Positions 1 through 64,000 of a stretch of DNA of 64,000 nucleotides are shown piece by piece. Within the stretch, counting starts at the first letter, position 1, and each line of letters starts with the position of its first letter. Under the pieces are notes generated by a model. That model was not told the origin of the DNA, searched no databases, and worked only from the letters and a program-made list of their open reading frames with translations. The DNA comes from Frondihabitans sp. PAMC 28766 (lineage in GTDB: Bacteria > Actinomycetota > Actinomycetes > Actinomycetales > Microbacteriaceae): positions 3,410,001 to 3,474,000 of the forward strand of contig NZ_CP014513.1 in the NCBI RefSeq assembly GCF_001577365.1. Reading direction: 5' to 3'. The position numbers and the translations under genes are program-made.

Positions 1-759
1 CATCAGCCGATCGTCTTCCAGGCGGGCGGCTCCGACCAGGGCCGCGACCTCGCCGCCCGATTCGCCGACGGCGTCTTCAGCGTCGAGCTCACCCTCGACG
101 CCGCAGTGGCGAACCGCCGCGAGCTGCGGGCGGCCGCCGTCGCTGCCGGGCGTCGGGCCGACGATGTGAAGGTGCTGCCAGGCCTCTCGATCGTGCTGGG
201 CTCCACCGAGGCCGAAGCGCAACACCTTTACGACTCGCTTGAAGAGCTCGCCCCCGACGGCTACGCCGAGTCGTCGCTCGGCGCCTACCTCGACGTCGAC
301 GTGACCACCCTCGATCCTGACCGCCCCGTCCCCGCCGACATCCTCGACCGGCCGTTCGACGAGAACACCTACGGCCACTCCGTCGGCTATCGGCGCACCG
401 TCACGCGATGGGTGCGCAACAACAACACGAGCGTCCGCGCCCTCGTGCGCGGGTTCGGCGGCTACGGCGCCCGCATCGTCGTCGGCACGCCCGAGCACGT
501 CGCCGACTCGATCGAGACCTGGTTCGAGGCCGGCGCGGCCGACGGCTTCAACCTCATGATCGACCGCTTCCCCACCGGGTTCGAGGAGGTCGTCGACCAC
601 GTCGTGCCGCTGCTGCGGGCGCGCGGGCTCTTCCGTCACGAGTACGGCGAGGCGACCCTGCACGGCCGGCTCGCGGCGACCCGGCGTGACGGGCCCGAGC
701 CGACCGACCGGCATCCTGCCCTCTCTGCTTCTGAACTGAAAGGAACCACCACCGCATGA
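1..759 (+). CDS. NtaA/SnaA/DszA-family FMN-dependent monooxygenase (5' truncated by window)
   Basis: C-terminal part, about 252 residues, of a luciferase-like TIM-barrel monooxygenase. The frame is already open at base 1. The segment reading QAGGSDQGRDLAARFADGVF and the closing block with GFNLMIDRFPTGFEEVVDHV, followed by LLRARGLFRHEY, are typical of the NtaA/SnaA/DszA branch. Members use reduced FMN from a partner reductase to oxidise organosulfur, nitrilotriacetate or similar substrates in the cytoplasm. The stop TGA overlaps the ATG of the next gene (ATGA), so the two are translationally coupled. Coupling to a MetY-like enzyme suggests sulfur assimilation from an organic source, which is an inference. 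The substrate cannot be told from sequence, and the N-terminus is outside the window. Confidence 0.88.
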   Translation, partial: HQPIVFQAGGSDQGRDLAARFADGVFSVELTLDAAVANRRELRAAAVAAGRRADDVKVLPGLSIVLGSTEAEAQHLYDSLEELAPDGYAESSLGAYLDVDVTTLDPDRPVPADILDRPFDENTYGHSVGYRRTVTRWVRNNNTSVRALVRGFGGYGARIVVGTPEHVADSIETWFEAGAADGFNLMIDRFPTGFEEVVDHVVPLLRARGLFRHEYGEATLHGRLAATRRDGPEPTDRHPALSASELKGTTTA

Positions 760-2131
760 CCGGATTCGACACCGACCAGATCCACGCCGGGGCCTCCCCG
801 AGTCGGCCCACGGCGCCCGCATCACCCCGATCTATCTCAGCGCCGGCTTCGTCTTCGACGACTTCGACCAGGCCGAGGCGCGGTTCGGCGGCACCGACCC
901 CGGTTACGTCTACTCGCGCAACAACAACCCCTCGCACGTCGCCGTCGAGGCGCGCGTTGCGGCCCTCGAGGGCGGAACCGGCGCGATCTTCGTGGCCAGC
1001 GGGCAGGCAGCGGTGTCGGTCGCGCTGCTCGGCGTGCTGAAGGCCGGCGACCACTTCTTGTCGGCGCCGAGCATCTACGAGGGCACCCGCTCGCTCTTCC
1101 GCGACAACTTCGCGCGGTTCGGCATCGAGGTCGAGTTCGTCGAGAACCCGCGCGACCTCGACGACTGGGAGCGCAGGATCCGGCCCACCACCCGCCTGCT
1201 CTTCGCCGAGTCCATTCCCAACCCGAAGAACGACCTCGTCGACATCGAGGCCCTGGCCTCACTGGCGCACCGGCACGACCTGCCCTTCGCGATCGACAAC
1301 ACGGTGGCGACCCCCTACCTGCTGCGGCCCATCGAGTTCGGCGCCGACATCGTCGTGCACTCCGCGTCGAAGCTCTTGACCGGCCACGGCGCGAGCCTCG
1401 GCGGCATCGTCGTCGACGCGGGGCGGTTCGACTGGGGCGCACGGCCCGACCTCTATCCGCACCTGAACGAGTCTCGTCGGAACCAGCCGTCGTTCGTCTC
1501 GAGATTCGGTGCGGGCGCTTACCTCGCCTTCACCCGCAGCGTCGTCGTCAACCGGCTGGGGCCGACGCCGTCACCGTTCCACGCGTTCCTGCTGCAGCAG
1601 GGCATCGAGACGCTCTCGCTGCGGCTGCGGCAGCACGTGGCGAACGCCGCACGCGTCGCGGCCTGGCTCGACGAGCAGCCGCAGGTGGCGAGCGTCGACT
1701 ACGCGGGACTGACCTCCAGCCCGTCCTACGAGCTCGGGCAGAAGTACCTGCCGCGCGGCACGGGCAGCATCTTCGCGTTCACCCTGCACGGCGGACGGGC
1801 AGCGGCCCGCGGTGTCGTCGACTCCGTGGCGCTGTTCTCGCGCATGACGCACATCGGCGACGTGCGGTCGCTGATCATCCACCCGGCGACCACCACGCAC
1901 CTGCACCTCACGCAGGAGGAGCGCGACCGCTTCGGCATCGACGAGGGGCTGATCCGGCTCTCCGTCGGCATCGAGGATGCCGACGACCTGATCGCCGACC
2001 TCGCCCAAGCGCTCGCCGCGCTGCCCGCCGCGGCCGCGCACGCCGCGGTGCCCGCGGCCGCTGCGGGGCCCGCTGCCACAGCCGCGCCCGCCGCTGCGCG
2101 CGCCGGCGCCGGCGCCGCCGCCCTGCCGTAG
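756..2131 (+). CDS. O-acetylhomoserine sulfhydrylase / cystathionine gamma-synthase family PLP enzyme, frameshifted near 796-800
   Basis: PLP-dependent Cys/Met-metabolism enzyme (MetY/MetB family), about 458 residues if repaired. It starts at the ATG overlapping the previous stop and reads MTGFDTDQIHAGA. Adding one C to the CCCC run at 796-799 then continues SPESAHGARITPIYLSAGF, a normal family N-terminus; as given the frame fails. Downstream are the Y-S-R-N-N-NPS block, the GQAA cofactor region and the Schiff-base lysine in SASKLLTGHG. Family members add sulfide or thiol to activated homoserine. The last 35 or so residues are an Ala/Pro tail beyond the usual family end. Coupling to a flavin monooxygenase suggests capture of released sulfur. 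The frameshift may be a sequencing error. Confidence 0.85.
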
Positions 2132-2717
2132 CCGCCGATATAGCCCCGCCGCTTCCGCGACCGCTGCCGGCATGCTGCCGCAGCCGCCGCTACCAAAGCC
2201 GCCGCCGCGGCGCCGGCGCGGCCCGGCCACTCTTCCGCGAAATCGCAGCCGTGGCCGCTCGGGCCAGGCGCCCGCGACGACGACCGCTCTCCGACGGCCG
2301 CGGGCCCCGCGAGATTGCACCCGAGCCCACGAATGCGTCCCCGCGAGATTGCGACTCGGCCGCCCCGAGCGACCCTGGCTCGGCCAGACTGCGATCTCGC
2401 ACGCACGTGTCCCGCCCACCACCGCGAAATGGCCCGTCCGACGACGCAACCGCGCCCCGGGCGTCGGACAGGCCATCTCGCGGCGACCTGCCCGCGAGAT
2501 CGCGACTCGGCCGCCCCGAGCAGGCCTGGCCCGGCCAGACTGCGATCTCGCGCGCACGTGTCCCGCCCACCACCGCGAAATGGCCCGTCCGACGACGTGG
2601 ACGCGCTCCGCCCGTCGGACAGGCCATCTCGCGCGGCACGAGCCGGAGGCGGTGCAGCCACGGGCGGGCCGAGACCGGCGGCCCGCGGCGCAGCGGGCGG
2701 AGCGCGCCGCGCGCGCC
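2132..2717. other. 586-bp intergenic region rich in palindromes
   Basis: No gene is supported between the convergent MetY-like and DszC-like genes; open frames here are GC-composition shadows. The segment holds degenerate copies of a CGCGARATYGC motif (for example near 2236, 2308 and 2342) and two large tandem units listed separately. The convergent arrangement means it could also serve as a terminator or mRNA-stabilising region. Confidence 0.6.
2341..2642. repeat. Two tandem 151-bp units, each made of two hairpins (BIME/REP-like)
   Basis: Unit 1 is 2341-2491 and unit 2 is 2492-2642, offset exactly 151 bp and nearly identical apart from the loops. Within unit 1, GCGAGATTGCGACTCGGCC (2343-2361) pairs imperfectly with 2382-2400. 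CGCGAAATGGCCCGTCCGACG cannot be quoted further, but 2423-2443 pairs with 2462-2482, with only two mismatches. Unit 2 repeats both stems at 2494-2551 and 2574-2633. The stems are better conserved than the loops, as in bacterial interspersed mosaic elements. Confidence 0.8.
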
Positions 2718-3914
2718 TCAGTGCGCCGTCGGGTCCATCCCGTTGACGAGCAGGCCGCCGGCGAGGCGCTGCTTGAAGACGCGCGGGTTGTGCGAGGCGA
2801 GCGTGCGGGCGTTGCGCCAGTGCCGGTCGAGCGCGACCGCCGAGCTGGTGCCGGAGGCGCCGAGGGCGTCGAAGACGAGAGTCGCCGCCTCGAGCACGGC
2901 GTCGGTGACGACACCCTGGGCCTGCGCGACCGCCAGCCAGGATTGCTGACGGTCCGCCTCCGATCCTGAGGCCACGAACCGGTCGACGAGGTCGATGCTG
3001 CGCTCGAATGCGCTCGACGCCCCGAACACCAGGCTCGACACGCGCCCGATCACCTCCAGGATCTGCGGATCGTCGACGGGTGACGACGTCGTGCCGTTGC
3101 CGTGCGACCGGCGCCGAGCCCGCAGCGCCGCAATGCCGTCGCGCAGGACGGCTCGGCCGATGCCGACGAGCAGCGAGTGCAGCACGCTCTGGTAATACTG
3201 CGACGCGTACTCGTAGCGCGACGCGTACGGGATGGCGTCGCCCGGCGCGACGTGCGCGCCGCGGTAGGTGACGCTGCCCGAGCCGGTGAGTTTCTGGCCG
3301 AAGCCGTCCCAGTCGTCGCCGATGGTGACCCCGGGCTGGTCGGCCGGCACCAGGGCGACGGTGCGCGCCCCGGCCGGGTCGACAGCGAGCACCGTGAACC
3401 AGTGCGCGTAGACGCTGCCGGTCGAGTAGTACTTCGCGCCGTCGACGCGGTAGCCGTCGGTGGTCGGCACGATCGTGGTCTCGACGGTCTCCTGTGTGAA
3501 GGGGCCGCTCTCGCTCCAGCCGCCGCCGATGATCTCGCCGCGCCCGAGGCGCTCGAGCCAGACGGCCGACCGGGTGTCAGAGGGCTCGTCGAGCGCGCTG
3601 AGGCGGTCCTCGACGAACGAGTAGTGGTTGCGCCAGATGTGCGCGAGATTCACGTCGACCTCGGCGAGCTCGGCGAGAAGGCGCAGGAGGTCGGACAGGC
3701 GCGCCCCGAACCCGCCCAACGACGAGGGCGTGCGCAGCCGCGCGAACCCGGCCTCGGTCAGCCAGCCGAGCTGCTCATGCGCGAGGCGCCCGGCCTGCTC
3801 GCGCTCGAGCGAGTCGACGCCGATGCGGGCGAAGACCGGCCGGAACCGGGCAGCGAGACGCTCGTAGCGCTCGTCGCCTCGGGTCTCGCTCGTCTCCGAC
3901 ATCGTCGTCGTCAT
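2718..3914 (-). CDS. Acyl-CoA dehydrogenase-fold flavin monooxygenase (DszC/SfnB-like)
   Basis: A 398-residue protein with acyl-CoA dehydrogenase architecture: a helical N-domain (ERYERLAARFRP, then EQLGWLTEAGFARLRTP), a central beta-domain (WSESGPFTQETVETT and KYYSTGSVYAHW), and a C-terminal helical domain. The C-terminal catalytic glutamate of true acyl-CoA dehydrogenases is not apparent. The pattern fits the DszC/SfnB monooxygenase branch, which uses reduced flavin and oxygen on sulfur or nitrogen compounds. The ATG at 3914 is chosen because the longer frame begins with a translated low-complexity repeat from the upstream gene. It follows the AhpD-like gene by 10 bp on the same strand, so the two form an operon. 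Together with the LLM monooxygenase and MetY on the facing strand it makes a sulfur-acquisition neighbourhood. Confidence 0.82.
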   Translation of the reverse strand: MTTTMSETSETRGDERYERLAARFRPVFARIGVDSLEREQAGRLAHEQLGWLTEAGFARLRTPSSLGGFGARLSDLLRLLAELAEVDVNLAHIWRNHYSFVEDRLSALDEPSDTRSAVWLERLGRGEIIGGGWSESGPFTQETVETTIVPTTDGYRVDGAKYYSTGSVYAHWFTVLAVDPAGARTVALVPADQPGVTIGDDWDGFGQKLTGSGSVTYRGAHVAPGDAIPYASRYEYASQYYQSVLHSLLVGIGRAVLRDGIAALRARRRSHGNGTTSSPVDDPQILEVIGRVSSLVFGASSAFERSIDLVDRFVASGSEADRQQSWLAVAQAQGVVTDAVLEAATLVFDALGASGTSSAVALDRHWRNARTLASHNPRVFKQRLAGGLLVNGMDPTAH

Positions 3915-3924
3915 GGCCGCGGGC

Positions 3925-4323
3925 TCAGTGCGTGTGGCCCGCGGCGCCGTGCCCGGCGGGCTCGGCGGGCTCGGCGGGCTCGGCGGGCTCGGCGGCACCC
4001 GACAGCTTGAACGCCAGGCGCCCGTGCGCGTAGCCGCCCCCGGCGCGGATCGCGGTCGCGACCCAGGCGGCCTCCGCCAGCTCGGCCTCCGAGGCGCCGG
4101 CTTTCACGGCGTTCTGCGAGTGGGCGTCGATGCAGTACACGCACTGGGTCGTGATGCCCACGGCGAGGGCGATGAGCTCGCGGTACTTCAGCGGGATGTC
4201 GCGGCCTTCGGCCTGGAAGACGGCGTCGTCGAACGCGGCGAACTTCTCGAGGATGTCGGGGGTCTGCTGCTTGTACACGCGCGTGTAGGTCTTGTCGGCG
4301 GTGCGGTCGAAGTAGTCGCTCAT
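3925..4323 (-). CDS. Carboxymuconolactone decarboxylase / AhpD-like protein
   Basis: A 132-residue AhpD-fold protein with the redox motif CVYCIDAH (Cys-x-x-Cys followed by His three residues later), as in alkylhydroperoxidase AhpD-type proteins. In such proteins the cysteine pair supports disulfide exchange or peroxide reduction. The start at MSDYFDRT is preferred over an upstream Met in the same frame because family members begin there. The C-terminus is unusual: a 9-bp tandem DNA repeat near 3955-3990 encodes AEPAEPAEPAEPA and is followed by a His/Gly-rich end (GHGAAGHTH). It is the first gene of an operon with the DszC/SfnB-like monooxygenase. The physiological substrate is unknown. Confidence 0.87.
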   Translation of the reverse strand: MSDYFDRTADKTYTRVYKQQTPDILEKFAAFDDAVFQAEGRDIPLKYRELIALAVGITTQCVYCIDAHSQNAVKAGASEAELAEAAWVATAIRAGGGYAHGRLAFKLSGAAEPAEPAEPAEPAGHGAAGHTH

Positions 4324-4391
4324 CGTGCCATCGTCGCACCGGGCGCCACGCGGCGAGCATGCTGCCGTCACATCACGTCACGCATGGCCGG

Positions 4392-4889
4392 TCACTGGAA
4401 CGACGCCGCGACGCCGTTGCGGTGGTAGTCGAACACGATGCTCGTCCGGGTCGACGCGACGCTCGGCTGGGCCGACAGGTGCTCGACGACGAACTCGCGC
4501 ACCGCCGACGAGTCGGCAACAGCGATGTGCACGATGAAGTCGTCGGTGCCGCCGAGGAAGAACACCTGAAGCACCTGCGGCAGCCGCCGCACCTGGTCGG
4601 AGAAGCTGCGGATGTTCTCCTGTCGGGCGCCGGGACGCAGCGTGACGCCGACGATCGCCTGGAGGCCGAGACCGAGTGACCTCTGGTCGATGCTGGCGAG
4701 GAATCCGGTGACCACTCCGCGATCCTGCAGCGATCTCAGGCGCGTGTGCGCGGTGGAGGGCGCGACGCCCGCGGCCTCGGCCAGGGCGCTGTTCGAGATG
4801 CGCCCGTCGGTCTTCAGGACCGCGACGAGGCGCCGATCGAGGTCGTCGAGCTCTGCAGTCTCGTGAATTTTGTTCGTCGAATCGCTCAT
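4392..4889 (-). CDS. Lrp/AsnC-family transcriptional regulator
   Basis: A 165-residue regulator with an N-terminal winged helix-turn-helix (LDDLDRRLVAVLKTDGRISN, then ALAEAAGVAPSTAHTRL at residues 15-55) and a C-terminal RAM ligand-binding domain (ASIDQRSLGLGLQAIVGVTL, then DFIVHIAVADSSAVREFV). The start MSDSTNK at 4889 gives the normal family length; the longer frame runs into the divergent alanine dehydrogenase gene. The head-to-head arrangement with ald matches the AldR/ald pairs of actinobacteria, where the regulator activates alanine dehydrogenase in response to alanine. That role is inferred from position and family. Confidence 0.93.
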   Translation of the reverse strand: MSDSTNKIHETAELDDLDRRLVAVLKTDGRISNSALAEAAGVAPSTAHTRLRSLQDRGVVTGFLASIDQRSLGLGLQAIVGVTLRPGARQENIRSFSDQVRRLPQVLQVFFLGGTDDFIVHIAVADSSAVREFVVEHLSAQPSVASTRTSIVFDYHRNGVAASFQ

Positions 4890-5013
4890 GTGCGCGCTCT
4901 CTTGTGTGATTTCGTCGCTTTCAGGGCAATCTACAGAATCTTCTGCGGAAGAAACACGAGCGAAACGAATCATGCCCAGTATCGACTGCAAGAGCCCGTC
5001 GAAGGAGAAGCGC
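4890..5013. promoter_or_regulatory. Divergent lrp-ald control region
   Basis: This 124-bp spacer separates the two divergent starts and is more AT-rich than its surroundings. TCTTC-TGCG-GAAGA at 4939-4952 is an exact inverted repeat that could be part of an Lrp-type operator. A strong ribosome binding site, GAAGGAGAAG at 5001-5010, decides the GTG start of ald at 5014. Confidence 0.55.
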
Positions 5014-6114
5014 GTGCGTGTAGGCATTCCGACCGAGATCAAGAACAACGAGAACCGCGTCGCAATCACCCCGGCGGGTGTCGACGCCCTGGCGAGGCGC
5101 GGCCACGACGTCGTCGTCGAGGCGGGAGCGGGGCTGGGGTCTCGCATCCTGGATTCCGACTACGCGGCCGCGGGCGCCACCATCCTGCCGAGCGCCTCGG
5201 AGGTCTGGGGTTCGGCTGACCTCCTGCTCAAGGTGAAGGAGCCGATCGAGAGCGAGTACGCCCATCTCCGCGCCGACCAGACCGTCTTCACCTACCTGCA
5301 CCTCGCCGCCGACCGCGCACTGACCGAGGCGCTCGTCGCCAGCGGCACGACCGCGATCGCCTACGAGACGGTGCAACTCGCCGACCGCAGCCTGCCGCTG
5401 CTCTCACCCATGTCGGAGGTCGCCGGTCGCCTCTCGATCACCGTCGGCTCGTACCAGCTGATGCGCTCGCACGGCGGGCGCGGCACCCTGCTCGGCGGCG
5501 TGCCCGGCACCCCGAAGGCGAAGGTCGTCGTGATCGGCGGCGGTGTCGCCGGCGAGCACGCGGCTGCCAACGCCCTCGGCATGGGGGCCGACGTGACCGT
5601 CATCGACGTGTCGCTGCCTCGCCTGCGTGCCCTCGAAGTGCAGTTCGGCGGCAGGATCCAGACGCGGCACTCGACCCCGTTCGCCATCGCCGAGCAACTG
5701 CGAGACGCCGATCTCGTGATCGGGTCGGTGCTCATCCCGGGCGCGGCGGCCCCCAAGCTCGTGACCGACGACATGGTCGCCACCATGAAGCCCGGGGCGG
5801 TGCTCGTCGACATCGCGATCGACCAGGGCGGCTGCTTCGAGGGTTCGCACCCGACCACGCACGACGACCCCACCTTCGCGGTGCACGACGCGGTGTACTA
5901 CTGCGTCGCGAACATGCCGGGCGCCGTGCCGGAGTCGTCGACACGAGCGCTGACGAACGCGACGCTGCCGTACGTGCAGGCGCTGGCCGACAAGGGCTGG
6001 CAGAAGGCCATCGCCGACGATGCCGCGCTGGCCAAGGGGCTCAACGTGCAGGGTGGTCGCGTCACGAACGCCGGCGTCGCCGCCGCCCTCGGGCTGGAGC
6101 TCGCCACGGTCTAG
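5014..6114 (+). CDS. ald: Alanine dehydrogenase
   Basis: A 366-residue NAD-dependent L-alanine dehydrogenase, which interconverts alanine and pyruvate plus ammonia. The start is the GTG giving [20 protein letters not shown], 7 bp after AGGAG; an upstream ATG at 4972 would add residues with no family counterpart. Visible landmarks are the substrate lysine in LLLKVKEP, the YLHLAAD histidine, the Rossmann motif [14 protein letters not shown] and the catalytic aspartate in IAIDQGGC. The length is normal for Ald (about 370). It is divergent from an Lrp/AsnC gene that probably controls it. A run of 19-bp repeats follows the stop. Confidence 0.96.
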
Positions 6115-6139
6115 CCCCTGCGGCCGACTTCGCACCACG

Positions 6140-6215
6140 GGATCCGGTTCGCCCCACCGGATCCGGTTGGCGCCGCCGGATCCGGTTGGCGCCGCCGGAT
6201 CCGGTTGGCGCGACA
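6140..6215. repeat. Four tandem 19-bp repeats centred on CCGGATCCGG
   Basis: Copies start at 6140, 6159, 6178 and 6197. The consensus is GGATCCGGTTGGCGCCGCC; copies 2 and 3 are identical, and copies 1 and 4 diverge at their ends. Each junction recreates a CCGGATCCGG palindrome and each unit contains GGCGCC. The repeats lie between the ald stop and the convergent membrane-protein gene. There are no spacers, so this is not CRISPR. Confidence 0.85.
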
Positions 6216-6270
6216 GAGCAGCCGCCCGCGCGACCAACTTTCTGCTCCCGAAAGCGACAACTGAGCCCGG

Positions 6271-6918
6271 TCAGACGGCCGCAGTCGTCGATTCCGGGCG
6301 CGAAGCGCGCCGCGACGGACGGGCCGCGGGGATCCGCGCCGCGAACCACGGGAGAGTCAGCCCGCACAGCGGCCCGGCCCCGAGCGCGAACACGACGGTG
6401 CCGACGCCGATGTCGCCGCCGAGGATCCACCCCGTCACACCGACCGACACCTCGACGACGGTGCGCGACAACCAGATCGGCACCCCGAGCCTGCGGTTGA
6501 GTCCGGTCATGAGGCCGTCGCGGGGCCCGGGGCCGAACCCGGCGCCAATGTAGAGCCCGCTCGCGACGGCGAGCAGCAGCATGCCGGCGGCGAAGAGCGC
6601 GATGCGCACGGGTAGAGACGACACGGACGGCAGGATCATGAGGCCCACCTGGGCGCTCGACCCCACGACGCCGATGTTCAGCACGGTGCCGAGCCCGGGT
6701 CGTTGACGCAGAGGCCACCACAGCAGCAGCACGAGGGCGCCGATCACGTTGGTGAGCAGGCCGAAGCTCCAGCCGGTGTGCCGCGCGATGCCCAGGGCGA
6801 AGGCGTCCCACGGCTCGACGCCGACGTGGGCGCGCACCAAGAGTGAGATCGCAGCGCCGTACAGCACGAGGCCGACGACCAGCGCCGGCAGCCGGATCGC
6901 GAGAGGGTTGAGTCTCAT
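6271..6918 (-). CDS. YczE/YyaS/YitT-family integral membrane protein
   Basis: A 215-residue multispanning membrane protein. [20 protein letters not shown] starts the first hydrophobic helix; the Met 14 codons upstream is not preferred because the added segment is polar and unlike the family. The blocks [20 protein letters not shown] and [20 protein letters not shown] are characteristic of the YczE/YyaS family. The biochemical role of the family is not established. It may be autonomous: the neighbours (ald downstream and small acidic ORFs upstream) show no clear functional link. Confidence 0.85.
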
Positions 6919-6994
6919 GCAGACAGAGTGGTCGCCGACCGGCTCTTTCGACAGAGCCAATCGGCGGCGAGTGGATCAGGTAGCGGCCGGCCGG

Positions 6995-7108
6995 TCAGGC
7001 CGCGACGAGCCCGGACGGGTTGTCGACGGGCGTGCCGTCGGGCTCGGTGCCGGTCTCGGGGTCGACCTCGTCGGGGTCTGGCACGCCCTGCGGCTTAGGG
7101 TCGCTCAC
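6995..7108 (-). CDS. Small acidic hypothetical protein (37 aa)
   Basis: GTG-started ORF reading VSDPKPQGVPDPDEVDPETG and ending NPSGLVAA. Its GTGA start overlaps the stop of the upstream small ORF by four bases, which argues for translational coupling and for both being real. The protein is very acidic, proline-rich and has no hydrophobic segment. The function is unknown; I recognise no family. Confidence 0.5.
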   Translation of the reverse strand: MSDPKPQGVPDPDEVDPETGTEPDGTPVDNPSGLVAA

Positions 7109-7266
7109 TCGGGCTCACCGCCCGACGTGGTGTCGCTGTCCTGCTTCGGGTCTTCCGTCGCGTCGCCGGTGGGCGAGCCGTCGCCGAGCGAGTCGGTGTG
7201 CTTCTTCTGCTCGTCGGTGACGTTCGTGGAGCCGTCGGTGGTCGATGTGTCGTCGGAGGGTGTCAT
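7105..7266 (-). CDS. Small Ser/Thr/Asp-rich hypothetical protein (53 aa)
   Basis: ATG-started ORF beginning MTPSDDTSTTDGSTNVTDEQ and ending GGEPE. It is hydrophilic, low-complexity, strongly acidic and without membrane or signal segments. It overlaps the next small ORF at GTGA, making a two-gene cassette. The function is unknown. The CCCGA microsatellite lies about 90 bp upstream of its start. Confidence 0.5.
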   Translation of the reverse strand: MTPSDDTSTTDGSTNVTDEQKKHTDSLGDGSPTGDATEDPKQDSDTTSGGEPE

Positions 7267-7357
7267 CGGTCGACCGTACGCCGGGCGATCCGTTGCGGCA
7301 GAGGGTTGACAACGGGGTCGACAACCCCGTCCAGTCCCCCGCAGGGAGGTCTTGTGG

Positions 7358-7434
7358 GCCCGGCCCGGCCCGACCCGGCCCGACCCGACCCGACCCGACC
7401 CGACCCGACCCGACCCGACCCGGCCCGACCCGAT
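7358..7434. repeat. Pentanucleotide microsatellite (CCCGA/CCCGG), about 15 units
   Basis: This is an uninterrupted run of 5-bp units with period exactly five. The central block is pure CCCGA and the flanks alternate CCCGA and CCCGG. It sits in a 280-bp gene-free stretch (7267-7545) between the small acidic ORFs and the decayed TasA-like genes. Such a tract is prone to slippage. Confidence 0.9.
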
Positions 7435-7545
7435 TAGTTCGGTCGTAACCACACCGGGTGAGCACTTAACCACTGCCCATCCATCCCGCTTCACCTGTAG
7501 GCGGTCGACCGACCGCGGGTCAGCCCCACACCCGGGATTACAGCC

Positions 7546-7832
7546 ATGCCTTTCGTCACCCTTTTCGCGCCAAGATCGCCGCCTGGATCGCGATTCCCAC
7601 GGCCCTCGACGCCTCCGGCATCGTCGTCGGCACCGCGTCGTACTCGGCGTTCTCGGCCACGACGTCGAACCCCACGAGCAACTGGAGCGCCGGATCCGTG
7701 GCGCTCACCGACGACGACAACAACGTCGCGCTCTTCACGGCGACCGGCCTCAAGCCCGGCTCGACCGGCACCGACTGCCGCGGAACGTGCGCCGCCTGCG
7801 GCAGGCCGGGGCGGCGCTCACGGTGCTGCTGA
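7546..7832 (+). pseudogene. Remnant of a TasA/camelysin-like secreted protein gene
   Basis: From 7566 the frame reads RAKIAAWIAIPTALDASGIV, then VGTASYSAFSATTSNPTSNW, then VALTDDDNNVALFTATGLKP before losing similarity. This is the N-terminal signal/membrane segment plus the first strands of the TasA/SipW-dependent family common in actinobacteria. The likely ATG at 7546 is in another frame, and the signal helix carries an aspartate where a hydrophobic residue is expected. Similarity stops at GSTGTDC and the reading frame closes at 7832, so the gene is both frameshifted and truncated. Confidence 0.7.
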
Positions 7833-8250
7833 TCGCCGGGGCCGTGTGCTCGGCGGCGCCGCAGCCGCGCGCGGACGCGGTCGCATTCAGGGCGACCACC
7901 GCCAACCCGACCTCGACCTTCGCCATGAGGACACCCGTCGCAGCGACGAATCCGACCTGCGCGAACAACGCCGACGGCACGACGGTCACGATCAATTGGA
8001 GCTACACCGGCACGACGCCGAACGACCTCGCACTCCCCTTCAACGGCACGGCCTACGCGACGGCGACGGGGGCGGCACTGTCGGCGGCGCTGTCGACGGC
8101 GTCCCTCCTCGGGCTCGGCCTGCCACCTACCCGATCGCCGTGCGAACGGACCTGACGGCGAGCAATTCGGCGTGGTCGACGACGAGCGCCTCGACCATCG
8201 GCGTCGAAGTCAACGCGCTGCTGGGGCCCACGAGCGTGCGCTGCGCCCGA
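7785..8250 (+). pseudogene. Second decayed secreted TasA-like gene, fused to the first by a deletion
   Basis: Starting about 7787 the frame reads RRLRQAGAALTVLLIAGAVC (a signal peptide), then AFRATTANPTSTFAM and TTVTINWSYTGTTPNDLALP. Near 8125 the similarity jumps to another frame, continuing ATYPIAVRTDLTASNSAWST up to about 8242. It begins exactly where the previous remnant ends, so a deletion appears to have joined the 5' part of one gene to the 5' part of a neighbour. The protein would be an extracellular matrix or surface component if intact; here it cannot be made. Confidence 0.6.
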
Positions 8251-8260
8251 GCCGGGCCTT

Positions 8261-9247
8261 TCAGGCGCCGAGCACCCGGCGCATCCACGCGACACGGGCA
8301 GCCCTGGCTTCGATCGACAACTGCGCCGCGGGCGCGAAGTTGTCGAACGCGTGGTAGCCGCCGGGCCAGACGTGGAGCTCGGCGACACCGCCATGCTGCC
8401 AGATCGACGTGGCATAGGCGACGTCCTCGTCGCGGAAGACCTCGGCCGTCGCACAGTCAATGAACGTGGGCGGCAGGCCGCTGAGATCGGTCGTCCGGGC
8501 CGGCGCCGCATAGATCGACACGCCGTCCGTGCCGCGGCGGTCGCCCAGCAGGGCGTTCCAGCCCGTGTCGTTGCTCGTGCGATCCCAGACGCCGAAGCCG
8601 TCGATCTGCGCGCTCGACACGGTGTCGTTGCGGTCGTCGAGCATCGGGCAGATCAGCAGTGCGCCGGCCAGCGCAGGGCCACCCTGGTCGCGCGCGCGGA
8701 GGGCGAGCCCGGCCGCCAGGCCTCCCCCGGCGCTGACTCCCGCGACGATGAGACGCGACGGGTCGATGCCCAGCTCGGCGGCGTGCTCGGCCGCCCAGAC
8801 GAGGCCGGCGTACGAGTCGTCGACAGGCGCCGGGTCAGGATGCTCGGGCGCCAGCCGGTACTCCACCGAGACCACCACGGCGTCGAAGGCCTCGACCCAC
8901 TGCAGGTATTCGGCCGCGCCGGAGTACCGGTCGCCGGCCACCATTCCGCCCCCGTGCGTGTAGTAGATGCCGATGCCGGCCGTCTCGTGATCGTCCCGCT
9001 CGAAGATCGACAGCGCGATCTCGACGCCGCCCGCTTCGATGGTGCGCTCGGTGCGGCGGATCGCCCGGCCGCCGATGATCTCGTCGATCGGGATCGTGGG
9101 AGCAGCGCGGCGCGCTTGCAGCTTGTCCGGCGTGAGGGTCGGGTCCATCAGGTCGCCGAGCTCCTCGAGGGCCGCGCCCAGCTCGGCGTCGAACGGCGGG
9201 GCGGGGGTGCGGGCGGGAGCCAGGGTGCGGTCGGGCTGGTCGGTCAC
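8261..9247 (-). CDS. Alpha/beta hydrolase of the hormone-sensitive lipase family (esterase)
   Basis: A 328-residue cytoplasmic esterase. Landmarks are the HGGG oxyanion motif in YYTHGGGMVAGDRY, the nucleophile elbow GVSAGGGLAAG (Ser in GxSAGG), the acid aspartate in EVFRDEDVAYA and the histidine in GGYHAFDNFA. These define the HSL/acetyl-esterase group, which hydrolyses short acyl esters. The GTG start at 9247 is preceded by GAAGGAGACACC, a good ribosome binding site. A longer in-frame extension exists only because the frame stays open through the upstream acetyltransferase gene. The natural substrate is unknown. Confidence 0.93.
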   Translation of the reverse strand: MTDQPDRTLAPARTPAPPFDAELGAALEELGDLMDPTLTPDKLQARRAAPTIPIDEIIGGRAIRRTERTIEAGGVEIALSIFERDDHETAGIGIYYTHGGGMVAGDRYSGAAEYLQWVEAFDAVVVSVEYRLAPEHPDPAPVDDSYAGLVWAAEHAAELGIDPSRLIVAGVSAGGGLAAGLALRARDQGGPALAGALLICPMLDDRNDTVSSAQIDGFGVWDRTSNDTGWNALLGDRRGTDGVSIYAAPARTTDLSGLPPTFIDCATAEVFRDEDVAYATSIWQHGGVAELHVWPGGYHAFDNFAPAAQLSIEARAARVAWMRRVLGA

Positions 9248-9282
9248 GGTGTCTCCTTCGACTGCGCGGGTGGTGTGGCGGG

Positions 9283-9762
9283 TCAGAGCGGTTTGATCAT
9301 GCGTGTCGAGGCGACGGCGTAGCCGAGCGAGTCGTAGAGGCCGCGCGCCACTTCGTTGTCGCCGAAGACGTTGAGGCCGATCTTGCTCCAGCCTTCCGCC
9401 TTCGACACCTCCTCGGCGGCGAGCATCGTCGCCCGGCCGAGGCCAGCCCCGCGGTGATCCTGCTCGATGACGATGTCGTACACGTATCCCGAGCCGTCGA
9501 ACGAGGGATGCGGCCCGACCCACAGCACGCCGGCCTTCTCGCCGGCCGCGTCGAGCACGGCCAGCACGTGCATGCGCGCCGTCTGCAGCCCGTCGGGCAG
9601 GGCGCCGAAGAACTCCTTCTCGGAGCGAGCGCGCGCCGACTCCGGCGAGATGCCGCTCGAGCGCTCGAGGCTCTCGGCGTAGTCGGCGAGCTGCGCGTCG
9701 CGCCACGCGGCGAACTCGTCGTCGGTCAGCGGGCGGGTGCGGGCGGGCTCTGCGATGCTCAT
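9283..9762 (-). CDS. GNAT-family N-acetyltransferase
   Basis: A 159-residue GNAT protein. The acetyl-CoA loop is visible in VIEQDHRGAGLGRATMLAAE (R-G-x-G-x-G/A pattern), followed by NVFGDNEVARGLYDSLGYAV, the usual motif B and C-terminal end. It transfers acetyl from acetyl-CoA to an amine or protein substrate not identifiable here. The start at MSIAEPART gives a complete domain. It lies 35 bp upstream of the esterase on the same strand and is probably co-transcribed with it. Confidence 0.9.
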   Translation of the reverse strand: MSIAEPARTRPLTDDEFAAWRDAQLADYAESLERSSGISPESARARSEKEFFGALPDGLQTARMHVLAVLDAAGEKAGVLWVGPHPSFDGSGYVYDIVIEQDHRGAGLGRATMLAAEEVSKAEGWSKIGLNVFGDNEVARGLYDSLGYAVASTRMIKPL

Positions 9763-9795
9763 CGCGCCGAGAATACCCCGCGGCCCCGCCCGCCG

Positions 9796-10419
9796 TCAGC
9801 GTGCGAGCCCCAGGAGGCGCGACGCAGTCTCGGTGAAGACCTCGACGACGGGTGCGTAGTCGATACGGTCGCGCACGGCGGCGCGGATGCTCAGCCCGTC
9901 GACCAGGGCCATGACGCTGACGGCGGCCTCCCGAGGGTCGGGCACCAGGAGCCCATCGCTCACGATCCCCTCCTCGATGAGCTCTGCGAGCGCGTCGTAG
10001 TCGAGCAGCATCTGGCCCTCGACGGCGTCGGCGAGCGCGGGTCGCCGCCGGCTGTCCTGCCAGGCGTCAAGCCAGAGGAGGCTGATCGTGTCGCGCCCCG
10101 GGTCGACGTACGAGTCGAGGAGGGCGCCGAGCTGCCCGGCGACCGATGTCGGAGCGGCGGCACGGGCCGAGGCGTACAGCTCGTCCCGCTCGCGGGCCGC
10201 AGCGAGCACGAAGGCGGCGGCGACGAGGTCGTCGATCGACGAGAAGTAGTGGGTGACGAGACCCGGCACGACCCCGAGATCCTGAGCAACCCTTTTCGCC
10301 GTGACTGCGCCGAGGCCGTCGCCGATCGCCAGCCGGCTTGCCGCCTCGACGATCTCGTCGCGGCGCTCGACGGGGCTCTTGCGCCGTCGAGGTTTCTCGC
10401 GTGTAACAACATCGGCCAT
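9796..10419 (-). CDS. TetR-family transcriptional regulator
   Basis: A 207-residue TetR/AcrR-type repressor with an N-terminal helix-turn-helix (ERRDEIVEAASRLAIGDGLG and KRVAQDLGVVPGLVTHYFSS) and an all-helical ligand domain resembling the BetI-like C-terminal group. It is divergent from the NCS1 permease gene with 68 bp between starts, and that spacer carries two TGTTG-type repeats. It probably represses the permease and perhaps the downstream lyase-like gene in response to a nitrogenous ligand. That regulatory role is inferred from the arrangement. Confidence 0.92.
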   Translation of the reverse strand: MADVVTREKPRRRKSPVERRDEIVEAASRLAIGDGLGAVTAKRVAQDLGVVPGLVTHYFSSIDDLVAAAFVLAAARERDELYASARAAAPTSVAGQLGALLDSYVDPGRDTISLLWLDAWQDSRRRPALADAVEGQMLLDYDALAELIEEGIVSDGLLVPDPREAAVSVMALVDGLSIRAAVRDRIDYAPVVEVFTETASRLLGLAR

Positions 10420-10421
10420 GT

Positions 10422-10468
10422 TGTTGACTCTAGGGCCAACAGTGCTGTTGACTCCAGCACCAATAACA
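10422..10468. promoter_or_regulatory. Putative TetR operators between regulator and NCS1 permease
   Basis: TGTTG at 10422-10426 is mirrored by CAACA at 10437-10441. A second TGTTGACTC follows at 10446 with an ATAACA half-site at about 10463-10468. The repeated TGTTGACTC elements and their position over the presumed divergent promoter suggest repressor sites. Confidence 0.5.
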
Positions 10469-10487
10469 GATCGCGGAAGGGCGAACC

Positions 10488-11957
10488 ATGAGCAGCACTG
10501 TCGAAGTCGAGCCGCGCGCCGACCGGTCAGGTCGAATCGAGACGCACGGCACCGACTACGTCCCCGACGCCGAGCGGCACGGTCGGCCCCGCTCGCTCTT
10601 CGCGATCTGGGCTGCGTCGAACATCACCTACCTCTACGTCGTGCTCGGCGGGCTCATGGTGATGCTCGGCCTGAACCTGTGGCAGGCGGGCCTCGTCATC
10701 GTCGCGGGCAACCTCTTCTGGATCGCCGTCGGCTTCGTCGCGATCAGCGGGCCGGCGGCCGGCACCCCGAGCGAGATCATCACGCGCGCCATGTACGGCG
10801 TGCGGGGCAACCGGGTCTACACGCTGATCCTCGGCTGGGTCGTCGGTGTCGCCTACGAGGCCATCAACCTCGCGACCGGGTCGCTCGCCGGGTTCGCCCT
10901 GGTGCACTACTTCTTCGGCGCAGTGCCACTCTGGTCGAAGGCGGCGATCATCGTCGGCACCGCCGTGGTGACCTTCACCATCGCCGTGCTGGGCCACGCG
11001 ACCATCCAGCGGCTGAGCGGCGGGTTCACGTGGCTGCTCTTCGCGGCGCTCGTCGTGCTCGGCTGGTTCGTCGTGCGACACACCGATTTCCACTATGCGA
11101 CACCCGCGAACGACGCCGTGCACGGGTGGGCGCTCTGGGCCGTCGCTCTGGTCGGTTTCGCGATCATCGCGGCGTGCCCGCTCTCGTGGGGCACGAGCGC
11201 GGACTTCTCGCGCTATCTGCCGGCCGCCTCGTCGCCTCGGGCCGTCATGGGCTGGACCTTCCTCGGCAGCTTCCTGCCGTCCGTCGTGCTCAGCCTGCTC
11301 GGCGCCTTCGCGGCCACGGCGGTCGACATGACCGACCCGCAGACGTCGCTCGAGGGCATCCTGCCCAGTTGGTTCTACGCCGCGTTCCTCGGCATGATCA
11401 TCGTCGGTCTCATCACCAACAACGTGCTGACCGCCTACAGCACCGGCCTCGCGCTCCAGGCCGCCGGGGTGCCGTGGCGGCGGTCGGTCACCGTGGTCTT
11501 CGACGCGGCGGTCGCCGTCGGGGTGACCGGCTACGCGCTGTTCGTGACGAATTTTCTCGACGCGATCAGCAGCATCCTGACCCTCACCGTCGCCCTGCTC
11601 GGCCCGGCCATGGCGATCTACGTGATCGACATCGTGCGGCGCCGCAACCGGTACGACCACACCGCTCTCGCCGACGAGTCGCCGTCGAGCCCGTTCTGGT
11701 ACCACCGCGGCTGGAACTGGGCCGGCATCGTCGCCCTCGTCGCGGGGGCCGCGGCCGCGACACTCTGCATCGACACGACCCCGTTCACCGGGCCGGTCTC
11801 GGCGGCGCTCGGCGGGGCCGACCTCTCGGCGATCGTCGGGCCGCTCGTCGGCGGTGTCGCCTACGGGGTGCTGAGCAGGATCACGGCGCCGCGGGCTGTG
11901 GTGCGCGGCGGGACCGCTCGGCGCGCCGGGTCGGGCACTCGGGCTGCGTCGTCCTGA
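10488..11957 (+). CDS. NCS1-family purine/cytosine permease-like transporter
   Basis: A 489-residue polytopic membrane protein of the nucleobase:cation symporter 1 family. Typical segments are SLFAIWAASNITYLYVVLGG near the N-terminus, GTPSEIITRAMYGVRGNRVY in the loop after TM2-3, and ADFSRYLPAASSP in the conserved cytosine-permease motif. About twelve membrane helices are evident by hydrophobicity. Family members import cytosine, purines, hydantoins, thiamine or related heterocycles. It is preceded by GGAAGGG, is divergent from a TetR gene, and is followed 149 bp later by an ammonia-lyase-fold gene, suggesting uptake and processing of the same compound. Confidence 0.93.
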   Translation: MSSTVEVEPRADRSGRIETHGTDYVPDAERHGRPRSLFAIWAASNITYLYVVLGGLMVMLGLNLWQAGLVIVAGNLFWIAVGFVAISGPAAGTPSEIITRAMYGVRGNRVYTLILGWVVGVAYEAINLATGSLAGFALVHYFFGAVPLWSKAAIIVGTAVVTFTIAVLGHATIQRLSGGFTWLLFAALVVLGWFVVRHTDFHYATPANDAVHGWALWAVALVGFAIIAACPLSWGTSADFSRYLPAASSPRAVMGWTFLGSFLPSVVLSLLGAFAATAVDMTDPQTSLEGILPSWFYAAFLGMIIVGLITNNVLTAYSTGLALQAAGVPWRRSVTVVFDAAVAVGVTGYALFVTNFLDAISSILTLTVALLGPAMAIYVIDIVRRRNRYDHTALADESPSSPFWYHRGWNWAGIVALVAGAAAATLCIDTTPFTGPVSAALGGADLSAIVGPLVGGVAYGVLSRITAPRAVVRGGTARRAGSGTRAASS

Positions 11958-12106
11958 CGAGCGGGCGGGACGTCTGGCTGGCGGGCGCGCGGTCTGCGGG
12001 CAGCGTGAGGTCGGCGGAGCCGGCGTGTGCCCGCGATCCGGACTCCGCCCCGCGATCTCAGCAGCCCGTGCCAGAGTGGAGGCGTGACGCCGACAAGCTC
12101 CCGCCG

Positions 12107-13558
12107 ATGAGCCCCACCCACCCCGACGCCCTCAAAGTCGACGCCCCGGCCGACCTCGACGCCGACGCCTGCATGGCGGTGGCCGACGGGCGGCACCTCC
12201 GGCTCGGCGGCGAACTGGTGGCACGGCTGGGCGGGCGACGCGAGCAGCTGCTGCGCCGACTCGAGCGCGGCGACGCGGTGTACGGGGTCACGACGGGCAT
12301 GGGCGCGGCCAGCACCGTCCGGCTCGATGCCGACGCGCAGCGACGACAGCAAGAGAACCTCATGCGAGCCCGCGCCGTCGGCTCCGGGCCGTGGCTCGAC
12401 GCCCATGAGACCCGCCTCGCCATCGCCGTCCGCCTCCGAACCCTCCTCAACGGCGACGCCGGAGTGTCTCCCGAGCTCTGCCAGCACCTCGTCGAAATGC
12501 TGAACCGCAGCGCGCTGCCCCCGATCCCGGCCACGCGCAACGGAGCCGCCGGCGAGATCATCCCCCTCGCCCACCTCGGGGCGGCGATCATCGCGGGCAG
12601 CCCGGAGGTGAGTGTCGCCCCCTTCGGCCTCGGCCCGAAAGAGGGCGTCGCGCTCATCGAGGGTGTGCCGGTGGCGACCGCGCTGGTGCTCGCCCGGGTG
12701 CGGCAGTCCCGCATCCTGGGCCGGGTCGTCGAGGCTGCGCTGTCGGCCGAGCTCGACCTCACGAATGCCAGCCGCGATCCGCTGCGCGACGAGGTGATCC
12801 GCGGCGACGACGTCCAGCAAGCGATCGCCGGGCGCATCCGCGAGGGCGCAGGATCACGGGCGGTCGCCTCGGCCCTGCAGGCCCCGGTCTCGTTCCGCGT
12901 CACGGCGCCGGCGCTGGCTCATCTCGAGCGCACCGCCGTCGCCCTCGGGCTGGCCGCACGGCGAGCTCTCGACGGGGTCACCGACTCCCCTGCCTTCGTC
13001 GATGTCGAAGCGGGTGCCGAAGACGAGACTCGCGACGACACCGCGTTCATCGGCACCGCCGGCTTCGACGGCTTCGAGCTGGCGGCCGGCCTCGACGCCC
13101 TCCGCTCGGCCGTCATCCACCTCGCCGAACTGTCCGCCGCACGTCTGCACCGCCTCCTTGACGACCGCGTGACCGGCCTCCCGCGCCAGCTCTCGTCGCA
13201 GCCGGGCCTCCACGCCGGCATGGTCACCGTGCACAAGCGGGCCGCGGGGGTCGTCCACGAACTCGTGCGAAGCTCGGCCCCTGCGAGCCTCGGCCTGATC
13301 GAGACGTCGCTCGGCCAGGAGGACGCGCAGTCGTTCGCGCTCGAAGCGGCCGCCGCGTGCGAGAAGTCCCTCGACGGCCTGCGCGACGTGCTCGCGTGCG
13401 AGATGCTGGCGATCGTCCAGGCGAGACGCCTCGGAGGCGCGACAGCGAACGACGCGATGTGGGGCCAGGTCGACGGGATCCTGCCCCCGGGAACAGCAGA
13501 CCGCCCCTTCGGCCTCGACGTCGAGGCTCTGATGGGCTGGATCGCCTCCCGCCACTGA
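12107..13558 (+). CDS. Aromatic amino acid lyase (HAL/PAL) family protein lacking the MIO serine
   Basis: A 483-residue homologue of histidine ammonia-lyase. The N-terminal tyrosine loop VYGVTTGMGA, the RNGAAGEIIPLAHLGA segment, QAPVSFR and the GQEDAQSF block all align with HAL landmarks. The Ala-Ser-Gly that self-cyclises to the MIO electrophile is Ala-Ala-Gly here, and the tyrosine equivalent to HutH Tyr280 (QDPYSLR) is Val, while Gln, Arg and the late Glu are kept. MIO chemistry is therefore unlikely. The ATG at 12107 is used; an in-frame GTG at 12068 is an alternative. The gene follows an NCS1 permease. Its function is unknown. Confidence 0.85.
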   Translation: MSPTHPDALKVDAPADLDADACMAVADGRHLRLGGELVARLGGRREQLLRRLERGDAVYGVTTGMGAASTVRLDADAQRRQQENLMRARAVGSGPWLDAHETRLAIAVRLRTLLNGDAGVSPELCQHLVEMLNRSALPPIPATRNGAAGEIIPLAHLGAAIIAGSPEVSVAPFGLGPKEGVALIEGVPVATALVLARVRQSRILGRVVEAALSAELDLTNASRDPLRDEVIRGDDVQQAIAGRIREGAGSRAVASALQAPVSFRVTAPALAHLERTAVALGLAARRALDGVTDSPAFVDVEAGAEDETRDDTAFIGTAGFDGFELAAGLDALRSAVIHLAELSAARLHRLLDDRVTGLPRQLSSQPGLHAGMVTVHKRAAGVVHELVRSSAPASLGLIETSLGQEDAQSFALEAAAACEKSLDGLRDVLACEMLAIVQARRLGGATANDAMWGQVDGILPPGTADRPFGLDVEALMGWIASRH

Positions 13559-13576
13559 CCGCGACGACCGCAGCGC

Positions 13577-13732
13577 TCAGGTGCGGGGAGGCTCCCCCGA
13601 GGTCGCCTCGGCCTCGTACTTCGCCCAGGACACGACGGCGAACGGGTCGGGCTCCTGGCCCGCATGGACCGCGCGCGCGATCTCGTTCGCGTAGACGTCT
13701 CGCATCTCGCGTGCGGCTTCTCGTAGCGGCAT
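13577..13732 (-). CDS. Small hypothetical protein (51 aa)
   Basis: Reads MPLREAAREMRDVYANEIAR and then AVHAGQEPDPFAVVSWAKYE. The start at 13732 is decided by GAGGGG six bases upstream; a longer frame starting at 13786 has no ribosome binding site. The protein is soluble and mixed-charge with one probable amphipathic helix. I recognise no named family. It is convergent with the ammonia-lyase-like gene. Confidence 0.55.
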   Translation of the reverse strand: MPLREAAREMRDVYANEIARAVHAGQEPDPFAVVSWAKYEAEATSGEPPRT

Positions 13733-13844
13733 GTCGATCCCCTCGATCGTCTGGCACCGGCCGTCCCGACCCCCGCCGTCAATCATGACCCGAGACGTGG
13801 CCTCGTGTCAGCCCCCGTCCGGGCTCCGCTCGTGCGCCGGCCCG

Positions 13845-14237
13845 TCAGGCCACGCGAGGAGGGACGACGATCTCGACGAGAGCGTCGATGTGCCGGAAGT
13901 CGACCGGGTTGAGCGTGGCGAGGCTGGCCCCGAGCTCGTAGGCGGTGGCTGCGATCATGATGTCGCGCGCACGGGCCTTGCCCGGCGCGTGCGGGTGAAT
14001 GGCCGTCATGAGCTCGGCGTGGAATGTGGCAGTGGACTCGGTGTAGGGCAGCCATTGAATGCCCGTCCTCCGAATTCGGGCAAGCCGAGCCTGCCTCTGA
14101 CTGTGCATCGAAATGCTCTTGGCCGTCGCGACGCCGAAGTGCAACTCGCCGAGGACGACTGCACTCGACACGTAGTCGCCGGCGGGAATGTCGAGCTGGT
14201 CGTAGGCGATGAGCACTGACGTGTCGAACAGGATCAC
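13845..14237 (-). CDS. PIN-domain toxin (VapC-like)
   Basis: A 130-residue PIN-domain ribonuclease-type toxin. It begins VILFDTSVLIAYDQL with the first metal-binding aspartate, has the ELHFG glutamate and the RDIMIAATAYELGASLATLN block with later acidic residues. Family members cleave tRNA or mRNA using Mg ions and are neutralised by a cognate antitoxin. The GTG start overlaps the antitoxin stop (GTGA), the standard toxin-antitoxin coupling; the longer frame continues inside the antitoxin gene. The specific RNA target is unknown. Confidence 0.9.
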   Translation of the reverse strand: MILFDTSVLIAYDQLDIPAGDYVSSAVVLGELHFGVATAKSISMHSQRQARLARIRRTGIQWLPYTESTATFHAELMTAIHPHAPGKARARDIMIAATAYELGASLATLNPVDFRHIDALVEIVVPPRVA

Positions 14238-14602
14238 AGCCCGGCTTCCTCCCACGGGTCGATCAGTGGCTCTTCGGGTGCGGCCTGGTCGGTGTCGTGA
14301 AGCCACTCGTCGATCTCGTCCGTCGTCATCCGCGGCACCGGGAAGCGAGCCATTGCAGCGTCGAAGTCTGCGGAGCTGACGCCGACCCGTTCGACCCGAT
14401 GCCCGGGGCCGTCCACGAGGATCACATCGAGGACCTCCAGCGGAACGATGCCCGCAACGGGTCGACCGTTGATCGTCACGACACGCATGATGTGATCGGC
14501 CTCGACCTCAGCCACGACCTTGGAGGCGTTCTGCTTGAGTTCGCGAACGCCGACGGAGGGAAGCCCCGCACGAGCCCCGTCGCGAGCACTGTGGGTGATC
14601 AT
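14234..14602 (-). CDS. Phd/YefM-type antitoxin
   Basis: A 122-residue antitoxin. VGVRELKQNASKVVAEVEAD and MRVVTINGRPVAGIVPLEVL are the Phd/YefM DNA-binding N-domain. The C-terminal part, ending WEEAGL, would wrap the PIN toxin. The start MITHSARD is preferred (GAGG seven bases upstream); the longer frame would begin inside the operator palindrome at 14623-14640. The gene overlaps vapC by four bases and probably represses its own promoter. Confidence 0.88.
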   Translation of the reverse strand: MITHSARDGARAGLPSVGVRELKQNASKVVAEVEADHIMRVVTINGRPVAGIVPLEVLDVILVDGPGHRVERVGVSSADFDAAMARFPVPRMTTDEIDEWLHDTDQAAPEEPLIDPWEEAGL

Positions 14603-14622
14603 GACCTCAAGCCTACCGATCT

Positions 14623-14640
14623 TGTAGAACAAGTTCTACA
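14623..14640. promoter_or_regulatory. Toxin-antitoxin operator palindrome
   Basis: TGTAGAACAAGTTCTACA is an 18-bp inverted repeat with 8-bp perfect arms, located 21-38 bp upstream of the antitoxin start. It sits where a core promoter would be, as expected for autoregulation by the antitoxin or toxin-antitoxin complex. Confidence 0.75.
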
Positions 14641-14649
14641 GCGACCGCG

Positions 14650-14973
14650 TCAGGCGGAGGGGTCGTCGGCGCCAGGGGCGGTGAGGGCCGCGAGGAGGCC
14701 GGGGAACTTCTCGTCGAGCTCGGTGCGCCGCAATTGGATCGAGTGGTTGCGCCCATCGACGATGGTGCGTGTGAGGCCCGCCTCGCGCAGGATCTTGAAA
14801 TGGTGCGACATCGTCGACTTCGTCACGTCCAGCCTCCAGCCGTCGAGCGTCTTCGATCGAGGCTCGCCGTCGGCGAGGACGCTGATGATGTGCAACCGGA
14901 TCGGGTCGGCGACGGCCTTCAGGATCTCGACGAGCTCGACGTCCGCGATGTCGGGAACGGGGTAGTCGGGCAC
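14650..14973 (-). CDS. ArsR-family winged-helix regulator
   Basis: A 107-residue regulator with ELVEILKAVADPIRLHIISV, the recognition segment DVTKSTMSHHFKILREAGLT and the wing RTIVDGRNHSIQLRR, all typical of ArsR/SmtB proteins. No metal-binding cysteine cluster is visible, so the ligand is probably not a metal. It is divergent from an MFS efflux gene with 56 bp between starts, and two inverted repeats lie in that gap. It most likely represses the transporter. Confidence 0.92.
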   Translation of the reverse strand: MPDYPVPDIADVELVEILKAVADPIRLHIISVLADGEPRSKTLDGWRLDVTKSTMSHHFKILREAGLTRTIVDGRNHSIQLRRTELDEKFPGLLAALTAPGADDPSA

Positions 14974-14990
14974 GTGGGACCTCTCCGAAT

Positions 14991-15026
14991 TAGTTCGACA
15001 ATCATCAAACTATCCGCTAACTTGAT
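14991..15026. promoter_or_regulatory. Overlapping inverted repeats in the arsR-MFS spacer
   Basis: TAGTT (14991-14995) pairs with AACTA (15008-15012), and ATCAA (15004-15008) pairs with TTGAT (15022-15026). The segment is AT-rich against a GC-rich background and lies just upstream of both starts, so it is a likely ArsR operator over divergent promoters. Confidence 0.5.
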
Positions 15027-15029
15027 CGT

Positions 15030-16271
15030 ATGACGGTTATCGAACAATCGTACTCCTCGCGCATCGTGACGCTGCGCCTCGGCATCCTGGCCGCCGGTCT
15101 CTTCGTGGTCGGCACGAACGCCTTCGTCATCGCGGGCCTGCTCGGCCGCATCGCCGACGGGCTGCACACCACCGAGGCCCGCGTCGGCTACTCGATCACG
15201 CTCTACTCGCTGATAGTCGCGGTGGCCTCACCGATCGTCTCGATCGTCTTCGCGAGCATGGACCGCACCCGACTCATGGCCGGCGGGCTGGCGGTCATCG
15301 CGATCGGTACGGCCATCACGGCGATCGCGCCGAGCCTCGCGGTCTTCGAGCTGGGCCGGGTCCTCGCCGCGTTCGGCGGCGCCGCACTCGTGCCCGCTGC
15401 CACCGCAGCCGCGCCCACTCTGCTTCCGCCCGATCAGCGCGGCCGCGCCCTCGCCATCGCCGCCCTCGGCTTCACACTGGCCACCGCGCTCGGCTCCCCC
15501 GTCGGCACCGCCCTGGCGGCCGGCGGCGACTGGCGACTGCCCCTCGGCGCCCTGGCCGTGCTCGGCGCGGTGGTCGCCGTCGTTCTCGCCGTCGTGGTCC
15601 GCGGCGTTCCCGTCGGGCCGGTGATCGGCGTGCGCGAGCGCCTCGGCGCCCTGCGCGGTCGCGCGATCGTCCTGACGCTCGTGGCGGTGCTCGTGCTCAC
15701 CACGGCCTTCAACGTCGTGTACATCTTCTCGGCCCCGGTCACGGCGAAAGCGACGGCAGGGTCCAGCGGCCTCCTCGCGATCCTGCTGCTGCTCTACGGC
15801 GTCGGCGGCATCATCGGCACGAACCTGTCCGGCCGTCTGACCGACCGGCTCGGCAGCCGAACCGTGGTGGCCATCGGGCTGAGCGGCGAGGCGGTGGTCC
15901 TCGCGATCCTGCCGCTCGTCGAGGGGTCGTACGCGACCCTCGCGGTGGGCTTCGTACTGTGGGGCGTCCTTGCCTTCGGCGTGGTGGTGCCCGTGCAGCA
16001 CCGCCTCGTCGGCATCGAGCCGAAAGTCGCCGGCATCGCCCTCTCGTGGTATTCGACGGCGATGTACGTCGGAATCGCCCTTGCGCCGATTCTCGGCGCA
16101 GCCGTTCTTGGCGGATTCGGCTCTCTGCCGGGCGCGAGCGCCGTGCCCTTGGTCGGCGCAGCTCTCGCGGTCATCGCCCTGGCGCTTTTCCTGCTGGGCT
16201 TCGTACGTTCTCGGCAAGTGACTGCGGGCGAAAAGCGCAAGCCGTCACACGATCTTCACACAGAGGTCTAG
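15030..16271 (+). CDS. MFS transporter, drug:H+ antiporter-type (AraJ/YdhP-like)
   Basis: A 413-residue major facilitator with about twelve hydrophobic segments. The region VGTNAFVIAGLLGRIADGLH in TM1 and the TM2-3 loop with ASMDRTRLMAGGLAVIAIG, as well as the TM4-5 block GFTLATALGSPVGTALAAGG (motif C-like), fit DHA1 efflux pumps of the AraJ/YdhP/PbuE type. It is predicted to export small hydrophobic or purine-like compounds using proton motive force. The divergent ArsR-type gene is the probable local repressor. Confidence 0.9.
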   Translation: MTVIEQSYSSRIVTLRLGILAAGLFVVGTNAFVIAGLLGRIADGLHTTEARVGYSITLYSLIVAVASPIVSIVFASMDRTRLMAGGLAVIAIGTAITAIAPSLAVFELGRVLAAFGGAALVPAATAAAPTLLPPDQRGRALAIAALGFTLATALGSPVGTALAAGGDWRLPLGALAVLGAVVAVVLAVVVRGVPVGPVIGVRERLGALRGRAIVLTLVAVLVLTTAFNVVYIFSAPVTAKATAGSSGLLAILLLLYGVGGIIGTNLSGRLTDRLGSRTVVAIGLSGEAVVLAILPLVEGSYATLAVGFVLWGVLAFGVVVPVQHRLVGIEPKVAGIALSWYSTAMYVGIALAPILGAAVLGGFGSLPGASAVPLVGAALAVIALALFLLGFVRSRQVTAGEKRKPSHDLHTEV

Positions 16272-16379
16272 CCCCAGTCATAGGGACTGTGTTTGGATTC
16301 GGACATCGCGTCGCTCCGGGCTCCGCTCGATCGGAACCGCCAGGGGGGTCGACGCGCGTCAACCAACGTCGGAGGACCC

Positions 16380-19300
16380 GTGTACAAACGCCGAACGACC
16401 ATATCCGCAGCAGTAGCGGCCACCGCCGCAGGGGCTCTGATGCTGATGACACCGTGGTCGGCTTCGGCCGCACCGGCGACGAGCACCCTCTCGCCGAGCG
16501 CGCAGGCCGCCCTGACTCCGTCGATGGCGACGAAGCTGGCCCAGCACGTCGACAAGAAGGTCATCGTCATCCTCAAGTCGCAGCTCGCGCCGGCGCACGT
16601 CGGCACCAGCGCCGCCAAGCAGCGCTCCACGAAGATCAAGAGCGTGCAGGCACCGGTCGTCTCCGAGCTGAAGCAGGTCAGCGCCACCCACATCAAGACG
16701 TTCACCACGTCGAACATCGTCTCGGCTACCGTCTCGGCGGCCGAGCAGAGCCGTCTCTCGGCCGACCCGGCGGTTGCCGAGGTCATCCCCGACTCCGTCA
16801 TCCACCTCGCGGCCCCCGCCACGACGCCGACGTCGTCCGGCTACCCGACGAGCAGCGCGCTCACCCCCAACGACATCCCCGGAGCGTGCGGTGCGAACGG
16901 CGCCGTGCAGCTCGACCCCGAGGCCCTCTCGCTGATGCACGTCGACTCCGACGACCCGCACGCGGCGACCGCCCGCTCGCTCGGCTTCACCGGCACCGGC
17001 GTCAAGGTGGCCTACATCGCCGACGGCATCGACCCGAGCAACGTCAACTTCCTCCGCAACCCGAACGATCCGACGTCGAGTGCCTTCACCGACACCGAGG
17101 ACTTCACCGGCGACGGCCCCGGCCAGCCGACCACGGGCGGCGAGGCCTTCCTCGACGCCAACTCGATCGCCGGCCAGGGCAAGCACGTCTACGACGTGCA
17201 GAACTTCTCGGCCCAGCCGACCGCGGCGGCCTGCAACATCCGCATCGAGGGTGTGGCGCCCGGCGCGAGCCTCGTCGGCCTCAACGTGTTCGGAGAGAAC
17301 GAGCTCACCACCGAGTCGAACTTCCTCCAGGCCATCGACTACGCGGTGCAGACCGAGCACGTCAACATCCTCAACGAGTCGTTCGGCACGAACGCCTTCC
17401 CCGACGTGCGCACCCTCGACGTGACCGACCAGTTCGACGAGGCCGCGGTCGCCGCAGGAGTCACGGTCACCGTCTCGTCCGGCGACGCCGGCTCGACGAA
17501 CACCATCGGCTCGCCCGCGACCGACCCCGCCGTCATCTCGGTGGGGGCCTCGACCGACCTCCGCTTCTACGCGCAGACCGACTACGCCGACGCGCGCTAC
17601 TTCGCCAAGAACGGCTGGCTGAACAACAACATCTCGTCGCTCTCGTCGGGCGGCACGAACGAGACCGGCGGCACGATCAACCTCGTGGCACCCGGTGAGC
17701 TCAGCTTCGCCTCGTGCGACGCCAGCACGACGTACGCCGACTGCACCGACTTCAAGGGCAACCCCTCCGACGTCGAAGAGTCCGGTGGCACCAGCGAGTC
17801 GGCTCCCTTCACGGCCGGCACCGCAGCACTCGTGATCCAGGCCTACGGCAAGACGCACGGCGGCGCGGTTCCCACCCCCGCGCTGGTCAAACAGATCCTG
17901 GTCTCGACCGCCACCGACCTCGGGGCTCCGGCCACCGAGCAGGGCGCGGGCCTCGTCAACGCCTACAAGGCGGTACAGCTGGCCGGGACGATCCAGAAGC
18001 CGGTCACCCGCACGTCGTCGCAGGATGCCAGCCTCGTCAAGTCGGCCGTCTCGCTGCAGGCCACCTCGACGCCCAGCGCTCGTGAGAGCCTCCCGGTCAC
18101 GGTCACCAACTCGGGCTCGCGCCCGCAGCTGGTCGGTGTCTCGACCCGCGCCATCGGCCCCGACCAGAACGTGCAGACCGGCAGCGTGACGCTCAGCGAC
18201 ACGGCCAGCCCGCAGATCATCGGGTTCCAGGGCCTGCCGAACAACTACGAGAAGTTCACCTTCACCGTGAAGCCCGGCCAGAACCGCCTCGACGCCTCGC
18301 TCGCCTACCCGGGCGACCCGGCCCTGGGCAACAACCAGCGGGTCCGGATGGACCTCATCGACCCGACGGGCAAGTTCGCGGCCCACTCGTTCGCCCAGGG
18401 TGTCGGCAACTACGGCAACAGTGACGTGGTGAACCCGACTCCCGGCACCTGGACGGGCTACGTCTTCGGCCTCACGACGAAAGACAGCGGCACCAACGGC
18501 AAGGTCGTCTGGCGCACCGCCACGCAGAAGTACGTGCCGTTCGGCAGCGTCTCGAACCCCACCCTGCTGCTCGGGGCCGGCCAGAGCAAGACGATCCGCG
18601 TCACGGAGACGACCCCGTCGTCGCCCGGCGACTCGTCCGGCTCGGTCGTCTTCACCTCGAAGGCCGGCACCACCGGCGTCAGCACCATCCCGGTCACTCT
18701 CCGCAGCACCATCGACGTCGCGCACGGCGGCCGCTTCAGCGGCACGCTGACCGGCGGCAACGGCCGCCCCAACGGCCAGGGCCAGGAGCAGTACTACGAG
18801 TTCTCGGTGCCGCGCGGTGTGCACAACATCACGGCGAGCACCACGCTCGCCAACGATGCCGAGAACCCGATCGGCGAGTACCTCGTCAGCCCGGACGGCA
18901 ACACGCTGGGCTACGGCCAGAACAGCACCGAGGGCACGTCGACCCTCTCGGCGACGGCCTGGACCGTCGACCCGACCCCCGGTGTCTGGACTCTGATCGT
19001 CGACTTTGCGTCGCCGGTCGTCGGCAACGAGGTCTCCGACCCCTACACCGGCAGCGTCGCGTTCAACGCGGCGAAGGCCAGCGCACCGGGTCTGCCGACG
19101 GGGGGCAAGCTCGCAGCAGGCAAGGCGGTGACCGTGCCCGTCACGATCACGAACAACGGCAAGGCCCCTGAGGACTTCTTCGTCGACCCGCGTCTCAACA
19201 CGTCGGCGATCCTGCCCCTCACCGGTCTCGACCAGACGTCGGGCCTCGCCCTGCCGCTGACGACGAGCGAGCCGGAGTGGTTCGTGCCGACCCAGTCGTC

Positions 19301-19820
19301 GGGCCTCGGCATCACGGCCACGTCGTCGCTGCCGATCGAGTTCGACGCCGGCCTCTTCCAGGGCGACCCCGACCTCGGCAGCACGCCGACGGCCGAGAGC
19401 ACCGGGTCGTTGTGCGCGACGAGCGAGAGCCTGTCGTACACGCCGACCGGAGGCAAGGTGGGCGCGGGCGGCTGGTTCGCGGCACCGACGGAGTGCGGCC
19501 CCTACGCGGCTCCCGCCACGCCCGGCACCGCCGACATCCAGGCGAGCGTCGTGACCAAGCCCTTCGATGCGGCAGTCACGTCGACGACCGGTGACTTCGA
19601 AGAGCTCGCGGTGAACCCGAACGACGAGAACCTCGCGCCGGTCGTGATCGCCCCGGGTGCCTCCGCGGTCGTCAAGGTGACGATCACCCCGCGTGGGGCG
19701 AGCGGGACGAAGGTCAACGGCACGCTCTACGTCGACGACTACGTGAACGCGGTCCCGCCGTACGGGCAGACGTCGACCGACGAGCTCTTCGGCCTCCCCT
19801 ACAGCTACACGATCAAGTAG
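16380..19820 (+). CDS. Large secreted S8-type serine peptidase with a non-canonical triad
   Basis: A 1,146-residue exported protein. The GTG start after GGAGG gives a signal peptide (KRRTTISAAVAATAAGALML, then MTPWSASA) with cleavage near SASA-AP. An inhibitor-like propeptide precedes the S8 domain, which has VKVAYIADGID, the oxyanion Asn in ILNESFG and the nucleophile in GTSESAPFTAG. The canonical HGTH box is replaced by QGKHVYDV and the DTG aspartate position reads ADG, so the usual Asp and His are not in their standard places. The C-terminal half looks like several beta-sandwich domains and has no anchor motif. A strong terminator follows. It is probably a secreted protease or a divergent relative. 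Confidence 0.88.
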   Translation: MYKRRTTISAAVAATAAGALMLMTPWSASAAPATSTLSPSAQAALTPSMATKLAQHVDKKVIVILKSQLAPAHVGTSAAKQRSTKIKSVQAPVVSELKQVSATHIKTFTTSNIVSATVSAAEQSRLSADPAVAEVIPDSVIHLAAPATTPTSSGYPTSSALTPNDIPGACGANGAVQLDPEALSLMHVDSDDPHAATARSLGFTGTGVKVAYIADGIDPSNVNFLRNPNDPTSSAFTDTEDFTGDGPGQPTTGGEAFLDANSIAGQGKHVYDVQNFSAQPTAAACNIRIEGVAPGASLVGLNVFGENELTTESNFLQAIDYAVQTEHVNILNESFGTNAFPDVRTLDVTDQFDEAAVAAGVTVTVSSGDAGSTNTIGSPATDPAVISVGASTDLRFYAQTDYADARYFAKNGWLNNNISSLSSGGTNETGGTINLVAPGELSFASCDASTTYADCTDFKGNPSDVEESGGTSESAPFTAGTAALVIQAYGKTHGGAVPTPALVKQILVSTATDLGAPATEQGAGLVNAYKAVQLAGTIQKPVTRTSSQDASLVKSAVSLQATSTPSARESLPVTVTNSGSRPQLVGVSTRAIGPDQNVQTGSVTLSDTASPQIIGFQGLPNNYEKFTFTVKPGQNRLDASLAYPGDPALGNNQRVRMDLIDPTGKFAAHSFAQGVGNYGNSDVVNPTPGTWTGYVFGLTTKDSGTNGKVVWRTATQKYVPFGSVSNPTLLLGAGQSKTIRVTETTPSSPGDSSGSVVFTSKAGTTGVSTIPVTLRSTIDVAHGGRFSGTLTGGNGRPNGQGQEQYYEFSVPRGVHNITASTTLANDAENPIGEYLVSPDGNTLGYGQNSTEGTSTLSATAWTVDPTPGVWTLIVDFASPVVGNEVSDPYTGSVAFNAAKASAPGLPTGGKLAAGKAVTVPVTITNNGKAPEDFFVDPRLNTSAILPLTGLDQTSGLALPLTTSEPEWFVPTQSSGLGITATSSLPIEFDAGLFQGDPDLGSTPTAESTGSLCATSESLSYTPTGGKVGAGGWFAAPTECGPYAAPATPGTADIQASVVTKPFDAAVTSTTGDFEELAVNPNDENLAPVVIAPGASAVVKVTITPRGASGTKVNGTLYVDDYVNAVPPYGQTSTDELFGLPYSYTIK

Positions 19821-19823
19821 CGG

Positions 19824-19879
19824 ACGACGACAACGGCCGTGCAGCCCGCTTCGGAGGGCGGCACGGCCGTTGTCGTCGT
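19824..19879. terminator. Strong hairpin terminator after the S8 protease gene
   Basis: A perfect 19-bp stem, 19824-19842 paired with 19861-19879, with an 18-base loop, begins four bases after the protease stop. There is no long T-run, as is common in GC-rich actinobacteria. It can act for both converging genes. Confidence 0.88.
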
Positions 19880-19883
19880 GGGC

Positions 19884-19956
19884 GGTCAGTGCGCGTCGCA
19901 GGTCAGTGCGCGTCGCAAGTCAATGCGCGTCGCAGGTCAGTGCGCGTCGCAGCTCA
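19884..19956. repeat. 17-bp tandem repeats abutting the SDR stop codon
   Basis: Units of GGTCAGTGCGCGTCGCA start at 19884, 19901, 19918 and 19935, and a degenerate fifth unit runs into the 3' end of the SDR gene. Read on the minus strand, each unit begins with CAY-TGA, the last codon and stop of that gene. The array therefore looks like slippage copies of the gene end. Confidence 0.85.
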
Positions 19957-20724
19957 ATGCATATAGAGCCCGCCGTCGACGTTGAGCGTCTGGCCCGTGA
20001 TCCAGCCGGCGTCGGCCCCGATCAAGAACTCGATGGCGGCGCCGATGTCGTCCGGGGTGCCGACGCGACGGATCAGGAGATCCTCGGCGAGCTCTTCTTT
20101 GCGCTCGTCGGTGAGCGTGCCGCCCATGATGTCGGTGTCGATCGGGCCCGGGGCGATCGCGTTCGCGGTGACACCGAACTCACCGAGCTCGCGGGCGAGC
20201 GAGCGCATGAGGCCGATCACGCCGGCCTTCGCCACCGAGTAGGGCGTCTTGCTGAAGGTGCCGCCACCGCGCTGGGCCGAGACCGACGACAGGCTGACGA
20301 TACGGCCGACGCCCGAGCGCACGAGGCTCTGGGCCACGCGCTGCGACACGTTGTGCACGCCGTCGAGGTTGATGCTCATCACGCGGCGCCATTCGTCGGC
20401 GTCGAGCTCGAGGTAGGGCACCGGCGACGAGACGCCCGCGATGTTGGCGAGGGCTGTGAGCGGCGGCAGTTTGGCTTCGAGCTCGTCGACGGCCGCCTGC
20501 ACGGCGCCCCGGTCGACGACGTCTGCGCCGACACCGTGGGCCTCGACTCCGAAACGGTCGTGCAGCTCGGCCGCGAGATCGGCGCACGCGCCCCCGTCGA
20601 GGTCGAGCAGCCCGACGTTCCAGCCGTGCTCGGCGAGACGGGTGGCGGTGGCGCGGCCGATGCCGCGGAGGGATGCCGCACCGGTGACGACGACGGTCGG
20701 CGAGGTGGGGAAGGAGGTGGTCAT
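19954..20724 (-). CDS. Short-chain dehydrogenase/reductase (FabG-like)
   Basis: A 256-residue classical SDR: cofactor motif VTGAASLRGIGRATATRLAE, ANIAG (NNAG-like), catalytic Ser in IVSLSSVSAQ and the YSVAKAG Tyr-x-x-x-Lys. It has a normal C-terminus, GWITGQTLNVDGGLYMH. It oxidises or reduces a hydroxyl/keto group with NAD(P)H. The start MTTSFPTS gives the family length; the longer frame adds a charged non-homologous stretch. It lies 49 bp downstream of the aldo/keto reductase and is the third gene of the GH39 operon, suggesting a role in sugar oxidoreduction. Confidence 0.92.
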   Translation of the reverse strand: MTTSFPTSPTVVVTGAASLRGIGRATATRLAEHGWNVGLLDLDGGACADLAAELHDRFGVEAHGVGADVVDRGAVQAAVDELEAKLPPLTALANIAGVSSPVPYLELDADEWRRVMSINLDGVHNVSQRVAQSLVRSGVGRIVSLSSVSAQRGGGTFSKTPYSVAKAGVIGLMRSLARELGEFGVTANAIAPGPIDTDIMGGTLTDERKEELAEDLLIRRVGTPDDIGAAIEFLIGADAGWITGQTLNVDGGLYMH

Positions 20725-20773
20725 GGGACGAGCTCTTCTCTGGCTGTTCGAAGAATCTGAGTGTGTGTAACGT

Positions 20774-21625
20774 TCAGCGGATCTGGGTGATCTCGAAGGT
20801 CGCAGGATCCCCGCCGACCCTGACCCCGGTCTCGAGCGAGTCGATCGCGCGCCGGTCGGCATCGCTCAGCCGCAGCCCCGTCACGTCGAGGTTCTCGGCC
20901 ATCCGCTCGGGCCTGACGCTCTTGGGGATGACGACCCGCCCGTGGGCGAGATGCCAGGCCAGGATCACCTGCGCGGGTGTCGCACCGAGGCGTCGAGCGA
21001 TCCCCGCCACGACCGGCGAGCCGAGGTCGGCGCCCTGCCCGAGAGGGCTGTACGCCTCGACCTTGATGCCGTGCTGCTCGCACAGCGCCGTGAGTTCGCG
21101 CTGCTGGAAGGTCGGGTGCACCTCCAACTGGTTGAGGGCCGGCCTCGTCGACGTCGACGCGAGCAGCCGCTCGAGGTGCTCGGCCAAGAAGTTGGAGACC
21201 CCGATCGACCGGACGAGCCCGTCGCCGACGGCCGCCTCCATGTCGCTCCAACTCTCGCGGTAGAGGTCGCGCGCCGGCGACGGCCAGTGGATGAGGTAGA
21301 CGTCGATGTGATCGACCCCCAGCGCGTCGCGGCTCCGCTCGATGGCCTCTCGTGTCGACCGTGCCCCCTGGTTGCCGTTCCGCAGCTTGGTCGTCACGAC
21401 GATCTCGTCGCGCGGCACGCCGCTCGCCTGAATGCCCGCGCCGACGCCGGCCTCGTTGTTGTAGGCGGCAGCGGTGTCGATCAACCGGTAGCCCGCGGCG
21501 AGGGCGTCTTCGACGGCCTTCTGCGCCTCATCGGGCGGGATCTGGAAGACGCCGAAGCCGACCTGCGGCAGCACGACTCCCCCGCCGACATCCACGCCCG
21601 CCGTGGAAGGGCCCGTCTCGGCCAT
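20774..21625 (-). CDS. Aldo/keto reductase (AKR5/2,5-diketo-gluconate reductase-like)
   Basis: A 283-residue (alpha/beta)8 aldo/keto reductase. The catalytic residues are visible: Asp in RLIDTAAAY, Tyr in AYNNEAGVG, Lys in VVTTKLRN and His in VYLIHWPSP. The C-terminal VIPKSVRPERMAENLDV is the NADPH-binding signature. The start ATG shares a base with the stop of the upstream GH39 gene (TGATG), so it is translationally coupled. It probably reduces a sugar aldehyde or ketone linked to products of the glycosidase. The specific sugar cannot be determined. Confidence 0.93.
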   Translation of the reverse strand: MAETGPSTAGVDVGGGVVLPQVGFGVFQIPPDEAQKAVEDALAAGYRLIDTAAAYNNEAGVGAGIQASGVPRDEIVVTTKLRNGNQGARSTREAIERSRDALGVDHIDVYLIHWPSPARDLYRESWSDMEAAVGDGLVRSIGVSNFLAEHLERLLASTSTRPALNQLEVHPTFQQRELTALCEQHGIKVEAYSPLGQGADLGSPVVAGIARRLGATPAQVILAWHLAHGRVVIPKSVRPERMAENLDVTGLRLSDADRRAIDSLETGVRVGGDPATFEITQIR

Positions 21626-23360
21626 CACGCGACCTCGGGGGTCAGCACGAGCACCGAGACCGCGGTCGACGGCAGCGAGACGGGCAGCTCGACAGCCCCG
21701 TCGGTCGGCGACACGGTGCTCGGCTCGTCGAGCAGCTCGAGCCCCTGCCGGTCGCGGATCGCGGAGAGCTGCTCCGGTGTCGGATCCTGCGGGCTGCCGA
21801 GGCTCTTCCACACCGTGTGCGAGTTGCTGTGCGTTCTGTCGATACGGAAGTGCTCGAGACGGTAGCTGGCCGAGGCGAGCCCGGTGATCGAGACGCTGAC
21901 CGGCACCTCTGCGTCGCCGCGGTGGTACTGGTCGTCGGCGTGCCGGTAGACCAGGGCGGTGACGCGGCCGTCGTCGGATGCCGAGGCGAGAACGTCGACC
22001 TCTTCGGGAGCCCCGGTCTCGAGGGTGTCGTCGAGCTCGTCGACGTGCCAGCTCGCGTCCGAGGTGGCCGGCAGACGGCGGTCGCCGAGGAGGCCGAGAG
22101 CGCGGTAGGCGTTGAAGAACGGCTTCTCGACGCCGCCCGCGGTGAGGAAGGCCCGAGTGCCCTCGAAGTAGCGCTCGCCTTCGAAGTAGAAGCTCCACGT
22201 GGTCGCGCGGTTGACGCTCGCGATCTCCTGTTCGTTGAGGTCGAGGATCTTCTTCATCAGGTTGATCTGGAAGACCGGGTAGTACTCGGTGTTCTGGAAC
22301 TCGAAGTTCGAGTTGTCGTACACACCCCAGTGCGCAGGCACCCCGGCGTCGCACTCGTCGACGATCGCCGGGAGGCTCGCGATCGACGGGAACTCGGCCA
22401 TCACCCGCAGCAGCGTGCGCATCTCGTAGAGCATCTTGCCGGTCGAGGGCGACTGCTTCTCGGGCGCCTCGGCACCGAGCACGCCGTAGGTGCGCCACGG
22501 CGTGAAGTGCGAGCCCTTGGTGTGGAACGACACGAAGTCGATGGGCAGAGCACGGTCGACGACGAAGGCGAGGAAGTCGCGGAGGAAGGTGACGCCGTTC
22601 GCCCCGCCGGTCACCGTGGGGCCGCCGACCTTCGCGTCGGGCAGCACGCTGCGCACCGCATTCGCGGTGGCCTCGTAGAGGTCGCAGAACTCCTGGTGGG
22701 TGCCGCGCCAGTAGAAGATGTCGGGTTCGTTCCACAGCTCCCAGAGCCAGGTCGAGACCTCCGCCTCGCCGTAGCGCTCGAGCGAGTGCCGTGCGAGGGC
22801 GGCCACGAGGTCACCCCACTTGCCGAGGTCTTTCGGCGGGTACGACCACTGCCCGGCCTCGTAGGCGCTGTAGACGGTGGGGCTGTCGATGATCGTGTGC
22901 TCGGCCAGGGCGCGATCGGGCAGAAGGTCGCGGGGCGTGAAGCCGAGCTCGACCAGCACATGGTGGCCGGCCCCGACGATGGCGTCGTACGTGTCGTCGA
23001 CGATCTGGAAGTCGTAGACCGGGTTGCCCGCGGCGTCCTCGTGATAGACGTTGCCGCTGCCGAAGTGAGGCAGGCCGAAGCCCGATCCGCTCATGAAGAC
23101 GTAGTGCGGCCGCACGTGGAAGGGCCGGCCCGACGTCCCGGCGATGTCCTTCAAGAGGCGCTTGCCCGTCGGCGTGTACGTCCAGTTGATCTCGTCGTAG
23201 CCGAGGCTCTCCCAGACCGGCTCGAGCACGGTGCCCTCGGCGCCGGCGTCGATGTCGACCCGGGCGCTGGTGACGTGGGCGGCTTCAGGATCATGGGGGC
23301 GAACTGGGGCACGCCGCTCGCGACCGCCGTCCCCGGGTTCTTGTCCTCTGCGATGGTCAT
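21625..23360 (-). CDS. GH39-type glycoside hydrolase (beta-xylosidase-like), frameshifted near 23283
   Basis: About 578 residues if repaired. It starts at MTIAEDKNPGTAVASGVPQF after AGAGGACCACA; near 23280-23288 one missing base separates this N-terminus from the body starting AHVTSARVDIDAGAEG. The body has the GH39 fold: the acid/base glutamate in WLWELWNEPDIFYW (Asn-Glu-Pro), the nucleophile in PAIVDECDAG and a C-terminal beta-sandwich. Family members are retaining beta-xylosidases or alpha-iduronidases. No signal peptide is present, so it acts on imported oligosaccharides. It is first in an operon with an aldo/keto reductase and SDR, under the shared 24-bp element. Confidence 0.88.
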
Positions 23361-23484
23361 TGTGGTCCTCTCCGTCGGGGTCCTGGGGTCGAGACGTCTC
23401 GTGCACACGTCGGGGTGATTCCACCTCGCCGACGGCCGCAGCCGGTAGCCTCGTGCCAACGACTCTCGTCCCGTCGCGACGACG

Positions 23485-23508
23485 TTGTCAAGGAATAATT
23501 GTTAACAA
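23485..23508 (-). promoter_or_regulatory. 24-bp operator/promoter element for the GH39 operon (copy A)
   Basis: Read on the minus strand: TTGTTAACAAT, then TA, then TTCCTTGACAA. The first half is a palindrome (ATTGTTAACAAT at 23498-23509) typical of a GntR/FadR operator. The second half supplies TTGACA (23486-23491) as a -35 box directed at the GH39 gene. It also lies 18 bp upstream of the regulator start and could mediate autoregulation. Confidence 0.8.
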
Positions 23509-23526
23509 TCTTTGCTTGGAGTCCGC

Positions 23527-24207
23527 ATGGCGCTTCCTGATCAGATCGTGTTCGACGTCAGCCCTGCCCTCTCGCAGAACGTCGTCGACGCTCTTCGCGA
23601 CATGATCGCGTCGGGGCGGGTGGGCGAAGGCGAGCACCTCAAAGAGAGCGAGCTCGCCGAAGCGCTGGGTGTCAGTCGCGGCCCTGTGCGCGAAGCCTTC
23701 CAACAGCTCGCCAACGAGGGCTTCATCGAGCTGCGCCGGCACCGCGGCGCCTTCGTCACGACCCTCCGTCGGCGCGACATCGAAGAGGTCTACTCGCTGC
23801 GGATCGCGCTCGAACGGCTCGCCATGCAGCGCGCAGCGAGCCGGATCACCCCGGAGATCGCTCAGCGGATGGACGACGTGCTGACCGCCATGCAGAACGT
23901 CGCCCCCACAACGACGGCGGCCGAGGCCGTCGCCCTCGACCTCGAGTTCCACGACCTCGTCTACGAGGCCGCCGACCACGATCGACTCCTGCGGTCGTGG
24001 CGCTTCATCCGCAGCCAGGTCGCGTTCTTTCTCCAGGTGCGCAACCGCGCCCACCCCGACTTCGTCTCGGTCGGCTACGCCGAGCACCGCCAGATTCGAG
24101 ACGTGCTGCTCACCGGCGATCCTGACGCGGCGGAGGCGGCCATCGTCGATCACGTCAAAGGCACGCTCGTGCGCCTCTTGAGCGACCATGACGGTGACGA
24201 GAGCTGA
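23527..24207 (+). CDS. GntR-family (FadR/FCD) transcriptional regulator
   Basis: A 226-residue regulator with an N-terminal winged helix (VVDALRDMIASGRVGEGEHL and ELAEALGVSRGPVREAFQQL) and a C-terminal FCD helical effector domain (DLEFHDLVYEAADHDRLLRS and EHRQIRDVLLTGDPDAAEAA), with the Asp/His residues that bind a metal and carboxylate or sugar acid ligand. It starts at the ATG at 23527. It stands between the divergent GH39 operon and the ABC importer operon, both of which carry the same palindromic element, so it is the obvious candidate regulator of both. The ligand is unknown. Confidence 0.93.
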   Translation: MALPDQIVFDVSPALSQNVVDALRDMIASGRVGEGEHLKESELAEALGVSRGPVREAFQQLANEGFIELRRHRGAFVTTLRRRDIEEVYSLRIALERLAMQRAASRITPEIAQRMDDVLTAMQNVAPTTTAAEAVALDLEFHDLVYEAADHDRLLRSWRFIRSQVAFFLQVRNRAHPDFVSVGYAEHRQIRDVLLTGDPDAAEAAIVDHVKGTLVRLLSDHDGDES

Positions 24208-24256
24208 CCCGTCGTACCGAGCCCGCGCATCCTGCAGGTTTTCGCCGTCTGAGCTT

Positions 24257-24280
24257 TTGTTAACAATCTTTCCTTGACAA
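24257..24280 (+). promoter_or_regulatory. 24-bp operator/promoter element for the ABC importer operon (copy B)
   Basis: TTGTTAACAAT, then CT, then TTCCTTGACAA: 22 of 24 bases match copy A upstream of the GH39 operon, in the opposite orientation. TTGACA at 24274-24279 is a consensus -35 box. GATGCT 17 bp later (24297-24302) is a plausible weak -10. A repressor on the palindrome would block RNA polymerase. Confidence 0.8.
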
Positions 24281-24352
24281 AGCTACGGCTCGCGCCGATG
24301 CTGGGTCCCACCGCGTCGCAACGACGACGTTCCGCGGACGAAAGGACGACCA

Positions 24353-25701
24353 GTGCTCACTCGACGCACCTGGAGACGGCACCGGCTGATGGCGATCGCC
24401 GTCGTAGCCGCGGCGGTGGCAGCGCTCTCGGGCTGCTCCTCCTCGGCCGGCAGCAGCTACAACTCCAACGCCTCCTGCAGCAACACGATCGACAAGCCGA
24501 ACGCGACCAAGATCACCGTCTGGTCGTGGTCGCCCACGATCGAGGTCGCCTCCGACGCGTTCAACAAGGCGCACAGCGACGTCCAGGCGTGCATCGCCAA
24601 CGTGGGGGCCGGCACAGCCGAGTACAACAAGCTCAACACGGCGATCGCCGCCGGCAGCGGGGCCCCGACGTCGCCATGATCGAGACCGAGTACCTCTCGA
24701 GCTTCGAGATCCGCGGCGCTCTCGTCGACCTGTCGAAGTACGGCGCCGAGAAGGTGCGGCAGAACTTCTCGGCCGGCACGCTGAAGGACATCTCGAGCGA
24801 CGGCGACATCTACGCCATCCCCGACGACGGCGGCCCGGTCGCCCTGATGTACCGCAAGGACATCTTCGACAAATATCACCTCACCGTGCCGACCACGTGG
24901 GCCCAGTTCGAGGCCGATGCGGTGAAGCTCAAGGCCGAGGGCGGCCCGGCCATGGCCGACTTCCCCAGCGACACCCCGCAGTTCCAGCAGTCGCTCGCCA
25001 ACCAGGCCGGGTCGAAGGCCTTCGAGTACAACCAGTCGAACCGCACGTCGATCGGCATCGACACCGACAACGCGGCCTGGCAGAAGGTCATGACCTTCTG
25101 GCAGGGCATGATCTCGAAGAACCTCGTGGCGACGACCGGCGAGCAGACCACCGACTACACGGCAGGCCTCGGCGACGGCAAGTACGCCACGATGATCGCG
25201 CCGTCGTGGGAGCCGGGCCACCTCACCGGCAACGGCTTCGCACCCGGCAAGGGCAGCCCGTGGCGGGTCGCCCCCCTGCCGCAGTGGGCCGCCGGCGACA
25301 ACGCCCAGGTCAACTGGGGCGGGTCGACCTACACGGTGACCACCCAGAGCAAGCACCCGAAGCTCGCCGCCGAGGTCGCGATCTACCTCTTCAACGACGA
25401 GACGCCGACGACCATCGGCGCGCACTTCCCCCAGCACGTGCCGACCCAGAAGCGCAGCTGGTTCGCCCCGGCCAAAGACCCCTTCTTCGCCTACCAGCAG
25501 GCCAACAAAGAGGTCTGGATCCCGGCGTCGGCCGGCTACAAGGGCACCGTCTACAGCCCCTTCCAGCAGTTCTACTACGCCCAGGTCAACACGGCGGCCA
25601 TCGCGATCGCAGCCGGCAAGCCCGTCGACGCCGCCCTCCAGAAACTCCAGTCGACCACCGTCTCGTACGCCCAGAGCCAGGGATTCCAGGTGAAGAAATG
25701 A
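24353..25701 (+). CDS. ABC transporter sugar-binding lipoprotein (family 1), frameshifted at 24659-24666
   Basis: About 449 residues if repaired. The GTG start follows AAAGGACGACCA. A lipoprotein signal ends in the lipobox LSGC, so the mature protein is anchored outside the membrane. ATKITVWSWSPTIEVASDAF is the usual family start. At GGGGCCCC one base is missing: the first frame stops after AAGSGAPTSP, while the other frame resumes DVAMIETEYLSSFEIRGALV. The remainder (DIYAIPDDGGPVALMYRKDI and so on) is intact. It binds a sugar for the two permeases downstream; ATG of the first permease overlaps the stop. No ATPase gene is adjacent, as is common for such loci that share MsiK-type ATPases. Confidence 0.9.
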
Positions 25702-26645
25702 CCACGACGATCCGCACCCCCGCAGCCCGCCCGGCACGCGCGGCGCGCCCGCCCCGGGCCCCCAAGCGGCGCGGAGGCCGCCGCCAGTGGATCGCGTGGC
25801 TCTTCATCGCACCGTTCGGCGTCGTCTTCCTCGCCTTCCTGGTGGCCCCGCTCGTCTACGCCTTCGGCCTGAGCCTCTTCACGCAGAAGCTCGCGACCGG
25901 CAACGCGTTCGTCGGCCTCGCGAACTACGCGCAGGCGTTCACCGACCCGCTCTTCCTCGGCGGCGTGCTGTTCGTACTGCTGTTCTCGCTCGTCCTGATC
26001 CCCGTGCAGATGGTCGTCTCGCTGGCCGCGGCCCTCGTGCTCGACTCGCTCACGACGAAGCTGGCGAACTTCTCGCGCCTGATGATCTTCGTGCCGTACG
26101 CGGTGCCCGCGGTGATCGGCGCGCTCATGTGGGGCTTCCTCTACAGCCCTCAGTTCGGGCCGCTGACGCAGTTCTTCGCGCTCTTCCACCAGACGGCGCC
26201 CAACATCCTCGACAGCCACAACGTCTTCGGCGGCCTGATCAACGTCGTCAACTGGCAGTGGGCCGGCTACTACATGATCATCATCTACGCGGCTCTCCGC
26301 GGCATCGACTCGAGCATCTACGAGGCGGCCGAGATCGACGGTGCCAACGCGTGGCAGATCGCCGTGCGCGTGAAGGTGCCGATGGTGGCCTCCGCGCTCG
26401 TCCTGATCCTGGTGTTCGCCCTCATCGGCACGTTCCAGTTCTTCACCGAGCCGACCATTCTGACGCCGGCGTCGAACGGCGCGATCACCCCCTCGTACAC
26501 ACCGAACATCTACGCCTACACGCAGGCCTTCTCGTACACGCAGTTCAACTACGCGTCGGCTCTGTCGTTCGCCCTCGGGGCCGTCGTCTTCATCGCGGTC
26601 TACATCTTCCTCTTCGCCACGCGAAAGAAAGGCAGGATCCTCTGA
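25698..26645 (+). CDS. ABC transporter permease (carbohydrate, MalF/UgpA type)
   Basis: A 315-residue membrane permease with six hydrophobic segments after a basic N-terminus (PRAPKRRGGRRQWIAWLFIA). The EAA loop that contacts the ATPase reads IYEAAEIDGANAWQIAVRVK. Preceding text LMIFVPYAVPAVIGALMWGF is typical of CUT1 sugar permeases. Its ATG overlaps the stop of the binding-protein gene and its TGA overlaps the next ATG, so the three are one operon. It imports the sugar delivered by the lipoprotein. Confidence 0.95.
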   Translation: MTTTIRTPAARPARAARPPRAPKRRGGRRQWIAWLFIAPFGVVFLAFLVAPLVYAFGLSLFTQKLATGNAFVGLANYAQAFTDPLFLGGVLFVLLFSLVLIPVQMVVSLAAALVLDSLTTKLANFSRLMIFVPYAVPAVIGALMWGFLYSPQFGPLTQFFALFHQTAPNILDSHNVFGGLINVVNWQWAGYYMIIIYAALRGIDSSIYEAAEIDGANAWQIAVRVKVPMVASALVLILVFALIGTFQFFTEPTILTPASNGAITPSYTPNIYAYTQAFSYTQFNYASALSFALGAVVFIAVYIFLFATRKKGRIL

Positions 26646-27606
26646 TGTCCAGCTCGACAGCAAGCGTCCGCCGCCCCGTCGACAGCACCGCCGACGCGTC
26701 TGCCACGCCCACCCGCCGACGCATCAAGAGGTCGGCCTCCGGGGCCGTCGGCCGGGGCAGAGCCGCCACGTCATCGCCCACATCTTCCTGGTGATCCTGA
26801 TCGTGTACTTCCTGCTGCCGCTGTGGTGGCTGCTCGTCGCGAGCACTAAGAACTCGCACGGGCTGTTCTCGGGCACGGGTGGCGCGCTCTGGTTCGACAA
26901 GACGTTCGCGCTGTTCTCGAACATCTCGCAGCTGGCCACCTACGACAACGGCATCTACTTCCGGTGGCTCGCCAACTCGTTCCTCTATGCCCTGACAGGC
27001 GGGGTGGGCGCGACACTCCTGGCGGTGCTCGCGGGCTACGGCTTCGCCAAATTCAACTTCCGAGGGCGCAGGATCTCACTGGCGCTGCTCTTGGGGTCGG
27101 TCATGGTGCCGCTCACTGCGCTGGTGATCCCGACCTTCCTTCTGCTGGCGCAGGTGCACCTCATCAACACGACCTGGTCGGTGATCCTGCCCTCTCTGCT
27201 CAGCCCGTTCGGCGTGTACCTGATGCAGGTGTACGCGACCGATGCGGTGCCGACCGAGCTGCTCGACGCCGCGCGAGTCGACGGCGCCGGCGAGCTGCGC
27301 ACTTTCGTGCAGGTCGCTCTGCCGCTCTTGCGGCCGGCGGTCGTGACGGTGCTGCTGCTGTCGATCGTGGCGACGTGGAACAACTACTTCCTGCCGCTCA
27401 CCGTGCTGTCATCCGAGAAGCTCTACCCGGTCACGGTCGGCCTCGGGCAGTGGCAGAGCCTCGCCAACTCGAACGGAGCGACGCAGACGCCGCTCTTCCC
27501 GCTGATCGTCGCCGGGTCGCTGCTGTCGATCATCCCGCTCGTCGTCTCGTTCCTGCTGCTGCAGCGCTACTGGCAGGGCGGCCTGAGCGTCGGCAGCCTG
27601 AAGTAG
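26645..27606 (+). CDS. ABC transporter permease (carbohydrate, MalG/UgpE type), frameshifted near 26755-26770
   Basis: About 320 residues if repaired. The N-terminus MSSSTASVRRPVDSTADASA begins at the TGATG overlap with the first permease, and the body resumes in another frame as RHVIAHIFLVILIVYFLLPL. A single missing base near 26755-26770 explains the split. The body has six membrane segments and the EAA loop ELLDAARVDGAGELRTFVQV. It ends with the basic-free tail LQRYWQGGLSVGSLK typical of MalG-type permeases. It pairs with the preceding permease to form the channel. Confidence 0.9.
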
Positions 27607-27622
27607 CGAGAAGGCCGGTACC

Positions 27623-28414
27623 GTGGGCTCGATGAACGCGATCTCCGACTCGCCGCCCGGCGAGGGGTCGGCACCCGGCGGTGCCATCGACCGCAGCGGG
27701 CTGCGCGATCGGGTCTACTCGGTGCTGCTCGAGCTGATCCTCGACGGTGTCGTCTCGCCGGGTGAGCGCCTCACCATCGACGCGCTCGCCAAGCGGCTCC
27801 GCCTCTCCCCCACCCCGGTGCGCGAGGCCCTGGTGCAGCTCGAGCGCACCGGCCTCGTCACCCGCGAAGCGCTCAAGGGCTATCGCGTCGCCCCGCCGCT
27901 CGACCGGCAGCAGATCGAAGAACTCTTCGATGCGCGGCTCGTGCTCGAGACGAGTGCCGCCGAGCGCGCGTCGGCGCACACCCTCGAGCTGATGGACCCG
28001 CTCGTCCGAGCCGAAGACCAGCATGCGATCCTCGGCGACCGTGTGATCCGGGCGGCGGCCGTGGGCGACGTGCCGGTGGCCGTCTTCCGCGAGTACTTCG
28101 ACGCCGACTGGGCCTTCCACCGGGTCATCTTCGAGAACTGCGGCAATCGCTTTCTGCTCGACCTCTCGGAGAGCCTCAGCGCGCACGTGCACCGCATGCG
28201 CCAGGCCGTGCTGCGCAACCACAACGACGTCGCCGAGGCCTTGGTCGAGCACGGCCGCATCGTGTCGGCCTTCCGCTCGGGCGTGCCCGGAGCCGCGACC
28301 GAGGCCATGCGCGCGCACGTGCTGAACGTGCGATCGCGGGCCGTCGACGACGCGAGCGGAGACTCGGGCCACGACTCGGGCGGCGAGCCGGTGGTCGCCG
28401 GCTCGAGCCTTTAG
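27623..28414 (+). CDS. GntR-family (FadR/FCD) transcriptional regulator
   Basis: A 263-residue regulator starting GTG (or ATG nine bases later) with winged helix LRDRVYSVLLELILDGVVSP and LAKRLRLSPTPVREALVQLE, followed by an FCD domain with the ligand-binding acidic/histidine residues (FDADWAFHRVIFENCGNRFL). It follows the second sugar permease by 16 bp and so may be the last gene of the importer operon. The Ser/Gly-rich C-terminus is variable. It overlaps the convergent MFS gene by four bases at their stops. Confidence 0.9.
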   Translation: MGSMNAISDSPPGEGSAPGGAIDRSGLRDRVYSVLLELILDGVVSPGERLTIDALAKRLRLSPTPVREALVQLERTGLVTREALKGYRVAPPLDRQQIEELFDARLVLETSAAERASAHTLELMDPLVRAEDQHAILGDRVIRAAAVGDVPVAVFREYFDADWAFHRVIFENCGNRFLLDLSESLSAHVHRMRQAVLRNHNDVAEALVEHGRIVSAFRSGVPGAATEAMRAHVLNVRSRAVDDASGDSGHDSGGEPVVAGSSL

Positions 28415-29676
28415 TCGAGGGCGGGTTCGTCCTTCTCCTGCTCGACGACGGGGTTCGTCGCCAGCCGCCGACGCCCGGCCAGCACGGCGATGACGAAGGT
28501 GACGAACGCGGCCAGGCCACCGATCAGGATCGGCACGCGAGCGCCCGCGAGATCGGCCACGTACCCGAGCAGCGGCCCGCCGATCGGCGTCGTGCCGAGC
28601 TGCAGCACGGTCTGCACCGCGACCACCCGGCCCACCAGCTGCGGGTCGGCGCGCAGCTGCGCCAGGGTCGTGGTCGCCGTCATGTACGAGATCGAGGTGC
28701 CGCCCACGATCGCCGCGACGAGATAGCCAGCCGGGATGTTCGGCACGAAGGCCAGCCCCGTCAGGGCGATGCCGAAGGCGCCGGCGCTCAGCACGATGGT
28801 GCGCAGCGTGATCACCGATCGTCGGGCCACCAAGAGCGTGCCGACGAGGGCGCCGAGGCTGAACGACGAATACAGCAGCGTGTATTGGATGGCCGTGCCG
28901 TGCAGCCCCTTCTCGACGAAGAGCGGGAAGGTGACGTTGAAGTTGTAGCTGAGCAGCCCGATCACGAGCAGCATGCCGAACGACACCGCAAGCTCCGGGG
29001 TGCGCCAGATGTACTTCAGCCCGGCGCTCACCTGCCCGCTGCCCTTCTTCGACTTGATCGACGGATGCAACTCGGAGCCCCGCATGGCGATCAGCGAGAC
29101 GATCACCGCGATGTACGACGCCGCGTCGATCGTGAACGCCCACCCGAAGCCGAGCGTCGTGACGAGCACGCCGGCGATCGCCGGGCCGACGATGCGCGAC
29201 AGGTTGACCATCGAGCTGTAGAGCGCCACGGCGTTCGACACGACGTCGCGGTCGACCATCTCGCGCACGAACGAGCGTCTCGCCGGGTTGTCGGCCGCGA
29301 GCAGGCAGCCGCCCGCCGTCGCGATGACGTAGAAGCTGACGAGCGGGGTGTGCGGGATGAAGGCGAAGACCGCCAGCGCCACCGACTCGGCCATCTCGAG
29401 CGCCTGCGTCCAGTAGAGCAGCTTGCGCTTGTCGACCCGATCGGCGATCGACCCGGCCCAGATCGAGAACAGCAGGATCGGCCCGTACTGGCACGCGACC
29501 AGCCACCCCACCGCGATGCCGCTGCCCGTGCGATCGAGCACGAGCAGCGTCAGCGCGACGTTGGTGAGCCAGTTGCCGCTGTTCGAGATCAGCTGGCCGA
29601 TGAAGAACAGCCGGTAGTTGCGAGTGCGCAGCGAGACGAAGGTCCGAGAGAAGCCGCCTGCTGTCGCACTCGTCAC
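28411..29676 (-). CDS. MFS transporter (EntS/MFS_3-like efflux protein)
   Basis: A 421-residue major facilitator with about twelve membrane segments. FVSLRTRNYRLFFIGQLISN and the loop DRVDKRKLLYWTQALEMAES, plus the later DNPARRSFVREMVDRD, are typical of the MFS_3/enterobactin-exporter group. The GTG at 29676 is the start. Export of a siderophore or other small molecule is possible but unproven. It is convergent with the GntR regulator with overlapping stops. An AT-rich inverted repeat lies about 40 bp upstream. Confidence 0.9.
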   Translation of the reverse strand: MTSATAGGFSRTFVSLRTRNYRLFFIGQLISNSGNWLTNVALTLLVLDRTGSGIAVGWLVACQYGPILLFSIWAGSIADRVDKRKLLYWTQALEMAESVALAVFAFIPHTPLVSFYVIATAGGCLLAADNPARRSFVREMVDRDVVSNAVALYSSMVNLSRIVGPAIAGVLVTTLGFGWAFTIDAASYIAVIVSLIAMRGSELHPSIKSKKGSGQVSAGLKYIWRTPELAVSFGMLLVIGLLSYNFNVTFPLFVEKGLHGTAIQYTLLYSSFSLGALVGTLLVARRSVITLRTIVLSAGAFGIALTGLAFVPNIPAGYLVAAIVGGTSISYMTATTTLAQLRADPQLVGRVVAVQTVLQLGTTPIGGPLLGYVADLAGARVPILIGGLAAFVTFVIAVLAGRRRLATNPVVEQEKDEPALD

Positions 29677-29710
29677 CCGCAGTTACCGCCGTCCACTCGT
29701 CCCGCACCCG

Positions 29711-29741
29711 ATAGTTATTTAGCCATACTAACCACTTCGAT
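29711..29741. promoter_or_regulatory. AT-rich putative promoter/operator upstream of the MFS gene
   Basis: The segment contains GTTA-TTTAG-CCATA-CTAAC, with TTAG (29719-29722) mirrored by CTAA (29728-29731). It is markedly AT-rich for this genome and lies about 40 bp upstream of the MFS start. Confidence 0.35.
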
Positions 29742-29783
29742 ACGGGCGAGGTTCGCGCGCGACGCTTGTCGCACCGTGTGCCG

Positions 29784-31718
<1,935 letters not shown>

Positions 31719-31787
31719 TTACCGCATCCCTCGAAGAACCCGCCCAGAATCGCTCAGACCCTCTGAGTGAAATCAATGGAAAGTACT

Positions 31788-31800
31788 TGCCACATTGGCA
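31788..31800. promoter_or_regulatory. TGCCA-CAT-TGGCA inverted repeat
   Basis: This is an exact 5-bp inverted repeat with a 3-bp centre, located 36 bp upstream of the membrane protein gene whose operon partner is a winged-helix regulator. It is a candidate autoregulatory operator. Confidence 0.4.
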
Positions 31801-31836
31801 GGTCAATGAGAAGCTGGAGGCAACCGAAGGAGCGCC

Positions 31837-32268
31837 ATGACCAGTAACGCAGACCTCACGCCGACGACCGCCCAGCAAATGCTCGACGACGCCGACCGCA
31901 TCAGCAGACGCGCACACGACGCCGTCCGGTGGCCGTATGTGACCTTCTTGCTGGCACTCGGCACCTCGACATCCCTGGGCACACTCGGCATGGCGATGAC
32001 CGTCGGCGACGCCTTCGGCCTCACCTATGTCGGCACGCTCGCTGCTGTCTTCGGGTCTCTGATCTTCTTCCTGCTGACGACGCAGGGGCGCCTCGCGTTC
32101 GCCTGGAGTCGCCGATGGACGATCTACGTTGCCGCCTGGCTCGCCGCCTATGTCGGCGCGATCGCCGTGGTGTCGTTCGCCCACGGCTCGATCGTGCTGG
32201 CGAGCATCACGTCGGGCCTCGTCTTCGCGGTGACGTTCACAGCGGCCGCCCTCGAGGCGAAACGATGA
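31837..32268 (+). CDS. Four-helix hypothetical membrane protein
   Basis: A 143-residue protein with a soluble N-terminus (TAQQMLDDADRISRRAHDAV) and four hydrophobic segments (WPYVTFLLALGTSTSLGTLG, LTYVGTLAAVFGSLIFFLLT, WTIYVAAWLAAYVGAIAVVS and the last segment ending TFTAAALEAK). Its stop overlaps the ATG of the following winged-helix gene. This membrane-protein plus DNA-binding-protein pairing recurs in actinobacteria. No specific function is recognised. Confidence 0.75.
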   Translation: MTSNADLTPTTAQQMLDDADRISRRAHDAVRWPYVTFLLALGTSTSLGTLGMAMTVGDAFGLTYVGTLAAVFGSLIFFLLTTQGRLAFAWSRRWTIYVAAWLAAYVGAIAVVSFAHGSIVLASITSGLVFAVTFTAAALEAKR

Positions 32269-32576
32269 CGGCAACCGAACACGCTCACCCTCGGCATCGG
32301 CTTTCCGACGTCTTGCAGAACCCGATCCGATTCTCGATCGCGGCGGCCCTCGACCGGGCCGAGAGGCTGAGTTTCGCCGAGGTTCGCGACGCCGTCGAGA
32401 TCACCGACTCGGCTCTGAGCAAGCAGGTCGCGCTGCTCGAGGCGGCCGGCTACCTCGTCGTCAAGAAGGGCTTCGTCGGCAAGACGCCTCGCACCACGCT
32501 CGCGCTCAGCGCGGCGGGGCGCCGCGGGTGGAAGGCTCACCTCGCCGCTCTTCGCGACATCGCGGGGCAGCTCTAG
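32265..32576 (+). CDS. Winged-helix transcriptional regulator (MarR-like, HTH_27/DUF2087-type)
   Basis: A 103-residue DNA-binding protein: HRLSDVLQNPIRFSIAAALD, then LSFAEVRDAVEITDSALSKQ, VALLEAAGYLVVKKGFVGKT and RTTLALSAAGRRGWKAHLAA. This is a compact winged helix without an effector domain. The ATGA overlap couples it to the upstream membrane protein. Its last codon region overlaps the stop of the convergent epoxide hydrolase by four bases. It probably regulates its own operon. Confidence 0.87.
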   Translation: MTATEHAHPRHRLSDVLQNPIRFSIAAALDRAERLSFAEVRDAVEITDSALSKQVALLEAAGYLVVKKGFVGKTPRTTLALSAAGRRGWKAHLAALRDIAGQL

Positions 32577-33727
32577 CGCAGGCTCCTGAGCCCCGCCCGG
32601 ATCTCATCGACGAGGATGTCGGGCTGCTCGAGGGCAGCGAAGTGCCCGCCCCGGGCAGCCTCGCCGTAGTGGATCAGGTTCGTGTAGGTGTCCTCGATCC
32701 AACTTCGCGGCAGGCGCGGGATGTCACGAGGGAAGACGGTCACTGCGACCGGCAGCGTGAGCGTGGGCCCGGCGAGGCTGCCCGAACTGTTCTCCCAGTA
32801 GATGCGGCCGGACGACGCGGCGCTGTTGGTGAACCAGTAGAGCGAGATCGCGTCGAGCATGTCGTCGATACTGAGGGCGTCTTCGGCGAGGCCGTCGTTG
32901 TCCGTCTTCGATTGGAACTTCTCGTAGATCCAGGCCGCCTGCCCCGCCGGAGAGTCGGCGAGAGCGAACCCGACGGTCTCGGGCTTCGTCGCCTGGAGGT
33001 GGTTCGACCCGCCGAGATAGCCCGTGTAGAGGGCGACGGTGTCGACGGCACCCTGCTCTTCGGCGGAAAGCGTCTCGGGGATCGGCGCGGGGAACGCGTA
33101 CTGCGTGTTCAGGTGGACCCCGAGCAGACCTTCGGGCCGCATGGCTCCGAGGGCAGTCGTCACGACCGCACCCCAGTCGCCGCCCTGGGCCGCCCACTTC
33201 TCGTAGCCGAGACGCGCCATGAGCTCTGCCCAGGCACTCGCGATCCGCGACACCGTCCACCCCGTCTCGGCCGGCTTGCCCGAGAACCCGAACCCCGGCA
33301 GCGACGGGATGACGACGTCGAACGAGTCCGCGGCGTCTCCCCCGAACGCCTCGGGGTCGGTCAGCGGGCCGATCAGTTTCACGAACTCGACGATCGAGCC
33401 AGGCCAGCCGTGCGTCAGGATCAGGGGCATCGCGTTCGCATTCGTCGACCGGACGTGGAGGAAGTGGATGTCGAGCCCGTCGATCTCCGTGACGAACTGC
33501 GGGAAGCCGTTGAGTTCGCGCTCGAAGCGGCGCCACTCGTAGTCGTGCTGCCAGTACTCGACCAAGCTCTTGGCGTTCTCCAGACGGACACCCTGCGACC
33601 AATCCGCGACGGTCTCGGCATTCGGCCAGCGGGTTCGATCCAGCCGCTGCTCGAGGTCGTCGATCTCGGAATCCGGGATCGCGACGGTGAAGGGGCGGAT
33701 GAGGGGTGACGGATTCGATGCGGTCAT
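32573..33727 (-). CDS. Epoxide hydrolase (EHN-domain alpha/beta hydrolase)
   Basis: A 384-residue epoxide hydrolase. The N-terminal EHN domain (IDDLEQRLDRTRWPNAETVA) precedes the alpha/beta core with the oxyanion motif HGWPGSIVEFVKL, nucleophilic aspartate in AAQGGDWGAVV and catalytic histidine in RGGHFAALEQP. It opens epoxides to diols through an alkyl-enzyme ester. The start MTASNPSPL (33727) follows GAGGAGAACCACGTC; a longer frame would begin inside the operator array. It is divergent from a TetR regulator, with three palindromic operators between them. Confidence 0.94.
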   Translation of the reverse strand: MTASNPSPLIRPFTVAIPDSEIDDLEQRLDRTRWPNAETVADWSQGVRLENAKSLVEYWQHDYEWRRFERELNGFPQFVTEIDGLDIHFLHVRSTNANAMPLILTHGWPGSIVEFVKLIGPLTDPEAFGGDAADSFDVVIPSLPGFGFSGKPAETGWTVSRIASAWAELMARLGYEKWAAQGGDWGAVVTTALGAMRPEGLLGVHLNTQYAFPAPIPETLSAEEQGAVDTVALYTGYLGGSNHLQATKPETVGFALADSPAGQAAWIYEKFQSKTDNDGLAEDALSIDDMLDAISLYWFTNSAASSGRIYWENSSGSLAGPTLTLPVAVTVFPRDIPRLPRSWIEDTYTNLIHYGEAARGGHFAALEQPDILVDEIRAGLRSLR

Positions 33728-33766
33728 GACGTGGTTCTCCTCGCTGGTTGTGAGTGCGACAGGCCG

Positions 33767-33829
33767 TTGCACACGGGTGTGCAATGCACACCGGTGTGCA
33801 ATCTACGCGCATTGCACACCGATGTGCAA
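33767..33829. promoter_or_regulatory. Three tandem palindromic TetR operators
   Basis: Site 1 TTGCACACGGGTGTGCAA (33767-33784), site 2 TGCACACCGGTGTGCA (33785-33800, perfect) and site 3 TTGCACACCGATGTGCAA (33812-33829). They fill the spacer between the epoxide hydrolase and the TetR gene; site 3 ends 11 bp before the regulator ATG. Confidence 0.88.
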
Positions 33830-33839
33830 CGATGGGGCG

Positions 33840-34409
33840 ATGAACGAGACCCGCGAGCGCATCCTCGACGTCGCCCTGGAGGTGCTGGGTCAGGATCCGG
33901 ATGCCGCCATGAGCGACGTCGCCACGGCTGCCGGCGTCGTCCGTCGCACCGTCTACGGCCACTTCCCCAACCGGCGAGACCTGGTGCGTACCCTCACGGA
34001 ACGGGCCGTGGCCGAGATCACCGATGTGCTCACCGAGGTCACGGCGTCCGACGAGAGAGCCGACGCGATGTGGGTGGATTTCGTCGCCCGGCTGTGGCCA
34101 CTGGCGCACCGCTACCGCGTGGTCGTGGCGCTGCGGCGAGGCGAGTACGGGGCCGAGATCCACGCCCTCCTGAGGCCCGTCGACGACATCCTGGCGGATC
34201 TCGTGCAGCGCGGACAGGATGCCGGGGTGTTCGGTCGTCACCTGCCCGCCGGCATCCTGAGTCAGCTGGCCTACGCCACCGTCTTCACGATCGCCGACAG
34301 CCATCACTCGAACGGCGCCCTCGACGCCTGCGCGGCGACGATCACCAGCCTCCTGCTGCTGGGTGTGCCCGAAGCGCGCGCCGAAGGTCTCGCAGACGCC
34401 GGGGCTTGA
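33840..34409 (+). CDS. TetR-family transcriptional regulator of the epoxide hydrolase
   Basis: A 189-residue TetR protein with N-terminal helix-turn-helix (ETRERILDVALEVLGQDPDA and ATAAGVVRRTVYGHFPNRRD) and a helical effector domain. The ATG at 33840 is taken because the upstream frame runs through the operators. Divergent placement with three 16-18 bp palindromes implies it represses both itself and the epoxide hydrolase, with an epoxide or related hydrophobic ligand as inducer (inference). Confidence 0.92.
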   Translation: MNETRERILDVALEVLGQDPDAAMSDVATAAGVVRRTVYGHFPNRRDLVRTLTERAVAEITDVLTEVTASDERADAMWVDFVARLWPLAHRYRVVVALRRGEYGAEIHALLRPVDDILADLVQRGQDAGVFGRHLPAGILSQLAYATVFTIADSHHSNGALDACAATITSLLLLGVPEARAEGLADAGA

Positions 34410-34433
34410 CTGACGCCCTCGTTCGGGCTGGGC

Positions 34434-35281
34434 TCAGCGCCGGGTCGCCGTCGCCGACCACGACGCGAGGAGCCGCAAGCTGTCCGCCGACGCAGTGCCC
34501 GCCTCGGCGGTGAGCACCATGAGCCGCTGCCCGTCGTCGCCGGAGTCGCCCCACATGTCGCAGTCGAGCGTGAGGTCGCCGACGACCGGGTGGTGGTAGC
34601 GCTTCGTGCCGTACGTCGCCGTGGAGGTCGCGTGAGATGCCCACCAACCCGCGAAGTCGTCGTCCCTCGCGCTGAGGTCGTCGACAAGAGCGGTCAGCCG
34701 GGGGTCGTCTCCGAAACGCGAGCTCTCGGTGCGCAGCGCGGCGACACAGCTCTCGGCGTCGTGTCGCCAGTCCCGGTGGAGCGCACGCATGACGGGGTTC
34801 GTGAAGAGCAGTCGCACGTAGTTGCGATCATCGATCGGCAGGGCGTCGAAGTCGACGAACAGCGACGTCGCGCCGATGTTCCAGGCGAGGATGTCCATCC
34901 GCCGCCCCAGCACCATGGCGGGAGTCTCGGTGAGCTGGTCGAGAAGGCGCTGCATCGCCGGGCGCGGCCGTTGAGACGGCCGGTGCGGGGGTGTGCCGAC
35001 GGTCGTGCCCGAGACCTCCGCGAGGTACCGGCGATCGTCGGCCGTCAGCCGGAGAGCGTCAGCGAGGGCTGCCAGCACGCCCGCGGAGGCGGTGACCCGG
35101 CCCTGCTCGAGACGGGTGAGGTAGTCGACGCTGATCGCTGCGAGCCGAGCGAGCTCTTCGCGCCGAAGGCCCGGCACGCGCCGGATCGAGCCGGTCTCGT
35201 CGACTCCGACGTCGCCGGGCTGCAGCGCGCCGCGGCGAGCGCGGAGGAACTCCCCACCCGAACCGAGGCCGCCGTCTTCAT
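34434..35281 (-). CDS. XRE/MmyB-like transcriptional regulator, frameshifted near 35275
   Basis: About 282 residues if repaired. The protein has an N-terminal helix-turn-helix (VPGLRREELARLAAISVDYL and TRLEQGRVTASAGVLAALAD) and a C-terminal MmyB-like ligand-binding domain (DILAWNIGATSLFVDFDALP, and so on). The frame open upstream reads GEFLRARRGALQPGDVGV but has no start. Adding one base at 35275-35277 restores MKDGGLGSGGEFLRARRG from an ATG at 35281. Without it, only a GTG-started, shortened protein from 35177 would be made. It is divergent from an SDR gene, the typical target arrangement for this family. Confidence 0.82.
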
Positions 35282-35404
35282 ACGGCCATTCTCGTCTCGA
35301 CGGCGCCGTCGAGGGAGGGACGGATCACTCCCAGGCTCGAACCCTGCTCTTCTCGTCTTTCTCCAGGGCGTCGATGCTGGGGCCACCGAACGGAAGGAGT
35401 GCCC

Positions 35405-36151
35405 ATGCAGCATCACCAGAGAACAGCAGTCGTCACCGGAGGCTCACGAGGCATCGGGCGTGAGATCGCCCTCCGCTTGGCGTCCGCAGGAGCCGACGTG
35501 GTCGTCGGCCACGCAGGCTCGCCCACCGCAGCGGCCGAGACCGTCGACCGGATCGTCGCCGCCGGAGGGCACGCGATCGCCGTGCGCGCCGACGTGGCCG
35601 ACGACTCCGCGGTCCGGGCGATGTTCGACGCCGCCGAACACGAGTTCGGAGACATCGACGTCGTGGTGAACGCCGCCGGGGTCAGCTCGCTCACGAGCCT
35701 GGCCGACCTGGATCTCGACGAGCTCGACGCGATCCTGCGGACGAACGTGCGCGGGGCGCTCGTCGTCGGCCAGCACGCCGTTCGAACCCTCCGGCCCGGC
35801 GGGGCCCTGGTGACCATCGCCAGCTCGGCCACCCGGTTGCAGGAGCCGGGCAACATCGCCTACATCGCGTCGAAGGGAGCTGTCGAAGCGATCACCCTGG
35901 CTCTGGCCCGAGAGCTCGCCGGTCGCGACGTGACGGTCAACGCCGTCTCGCCCGGGCCGGTCCGCACCGAGATGCTCGAGAACTATCTCGGCGGCAGCGG
36001 CGGCGAGCAGCTAGCCGCATCGCTCGCCGCTCGCTCACCCCTCGGGCGCATCGGCGAGCCGAGCGACATCGCCGACGTCGTGGTCTTCCTCGCGACCTCG
36101 GGCCGGTGGGTGAACGGCCAGGTCGTCCACGTCAATGGGGGTGCTGCCTGA
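35405..36151 (+). CDS. Short-chain dehydrogenase/reductase
   Basis: A 248-residue classical SDR: VVTGGSRGIGREIALRLASA, NAAGVSS, catalytic serine in VTIASSATRL, YIASKGAVEA with Tyr-x-x-x-Lys, and the closing WVNGQVVHVNGGAA. The ATG at 35405 is chosen because AAGGAG lies seven bases upstream (35393); a GTG six bases earlier is less likely. It is divergent from an XRE/MmyB-like regulator that probably controls it. The substrate is unknown. Confidence 0.93.
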   Translation: MQHHQRTAVVTGGSRGIGREIALRLASAGADVVVGHAGSPTAAAETVDRIVAAGGHAIAVRADVADDSAVRAMFDAAEHEFGDIDVVVNAAGVSSLTSLADLDLDELDAILRTNVRGALVVGQHAVRTLRPGGALVTIASSATRLQEPGNIAYIASKGAVEAITLALARELAGRDVTVNAVSPGPVRTEMLENYLGGSGGEQLAASLAARSPLGRIGEPSDIADVVVFLATSGRWVNGQVVHVNGGAA

Positions 36152-36366
36152 CGCGGGTCGAGCTTCTGTATTGCCGTAGCCGCTCCGCGGGGCCGGGTAA
36201 ATGGCCGGCGCGATCTATCCTGCGCTGGCCCTCTCGCCGTGGTCCGAGGGCTGAACTTCTTTGCCCCGAGACCGGCCGGAGCCGCGCGCAGAATCTCAGT
36301 CGCGCGATGTACCGCTACCGGCCGTTCGTCTGGCACGATCTGAGGAAGCGTCTTGATGGGGGAAGT

Positions 36367-37140
36367 ATGAAGTTGAGAAACGTGGGGGTCGTCGTGTCGG
36401 CCATCGCTCTGGTGGCGGCTCTGGCGGGGTGCACGCAGACGGGCAGCAGTGTGAGCGAGCCGGGCTCCATCTCGAAAGCCACGAGCACGCCTGCCGCGGC
36501 CGTGAGCGCGACGGGCACAGGATGGACGGTCGGGGCGAAGACCGGGCCGGCGCCCGTCACTCTGGTCGTGCAGACTCCGACGGGCGAGCACGGGGTGGAC
36601 GTGACGGTCTCCTGCCCGGGCACGGGTGCGTGGGTCGCCACCAACACGACCTCGTCGATCTCACGGCACGGTGTCTGCGACAAGGCCGACCCGACGCTCG
36701 TTCCGATCATCGGCACTCCCTCGTCGGTGACGATCGACGTCAGCGCCGCCACGGGCGGCCAGAAGTTCAGCGCGAAGGCCGTCGCGACGACGACACGCTT
36801 CCGGCAGGATGCCGCACTGGCCGCGTTCTGCAAGGCCTACTCCGTTCCCGACTCGACGACGTACAACGCCGACCTCAGCTACCAGAAGCACTTGTCGACG
36901 GCCGCGCAGTGGCAGCAGGAGCGCGCCGAAGCGGCCTCGCAGCTCGACACGATCGCGTCGAAGCCGGGCGACCCCGGATGGGCCGCGACGGCGACCAGCG
37001 CCCTCCGCGAAGCCGTCCTCGCTGCGCCCGCCGGCGCCGCCGGGCAGGCGGACAATCGGGACGAGCAGACCATCGGAATAGCCTGCGACAACAACTCTTC
37101 GAGCGTCGACGTGCAGGTGACCGTCCCCGGTCAAGGCTGA
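36367..37140 (+). CDS. Hypothetical lipoprotein
   Basis: A 257-residue exported protein. The signal reads MKLRNVGVVVSAIALVAALA ending in lipobox LAGC, preceded by GGGGGAAG. The mature part has a Ser/Thr-rich linker, a beta-rich middle (VTLVVQTPTGEHGVDVTVSC) and an alpha-helical C-terminal part (YQKHLSTAAQWQQERAEAAS). Four or more cysteines could form disulfides. I recognise no family. The 215-bp gap upstream holds nothing I can assign. Confidence 0.8.
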   Translation: MKLRNVGVVVSAIALVAALAGCTQTGSSVSEPGSISKATSTPAAAVSATGTGWTVGAKTGPAPVTLVVQTPTGEHGVDVTVSCPGTGAWVATNTTSSISRHGVCDKADPTLVPIIGTPSSVTIDVSAATGGQKFSAKAVATTTRFRQDAALAAFCKAYSVPDSTTYNADLSYQKHLSTAAQWQQERAEAASQLDTIASKPGDPGWAATATSALREAVLAAPAGAAGQADNRDEQTIGIACDNNSSSVDVQVTVPGQG

Positions 37141-37174
37141 CCGCCACCCGGAATGGGAAGGAGGCCCTGCCTGG

Positions 37175-37939
37175 TCATCGCAGCGAGGGGCCGAGGCGGA
37201 ATCGGCCGCTGGCCCGTGTCCAAGTGAGGACGGGCGCGCTGCGGCCCCCCTCGTCGGTGATGACGCAATCCTTCTCCACGGCTCTCCCGAGCGTCTCGAT
37301 GACATCGAGGATCTGGTCGAAAGCATCCTGATCCGTGATCTCACGTAGATCGATGTCGAAGAGCACCGCCTCGTCGTCGAAGAAGAAGTTGAGCATGACG
37401 TCTGGCCGTGGGCGGACTTTGATCGTGCTCAGCCGCATGAGGCCTTCCCTGATGTCGGACAACGCACGAGATCCGTCATTGCCCCTGACGACGACGTCCC
37501 AACGGGAACGCTCGAGGGCGGCCGTGACCGAATCCCAGTCGGCCGACGTGGAGCCGACGAACACACCGTCGGGCAGCACCAGAGGTCGCTCCCCGAAAGC
37601 CTCGACGAACGCCGACCACGCGATCCCGTGCCTCGCGGTCGCACTGCCGCCGCGCGCAGCGGCAGCCGAATCCCCGGCCCGGGCCCAGGCGCGCTCGAAC
37701 TCCTCCGCCGTGATGCGAACCGGAAGGAACTCGGGATCCTGCGCGATCTCTTCGAAGGATGGCATCCGCGCGAGAGACAGCCAGGTTGCCCCTGACCCGC
37801 TCGCGGCATCCGCGCGAGTCATCGAGCCGTCACCGAAGACGTCGACCTTGCGCACTTCGAATCCCGCGTCGATCTCGGCGTAGAGCTCGACGGGCTCCTC
37901 CGGCAAGTCGTGCGCCCAGGTCACGCGTTGATAGTCCAC
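37175..37939 (-). CDS. DUF6881-containing two-domain hypothetical protein
   Basis: A 254-residue soluble protein. The N-terminal part, VDYQRVTWAHDLPEEPVELY and EIDAGFEVRKVDVFGDGSMT, resembles DUF6881. The C-terminal part (SADWDSVTAALERSRWDVVV, VMLNFFFDDEAVLFDIDLRE, and so on) looks like a separate alpha/beta domain. The GTG at 37939 is the best start, since the frame upstream lacks homology. DUF6881-like proteins often occur among immunity-type genes; no toxin gene is adjacent here. The function is unknown. Confidence 0.72.
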   Translation of the reverse strand: MDYQRVTWAHDLPEEPVELYAEIDAGFEVRKVDVFGDGSMTRADAASGSGATWLSLARMPSFEEIAQDPEFLPVRITAEEFERAWARAGDSAAAARGGSATARHGIAWSAFVEAFGERPLVLPDGVFVGSTSADWDSVTAALERSRWDVVVRGNDGSRALSDIREGLMRLSTIKVRPRPDVMLNFFFDDEAVLFDIDLREITDQDAFDQILDVIETLGRAVEKDCVITDEGGRSAPVLTWTRASGRFRLGPSLR

Positions 37940-38127
37940 GCGTCCATGGTGCCGCAAGCGAGACGACGACTGCGCGACCGAAGCGGAGCGGACGAGACGA
38001 GACGCTGTACTCGCGCTCGCAGAACGTTGCCATATACGAGCCGCAGGCTTTCGGCCTTTCGCGACGTGCCACTGCCCGCAGATGACGCGCCTCGGGTCGC
38101 GCGGCTGACGTGCCGCTACACTTCCGG

Positions 38128-38745
38128 TCAAGCGGGCCCGGGAGGCCGCGGCGGGACCCAGTCGATCTGGTCGGCATCGGATGCATTCGGGAAGGCCAGG
38201 ACCTGCTCGTCGAACCGGTGCCACTGAAGGAGTTCTCCCCAGGCGTCTCCGACCTCACCGGCTACCAGCAGGATGTCGACTCCACCCACTTGCATCGCCA
38301 CCTCGGAGATGCACGAGTGCTCGACGCGCACCTCGACGCGTTCGACGATCCCCGTGGGCAACGGCAATGATTCACGCGAACGAAGGGCCCCACCCGAGTG
38401 GCGACGCGTCCAGTGTCTCCGTTCGATACCGAGGCCAAATCCCTCGTCATCTTGAGGAGCCCAGAAGCACACGGGATCCTGCCCCTCGACGACCGCGATT
38501 AGCTCGATCGCTTGCACGCAGGGCACTTCCGGGTCGTCGAACTGGGCTGGTTCGTCAGACTCGTCATCGAACCTTAAGGCCCACTCCGACCCCTGCCACT
38601 TCGTCACGCGGTGCCCTCGCAGCGCTTCGAATGCGCCGATCTGCTCGCCGAGCCAGGCTGCGGCTCTCACCGTGCTAGGGCTCAAGTCTTCGCTGCGCAT
38701 GAAGTCACGATAGAGCCGCGGGCGAATGAGCGCGGCGCGGATCAC
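38128..38745 (-). CDS. Hypothetical protein (205 aa), coupled to the upstream gene
   Basis: It begins VIRAALIRPRLYRDFMRSED and continues WLGEQIGAFEALRGHRVTKW. The protein is soluble, acidic and tryptophan-rich. The GTG start overlaps the stop of the preceding gene (GTGA), which supports this start over the ATG at 38700. The C-terminus, ending DQIDWVPPRPPGPA, is proline-rich. No family is recognised. Its neighbours are also hypothetical, so context gives no function. Confidence 0.65.
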   Translation of the reverse strand: MIRAALIRPRLYRDFMRSEDLSPSTVRAAAWLGEQIGAFEALRGHRVTKWQGSEWALRFDDESDEPAQFDDPEVPCVQAIELIAVVEGQDPVCFWAPQDDEGFGLGIERRHWTRRHSGGALRSRESLPLPTGIVERVEVRVEHSCISEVAMQVGGVDILLVAGEVGDAWGELLQWHRFDEQVLAFPNASDADQIDWVPPRPPGPA

Positions 38746-39185
38746 CCGTAGCCCTCCTGGGCGAGGCGCCAGCCGGCCGGAGTGTGAATGAAGCAGAACT
38801 GCCAACCGGGCATCGCTCCGGGCTGGGCGCCGGTCATGTTGGTCTCGGTGATGTCGACGGGGTAGCACTGCGAGGGCGGCCCGTTCTGGCCGAACTCGGG
38901 CTCGTCGATCGGTTTGGCGATGTTCTTAAAGGACAGCAGATCGGGATGTGTGCCCAGCAGCGAGAAACGCCGGCCGCACCAGGCGACCTGTCGCTCGTCG
39001 TCCGTGGCGCTGAGCGCCTCGGTGAGGGTGCAGTCGTGGGCTTCCGCAGCGCGGAGGTACACGAGCGGCACCTGCGCGACCGCGACGCGCCAGTGCATGA
39101 TTCCGCCAGCGGTCGCTGCGACGGCGGCGACCAGGAGGCAGGTCACGAGGGCGCGGCGCGTCCGCGGCTTTCGTCGTGCCCTCAT
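38742..39185 (-). CDS. Hypothetical membrane-anchored protein (147 aa)
   Basis: It begins MRARRKPRTRRALVTCLLVA and then AVAATAGGIMHW: a positively charged N-terminus and a single membrane helix, with the remaining 115 residues probably outside. Six cysteines in the outer part (HDCTLTEAL, VAWCGRRF, SQCYPVD and WQFCFIHTP among them) could form disulfides. The alternative start at 39194 adds three residues. The last bases overlap the next gene. The family is unknown. Confidence 0.65.
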   Translation of the reverse strand: MRARRKPRTRRALVTCLLVAAVAATAGGIMHWRVAVAQVPLVYLRAAEAHDCTLTEALSATDDERQVAWCGRRFSLLGTHPDLLSFKNIAKPIDEPEFGQNGPPSQCYPVDITETNMTGAQPGAMPGWQFCFIHTPAGWRLAQEGYG

Positions 39186-39296
39186 GAAACACATCGTGGC
39201 AACCCAGGCGCTGCCGGCCATCGGGCGTGAGGACGACATCCCTCGTCCCGGAGATCGACCGGCGACACGCGACAAGCCCATCAGTAGGATGCGAGA

Positions 39297-40055
39297 GTGA
39301 CGGAGGCAGAGGGCACCGGGGCAGCGCAAGGGCAGGATCCGACGGAGCCCTGGAGCCGCTTGGCTCCCGACTACGAGCACTACCGGGGTCGCGAGGACTC
39401 GCTTGATCGGCTGGTCGAGTGGCCGGCGCAGCGGGAGATACTCGGCGACGTCGCCGGGCGCTCGGTGCTGGATCTCGGCTGTGGCAACGGCGGCAAGCTC
39501 CTCGAGCTGACCCTCGATGGCGCAGTCGACTCGGTCGGCGTCGACATCAGCGGCAACTTCCTGCCCACGCAGCCGCCCGGCCCGAAGCTCGTCCAGGGCG
39601 ACCTGTCGGAGCTGGGATCGATCGCCGAGCTCGACGGTCGCACGTTCGACCGCGTCATGTTCCTTCAGTCGTTCGGGTACGCGTCGGATCCTGTGCGCAC
39701 GCTCACGGATGCCCGCAGGATGCTCGCGCCCGACGGGTTCATCCTGCTCACTCGCACGCAGCCCGTCCGGTACGCACTCGAGCGCGCCGAGCAGAACGGC
39801 ACCACTCTCGGCGAGGAGTACTTCTCGACCGCCGCCACCTTCACCTACCGGAGTGGCTGGAACGACGAGATCAGCCTCACCAAGCGGCCCTTCACGATGT
39901 CCGACCTGCTCAACACCGTCAGTGCCGCGGGGCTGCGAGTCGAGGCGGCCGTCGAGCCGCACCTGTCGGACGATGCCGCGCGCCGCTTCCCGCACAAGCG
40001 AGAGTGGATGAACAAGTACCTCGGCATCCTGATCTTCCGGCTGCGGCCGCTGTAG
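39297..40055 (+). CDS. Class I SAM-dependent methyltransferase
   Basis: A 252-residue methyltransferase of the Methyltransf_11/25 type. Motif I is RSVLDLGCGNGGKLLELTLD, the acidic strand is VGVDISGNFL, and LVQGDLSELG and ARRMLAPDGFILLTRTQPVR follow in the normal order. The GTG at 39297 begins the frame. It transfers a methyl group from SAM to an undetermined small molecule. It is convergent with an OrfA-like gene six bases downstream. Confidence 0.92.
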   Translation: MTEAEGTGAAQGQDPTEPWSRLAPDYEHYRGREDSLDRLVEWPAQREILGDVAGRSVLDLGCGNGGKLLELTLDGAVDSVGVDISGNFLPTQPPGPKLVQGDLSELGSIAELDGRTFDRVMFLQSFGYASDPVRTLTDARRMLAPDGFILLTRTQPVRYALERAEQNGTTLGEEYFSTAATFTYRSGWNDEISLTKRPFTMSDLLNTVSAAGLRVEAAVEPHLSDDAARRFPHKREWMNKYLGILIFRLRPL

Positions 40056-40061
40056 GCGGGG

Positions 40062-40595
40062 TCAGCCGCCGAGGAGGACTCGCATGGCTGCCTTCAGGGC
40101 GTCGTTGCCGCGGGTCAGCGCGTGGATTTCTGCCTCGAGGGCGGCGACGCGGTTCGGTGGGGTGACCGCGGGGGTCTGAGCGGGGTCAGGTATCGCGGCG
40201 GGCGCGGGCCTCGCGGCGGGCGCAGGCGTCACAGCCGAGACGGACGCGGTGGGGGCAGGGACCGCGACCGGTGCCGCAGCCTCGGGCTCCGGCTGTGGCT
40301 GTGGCTCCGTGTCGGCCGCGATCTTCGTGGTGACGACCGGCGAGAACCGGGGCCTGCGCTTCCTCGCGACCGGAGCCGAAGCCGCAGCCGACGCCGACGC
40401 CGACGCCGGGGCCGCGGTCTCGTCCTCCGCCTCAGCAGCCGCGACCCAGGCGCGCAGCGACTGCTGCCCCACGTTGAACTCCTCCGACACGACACGCAGC
40501 ACCGAGCGGTCGCCGGGGTTCGTCGCGCGCCGCTCGAGAACGCGGGCCGCCGCCGCGTTGCGAGTCGCTTCGTCGTACTTCTGCTCAAAGGGCAT
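40062..40595 (-). CDS. Orphan IS3 OrfA-like DNA-binding protein with a Pro/Ala linker
   Basis: A 177-residue protein. The N-terminal 50 residues (MPFEQKYDEATRNAAAARVL, then SVLRVVSEEFNVGQQSLRAW) form the helix-turn-helix of IS3-family OrfA. The last 30 (RVAALEAEIHALTRGNDALK) are the OrfA leucine-zipper-like coiled coil. Between them is an Ala/Pro/Val-rich linker of about 85 residues not found in ordinary OrfA. There is no OrfB, no terminal inverted repeats and no target duplication nearby. It may be a domesticated regulator or a decayed IS part. Confidence 0.75.
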   Translation of the reverse strand: MPFEQKYDEATRNAAAARVLERRATNPGDRSVLRVVSEEFNVGQQSLRAWVAAAEAEDETAAPASASASAAASAPVARKRRPRFSPVVTTKIAADTEPQPQPEPEAAAPVAVPAPTASVSAVTPAPAARPAPAAIPDPAQTPAVTPPNRVAALEAEIHALTRGNDALKAAMRVLLGG

Positions 40596-40695
40596 GGGCA
40601 AAATCTAGGCCATGGACGGCGGCCGACACCGCGAGGCCCGCCCGCGCGTAACAATCGAGCGGCCGCATCGACGTCTGCTTACTGTGGGTTCTCGC

Positions 40696-40768
40696 GGCGG
40701 GATAGCTCAGTCGGAAGAGCACACGACTCATAATCGTGCGGTCGCGGGTTCAAGTCCCGCTCCCGCTA
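40696..40768 (+). tRNA. tRNA-Met (CAT)
   Basis: A 73-nt cloverleaf. The acceptor GGCGGGA pairs with TCCCGCT (one G-U), the D-arm has GCTC/GAGC, the anticodon stem is CACGA/TCGTG with loop CTCATAA (anticodon CAT), the T-stem is GCGGG/CCCGC with TTCAAGT, and the discriminator is A. The paired first acceptor position and the anticodon stem exclude the initiator type. Elongator Met is more likely than Ile2, though the two share CAT. CCA is not encoded. Confidence 0.95.
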
Positions 40769-40778
40769 CGGCTGCGTC

Positions 40779-41141
40779 TCAGCGGAAGACGGCGACCTCT
40801 TCGATCAAGCCGACGATGTTGTCGTTGAGAGCCTCGAGGTCTTCGGCCGGGATCCAGTACTCGAGGATGGTGCGGCCGCCGACCTGCTGCACGTCGTAGT
40901 CGTCGAGAAACGACTTCGCCACCTCGAAGCGAGTCACGTACCCGACACCGGAGGCCTTGACGTTCCAGTCGCGGGCGATCTTCGTGGCGTACTCCTCGTT
41001 CAAGACCGGATAGAAGATCGGCTGGTCGGGCAGTCGTGGCGGCCATCGCGTCGAGCCGCTCCGGCGCACGAGCTCCATCTCCTCCGGGCCGGCCGGTCGC
41101 CACAGAGTGATGGTCGGGGCTACCGCATCTGTTGTCGTCAC
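40779..41141 (-). CDS. ADP-ribosylation/crystallin J1-type conserved protein
   Basis: A 120-residue conserved protein. It reads TLWRPAGPEEMELVRRSGST, then PRLPDQPIFYPVLNEEYATK, then IARDWNVKASGVGYVTRFEV. This pattern is widely annotated as ADP-ribosylation/crystallin J1 family in bacteria. It is soluble and has no recognised catalytic motif. The name is inherited from family tables and no activity is established. It is convergent with the tRNA and 10 bp from it. Confidence 0.85.
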   Translation of the reverse strand: MTTTDAVAPTITLWRPAGPEEMELVRRSGSTRWPPRLPDQPIFYPVLNEEYATKIARDWNVKASGVGYVTRFEVAKSFLDDYDVQQVGGRTILEYWIPAEDLEALNDNIVGLIEEVAVFR

Positions 41142-41209
41142 GAGTTCATCGTGCCCGAACGGCTCGACGACCGGAAGCCGTACCGAGGCAGGAGAGCTAG
41201 CGTGAGAGG

Positions 41210-42640
41210 GTGACGACGACTCGACCCACCACCTCCCACGATGACCGCGCCGCGGCCGCCACTGCGACGGCGGCTACTGCGGCAGCGCTCCGCGACATCC
41301 TCGACGACGACCAGGTGCTGACCGATGCCGCGAGCCTCGAGCGCTACAGCCACGACGACGCCGAGTGGGCCGACTACACGGCGCCCCTCGCGGTCGTTCG
41401 GGCGCGCAGCACGGAGGACGTCGCTCGCGTCGTGAAGTGGGCCGGCGACCACGGGGTGCGAGTGGTGCCGCGCGGGGCGGGGACCGGTCTGTCCGGCGGG
41501 GCCAATGGCATCCTGAACTGCGTTGTCGTTTCTCTCGAGCTGATGGACGAGGTGCTCGAGGTGAACGTCGACGAGCGCTACGCCGTCACGCAGGCCGGGG
41601 TCATCAATGACGCCCTGCGGGCCGAGGTTGCCAAGAGCGGCCTCTGGTACCCGCCCGATCCGGCGAGCTCGGCCATCTCGACGATCGGCGGCAACGCGGC
41701 CACGAACGCTGGCGGCATCTGCTGCGTGAAGTACGGCGTGACGCGCGACTACGTGCTCGGCCTGACGGTGGTGCTGGCCGACGGCGAGGTCGTGCACCTC
41801 GGCCGCAAGACCGCGAAAGGCGTCGCCGGCTACGACCTGACCGGCCTGCTCGTCGGCTCGGAGGGCACGCTCGGCATCATCACCGAGGTCACCGTGACGC
41901 TGCTGCCGCTGAGCGGTCGCGACGAGCGGGCCGTCATCGGCTACTTCCCGTCGCTTCAGGATGCCGGGGTGGCCGTCGCCGAGATCTCTCGCGCGGGCAT
42001 CGTCCCGGCCGCCCTCGAGCTGATCGACCACGCCTGCCTGACGGCCGTCGACGAGTGGCAGCACCTCGGCCTGCCCGACAGCGTCGACACCCTGCTGCTC
42101 TGCCGGATCGACGAGCGCGGGGCCGCGGGCGACGAGCTGGCCGACCGGGTGGAGGAGATCTTCGACGCGGCCGGCGGCACGAACGTCGAACGCGCCACCG
42201 ACCCCGACGAGATCACCCGGCTCTTCTTGGCCCGCCGCCTGGCTTATCCGGCGCTCGAGCGCCTCGGGCCGGTGCTGACCGAGGACATCTGCGTGCCCCG
42301 CAGGCAGGTGCCGACGATGCTCGCCCGGATCCAGGCGACCGCTTCGGCGAACGACGTCACCATCGCGAACATCGCGCACGCCGGCGACGGCAACCTGCAC
42401 CCGCTGATCATCACCCCGATCGGCGATGACGCCGCCAAAGCCCGGGCGAAACAGGCGTTCGACACGATCGTCGCCGACTGCCTCGACCTCGGCGGGACGG
42501 TCACGGGCGAGCACGGCGTCGGCCTGCTCAAGCTGCCCGGTGTCCGTGCCGAGCTCGGCCCGCGCGTGCTGGCCATGCACGCCTCGATCAAGGACGCGCT
42601 CGATCCGCGCGGCACCCTCAACCCGGGCAAGGCGTTCTGA
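41210..42640 (+). CDS. FAD-linked oxidase (GlcD/D-lactate dehydrogenase type)
   Basis: A 476-residue flavoprotein. FAD-binding PCMH domain: VVPRGAGTGLSGGANGILNC, and TIGGNAATNAGGICCVKYGV. The C-terminal FAD-oxidase domain includes NIAHAGDGNLHPLIITPIGD and the end GEHGVGLLKLPGVR with the cofactor histidine. It probably oxidises glycolate or D-lactate to the 2-oxo acid in the cytoplasm or at the membrane. The GTG at 41210 starts the frame. No GlcE or GlcF partner is adjacent, so a D-lactate-type single-subunit enzyme is more likely. Confidence 0.92.
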   Translation: MTTTRPTTSHDDRAAAATATAATAAALRDILDDDQVLTDAASLERYSHDDAEWADYTAPLAVVRARSTEDVARVVKWAGDHGVRVVPRGAGTGLSGGANGILNCVVVSLELMDEVLEVNVDERYAVTQAGVINDALRAEVAKSGLWYPPDPASSAISTIGGNAATNAGGICCVKYGVTRDYVLGLTVVLADGEVVHLGRKTAKGVAGYDLTGLLVGSEGTLGIITEVTVTLLPLSGRDERAVIGYFPSLQDAGVAVAEISRAGIVPAALELIDHACLTAVDEWQHLGLPDSVDTLLLCRIDERGAAGDELADRVEEIFDAAGGTNVERATDPDEITRLFLARRLAYPALERLGPVLTEDICVPRRQVPTMLARIQATASANDVTIANIAHAGDGNLHPLIITPIGDDAAKARAKQAFDTIVADCLDLGGTVTGEHGVGLLKLPGVRAELGPRVLAMHASIKDALDPRGTLNPGKAF

Positions 42641-42659
42641 TGCTCCGCGGCTCGCGGCT

Positions 42660-42875
42660 TTAGCGTCTGCCTCGGCTGTCGGCCGAGCGCCGCGCACCGA
42701 GCACGATGAGGATGATGCCCACGATCACCATGATCGCTCCGATGTAGAACCACATCCTGTCGCCCGTCATCGAACTGCCCGGGATCAGGTTCAGCCCCTG
42801 CCCGGCGAACACCGCCCCGACGACCAGCACGACGACACCGACGACGACAAGGACGATGCGCGCGATTCTGCTCAT
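42660..42875 (-). CDS. Small two-helix membrane protein (71 aa)
   Basis: It reads MSRIARIVLVVVGVVVLVVG, then a short loop, then WFYIGAIMVIVGIILIVLGA, and ends in RRSADSRGRR. Two hydrophobic helices and a basic C-terminus. The longer open frame upstream has no supported start. The family is not recognised. It is convergent with the FAD-linked oxidase gene and divergent from the next gene. Confidence 0.7.
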   Translation of the reverse strand: MSRIARIVLVVVGVVVLVVGAVFAGQGLNLIPGSSMTGDRMWFYIGAIMVIVGIILIVLGARRSADSRGRR

Positions 42876-42942
42876 GTCGCTCAACCTACCCGCGCCACAA
42901 CGTGCCCGGCCGCGCCGCGCGGAGGGGGCTATCGTCTCGCCC

Positions 42943-43230
42943 ATGGACGATGACGAGGGCGACGGGCTTGCGCGACTCGGCCTGCGCGAGGAGCAGCCGA
43001 CACTCCCGATCCGGCCCAAGCAGCCGTGGTGGGTCGCCTCCTCATCGCTCTGGGCGAGCGTCCTCCTGGCCGCTGTCTGGCTCATCGCCGCCGTGACGTC
43101 GTACTTCAACCTGCCCGCCTCGATCACGTCGCACGACGCCTGGCGCCTCGTCTTCCCCTCGATCGCGACCCTCCTCGTGATCCTGTACGTGCCGAGCGTC
43201 GTGTACCACCTGAGGCGGCGCCGCCGCTGA
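42943..43230 (+). CDS. Small membrane protein (95 aa)
   Basis: It reads MDDDEGDGLARLGLREEQPT, then KQPWWVASSSLWASVLLAAV and a second hydrophobic segment, PSIATLLVILYVPSVVYHL, before RRRRR. An acidic cytoplasmic N-terminus and two membrane helices. The ATG at 42943 has a weak GGAGGGGG about 14 bp upstream. No family is recognised. The 112 bp from the divergent small membrane protein may hold both promoters. Confidence 0.65.
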   Translation: MDDDEGDGLARLGLREEQPTLPIRPKQPWWVASSSLWASVLLAAVWLIAAVTSYFNLPASITSHDAWRLVFPSIATLLVILYVPSVVYHLRRRRR

Positions 43231-43590
43231 CTCTCGCGCCGGCGCGGGCGATCAGCTGTCGGGCGTTTGGCTTCGCGCCGACCCTTACTGAGAAGAACCG
43301 GCGCCCGAGGCGCCTCAAGGCCCCTCACGTGCTTGTTTTGTCCGCCCGACGGGACGCACTGCCCTTCTTGCCGGCGATCGCCAACATGTTCCGCTCGCTC
43401 GCGGTGGAGGCAGTGGTCGTCACTTCGACGTCGTGGAATCGGATACTCATCGTCAACTCGCCGAAGTGGTAATCCCAATCGAGCCACCGCATCGCCGTGA
43501 GCCGAGCCTATGACGAGCACTGACGAGTCGCGAGCTCAACGGGACCCCTCCCCCTTGGCAAGTTCGAGCCTCGCCGATAGGTTGCTCCCC
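43231..43590. other. 360-bp region without a supported gene
   Basis: Open frames here lack a plausible start and homologous content. A short TAA-terminated ORF from the ATG at 43387 (28 codons) is too small to judge. I see no strong hairpin or promoter motif. It may include the promoter of the tautomerase-family gene. Confidence 0.4.
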
Positions 43591-43980
43591 ATGGCACAGG
43601 TAGTCGTCTACGGGCACCGCGAGTCTCTCCGGCAGCACCGCAGCGCGCTGTCCGAAGCCATCCATGCCGCGGTGATGGAGGCTCTGGACTACCCCGCCGA
43701 GAAGAAGTTCCATCGCTTCGTCGCCCTCGACGCCGACGACTTCATCCACCCCGACGATCGAGGGCCCGACTACACGATCGTCGAGATCTCGCTCTTCGAG
43801 GGTCGCACCGAGGCGGCGAAACGAGCGCTCATCGCCGCGCTCTTCGCGCGAATCGAGTCGACGGCGGGCATCCTGCCGCACAGCGTCGAGATCACGCTGA
43901 CCGAGACGCCCAAGGTGAACTGGGGCATTCGAGGCGTCAACGCCGCCGACCTCGCGCTCGGGTATCGCGTCGACATCTGA
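43591..43980 (+). CDS. Tautomerase-family protein without Pro1
   Basis: A 129-residue protein of the tautomerase-like superfamily: MAQVVVYGHRESLRQHRSAL, KKFHRFVALDADDFIHPDDR, YTIVEISLFEGRTEAAKRAL and ALFARIESTAGILPHSVEIT. The duplicated beta-alpha-beta pattern and the length fit. After Met the residue is Ala, not the catalytic proline of MIF/4-OT enzymes, so classical tautomerase chemistry is doubtful; the related family group has several such members. The ATG at 43591 is the natural start. Confidence 0.82.
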   Translation: MAQVVVYGHRESLRQHRSALSEAIHAAVMEALDYPAEKKFHRFVALDADDFIHPDDRGPDYTIVEISLFEGRTEAAKRALIAALFARIESTAGILPHSVEITLTETPKVNWGIRGVNAADLALGYRVDI

Positions 43981-44016
43981 GGCCGACCTACCCGAGCCGG
44001 CACCGGCCCCGGGCGG

Positions 44017-44634
44017 TCACGACGCGAGCAGCCGCGCCCGCGGCGGCAGGGGCTCGCGCTGGCCGGCAGCACGGAGGCCGTCGATCGCGAGCGCTGCGAA
44101 ACGGCGGGCGGCAGCGAGCCGCGTCGCGACGGGGGCCTGCGACACGCCCCGGCCGGCGAGCAGCACCAGCACGAGGTCGTCGAGCACGAAGTCGGAGCGC
44201 AACCCGCCGGCATCCTGCGCCCGTTTCGCCAGCCCGGCCAGCAGGCGCAGCAACTCGGCACGATGCGCCGCGAAGTCGACGGCGTCGGGGAAGTCGCTCG
44301 TGAAGGCCTCGACGAAGGCGTGGTTGCGCGCGTTCAGCTCGCTGATGCCGACGATGACAGAGCGAAAACCTCTCCAGGCATCACGGTCGGAGGCCCCCGT
44401 CTCGACGACCGCACGGCACTCTCGCAATTCGTCGTCGAACGCCGCCCCGACGAGATCCTGCTTGGTCGGGAAGCGGCGGTAGAGGGTCGCGGGGCCGACG
44501 CCGGCGCGGCGTGCGACCTCGCGCATCGGCACGCCGAGGCCCTGCTCGGCGAACAGCCCGCGCGCGGCGTCGAGCAGCCGGTCGCGGTTGTCGAGGGCGT
44601 CGGAGCGCAGCAAGCGAGGCAAAGAGTCGGGCAT
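44017..44634 (-). CDS. TetR-family transcriptional regulator
   Basis: A 205-residue TetR protein with the helix-turn-helix DRLLDAARGLFAEQGLGVPM and EVARRAGVGPATLYRRFPTK, and a helical C-domain (TetR_C_33/SbtR-like judging by EAFTSDFPDAVDFAAHRAEL). It is divergent from a quinone-oxidoreductase-type gene and probably represses it. The spacer contains an inverted repeat with GGAC and GTCC arms. Confidence 0.92.
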   Translation of the reverse strand: MPDSLPRLLRSDALDNRDRLLDAARGLFAEQGLGVPMREVARRAGVGPATLYRRFPTKQDLVGAAFDDELRECRAVVETGASDRDAWRGFRSVIVGISELNARNHAFVEAFTSDFPDAVDFAAHRAELLRLLAGLAKRAQDAGGLRSDFVLDDLVLVLLAGRGVSQAPVATRLAAARRFAALAIDGLRAAGQREPLPPRARLLAS

Positions 44635-44645
44635 CTGCCTCACTT

Positions 44646-44672
44646 TAGTCAAGCGGACGGGGGTGTCCACTA
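44646..44672. promoter_or_regulatory. Putative operator between tetR and the oxidoreductase gene
   Basis: GGAC (44655-44658) and GTCC (44665-44668) face each other, flanked by TAGT (44646) and ACTA (44669-44672). The region lies 12-40 bp upstream of the TetR start and overlaps the likely promoter. Confidence 0.4.
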
Positions 44673-44725
44673 CCGTCGGTTTCGGCGGCTCCCGTTCGGC
44701 CCGCCAGACGAACGAGGAGAGCCCA

Positions 44726-45691
44726 GTGCGCGCCATCACGATCGAGAAGTTCGGCCCCGCCGAGGGCCTGGCCCTGTCGGAGCGACCCGAGCCCGCCGTG
44801 GTCGCCGGCTCGGTGCTGATCGAGGTGGAGGCCATCGGCGTCGGCGGGGTGGACGCCGTGATCCGCCGCGGCACCCTCGGCAGCTCCTTCCCCGTCGGGA
44901 TGGTGCCCGGCAGCGAGGTCGCCGGCAGGGTCACTCAGGCCGGCGAGGGGGTTGCAGGATCATGGGTCGGCAAGCGGGTCTGGGCCTTCACCGGCACCAG
45001 CGGGGCCTACGCCGAACGGGCCGTGGCACATCTCGACGACGTGACCGAGCTGCCCGATGCCCTCAGGTCGAGCGACGCCGTCGCGCTCGGCGGCGCGGGC
45101 CCGGTCGCGCACTTCGCCTTAGAGCACGCGCGCTTCGAAGCAGGTCAGTCGGTGCTCGTGCGCGGTGCGGCGGGAAGCCTCGGCATCATGGCCCTGCAGC
45201 TCGCGGCAGCGGCCGGGGCGAGCGCAATCGGCGTGACCACCTCGTCGCCCGAGCGGGGCCGGCGCCTGCGGGATCTCGGGGCGACCCGCATCCTGGATCG
45301 CACGGCGCAGCCTGCCGAGGGCGACGACGCTCCCGGCGCCTTCGACGTCGTCATCGACATCGTGGGCGGCCCCGAGCTGCCGTCGTTCGTCGAGCTGCTC
45401 GCCCCGAACGGCCGGTTCGTCTCGATCGGAGTCGTCGGGGGCTACCCGCCGGCCGACTTCGGGATGACCCTGATGCGCCTCTTCCAGCGCTCGCTCTCGT
45501 TCGCCACGTTCAGCCTCGACACCGTGCCGATGGCCGAGCGCAACGCCGCCCGGGCCGACATCTTCGCCCGCGCGGCTCGGGGTGAGCTCCGCGCCGTCGT
45601 CGACGGGATCCTGCCTCTCGCCGATGCCGCCGAGGCCCACCGCCGGATGGACGCGGGGACGGTCTTCGGGCGGATCGTGCTCACGCCCTGA
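44726..45691 (+). CDS. Zinc-independent MDR oxidoreductase (quinone oxidoreductase-like)
   Basis: A 321-residue medium-chain dehydrogenase/reductase. The substrate domain reads MRAITIEKFGPAEGLALSER and IEVEAIGVGGVDAVIRRGTL. The Rossmann domain is VLVRGAAGSLGIMALQLAAA followed by DVVIDIVGGPELPSFVELLA. No zinc-binding cysteines are seen, so it is a quinone oxidoreductase/enoyl reductase type using NADPH. The GTG start follows GAGGAGAGCCCA. It is divergent from a TetR gene, a common arrangement for stress-induced reductases. Confidence 0.93.
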   Translation: MRAITIEKFGPAEGLALSERPEPAVVAGSVLIEVEAIGVGGVDAVIRRGTLGSSFPVGMVPGSEVAGRVTQAGEGVAGSWVGKRVWAFTGTSGAYAERAVAHLDDVTELPDALRSSDAVALGGAGPVAHFALEHARFEAGQSVLVRGAAGSLGIMALQLAAAAGASAIGVTTSSPERGRRLRDLGATRILDRTAQPAEGDDAPGAFDVVIDIVGGPELPSFVELLAPNGRFVSIGVVGGYPPADFGMTLMRLFQRSLSFATFSLDTVPMAERNAARADIFARAARGELRAVVDGILPLADAAEAHRRMDAGTVFGRIVLTP

Positions 45692-45770
45692 TCCGAGGCG
45701 ACGCCGGGCCGCCGCGCCACCATGCAGGGTCAGTCGGGAGGCGCAGTCGGGATCGCACTATCGTGCAGGT

Positions 45771-46118
45771 GTGGACGTGGTCGTGGAGGTCGGGGGCTGG
45801 GAGCACGAGTGCTGCGGCGCGGCCTATGAGCGCGGGCAGCTCGTCGACCTGAACTGCGTCAGCTACCTCGGCGGCGACGGCCGCAACTGCTTCTCCGAAG
45901 TCCACCACGTCACCGTGCCCGATCGACGTGTTCGGGGCCGCATCACGGACATCGCCATGGTGCTCGATGACGGGTCGACCCGCGCGATCCTGCGGCTGCC
46001 CAGTGGCGCAGCCCTCCGTCACTTCGACGACGATGACGACGGGCTGCTACGTGATCCCTGGTCGGAGCGCCTCGTCGGAGAGATCTCGTCGGAGTTCATC
46101 CTCACGGTCAGGACGTGA
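45771..46118 (+). CDS. Hypothetical protein resembling DUF6578
   Basis: A 115-residue protein reading VDVVVEVGGWEHECCGAAYE, then RGQLVDLNCVSYLGGDGRNC. A paired cysteine (ECCG) near the N-terminus and the W..CCG pattern resemble actinobacterial DUF6578. The rest is beta-rich with an acidic loop (HFDDDDDGLLRDPW). The GTG start is tentative. The function is unknown. Confidence 0.6.
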   Translation: MDVVVEVGGWEHECCGAAYERGQLVDLNCVSYLGGDGRNCFSEVHHVTVPDRRVRGRITDIAMVLDDGSTRAILRLPSGAALRHFDDDDDGLLRDPWSERLVGEISSEFILTVRT

Positions 46119-46237
46119 CGCCGGCGGGCCCGGCCGGGCCGGGACGCGACGACTACGCGCGGAGGATCCGAGACGAGCCGCACGACCGCGACCCTGCGAC
46201 ACTGGCAGCGGCAATGCACACGACGCGAAGGAGCGAC

Positions 46238-46491
46238 ATGCCGAAGACCGTGACCCTCATCCGCTCGGCCTCGCTGTCGAGCGTGGCCGAGTACGCCTAC
46301 GCCGCGACGGCACCGGCCGAGGCGCGGCTGATCTTCCTCGCCGGAGCCTGCCCCTCAACGACGACGGCTCGACCGCGAGTGTCGGCGACTACGCCGGGCA
46401 GGCCGCGAAGTGCCTCGACAACATGGTCGTCGCGCTGCGCGAGGCAGGGGCCAGGATCGACGACGTGGCCGTCGCCGCCGTCCGCGACTGA
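46238..46491 (+). pseudogene. Truncated and frameshifted RidA (YjgF/UK114) gene
   Basis: It begins MPKTVTLIRSASLSSVAEYA, a proper RidA N-terminus after GAAGGAGCGAC. One base is missing in the CCCC run at 46351-46354; the other frame then continues LNDDGSTASVGDYAGQAAKC and LDNMVVALREAGARIDDV, ending almost at once with AVAAVRD. Normal RidA proteins are about 130 residues; here only about 84 remain and the last residues match a family C-terminus, so an internal deletion of roughly 45 codons is likely. RidA deaminates reactive enamine/imine intermediates. Confidence 0.75.
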
Positions 46492-46503
46492 CCATCGGCG
46501 AGG

Positions 46504-47361
46504 TCACCTCTGCTGCACGAACTGGGTGATCGTGAACGCCACTCCCTGCGGGTCGAGGGCGTCGGCGAGACGCGTCCACTTCTCGTCGGCCGTTGCGACG
46601 ATCCTGCCGCCGAGCCGTTCGATCGTCTGCGCCGCGGCGTCGCGGTCGGCCACGCTGAAGCCGACCTGCCAGGTGGCGGGCCCGTCGGTCGAACGTGCGG
46701 CCCCGAACACGTCGGCGAAACCAGCGGGAGCACCCGCCTGCCGCTCACGAATGTGCGGGTCGCTCGTCGCCGCGAGGTGATCGCCGTAGCCCGGCACGCC
46801 CAGCATGCGGGCCGAATCCGGCCCCATGTCCATGACGGCCCAGCCGAACACCTTCCGGTAGAAGGCGAGGTGGGCTTCAGGATCCGGGGTGCGCAGGTCG
46901 CTGAACACCCACCCTCCGGGTCGGTTGATGTACTGCGACCCGAGGCGCTCCCGCGCCTGCCAGAGCCCGAACAGCACGCCGCGGTCATCACGACAGAACG
47001 CGCTGCGGCCGGCAGCCCCTCCTCGCCCCGCGTCCTCGAGGCCGAAGACCTCTCCTCCGGCATCGCGCACGGTCTGCGCCGTCTGGTCTGCGTCGTCCAC
47101 CGCGAAGTACGTGACCCAGCCTGACGCTGCCCCGTCGGCCAGCGAGGCCAGCGCCCCCACGTCGAGCCCGTCGCGCGTGGCGATGCGGTACGACCCCGGC
47201 GCCTGCGGCGGGAGCCGCTCTGAGAGCGACCAGCCGAACAGCGCGCTGTAGAACGCCTCGGCGGCATCGACGTCGGCATGCCGGCCGTCGATCCAGCTCG
47301 GCACTCCCTGCGGATAGGTGCGGGGCGGAAGCGCGTCTTCGTTTCTCTCGGTTCCGGGCAT
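46504..47361 (-). CDS. Two-domain VOC family protein (glyoxalase/bleomycin resistance-like)
   Basis: A 285-residue protein with two tandem VOC domains: WIDGRHADVDAAEAFYSALF, then GWSLSERLPPQAPGSYRIAT, in the first half, and WVFSDLRTPDPEAHLAFYRK, then VFGWAVMDMGPDSARMLGVP, in the second. Proteins of this layout (CFP30/hydroxylase-like) are metal-dependent or binding proteins of unknown substrate. The start at MPGTERNEDA is taken; a longer frame lacks homology. It is convergent with the broken RidA gene. Confidence 0.9.
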   Translation of the reverse strand: MPGTERNEDALPPRTYPQGVPSWIDGRHADVDAAEAFYSALFGWSLSERLPPQAPGSYRIATRDGLDVGALASLADGAASGWVTYFAVDDADQTAQTVRDAGGEVFGLEDAGRGGAAGRSAFCRDDRGVLFGLWQARERLGSQYINRPGGWVFSDLRTPDPEAHLAFYRKVFGWAVMDMGPDSARMLGVPGYGDHLAATSDPHIRERQAGAPAGFADVFGAARSTDGPATWQVGFSVADRDAAAQTIERLGGRIVATADEKWTRLADALDPQGVAFTITQFVQQR

Positions 47362-47516
47362 CGGTGTCCTCCATCGGTCGGTGGCCCCAGGTCTAGCACC
47401 GGCCACCGTCACGCCGAGCGCGCGACGGGGCGGTCGGCGAACGCGAGAAGCCGACCACAGCGCGACTATGTTAGAGGCGGGTGGAACCGACGGGCGGCCG
47501 CCGGACAGTACAGGGC

Positions 47517-48071
47517 ATGGACACGATCACCGGGGATCAACGAGAGTGGGCGCTGGCAGTCGCCGGAGACGGCCGCGCGTTCGGCCGCATCTTCGACCGG
47601 CACGCGCCCCGCCTGAGACGACATGTCAGCGCGCTCGTGCCGACAGCCGCCGACGCGGACGACGTCGTCGCGATCACGTTCGCGACCGCCTGGGAGAAGC
47701 GGGCCGGCGTGCGCTTCGTCGACGCGTCGATCCTGCCGTGGTTGCTCGTCACGGCCACGAACACCGCCCACAACCTGACGCGCGCGCAACGTCGCTACCG
47801 CGCCTTTCTCGCCCGATTCCCCGTCGACTCACCTGTGCCCGACACCGCCGACACCGTTGCCGACGACGCGTTGAGCACCTCACTCGCCCGCCTGAGTCTT
47901 CGTGACCAGGAGGTGCTGGTGCTCTGCGTCGTGGAGGGCCTGAGCGAACGCGAGGCGGCCGCGACTCTGGGCGTGCCGCCGGGCACGGTCAAGTCGCGCC
48001 TGAGTCGCGCGAAGAGCCGACTCAAACAGCAGTACACGGCATCCACGTCACCCATAGGAGCATCGTCATGA
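47517..48071 (+). CDS. ECF-type RNA polymerase sigma factor
   Basis: A 184-residue sigma-70 family factor. Region 2 is AFGRIFDRHAPRLRRHVSAL and ADADDVVAITFATAWEKRAG; region 4 is LARLSLRDQEVLVLCVVEGL and EREAAATLGVPPGTVKSRLS, followed by RAKSRLKQQY. The ATG at 47517 matches the family N-terminus; a GTG 36 bases earlier is less likely. It is coupled by ATGA overlap to a membrane protein gene likely to be its anti-sigma factor. Confidence 0.93.
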   Translation: MDTITGDQREWALAVAGDGRAFGRIFDRHAPRLRRHVSALVPTAADADDVVAITFATAWEKRAGVRFVDASILPWLLVTATNTAHNLTRAQRRYRAFLARFPVDSPVPDTADTVADDALSTSLARLSLRDQEVLVLCVVEGLSEREAAATLGVPPGTVKSRLSRAKSRLKQQYTASTSPIGASS

Positions 48072-48919
48072 ACGACATCGACATCACCGCCCCTGGCGAC
48101 GCGCCGCACTCGCCACGGCTGACCATGATGCGCGACGCCCTCGTCGAGACCGTGATGCAGGAGGCAGCCCGGCCACATCGCCGCCTCACGCGAAAGGCCT
48201 TCTGCGCACTCCTCGCCGCATTCGTGCTGGCCGGAGGGATCTCCGGGGGCCTGACCGCGGCCGCCGCGCTCGGCACGCGGGACGACGCGGTCCTGGCCGG
48301 AGGAGTCGCCACGACGGGCGCGTACGACATGACGGAGGGGCAGCACGGGACCTTGCTGGGCGCCCCTGTGTCGGAGATCACCTCGGGCCCGGACTCGCTC
48401 TCGCTCGGCGATGCGCCTCCCGGCGCGAACGCGGTGGCCATCGGCTTTCAGTGCGTGACGGCCGGGCGCTTCACCCTCACGTTCGCATCCGGCCTCCCTG
48501 TCACGAACGGCCGATGCCGGGTGAGCTCCGACGACGAGCCGTCCACGACGACGCCCGCCGGATACTCGCTTCGCGTCGACCCGAGCCAGGGCGGCGTCGT
48601 GAAGATCGTCGCTGCGGCCGACGCCCGCTACGCCGTGTGGGCGTCCTGGGCGAAGGTGCCGACGCCGGCCAAGCCATCGCCCGCCCAACTCGCCGAGATC
48701 GCGGATCACAAAATCACCCGGTCCGAGTACGTGGCCGCTTTCCACCGCTACGAGAAGTGCATGAGCGCTGCTGGTTACGACCTCGGGCAGATCCCCGACA
48801 ACGAGACGAATTTCCAGTACGGCATTCCAGGCGACGGCATCGCCGAATCCGACACGGTCTGCTACCCGCGCGAGTTCGAGCAGGTAGACGACCTCTGGCA
48901 GGCGGCGCACCCGCAGTAG
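48068..48919 (+). CDS. Membrane-anchored partner of the ECF sigma factor (putative anti-sigma)
   Basis: A 283-residue protein. The N-terminal 45 residues are cytoplasmic and polar (PGDAPHSPRLTMMRDALVET, and so on), then one membrane helix (AFCALLAAFVLAGGISGGLT), then an extracytoplasmic domain with cysteines (IGFQCVTAG, NGRCRVSS, YEKCMSAAG and TVCYPREF). Translational coupling to the sigma gene and this topology suggest an anti-sigma factor, but no zinc-finger or ASD motif is visible. A terminator follows. Confidence 0.72.
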   Translation: MNDIDITAPGDAPHSPRLTMMRDALVETVMQEAARPHRRLTRKAFCALLAAFVLAGGISGGLTAAAALGTRDDAVLAGGVATTGAYDMTEGQHGTLLGAPVSEITSGPDSLSLGDAPPGANAVAIGFQCVTAGRFTLTFASGLPVTNGRCRVSSDDEPSTTTPAGYSLRVDPSQGGVVKIVAAADARYAVWASWAKVPTPAKPSPAQLAEIADHKITRSEYVAAFHRYEKCMSAAGYDLGQIPDNETNFQYGIPGDGIAESDTVCYPREFEQVDDLWQAAHPQ

Positions 48920-48940
48920 CAGCGGCCCACACCAGCCAGA

Positions 48941-48973
48941 AAGGCCCCGACGCAGACGACACGCCGGGGCCTT
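48941..48973. terminator. Bidirectional hairpin terminator
   Basis: AAGGCCCCG (48941-48949) pairs perfectly with CGGGGCCTT (48965-48973) around a 15-base loop. It lies between the sigma/anti-sigma operon and the convergent surface-protein gene. Confidence 0.85.
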
Positions 48974-48986
48974 CCTCGGGGTTGGA

Positions 48987-50882
48987 CTAGCCGTTCAGGC
49001 GACGGCGACGACGCGCGATGAACGTGAACGCTCCGCCGAGGGCGAGCAGCAGGGCTGCGAAGCCGACGGCCGGGGCCGGGTTCGAGCCGGTGAAGGCGAG
49101 GCTGCCGTCAGCTGCCGTGGTGGTCGTAGTGGGCGTCGTCGCGATGGGCGTCGTCGGCCCGGTCGCAGCAGTCGTGGTGACCGCGGCGGCGAGCACGAAC
49201 TCGACGTCGTTCGACGGGCCGGAGACGACCGGGTCACCGTTGGCGTCGACGACCGGCTGGCCGGAGGCGTCGAGCAGCAGAGACTCGGCCTCGACCGTGT
49301 AGTCGTTCGGCGTCAGGGCGACGGTGACGCTCCAGGTGCCCTTGCTGTTCACGACGATCGGTGCCTGCGGGTCTGCCGGCGTCGCAGCTTTCGGGGCGGC
49401 GAGCTTGGCCTGCTCGGTCTGCGCCTTCGCGGCCTGGGCCTCAGCGGCCTGGACCTCAGCGGTGGGGACCACGGCGAGAACGATGTTCGCCCCGGGGGTT
49501 CCGGTACCCGTGAAGGTGACCTGGCCGCCGGTCAGGTGCTGACCGTTCGTCGGCGAGGTGATAGTGGGAGTCGCCAGGGTCGGCACCGACGTCGTCGCGG
49601 CCGGGAGGGTGATCGTGAAGGAGATCGGCGGGTTGGTGGGCCCGACGTTCAGTTCGTTCGCCGAGAGGTTCTGCGTCACGGCTGCTGAGTCGGGGAAGGT
49701 GTAGGTCTCCGACCAGTTTCCCGAGGCGTCGGGCAGCGTCTGGAAGAGGCGCGTGCCGTCCGCGGCGAGCACGTTGACGGGCTCTCCGTCAGTGCCGGTG
49801 CCGGTGAACGTGACCGTGCGCGACGTCTCCGTCGCCCCATTGGTCGGCGCCGTGACGGTGAACGTCGGGGCGACCGTGGTGGCGGCGGGCAGGGTGATCG
49901 TGAAGTTCTGCGCGGCACCGGCAGGACCGACGTTGGGCTCGTTGATGCTGAGGTCCTGCGTCACCGCGTCGCTGTCGGCGAACGTGTAGGTCGACGACCA
50001 GGTGCCGTCGGCGCCCGGGTCGGCCTGGAAGAGACGGTTGCCCGCAGCATCCAACACGTTGACTGGCTCGCCCGTGAAGCCCGTGCCCATGAACGTCACG
50101 GTGCGCGAGGTCTCGTTGGCACCGTTCGTCGGGCTGGTCACGCTGAGCGTCTGGGCCGGCGCCGGCAGTGTGATCGTGAACGTCCTGGATGCACCATCGG
50201 GCCCGACGTTGGGCTCGTTGGCCGAGAGCACCTCGGTGGTGGCCGCGGTGTTCGAGAAGGTGTAGCTGCCCGACCAGGCGCCGTCCGCACCCGGGTTGGC
50301 CTGCAGGATCCTGGTGCCGTCAGCGGTCAGGACGTTGACGGGCTCCCCCGTGGTGCCCGTCCCGGCGAAGGTGACCGTGCGCGAGGCCACCGTGCTGCCG
50401 TCGGCCGGGCTCGTCACCGCGAACGTCGCAGGCGCGTCGGCCGTCACCGGAGCGGTGGGAGTCGCGGCGGCGGGTGCCGGCGCGGACGCGGCAGTGGGCG
50501 CCGGGCTGCTGGTGGGAGCCGCGGTGGCCGTGGGAGCGGGCGTCGCAGTGGTGGTCGGCGTCGGCGTGCTGGCCGGCGCTGGCGTGCCGGTCGGAGCCGG
50601 GGTACCGGTCGCCGCGGGAGCCGGGGTGCCGGTCGCCGCGGGGGCCGGGGTACCGGTCGCCGCGGGAGCCGGGGTGCCGGTCGCCGCGGGGGCCGGGGTA
50701 CCGGTCGCCGCGGGAGCCGCCGCGCTGGTCGCGCTGGGATCGGCGGTAGCTGCGTTCGCGGGAATCGTCGCGACGAGGGCGCCGCCGAGAGAAAGCGTGA
50801 GGACGACCGGAACGGCCAGACCCCTCCGCCAGAGAGTTCTGTTCACTGGAAAATGGCTCTTTCGGGTAGAGATGAGCGTCAT
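48987..50882 (-). CDS. Sortase-anchored repeat surface protein (LAxTG, Ig-like repeats)
   Basis: A 631-residue secreted, wall-anchored protein. The signal region is RTLWRRGLAVPVVLTLSLGG ending near IPANAATA. Next is a Pro/Ala/Thr stalk with five APAATGTP-type repeats, then three Ig-like units of about 95 residues that each contain SRTVTF(T)GTG, GEPVNVL and a closing FTITLPA, then a fourth unit and the sorting signal LAFTG followed by a hydrophobic helix and RRRRRLNG. The LAxTG motif is typical of class E sortases of GC-rich actinobacteria. No sortase gene lies in the window. It is probably a stalk-like adhesin. Confidence 0.9.
   Translation of the reverse strand: MTLISTRKSHFPVNRTLWRRGLAVPVVLTLSLGGALVATIPANAATADPSATSAAAPAATGTPAPAATGTPAPAATGTPAPAATGTPAPAATGTPAPTGTPAPASTPTPTTTATPAPTATAAPTSSPAPTAASAPAPAAATPTAPVTADAPATFAVTSPADGSTVASRTVTFAGTGTTGEPVNVLTADGTRILQANPGADGAWSGSYTFSNTAATTEVLSANEPNVGPDGASRTFTITLPAPAQTLSVTSPTNGANETSRTVTFMGTGFTGEPVNVLDAAGNRLFQADPGADGTWSSTYTFADSDAVTQDLSINEPNVGPAGAAQNFTITLPAATTVAPTFTVTAPTNGATETSRTVTFTGTGTDGEPVNVLAADGTRLFQTLPDASGNWSETYTFPDSAAVTQNLSANELNVGPTNPPISFTITLPAATTSVPTLATPTITSPTNGQHLTGGQVTFTGTGTPGANIVLAVVPTAEVQAAEAQAAKAQTEQAKLAAPKAATPADPQAPIVVNSKGTWSVTVALTPNDYTVEAESLLLDASGQPVVDANGDPVVSGPSNDVEFVLAAAVTTTAATGPTTPIATTPTTTTTAADGSLAFTGSNPAPAVGFAALLLALGGAFTFIARRRRRLNG
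50593..50716. repeat. 24-bp coding repeat array (APAATGTP, five copies)
   Basis: Within the surface-protein gene, 24-bp units coding APAATGTP recur in tandem with only silent or single-base differences, alternating ggtacc and ggtgcc versions. The length of the stalk could vary by slippage without breaking frame. Confidence 0.85.
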
Positions 50883-51049
50883 TGCCCGTCGTCTCCGACC
50901 CTGTTCGAATCCTGACGGCAAAAGCGTCGAAGGCTCACGTTGAACCCCGACGATCGGAACATATCAGCGAACCGGGTCGTTCGGAAGGAATACTGCAGAG
51001 TCTGCATGTTTGCCCGATCGCCTGTACCCCGGCCGAGCAGAACAACCCC

Positions 51050-51958
51050 TCAGTCGAGCTTCCCCCACCGCGCCCGCGCCCCGAGATAGAGGCCGTAGAC
51101 GATCACGCCGATGCCGACGGCGAGCAGGATGACCCGACCGAATCGCAGGTGCGCGAGGGTGAGCAGCGCGCCGTCCAGGCCCGTCGCCTTCTGCGGGTCG
51201 AAGGTCCACGCCGCCACCACGAACAGCACGCCGACGACACCGAGCGCGACGCCCTTGGCGATATAACCGACGGGCCCGGCCACCGTCACCACGGCACCCA
51301 TCGGCATCGCGGGCACCGACAGGTCGTTGCGGAACTTCAGCGAGACGCCGCGAGCGACGAAGTAGACACCGACGCCGAGCACGGTGAGGCCCACCGCGAT
51401 CAGCAGCAGCTCGCCGCCGGGGGCCTGCAGGATCCGCGCGCTGAGCGTCTTCGAGGCCTTCGTCGAGTCGGTCGAGCTGCCGCGCGCGAACGTGAACGCC
51501 GTCACCGCGATGGCGAAGAACACCACGGCCCGGCTGACGTCGCCGAAGCGATGCGACCACAGGTGCTCGCGCTGACTACCGCGCGACCGCACGAGGTGAG
51601 CGATCTGCCAGACACCGAGGGCTGCGAGACCGACGACGAGCAGCCACAGGATCACGACGCCACCGGGAGCCCGGGCGATCTGACGCAGCGCCCCCGACTG
51701 GTCGGCCTGGCCCGTGCCGCCGTTGCCCGTCGAGATCCTGATGGCGATGACGCCGATCAACACGTGCAGCACGCCGTTGACGACGTACCCGCTGCGCGCC
51801 GCGATGCGGAAGGGTTTGCTCGCGGATGCGTCGTCGGCGACGTCCTGGGCGGTGTCTGCCGCCCTGTCGGCGGTGTCTCCCGCTTTGTCGGCTGCATCGC
51901 CGATCGCGTTCGCGGCCTCGGCCGCACCCGACCCGGTCGTCTTGCCCGCCTCGCTCAT
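51050..51958 (-). CDS. DUF1206 membrane protein
   Basis: A 302-residue protein. After an acidic, Ala/Asp-rich N-terminus it has three repeats of two membrane helices: RIAARSGYVVNGVLHVLIGV with LWLLVVGLAALGVWQIAHLV, then FGDVSRAVVFFAIAVTAFTF with LLIAVGLTVLGVGVYFVARG, and GPVGYIAKGVALGVVGVLFV with VILLAVGIGVIVYGLYLGAR. This is the DUF1206 family, whose function is not known. It appears as a single gene. Confidence 0.9.
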   Translation of the reverse strand: MSEAGKTTGSGAAEAANAIGDAADKAGDTADRAADTAQDVADDASASKPFRIAARSGYVVNGVLHVLIGVIAIRISTGNGGTGQADQSGALRQIARAPGGVVILWLLVVGLAALGVWQIAHLVRSRGSQREHLWSHRFGDVSRAVVFFAIAVTAFTFARGSSTDSTKASKTLSARILQAPGGELLLIAVGLTVLGVGVYFVARGVSLKFRNDLSVPAMPMGAVVTVAGPVGYIAKGVALGVVGVLFVVAAWTFDPQKATGLDGALLTLAHLRFGRVILLAVGIGVIVYGLYLGARARWGKLD

Positions 51959-51990
51959 CAGCGCAGGCTATCGGCGACAGGGCTGCCGCG

Positions 51991-52467
51991 TTACCGGTCG
52001 AACCGCCGCCCCTCGCCCTTGTCGGCGCTGCAGAACCAGACGAGCAGGATGATGCCGCCCACGATCGGGATCAGCGCGATGAAGTACCACGCGCCCGAAC
52101 GGTTGGTGTCGTGGAGGCGGCGCCAGGCGAGGGCCAGCGACGGCACGATGTTCGCCAACGCCCAGATGAAGTAGAGGATCTCGACGACGGACTGCCCGGG
52201 GCTCGTGAAGTAGACGTTCGTCGGGCCGGCGTGCGCACCCCGCAGCGCGGAGTTGAGGATCGAGTAGACGATGCCGACGACAGCGGCGACGAGCTGCCAC
52301 CACCAGTATTCGGACCGACTCGCACGGCCCGAGAAGGTGGCGTACTTGGCGACGTAGCGCCGCACGGCCACCGAGAAAGGCGCGCCGTAGTAGGGCTGAT
52401 TCAGCGGAGGCTCACCCTGCGACAGGGAAGCGGGCGGCTGGTAAGCGGGCGGCGGTGCATATGACAC
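51991..52467 (-). CDS. DUF805 membrane protein
   Basis: A 158-residue protein with a proline-rich N-terminus (SYAPPPAYQPPASLSQGEPP) and DUF805 helices: YATFSGRASRSEYWWWQLVA, IWALANIVPSLALAWRRLHD and TNRSGAWYFIALIPIVGGII. The GTG start is preceded by GAGGAG with a 6-base gap. DUF805 proteins are small membrane proteins of unknown function. It follows an intergenic region and precedes the DUF1206 gene by 32 bp, so the two may be co-transcribed. Confidence 0.9.
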   Translation of the reverse strand: MSYAPPPAYQPPASLSQGEPPLNQPYYGAPFSVAVRRYVAKYATFSGRASRSEYWWWQLVAAVVGIVYSILNSALRGAHAGPTNVYFTSPGQSVVEILYFIWALANIVPSLALAWRRLHDTNRSGAWYFIALIPIVGGIILLVWFCSADKGEGRRFDR

Positions 52468-52601
52468 GGGGGGCTCCTCATTGAGTCGTGAACTTTCCTC
52501 ACCGGAGCCTAGGGGGCTGCGCCAGGCCGAAGGAACCGCCACGCGGCGCTGCTGATAGCGGATGCACGGCGCGGGCTCTCGCATCCTGGTTGGCTGTTCG
52601 C

Positions 52602-53570
52602 ATGCGACGAATTCTGGTGCTGGGCGGGACGGGTTGGTTGGGCAACGAGGTCGCGCGGGCTGCCCTCGAGACCGGGGCGGAGGTCGTCTGCCTCGCGCGC
52701 GGTGCCTCGGGTTCGGTGCCTGCCGGTGCCCGCCTCGTCCGCGCCGACCGCAGCGACCCGCGCGCCTACGACGAGCTGAAGGGCGACCTCGGAGGCGAGT
52801 GGGACGACGTGATCGAAATCACTTACGACCCGACGTGGGTGCGCTCGGCGCTCGACGCCCTGGCCGACAAGGCCCGCCACTGGACGCTCGTCTCGACGGT
52901 CTCGGTCAATGCCCGAAACGACGAACCCGGGGCCGACGAGTCGGCGGCCCTCCAGGCACCAGACGAGACCGGGGGCTACGGAAAGGTCAAAGTCGCGGTC
53001 GAGGAGACGACGGCCGCGCGTCTCGGAGACCGGCTGCTGACCGTGCGCCCCGGCCTCATCGCCGGCCCCGGCGACCCGAGCGACCGGTTCGGCTACTGGC
53101 CCGCCCGACTGCAGGGCGGCGGCGCTGTGCTCTCCCCCACCGCCACGGGCCGTTTCGTGCAGGTCATCGACGTCGCCGACCTCGCGGCGTTCATCGTGAC
53201 GGCGGGGCACGGTCGCCGGGTCGGCACGATCAACGCGGTCGGCGATTCGCACCCGTTCGACGAGGTGCTCGACCGCATCCGTGCTGCGACCGGCTTCGAC
53301 GGCGAAACGATCGCCCGAGACGACGCCTGGCTCGTCGACCACGGGGTCGAGTACTGGTCCGGGCCGCGCTCCCTCCCCCTCTGGCTGCCCGCCGAAGACA
53401 CCGGCTTCGCCCGACGCAGCAACGCCGCCTACCTCGCCGCCGGCGGCCGCCTCCGCCCCCTGCGTGACACGATCGCCCGCACCCTCGCCGACGAGCTCGC
53501 CCGCGGTCTCGACCGCGCCCGCCGCGCCGGCCTCACTCGAGCCGACGAGGCGGCCCTCCTCGCGTCCTGA
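52602..53570 (+). CDS. NAD-dependent epimerase/dehydratase family protein
   Basis: A 322-residue extended SDR. The Rossmann motif is MRRILVLGGTGWLGNEVARA. The active-site region reads LVSTVSVNARNDEPGADESA, YGKVKVAVEET (Tyr-x-x-x-Lys) and VRPGLIAGPGDPSDRFGYW. The domain resembles atypical epimerases/reductases that act on nucleotide sugars or nicotinamide-linked substrates. The ATG at 52602 is the start. The gene after it is on the same strand 19 bp downstream. Confidence 0.9.
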   Translation: MRRILVLGGTGWLGNEVARAALETGAEVVCLARGASGSVPAGARLVRADRSDPRAYDELKGDLGGEWDDVIEITYDPTWVRSALDALADKARHWTLVSTVSVNARNDEPGADESAALQAPDETGGYGKVKVAVEETTAARLGDRLLTVRPGLIAGPGDPSDRFGYWPARLQGGGAVLSPTATGRFVQVIDVADLAAFIVTAGHGRRVGTINAVGDSHPFDEVLDRIRAATGFDGETIARDDAWLVDHGVEYWSGPRSLPLWLPAEDTGFARRSNAAYLAAGGRLRPLRDTIARTLADELARGLDRARRAGLTRADEAALLAS

Positions 53571-53589
53571 TCGGTGCCAGGATCGCAGG

Positions 53590-54474
53590 ATGACAGACAC
53601 GCGCGGCTCGGGTCTCGTCGCCGACTTGCTCCGCCTCCCCAACCCGCGATCCATCCGGCCCGTGACCGTGCAACGACGACCGCTCGACCCGATCGGGGAC
53701 ATCGGCCTGGAGTCGGTCGTCCTCGGCAGCCAAGACGGCGACTTGATCCCGTGCCTCTACCTCACGCCCGCCACACCGCCACCGTGGCCCCGAGCAATGA
53801 TCGCCGTCCACCAGCACGCCGACCGGTTCGACCTCGGCAAGAGCGAGCCGGCCGGGCTCCGCGGTGACCCCGCGCTGGCTTTCGGCCTGCGCCTGGCGGA
53901 AGCGGGCCTGCCGACTCTCATCCCCGACCTCGTCGGGTTCGAGGATCGCCAGCGCTCTCAGGACGACGCATCCACTGCCGAGCGCTTTGACGCCCTCTGG
54001 CGTATCGCAGAGGGTTCGAGCTTGCAGGCCAAGCACACGAGCGATCTCGCCGTTGCGACATCCTGGCTCGAGGACAACGTCGACGGGCCCATTGGCATCA
54101 TGGGCCACTCGCTCGGCGGTCAGGTCGCGCTCTTCGCTCTCGTGTTCGACTCGCGCCTGACCGTCGGCGTCATTTCGTGCGGGATCGGCACACTCGCCTC
54201 CTTTCGAGAACGCCAGATCCCGCACAATCCGGCCTGGTTCGTGCCTGACCTGACCCGGCGCGGAGATATCCCCGCGATCGCCGCGCTCATGGAAGACCGT
54301 CGATTGTTCGTGTCCGCAGGCTCGGACGACCCGTGGTTCCCGATCCAAGGTGTCCACGAGGTGATCGACGCCTTCCCCCCGGGCGTCTGCGAGTTCCGCG
54401 AGACAGCATCCGGCCACCAGCTCACGCAAGAGACGATCCAGGCATCCATTGCCTGGCTGAAGCGAACCCTCTAG
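53590..54474 (+). CDS. Alpha/beta hydrolase (dienelactone hydrolase-like)
   Basis: A 294-residue hydrolase. The oxyanion/histidine start reads AMIAVHQHADRFDLGKSEPA. The nucleophile elbow is GIMGHSLGGQVALFALVF (Ser), the acid is in SAGSDDPWFPIQG and the histidine in ASGHQLTQETI. It resembles dienelactone/acetyl-xylan esterase-type hydrolases. The start ATG at 53590 lies 19 bp after the epimerase stop, so they may form an operon. Confidence 0.88.
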   Translation: MTDTRGSGLVADLLRLPNPRSIRPVTVQRRPLDPIGDIGLESVVLGSQDGDLIPCLYLTPATPPPWPRAMIAVHQHADRFDLGKSEPAGLRGDPALAFGLRLAEAGLPTLIPDLVGFEDRQRSQDDASTAERFDALWRIAEGSSLQAKHTSDLAVATSWLEDNVDGPIGIMGHSLGGQVALFALVFDSRLTVGVISCGIGTLASFRERQIPHNPAWFVPDLTRRGDIPAIAALMEDRRLFVSAGSDDPWFPIQGVHEVIDAFPPGVCEFRETASGHQLTQETIQASIAWLKRTL

Positions 54475-54482
54475 CAGAGGCT

Positions 54483-54917
54483 CTAGGCGACTCGGAGGAC
54501 ACCGACGATGACGCGATACCGATCCCGCGCGGCGAAGTCCGACCACCTCCAGACGGCCGGGCGCCCGACCTCGGCGCACAGGTGCAGGAGCTCCCCACCG
54601 AGCGCGACAGCGACATGAGCGCCCCAGGCGTCCGCGGTGCTGTTGAAGAGGACGAGGTCGAGCCGCTGCGCCTCCGTCGCCTCGATGTGCTGCAGGCTTC
54701 GGTCGGCCCACAGCTCGCTCGATCGATGTGGGGCAATGTGGCGGCCAAAGAGCTCGAGCACGGCGTAGGCGAACCGCTGGCAGTTCGCGCCGTCGGCGAT
54801 GGGCTCCAAATCAATCGGCTGCGGGTGTGCCGATGCCGAGTAGGGCACCGTGAACACCCAGTCGGGCCAGCCGCCTGCCGGGGCGGGGCTCCCCAACTGC
54901 TTCGCCGCGATGGTCAC
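54483..54917 (-). CDS. NlpC/P60-like cysteine peptidase/amidase fold protein (144 aa)
   Basis: Residues NCQRFAYAVLELFGRHIAPH show a cysteine at the start of a helix, and DAWGAHVAVALGGELLHLCA supplies the following histidine strand: the Cys-His arrangement of NlpC/P60 and CHAP-like folds. There is no signal peptide, so it acts in the cytoplasm or is exported by another route. The GTG start (VTIAAKQLGSPAPAGG) is preferred. Possible roles are amidase, peptidase or toxin; this cannot be settled here. It is convergent with the hydrolase gene. Confidence 0.65.
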   Translation of the reverse strand: MTIAAKQLGSPAPAGGWPDWVFTVPYSASAHPQPIDLEPIADGANCQRFAYAVLELFGRHIAPHRSSELWADRSLQHIEATEAQRLDLVLFNSTADAWGAHVAVALGGELLHLCAEVGRPAVWRWSDFAARDRYRVIVGVLRVA

Positions 54918-54964
54918 GCGTCCATTCCACCACGCCCGCGGTGGCGGGCCAGAGGCGGCCCGGG

Positions 54965-56335
54965 TCAGGCGCCGAGGGCCTCGGCGAAAGCGAGCTCGAG
55001 GGTGTCGAAGGCCTCGTCGAGCTGGTCCGAGCTGATGGTGAGGGCCGGCGAGAGCGTCAGCACGTTGCCCATCGTCGTCTTGAAGTTCAGGCCGCGACGC
55101 AGCGAACCGTAGAGCACGGCCTCGGCGAGATCCGCGTCGGCGAGGCCGGTGTGCGGGTCGACGAGTTCGACCCCGAGCATGAGCCCGCGGCCGCGCACAT
55201 CGCCGACCACGTCGCCGAAGCGAGAGCGCAGGCCGCGTGCTCGCGTTAGCGCGTGCTGCCCCAGCGCCGCGGACCGCTCGACGAGTCCCTCCTCGTCGAT
55301 GATCTGCAGCGTGGTGAGGCCCGCGCGGCTCATCACGGGGTTCTTCTCGTGCGTGTAGTGCCCGAACGCCCACTCTTCGCCGACGTCGAGCTCGGCCCGG
55401 GCGAGCACGATGGCCATGGGGATCATGCCCCCGCCGAGGCCCTTGCCGAACACGAGCAGGTCGGGCACGACGCCCTCCTGCTGCGAGACCGAGAACGAGC
55501 CGGTGCGACCGAGCCCGGTCGGGATCTCGTCGAAGATCAGCAGCGTGCCGGTCTCGTCGCAGCTCTTGCGAACGGCCTTCCAGAAGCCGGGCGCCGCCAT
55601 GGCCGGCACGGCGCGCATCGGCTCGGCGATGACCGCGGCCACGTCGCCCTGCACCCTCAGCGTGTAGTCGATCAGCTCGGCGAGGGCGCGGCCGCAGGAT
55701 TCCGTGTGCGGTTCGTCGAACCGGTGGCCCGCCCCGAATCGGTCGCCGTAGCAGCCGATCGGCGGCACGTGCTCGGTGCCGGTCAGAAGCGGGCCGATGG
55801 GGCCGGCGCGGAACATCTGCTCGCCGCCGACGCTCGACGCCCCGAATCCTGCGCCGTGGAATGACTCCCAGAACGACACGGTCTTGAACCGGCCGGTCGC
55901 CGCGCGAGCGATCCGGAGGGCGACTTCGACCGCGTCCGAGCCGCCGGTCGTCATCAGCATCCGGTCGAGGCCCGCGGGGGCGTGCGCGATCATCGACTCG
56001 GCGAACTCCACGCTGATGTCGCTCGTGAAGCGCCGCGGAACGAACGGGAGCGTCGTCAGCTGCTTCGTCACGGCGTCGACGAGACGCGGGTGGGCATAGC
56101 CGATCTGGTGCGCCGAATTGCCGTGGAAGTCGAGATAGCGCGTGCCGTCCGACGCGAACAGGTAGGGCCCCTCGGCCCCGACGATCGAGGTGAGGCACGG
56201 TGTCGAGACCGCCTGCTTGAGGTAGGCCGATGCGTCGCGCTCGAGCGTCTCTTGATCCTGCGGGCTTCTCGACTCGTTCCACCGGGTTCGACGAGCGCTC
56301 ACGTTGGTGTCGCTCTCGCTCTGCTTCGGAATCAC
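54965..56335 (-). CDS. Class III PLP-dependent aminotransferase (PbfA-like)
   Basis: A 456-residue class III aminotransferase. YLFASDGTRYLDFHGNSAHQ matches the phosphonate-breakdown lyase PbfA-like branch. Other landmarks are TTGGSDAVEVALRIARAATG, the cofactor aspartate in LLIFDEIPTGLGRTG and the Schiff-base lysine in LLVFGKGLGGGMIPMA. The branch includes 4-aminobutyrate-type aminotransferases and (R)-1-hydroxy-2-aminoethylphosphonate ammonia-lyase. The substrate is unproven and no other phosphonate gene is nearby. The GTG at 56335 is the start. Confidence 0.88.
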   Translation of the reverse strand: MIPKQSESDTNVSARRTRWNESRSPQDQETLERDASAYLKQAVSTPCLTSIVGAEGPYLFASDGTRYLDFHGNSAHQIGYAHPRLVDAVTKQLTTLPFVPRRFTSDISVEFAESMIAHAPAGLDRMLMTTGGSDAVEVALRIARAATGRFKTVSFWESFHGAGFGASSVGGEQMFRAGPIGPLLTGTEHVPPIGCYGDRFGAGHRFDEPHTESCGRALAELIDYTLRVQGDVAAVIAEPMRAVPAMAAPGFWKAVRKSCDETGTLLIFDEIPTGLGRTGSFSVSQQEGVVPDLLVFGKGLGGGMIPMAIVLARAELDVGEEWAFGHYTHEKNPVMSRAGLTTLQIIDEEGLVERSAALGQHALTRARGLRSRFGDVVGDVRGRGLMLGVELVDPHTGLADADLAEAVLYGSLRRGLNFKTTMGNVLTLSPALTISSDQLDEAFDTLELAFAEALGA

Positions 56336-56402
56336 GCGCGGACGGTAGCACGCCGACATGACGCGCTGGGGGTGGCCCTCGGCGCAGGATCTCATCGCGC
56401 CG

Positions 56403-57221
56403 CTACCAGCGCCTGAAACCGCCATCGGTGGTGAGCACCTGGCCCACCATCCAGCGCCCGGCGTCGCTGACCAGCCACGCGATCAGCCGCGCAGGGTCGT
56501 CGGGCTCGCCGAACTCACCACCGGGAAAGTGCGACAGCACGTCGCGAATCGTCTCGGGGTCGCGGTCGCCGGTGAGGTCGTCGAGATAGCCGGTGTTCAC
56601 CGGGCCTGGGTTGACCGTGTTCAGCACGATGCCACGCTCGGCGAGGTCTTCGGCGACGGACGGCGTGATTCCGGCGAGCGCGGCCTTCGACGTCGCATAG
56701 GCGATCTCGTTCGACATGGGCCCGCTGACCTGGCCCGACGTCATCCAGATCACACGGCCGCCGGGCCTGCCGTCGTGCTGGGCAGCGAAATCACGCGTGG
56801 CCAGAAGGGTGGAGCGGGCGTTGACGTGCCAGTGCCCGTCGAGCATCTCGGCCGTCATGTCGGCCAATCGCCCGTCGCCGCCGCTTCGAGCGTGATTGCA
56901 GACCAGGATGTCGAGGTGCCCGAACGCAGCGGCCGCCGCCCTGATCAGCTCCTCGCCCCCGGTGGCCGACTCGAGGTCGATCTCGGCGTGGTCGATGCTG
57001 GCCTCACCGACGAGGCTGCCGCTCAGCTCGGCGATCAGGGCGTCGAGAGAGTCGGCGCCCCAGGGTTGCTGCGCGTCGTGGGGTGCGTAATGCTGGAGGA
57101 ACAGGCTCGCGCCCATGCTCGCCAGCCGCTGCGCGACCGCGAAGCCTATCCCCCGGCGTCGGCTCACCCCCGTGATCACGGCCACGCGCCCGGCCAGAGA
57201 CGATTCCCCATCGAAGTCCAT
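56403..57221 (-). CDS. Short-chain dehydrogenase/reductase
   Basis: A 272-residue SDR: VAVITGVSRRRGIGFAVAQR, ILVCNHARSGG (NNAG variant NHAR), catalytic Ser in VIWMTSGQVSG and Tyr-Lys in YATSKAALAGI. The start MDFDGESSLA lies 15 bases into the longer frame region after a good gap from the divergent NRPS gene. The N-H-A-R change from NNAG and the R-R-R in the cofactor loop are notable. It could modify the product of the adjacent A-T-TE synthetase or act alone; no direct evidence. Confidence 0.9.
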   Translation of the reverse strand: MDFDGESSLAGRVAVITGVSRRRGIGFAVAQRLASMGASLFLQHYAPHDAQQPWGADSLDALIAELSGSLVGEASIDHAEIDLESATGGEELIRAAAAAFGHLDILVCNHARSGGDGRLADMTAEMLDGHWHVNARSTLLATRDFAAQHDGRPGGRVIWMTSGQVSGPMSNEIAYATSKAALAGITPSVAEDLAERGIVLNTVNPGPVNTGYLDDLTGDRDPETIRDVLSHFPGGEFGEPDDPARLIAWLVSDAGRWMVGQVLTTDGGFRRW

Positions 57222-57411
57222 CTCGCCATCCTGCCAGGCTCGGGGGCCGAGCCGTGCGCCTGCGGGCGGGGCACCCGTCACCCCTGGGTTAACTTTCGTA
57301 GTGCTCGGCAGGTCGGGGCGTACCGTTGAGCAAGACGACTCGGCACCCTGCCCTCCCACCGCGTCGTCAACCCCCTCCCGAACACCCTCTCTAACCCGAA
57401 TAGAGACCCCC

Positions 57412-60066
57412 ATGACGATGACGTCGCGCCCGCGCGCCTCCGACCGCTTGCCACACTCCCGAATCTCCGCCCTCGACCGATGGCGACTGATCGCGAGACA
57501 GACTCCTGACCTCCCCGCCCTGACCTCGCCCGGGGTGAGCCTCACGTTCGCGGAGGCCGAGCGGCTCAGCGATCTCGCCGCCCTCGAGCTCGTCGCGACG
57601 CTGGACGACTCCGACGCCCCGGTCGGCATCCTCGCCGAGCACTCTGCCCGCGCGCTCCTGGCGATCCTGACGGTGCTGAAGGCCGGGCGCGTGCACGTCT
57701 TCCTCGACCCGCACGTGCCCGTCGATCGGCTTCGCCACTACGTCGCCGCCTCCGGTCTCTCGACGTGCCTCACCACGGCGGCAACCGCGCCGACAGGGGC
57801 CGAGCTCGCCGACGACGCCGCCACGTTGCTCTCGCTCGTCTCGTTCGACGACATCGCCGACCGTGCCGCCGCGTCGACGATGACCCCGCACGGTCTCGAG
57901 GCCGCAGCCGAACACGGGCTCACCGCGGGTCGCGATCGAAGCGGCGGCGATCCGATCAGCATCGTCTTCACCTCGGGCTCGACCGGCCACCCCAAGGGTG
58001 TGGTGCAGACGCATCGCTCGCTGGTGAGACAGGTCGACCTCCACAGAGAGCTCACGGGCGTCGGCCCCGACGACAGGGCCCTCCTGACGTTCCCCCTCGG
58101 GTTCGTCGGCGGATTCGCCACGGGTCTCGGGCCCCTCTTGAACGGCGCCGGGCTCTGGTGCTTCGACGCCCGAGAGGGCGGCACCGCAGCCCTCGCCGAC
58201 TGGCTCCGGATCAATCGCCTGACCGCGTACTACAGCACGCCGTACCTCGCGAAGTCGCTGGCCGAGTCGCTGCCGGCCGGCACCGTGCTCGACGACATCC
58301 GCTTCGTGCTGACCGGCGGCGAGGCCATCACCGGCACCGGCATCGCCACGATTCGCCGCATGCTGCGGCCGGACGCCCTCTACATCAACGGCGCCGGGTC
58401 GAGCGAGGCCGGCGGCACCGCCGCCGCGTGGGCGCTCCCCGGCGGCGCGCCTGTCCCGGCGGGGGTCATCCCGGGCGGGCGGGCCGTGGTCGGCACCGAG
58501 ATCAGGATCATCGGCGACGACGGCGACGACGTGCCCACCGGAGAGCTCGGCGAGATCGTCTTCGTCTCGGACGGCCTCAGCGGCGGCTACTGGCACGACG
58601 ACGAGCGCACGGCCGAACGCTTCTCGCCCACCGGCGACGGCCGGGTCCGCTACCGCACCGGCGACCTGGGGCGCATCGACGACGACGGCAACCTCCGCAT
58701 GGCGGGTCGTTCGGACAACGCGGTCAAGGTGCGCGGCTACCTCGTCGAGCCGAGCGAGATCGAAGCCGCGCTGACCGACCTCGACAGCGTCCGCGACGCC
58801 GTCGTCATCGCTCAGCAGGATGCCGAGAAACCGGCCAGGCTCGTCGCCTACATCGTGCCCGCGGCCGACATGCGCGCCCCGTCGACTCCGGCGCTCCGCC
58901 GTGTCCTCCGAGACACGCTACCGGAGTACATGATCCCCGCGGAGATCCTGCAGCTCACCGTCCTCCCCCGGACGGAGCGGGGCAAGGTCGATCGCCTGGC
59001 GCTGCCGCCCGTGCCCGAGCGCACCGTCTCGATCGAGGCCCTCGACCAGTACGAGTACGTGATGGCGCAGGTCTGGTGCAGCGTGCTCGAGATCCCCGGG
59101 CTCGACGCCGACGACGACTTCATGGCTCTCGGCGGCGACTCGCTCTCGACCGAAGAGCTGCTCGCCGTCGTCCGTGAGCGCTACGGCGTCTCCCTGTCGT
59201 CGTCGGACCTCCTGAGCGCCCCCACGCTCGCGGAGTTCACGAAGCGCGTGCAGAACAACGAAGCCGCGCTGCCCGGCGACCCCGACGTCGTGCCGCTGAA
59301 CACCGGCACCGGCACAAGGCCGCTGTTCTGCATTGCCGGAGGCGGCGCTCTCGGCCTGACCTACCTGCCGCTCGCCCGCCAGTTCCCCGACCGCGACGTC
59401 TACGCGTTCCAGGCCCACGGAATGGAAGAGCGGGCGCTGCCCGACCGCACCGTCCGCGCTCACGCCGAGCGCGTCATCCGCACGATGCGCATCGTCCAGC
59501 CGCACGGGCCGTACGTGCTCGTCGGCCACAGCTTCGGCGGGTTCGTCGCGCTCGAGATCGCGCAGCTGCTGCGGGCCGCCGGCGAAGAGGTCGAGCTTCT
59601 GGTGCTCCTCGACACCTTCCCTCGGGACGCGCCCGCGGCGGACAGCGCCGTGCCGGAGGGCGCCGCACCGGAGGCCGCTCGCGCCCCGCGGACCGGCCCC
59701 CGCTCGGTGCTGCAGCGCCAGCTTCAGCGCGTCCTGCCCGACGGTCTGCCGCCGCGCGATCAGATAGCCCGGCACCTGCGCGCCCACCTCGTCGGCCTGG
59801 TGCCTCTCGACGCGCAGAAGCAGTTCGAGGCTCACACCGACCACGCGAACCTGACGCTGCGCCACTACGTGCCGCAGAGCTTCGACGGGCGGGTGCTCTA
59901 CGTGATGGCCGAGACCAACGAGCACGGCACTGCCGCCTGGGAGGAGCTCATCACCGGCGAGCTGATCGTCGCGTCGATCGACACCGACCACACGTCGCTC
60001 CTCCGCGAGCCCGAGGTCCAGACCCTCGCGGCGCAGATCCGGAGGACACTCGAGCCAGTGGCCTGA
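57412..60066 (+). CDS. Single-module A-T-TE synthetase (NRPS-like)
   Basis: An 884-residue protein in domain order adenylation (1-510), carrier (545-620) and thioesterase (640-884). Adenylation motifs: SIVFTSGSTGHPKGV (A3), YRTGDLGRIDDDGNL (A7), NAVKVRGYLVEPSEIE (A8) and RTERGKVDR with the A10 lysine. The A4 region reads FPLGFVGGFATG and lacks the Asp used to bind amino groups. Carrier: DDFMALGGDSLSTEELL with the phosphopantetheine serine. Thioesterase: GHSFGGFVALE and late His in DTDHTSLL. It has no condensation domain, like enzymes that activate and cyclise or dimerise a carboxylic acid. No phosphopantetheinyl transferase is nearby. Promoter sits in 57222-57411. Confidence 0.93.
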   Translation: MTMTSRPRASDRLPHSRISALDRWRLIARQTPDLPALTSPGVSLTFAEAERLSDLAALELVATLDDSDAPVGILAEHSARALLAILTVLKAGRVHVFLDPHVPVDRLRHYVAASGLSTCLTTAATAPTGAELADDAATLLSLVSFDDIADRAAASTMTPHGLEAAAEHGLTAGRDRSGGDPISIVFTSGSTGHPKGVVQTHRSLVRQVDLHRELTGVGPDDRALLTFPLGFVGGFATGLGPLLNGAGLWCFDAREGGTAALADWLRINRLTAYYSTPYLAKSLAESLPAGTVLDDIRFVLTGGEAITGTGIATIRRMLRPDALYINGAGSSEAGGTAAAWALPGGAPVPAGVIPGGRAVVGTEIRIIGDDGDDVPTGELGEIVFVSDGLSGGYWHDDERTAERFSPTGDGRVRYRTGDLGRIDDDGNLRMAGRSDNAVKVRGYLVEPSEIEAALTDLDSVRDAVVIAQQDAEKPARLVAYIVPAADMRAPSTPALRRVLRDTLPEYMIPAEILQLTVLPRTERGKVDRLALPPVPERTVSIEALDQYEYVMAQVWCSVLEIPGLDADDDFMALGGDSLSTEELLAVVRERYGVSLSSSDLLSAPTLAEFTKRVQNNEAALPGDPDVVPLNTGTGTRPLFCIAGGGALGLTYLPLARQFPDRDVYAFQAHGMEERALPDRTVRAHAERVIRTMRIVQPHGPYVLVGHSFGGFVALEIAQLLRAAGEEVELLVLLDTFPRDAPAADSAVPEGAAPEAARAPRTGPRSVLQRQLQRVLPDGLPPRDQIARHLRAHLVGLVPLDAQKQFEAHTDHANLTLRHYVPQSFDGRVLYVMAETNEHGTAAWEELITGELIVASIDTDHTSLLREPEVQTLAAQIRRTLEPVA

Positions 60067-60135
60067 CCCGGGCCGGCGGATGCGCCCAGAAGTGGGGCGT
60101 TCGGCGGGCAGCCCGTCACTCGTATCGTTGGGACG

Positions 60136-60357
60136 GTGGACTTGGACTCTCCCGCGGCGCGCGCGTGGGCTGCCGCCGCGCCCGCGCGCCTCGAGCAGTC
60201 GGTCACCGCCGCCAACGGCCTAGCGGCCGGTGCCAACTACATCGCGGCGGGCCGAGACCTGCACGAACTCGACGGGCGCGGCTTCGCCCACGGCCTTTCG
60301 CGGCACGCGACCTGGATCACCGGCCTGACCGGCATCCTGGGCTCCAACCCGTGGTGA
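60136..60357 (+). CDS. Small hypothetical protein (73 aa)
   Basis: It reads MDLDSPAARAWAAAAPARLE, then GLAAGANYIAAGRDLHELDG and HATWITGLTGILGSNPW. The GTG start lies 69 bp after the synthetase stop. Its stop overlaps the ATG of the next gene (TGATG), linking the two. It is alanine- and glycine-rich with no clear membrane helix. No family is recognised. Confidence 0.55.
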   Translation: MDLDSPAARAWAAAAPARLEQSVTAANGLAAGANYIAAGRDLHELDGRGFAHGLSRHATWITGLTGILGSNPW

Positions 60358-61265
60358 TGCCCGCGGCGAAACCGAGGACAGTCGCCCTCCTGGCGTGGAT
60401 CGCACTACCCGCCCAGACGGTCATCTGCGGGTTCGTGCTTTTCTGCGTCGCGATGGTCTTCTTCGCGGCAGGCGGCGTCTATGACGGCCTGGATACGTTA
60501 TTCGGTGCAGCCCTGATCGCAGCCGTCACGACGATCGCGGCAATCGTGGTCGGTCTGATTCTCCGGGCCATCCCACCCCTCCGACGCGCCTGGCTGCGCC
60601 ACGGGGATGTGACAATCGCAGTGCTGACCCTTGCGGGATTCGTCATCATGCTCTCTTACACCACCATCGGTTCTGGCTGGCAGGAGAATCCCGCCATCCC
60701 CGACGAAGCTGTGCCGGCGTCCGCCGGCTTCTACCCGAACGAGACGATCTTCGCCGTTGGCTGGTGCCTCCTCGCTGTCGCCCTCACGCACCTGTGGTTG
60801 CCGCGAGGCCTCATGACACGATCCCTTCGGGCCGCCGTCGACCAGACACCCTTCGGCCAGGATCGCCGAGGCGGGCAGGATGCGAGCACCGCGCGCGCGC
60901 ACTCGTACCCATGCGTCTGCTGCGGCTACCTCACCCTCGACGACGTGCCCGGCAGCTATGCGATCTGCCCTATCTGCTTCTGGGAGGACGACGCGGCACA
61001 GCTCGCCGACCCCGTCAACGGCGGGGGCGCCAATCGGGTCTCTCTCGTCGAGGCCCAGGCGAACTACTGGGCGCACGGCACCTCCGAGCCGCGCCTCGCG
61101 CAGTTCGTGCGACAGCCCACGGGCGATGACGTCCGCGAGTTCGGCTGGCGGCCGATCGACCCGCGGCTCGACGACTTCTCTCGCGAGAAGGCGAAGCCGT
61201 GGCCCGACGATCCCACCGTGCTCTACTGGTGGCGACCGACGTCGCGAGTGGGTCGCGACGCCTGA
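60357..61265 (+). CDS. Membrane protein with C-terminal CPCC cysteine-rich domain
   Basis: A 302-residue protein. The N-terminal part has four hydrophobic segments (TVALLAWIALPAQTVICGFV, ALIAAVTTIAAIVVGLILRA, VTIAVLTLAGFVIMLSYTTI and FAVGWCLLAVALTHLWLP). The C-terminal part reads HSYPCVCCGYLTLDDVPGSY and AICPICFWEDDAAQLADP, the four-cysteine CPCC domain that binds a metal. The CPCC domain is usually a short stand-alone protein, so this is a membrane fusion. The start overlaps the stop of the small upstream ORF. The function is unknown; CPCC proteins occur among immunity-type genes. Confidence 0.85.
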   Translation: MPAAKPRTVALLAWIALPAQTVICGFVLFCVAMVFFAAGGVYDGLDTLFGAALIAAVTTIAAIVVGLILRAIPPLRRAWLRHGDVTIAVLTLAGFVIMLSYTTIGSGWQENPAIPDEAVPASAGFYPNETIFAVGWCLLAVALTHLWLPRGLMTRSLRAAVDQTPFGQDRRGGQDASTARAHSYPCVCCGYLTLDDVPGSYAICPICFWEDDAAQLADPVNGGGANRVSLVEAQANYWAHGTSEPRLAQFVRQPTGDDVREFGWRPIDPRLDDFSREKAKPWPDDPTVLYWWRPTSRVGRDA

Positions 61266-61280
61266 GCGCCGGGCGTCGTC

Positions 61281-62072
61281 TCAGGTGCGGATGGAGGCGG
61301 CGGCGACCGCGACCGCGCGGGCGAGACGCTTGCCGATCAGGTGATCGCTGCCCATGACGCGGTGCACGCGCACGCCGTGCATCCTGCCGACGATGCGCAG
61401 CACGCCCTCCGAGTGGAACTGGTCGAAGTTGCCGTAGACGATCTCGATCGGCGCCTTCGTGGCGGCGATGTCGTTGATGGTCGTCTCCGACTCGATCGAG
61501 TGCTCGAGCGACTTGATGAACGGCACCCAGGTGCGCTCGTTGATGTCCATCGCCTTCGGGATCGACAGGAACCGCTCGACGGTGCGCGCAGCGCGAAGGG
61601 TGAAGCGCGGGTTCTCGCGCAGGTAGTGATAGGCGCGCAGGTAGAAGTCCATGATCTGCCGGTCGCGGCGCGACGTCAGCTGATCGGGCGTCAGATAGAT
61701 CGGCGGGCTGACGAGCACCACCTTGCTGATCTTCTTGGGGTAGGTCGCGGCGAGCCGCGCCGCTATCAGGGCTCCCATCGAGTGGCCGATCAGGATCACG
61801 GGCTCCTTCAGGTGCAGCTTCTTGAGGGTCTGGTGGATCGCCTCCGCGTGCTCGCCGATCGTGTAGTCGCCGGTTTCGGGGATGGGCGAGTCGCCGAACC
61901 CCAGCAGGTCGACGGCGATGCACCGGTGCGTGTCTTTGAGCAGTGGGATGACGTTCTGGAAGGTCACCCACGACGAGGCGATTCCGTGCAGCATCACGAC
62001 CGGCGGCCCCTCGCCGACCTGGTCGGCCAGGTGCAGCAGCGGAGGCTTCGGTGTGCGGATCTTCGGGCTCAC
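61281..62072 (-). CDS. Alpha/beta hydrolase (MhpC/lipase-like)
   Basis: A 263-residue hydrolase. HG oxyanion in VVMLHGIASSWVTFQNVIPL, nucleophile in ILIGHSMGALIAARL, acid in VYGNFDQFHSEG and histidine in MGSDHLIGKRLARA. This is the common fold of ester/C-C bond hydrolases. The GTG at 62072 is preceded by GAAGGGACCC. It is convergent with the CPCC gene, with a short inverted repeat between. The substrate is unknown. Confidence 0.9.
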   Translation of the reverse strand: MSPKIRTPKPPLLHLADQVGEGPPVVMLHGIASSWVTFQNVIPLLKDTHRCIAVDLLGFGDSPIPETGDYTIGEHAEAIHQTLKKLHLKEPVILIGHSMGALIAARLAATYPKKISKVVLVSPPIYLTPDQLTSRRDRQIMDFYLRAYHYLRENPRFTLRAARTVERFLSIPKAMDINERTWVPFIKSLEHSIESETTINDIAATKAPIEIVYGNFDQFHSEGVLRIVGRMHGVRVHRVMGSDHLIGKRLARAVAVAAASIRT

Positions 62073-62178
62073 GGGTCCCTTCGTGGCGGAACGGCTCGAA
62101 TGCGGGCGACACTCGATTATGTCGCGCCGCTCGCCCGAGCGTGGCTGCGGCACCTCCTGGTGACGGGTCGCACCGCGC

Positions 62179-63261
62179 CTAGGTGTGGTGCGAGCTGCCA
62201 GCCGCAGGTGCCGCGGCGGCAACGCGCAGCGGCCCGCAGCCGCAGGACTCCCGCGCGACGAGCGACACCTCGAAGTCGCGGCGGCTCCAGCCCGCGATGC
62301 CCTCGACGATGTCGAGCAAGCGGCCGGTGGCGGCGCGCGCCATCTCCTCGGCGGGCACGTGGATCGTGGTGATGCTGGGGCTGACCGCCCGCGACAGGCC
62401 GAAGTCGTCGAATCCGATGATCGAGACGTCGGCGGGCACCCGCACGCCCTGGCGCCGCAGCTCCTGGATCGCGCCGTAGGCCATGTCGTCGTTGGCGAAG
62501 AAGATCCCGTCGAAGTCCGTCACCGATGCCCCGAGCCGCAGGATCGCGTCCGCTCCACCGCCTTCGCTCAGGTCGCCTTCCACGATCATCGAGCCCGAAG
62601 AGATGCCCGCCGCCTCCACCGCCGACGTGAAGCCGATGCTGCGGTCGAGACCGGTCTGGTGGTCGAGCGGCCCTGCCACGTGCAGCAGCCGAGTGCGCCC
62701 GTGCACCCCGATCAAGTGGTCGGTCGCGAGGACGGACGCGGCCCGGTCGTCGACGCCGACGGTCACGGGATCCTGCAGGTAGGGGAAGTTGCCGATGAGC
62801 ACGACGGGCACGCCGCCCTCGTTGAGCCGTTCGACGGTCGAGTCGTCGATCGCCGCGCTGGTGACGATCGCGCCGTCGACCATGTTCGAGCGCATCACGC
62901 GCTCGTAGGCGGTCAGCCCATTATCCTGGTCGGCGTTCGTCGAGATCAGCACCTGGATGTTGCGCTCGTTCGCGGCCTCGATCACCCCCTGCAGCACGTG
63001 CGTGAAGTACGCGTGGCCGAAGACGTGGGTCGCCGTCGTCGGCACGATCAGCGCGATCGTGTCAGCGCGCTGGCTGCGCAGCGCCCGGGCGGCCGACGAA
63101 CCGACGTACCCGAGCTCGGCGGCGGCGTTCTGGATGTCGAGGCGCTTCTGCTCGCTGATGCGACCCCGCCCGAGCAGCGCCATCGACACCGCCGCCGGGG
63201 TGACGCCGACGCGCTCGGCGACGTCGCGGAGGGTGACCCCGCCTTTCGACACTTTCGGCAT
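62179..63261 (-). CDS. LacI-family transcriptional regulator
   Basis: A 360-residue LacI/GalR repressor. The helix-turn-helix and hinge read VTLRDVAERVGVTPAAVSMA, then LDIQNAAAELGYVGSSAARA and LRSQRADTIALIV. The periplasmic-binding-protein-like core carries GHAYFTHVLQGVIEAANERN, and FDGIFFANDDMAYGAIQELR. Family members bind a sugar. The neighbour on the same strand upstream is a glycoside hydrolase, so it probably controls sugar use. The start MPKVSKGG at 63261 follows the normal family N-terminus. A possible operator with ATCGAT lies at about 63280-63300. Confidence 0.93.
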   Translation of the reverse strand: MPKVSKGGVTLRDVAERVGVTPAAVSMALLGRGRISEQKRLDIQNAAAELGYVGSSAARALRSQRADTIALIVPTTATHVFGHAYFTHVLQGVIEAANERNIQVLISTNADQDNGLTAYERVMRSNMVDGAIVTSAAIDDSTVERLNEGGVPVVLIGNFPYLQDPVTVGVDDRAASVLATDHLIGVHGRTRLLHVAGPLDHQTGLDRSIGFTSAVEAAGISSGSMIVEGDLSEGGGADAILRLGASVTDFDGIFFANDDMAYGAIQELRRQGVRVPADVSIIGFDDFGLSRAVSPSITTIHVPAEEMARAATGRLLDIVEGIAGWSRRDFEVSLVARESCGCGPLRVAAAAPAAGSSHHT

Positions 63262-63310
63262 GGTCCTCCCCGCCCGTCTGATTGATCGATTCACCGAAAC
63301 CGTAGCGGTC

Positions 63311-64000
63311 TCAGCCTGCCGACGACGACACCCGCGCCCCGAGAGCGAAACTCGCCGCAGCGCTCGTCTCGACCCGGGTCAGCTGCCGGTCGGCGATCGA
63401 CACGAGGCCCATGCGGCGGAAGAAGGGCGTGAGGTCGTCGCTCTTCTCGGCGAACCTCTCCTCCGACGCCTGCAGCCCGGCACTGGCGTCGAGCACGAAC
63501 TCTTCGACGTTCTGCCCGCCCGAGGCGTACGACCAGTCGACGAAATCGAACAGCGGCCACCAGGTGTAGCCGCGGATGTCGCATCCTGACGCCTTCATCT
63601 CCTGCACGAGCGCCATCGACGACTCGAGCCACTCCTGTCTGACGAGGGCGGTGCCCTCGATGCTCGTCTCGGTGACCACCATCGGCAGACCGTAGCGGCG
63701 GCCCGCGTCTTCGAGCACCGCCCGCAGCCCGTCGACCCCGCGGTTCGCGGTGACCTGCGCGATCCCACCGTCGAGGGGGCGCAGGATCCGCGGAGTGAGA
63801 TCCGGGTAGTAGTTGACGCCGAGCACATCGATCTCGGGCACGCCCTCTGTGAACTCCAGGAGGCGCAGCGGCGGGGCGCCCTGGTCGACGAGCCACGGCC
63901 ACAGCGGATGCTGCTCGTCGACGCGGCCCAGCAGCAGCTCGGTGGGGAGCCGCGCGATGGCCTCGTGATGCGCCACGTCGGGCACCAGAGCGGGGTCTTC
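63311..64000 (-). CDS. Glycoside hydrolase (GH1-like), 5' truncated by the window end
   Basis: C-terminal 229 residues of a glycoside hydrolase in which the frame is still open at base 64000, so it continues beyond the window. GVPEIDVLGVNYYPDLTPRI, then VVTETSIEGTALVRQEWLES (candidate catalytic glutamate in VTETS) and YTWWPLFDFVDWSYASGGQN resemble the C-terminal half of GH1 enzymes, where the nucleophile Glu follows a T/S-E-N/T motif. It lies upstream of the LacI gene on the same strand. Family assignment is moderate because the N-terminal acid/base region is not visible. Confidence 0.72.
   Translation of the reverse strand, partial: EDPALVPDVAHHEAIARLPTELLLGRVDEQHPLWPWLVDQGAPPLRLLEFTEGVPEIDVLGVNYYPDLTPRILRPLDGGIAQVTANRGVDGLRAVLEDAGRRYGLPMVVTETSIEGTALVRQEWLESSMALVQEMKASGCDIRGYTWWPLFDFVDWSYASGGQNVEEFVLDASAGLQASEERFAEKSDDLTPFFRRMGLVSIADRQLTRVETSAAASFALGARVSSSAG

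Follow-up and report, generated by a model that had tools for sequence, protein, structure and literature searches.

The window analyzed here, a 64,000-nucleotide stretch of the Frondihabitans sp. PAMC 28766 genome, carries two divergent sets of genes on either side of a gene for a GntR/FCD (FadR-type) regulator. On one side lies a GH39-AKR-SDR operon, and on the other an ABC importer operon. A copy of a 24-bp element stands in front of each. The features are listed below in order of position, with the Pfam or tblastn matches in brackets.

19954-20724, minus strand: short-chain dehydrogenase, SDR (PF13561, 8.5e-59)
20774-21625, minus strand: aldo-keto reductase, AKR (PF00248, 3e-53)
21625-23360, minus strand: GH39 glycosidase (PF01229, 1.3e-43), with a frame break near 23290 and its main open frame at 21625-23424
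23446-23451, plus strand: TAGCCT, candidate -10 for the regulator gene itself, picked by eye
23462-23467, minus strand: candidate -10 GAGAGT of the GH39-operon promoter, 18-bp spacer
23485-23508, minus strand: element copy A, with palindrome TTGTTAACAA at 23499-23508 and -35 TTGACA at 23486-23491, directed toward the GH39 operon and kept beside orthologous regulators
23527-24207, plus strand: GntR/FCD (FadR-type) regulator, 226 aa (Pfam GntR 1.5e-18, FCD 5.9e-24)
24257-24280, plus strand: element copy B, with the palindrome at 24257-24266 and -35 TTGACA at 24274-24279, facing the ABC importer operon
24297-24302, plus strand: candidate -10 GATGCT of the importer promoter, 17-bp spacer
24353-25701, plus strand: ABC solute-binding lipoprotein (by tblastn, two pieces matching orthologous binding proteins at 59-64%), with a frame break near 24660
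25698-26645, plus strand: ABC permease 1 (PF00528, 2.4e-11)
26749-27606, plus strand: ABC permease 2 (PF00528, 6.8e-17, and tblastn), start approximate
27623-28414, plus strand: second GntR/FCD regulator, closing the importer operon (PF00392, 7.1e-14; PF07729, 3.5e-19)

The PF01229 match places the glycosidase in family GH39, and the best solved relatives of its Curtobacterium ortholog are GH39 beta-xylosidases. A Pfam search with the 24274-25701 frame of the binding protein gave no match, and no ATPase gene was seen among the GH39-AKR-SDR genes, the regulator, the binding protein, the two permeases and the second GntR/FCD gene. Both frame breaks adjoin G runs (GGGGG in GH39, GGGG in the binding protein) and are probably sequence errors. 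Frame breaks are also present in Frondihabitans sucicola (L032), in the binding protein, AKR, SDR and the regulator C-terminus. The initial annotation recognized a single regulator, which is correct for the interval between the two copies, but it overlooked the second GntR/FCD gene that ends the importer operon. A tblastn comparison of the loci (E<=1e-15) found a close homolog of this second gene only in the window and in F. sucicola (G285/L051; 87% identity).

The two copies of the element, TTGTTAACAATTATTCCTTGACAA (A) and TTGTTAACAATCTTTCCTTGACAA (B), are identical at 22 of 24 bases, with mismatches only at positions 12-13. Each consists of a perfect 10-bp palindrome, TTGTTAACAA, followed by a TTGACA -35 box. 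Direct sequence comparison therefore agrees with the initial annotation on the positions, strands and identity of the copies and on their two-part composition, and the distance of 18 bp from palindrome A to the regulator's ATG (23527) is also as it had described. By chance, 0.00 elements with up to three mismatches are expected in the window (100 shuffles). Few sites had been predicted for the genome as a whole; at the same tolerance, its 4.77 Mb contain copies A and B and no third. A looser pattern, TTGTNNACAATN6TTGAC with up to two mismatches, added only the other side of copy A, which faces the regulator, while a reversed control gave one match. The bare palindrome TTGTTAACAA occurs three times in the genome, the third time between dnaA and dnaN, an interval that is probably the replication origin. 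This position led us to reject the third occurrence as a regulon member, and it looks unrelated.

The regulator combines an N-terminal GntR winged helix with a C-terminal FCD domain, both above their Pfam cut-offs, and it thus belongs to the FadR (FCD) subfamily. The operator form of that subfamily, TKGT-N2/3-ACMA, is matched by TTGTTAACAA in both copies and conserved beside the orthologs, with a weak right half in some Propionibacteriales copies (ACAG, ATGA, GCAA). The recognition wing reads R-H-R-G-A-F in 19 of 19 aligned orthologs and in none of six paralogs. The metal triad and ligand arginine of FCD domains are likewise present: R92, H142 and H187 occur in all 19 orthologs and H209 in 18, the lone exception being an ortholog with a shifted C-terminal frame. 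All six paralogs share these four residues, which therefore mark an intact FCD pocket, general to the domain, rather than any particular ligand. Among the NCBIfam equivalogs listed (25 of 27 families, including PhnR-like, LldR, UxuR, ExuR, PdhR, CsiR, GlcC, FadR and the NanR subfamily), the protein reached the cut-off of none.

We then asked how far the element accompanies the regulator. In 299 genomes of the family, close regulator orthologs (58-84% identity) occur in five besides the window's own (G285, G295, G060, G268 and G127), the next best homolog being 39% identical. The element adjoins the regulator in all five, and thus in 6 of 6 genomes with an ortholog at least 58% identical when the window's is counted. 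The pattern TTGTNNACAN8TTGACA has 13 matches in nine of the 299 genomes, and ten of them adjoin a regulator ortholog. The other three lie in G149, G092 and G154; a reversed-pattern control also gave three. In G149 (L080, around 7029-7051), a like-spaced TTGTCGACAT-N7-TTGACA stands directly before a GntR/FCD gene whose product is 29% identical, which may mean that the architecture is wider than this regulator or may be one chance match.

Looking beyond the family, a contig scan of 84,980 species, which finds only species sharing two short peptide patterns, returned 16 loci, 15 of them orthologous, in F. sucicola, Curtobacterium, an Actinomycetales bin, Compostimonas, Kribbella, Microlunatus and Propionibacteriaceae. 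A sample of the class contained regulator homologs in 8 of 394 genomes, the window's own included, with close ones in G357 and G646. Together these searches define 20 orthologous loci (the window, G285, L052, G295, G268, G060, G127, G357, G646 and L055-L065) from two orders, Micrococcales (Frondihabitans) and Propionibacteriales (Kribbella). TTGT-N13-TTGACA lies beside the regulator at 17 of them, in 22 copies. The other 19 gap lengths between 6 and 25 gave three matches in total (one each at 6, 7 and 12), a rarity that supports a fixed spacing. L055 is an exception, with 12 bases instead of 13 between TTGT and TTGACA, and at L056 and G646 the element was not found at the locus, though the GH39 gene is present. 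Ten more distant homologs (L037-L046, ten of many) were tried and set aside: TTGTNNACAA occurs at one (L037) and the composite at none. The weaker homologs of the class sample (G451, G654, G480, G624 and G632; 40-41% identical in the four measured) were set aside as well, with the core site in 0 of 5 short loci and neither the composite nor GH39 in larger stretches around four of them. The string TTGTNNACAA did not turn up in the literature searched on the topic, which is no proof of its absence.

The spacing between the parts of the element is that of an operator placed just upstream of a sigma-70-type promoter. The FadR-type palindrome (TTGTnnACAA) begins 17 bp upstream of the TTGACA -35, and a -10 usually follows 16-18 bp beyond it, so that the palindrome is centered near -47.5 with a 17-bp spacer and near -48.5 with 18 bp. 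The window's own -10s, GAGAGT and GATGCT, are weak at these positions. For 12 of the 22 copies, from nine loci chosen to limit near-duplicates, the summed score of -10-like hexamers 16-18 bp past TTGACA was 27.0, compared with 12.5 ± 2.0 in shuffled sequence (0 of 5000 shuffles as high), a significance that is optimistic, as is that of the conservation itself, because the score was defined after the sequences had been viewed and the loci are not independent (eight Kribbella or Microlunatus, two Curtobacterium, two Frondihabitans). Spacing windows that overlap this one scored 20.5-21.5 and the rest 9.0-14.5. The lowest scores belong to G127, whose copy A (1.0) does not have a promoter of this form and whose copy B (1.5) has a weak one. 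Judged by its sequence, the 24-bp element is an operator fused to a promoter, and the conserved, regulator-linked pair that it forms is real.

A candidate promoter for the regulator itself lies nearby. TAnnnT was seen by eye at a place similar to that of the candidate TAGCCT in five of six family genomes, G268 excepted. If TAGCCT is the -10, copy A would fall inside the regulator's 5' leader. Control of the regulator by itself through copy A, as initially proposed, is plausible from this position.

The arrangement of the target genes varies around the regulator. The window's genus has importer and GH39 on opposite sides of the regulator, each half with its own copy of the element. In L052/G295 and G268, a single divergent operon holds the importer genes and, after them, GH39-AKR-SDR, and there is a single copy. 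Single copies are also found in Kribbella and Microlunatus endophyticus (L057-L064), where GH39 adjoins the regulator and more distant permeases (28-35% identity) belong to the same gene run; L065 resembles these loci, with no permease seen. All four family genomes with a full-length GH39 ortholog have it next to the regulator. The two do not always occur together: a GH39 ortholog is missing from G060 and G127, where the regulator is present, and in G101 a GH39 fragment sits at the end of a 3.4-kb contig and a close regulator ortholog was not found. Elsewhere the element faces other genes: the two copies of G060, like those of G357, face a TIM-barrel gene (AP_endonuc_2) on one side and Iso_dh, with TctC and TctA after it, on the other. 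Of these, G127 has just the Iso_dh/TctC/TctA set, and its copy A, directed at the end of an oppositely read gene, keeps TTGACA with no evident gene downstream. In these three relatives (loci L034, L036 and L074) the regulator and two copies of the element are reused beside Iso_dh and a TctC/TctA-type transporter.

The initial proposal that one regulator acts on both operons through one element thus gains support, since the element tracks the regulator orthologs and is present as a single copy where importer and hydrolase form one operon. We consider it very probable that the element is the fixed-spacing operator-promoter cassette of a pathway-specific GntR/FCD regulator that switches GH39-AKR-SDR and the ABC importer together in response to a metabolite, likely a sugar acid. 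A dimer of the 23527-24207 protein would bind TTGTTAACAA near -47.5, directly upstream of each operon's -35. A metabolite of the pathway, most likely a sugar acid held in the FCD metal/arginine pocket, would alter this binding, and both operons would respond together. Two other accounts dispense with this regulator. The copies might be merely duplicated strong promoters with no regulator site, and it is true that both end in TTGACA and that copies within one genome are very alike. However, the palindrome is conserved together with the -35, and most of the pattern matches in the 299 genomes stand next to the regulator, which makes this account very improbable. Another factor might read the element instead, such as the second GntR/FCD protein, which is of the same family and encoded in the importer operon. 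This is very unlikely, since the stretches of other element-bearing loci, apart from F. sucicola, contain no close homolog of it.

The sign of control is a separate matter, and the two schemes considered here are variants of this model, not alternatives to it. An operator centered near -47.5 fits either repression or activation of the CitO kind. The regulator, when bound to its ligand, might recruit RNA polymerase from upstream of the -35 at both operons, and the center of the palindrome and a spacing to the -35 that is constant across two orders are consistent with this. Its relatives offer precedents: C. glutamicum GntR1/2 activates ptsG from -60 (PMC2230225), and CitO activates from two sites upstream of divergent citrate promoters (PMC4746285, PMC3198936). 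The -35 is nevertheless a perfect consensus. Activator-dependent promoters often have no such box and, to our knowledge, most characterized FCD sugar-acid regulators are repressors. We therefore regard activation as quite possible, though short of probable. It is less likely, in our estimate, that TTGACA is partly an accessory half-site and that the regulator represses by covering the -35. When reversed, TTGACA[A/G] (YTGTCAA) does resemble the half-site TTGT, and extra half-sites near GntR palindromes have been described (PMC4494728). L056 keeps TTGTCA and TTGACAA with the palindrome lost, and G127 copy A retains its box with no evident gene. Yet in the published cases the boxes are 7-12 nt from the center of the site, while ACAA/ACAG here is about 15-19 nt away, and most copies are followed by a suitably spaced -10, so that the TTGACA box is fully explained as a -35. 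Position and invariant spacing fit activation, whereas the perfect -35 and the habit of the family fit repression; on account of the characterized relatives, we lean only slightly toward repression relieved by the ligand.

Returning to the regulator that most probably reads both copies, its FCD residues suggest that the ligand is a carboxylate, such as a sugar acid. R92, H142, H187 and H209 are spaced 50/45/22, and by spacing only they can be likened to CitO Arg97/Asn147/His191/His213 (50/44/22) and TM0439 His134/174/196 (40/22), with positions as given in PMC4746285; changes to Arg97 or His191 weaken citrate binding by CitO according to the same paper. In addition, a Tct-type transporter and Iso_dh replace GH39 and the ABC importer in three relatives. 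The pocket residues are general to FCD proteins, so the sugar acid is a putative ligand class. The xylo- or uronic-acid oligosaccharides put forward initially find no support in these observations, which point instead to a sugar acid.

The neighboring genes give some indication of the pathway. At L055, the GH39 cluster runs on to SDR, AP_endonuc_2 and 3HCDH-like genes, with a DAK kinase at the edge of the stretch. In F. sucicola, SDR is succeeded by AP_endonuc_2 and 3HCDH-like genes and, farther along, by GntR, TIM-like, RpiB and DAK genes. In the window's genome, the AP_endonuc_2, 3HCDH-like, GntR/FCD, RpiB and DAK genes cluster about 190 kb away (L048, C1:3614000-3632000); the corresponding F. 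sucicola genes are neighbors of its GH39 operon, and no TIM-like gene was seen in this 18-kb stretch. We rejected this lower-pathway cluster as a regulon member, as its 18 kb contain no TKGT-N2/3-ACMA site. These genes may encode enzymes that convert a pentose acid to a tetrulose, presumably resembling the D-apionate-to-L-erythrulose pathway. We did not adopt a D-apiose/apionate pathway as the assignment: a literature search on it yielded no usable support, and for both the 3HCDH-like and the GH39 protein the 120 relatives listed carry generic names.

A bolder version of the model, which we consider doubtful, is that the cassette is portable. In it, a sugar-acid-bound GntR/FCD activator would contact RNA polymerase at an invariant spacing, and the fixed-phase cassette would have been copied in two unrelated gene sets, allowing operons to be split or joined without losing coordination. 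The regulon would then mark a route not yet described: a C5 sugar acid, released from a GH39 glycoside, would be oxidized, decarboxylated to a C4 ketose and phosphorylated, with the 3HCDH-like, TIM-barrel, DAK kinase, RpiB and TIM-like proteins as the enzymes. Even in its simpler form, the model predicts a DNA site, target operons and a ligand class for an uncharacterized regulator, and a single operator-promoter unit may coordinate uptake with catabolism through the splitting, joining and replacement of operons across actinobacterial orders.

Several known systems resemble this one. The best NCBIfam match, PhnR-like TIGR03338, scores 127.2 bits against a cut-off of 271.5, and no phosphonate gene is found among the typed genes. 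For the FadR subfamily, PMC4494728 gives TKGT/ACMA with a 2-nt spacer as a published operator form and also describes operon-specific double sites. The present system is like those in its GntR and FCD domains, its A/T-rich palindrome with 2-nt spacer and its double sites, but it has other target genes and matches no NCBIfam equivalog at cut-off. GntR1 and GntR2 of Corynebacterium glutamicum are also actinobacterial FadR-type proteins and, as gluconate regulators, control uptake and catabolism of a sugar acid. In contrast to the regulator described here, their sites fit TNGTNNNACNA, with a 3-nt spacer, their regulon comprises gluconate and PTS genes, and their repression of gntK and gntP is exerted through sites around the transcription start, at -11 to +4 and +2 (PMC2230225). 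HypR, a repressor, covers the -10, and the same article names CitO as an activator whose sites are upstream of the -35 (PMC6608401). Given these published 2-nt-spaced operators, double sites and repressor and activator positions, the architecture at this locus is known in kind. CitO of Enterococcus faecalis is also a single GntR/FCD protein with two sites upstream of promoters for transport and catabolic operons, and the conserved residues here appear to match Arg/His positions of its citrate pocket. The typed genes of the two operons include no citrate gene, and whereas the CitO sites share one intergenic region, those described here flank the regulator gene.
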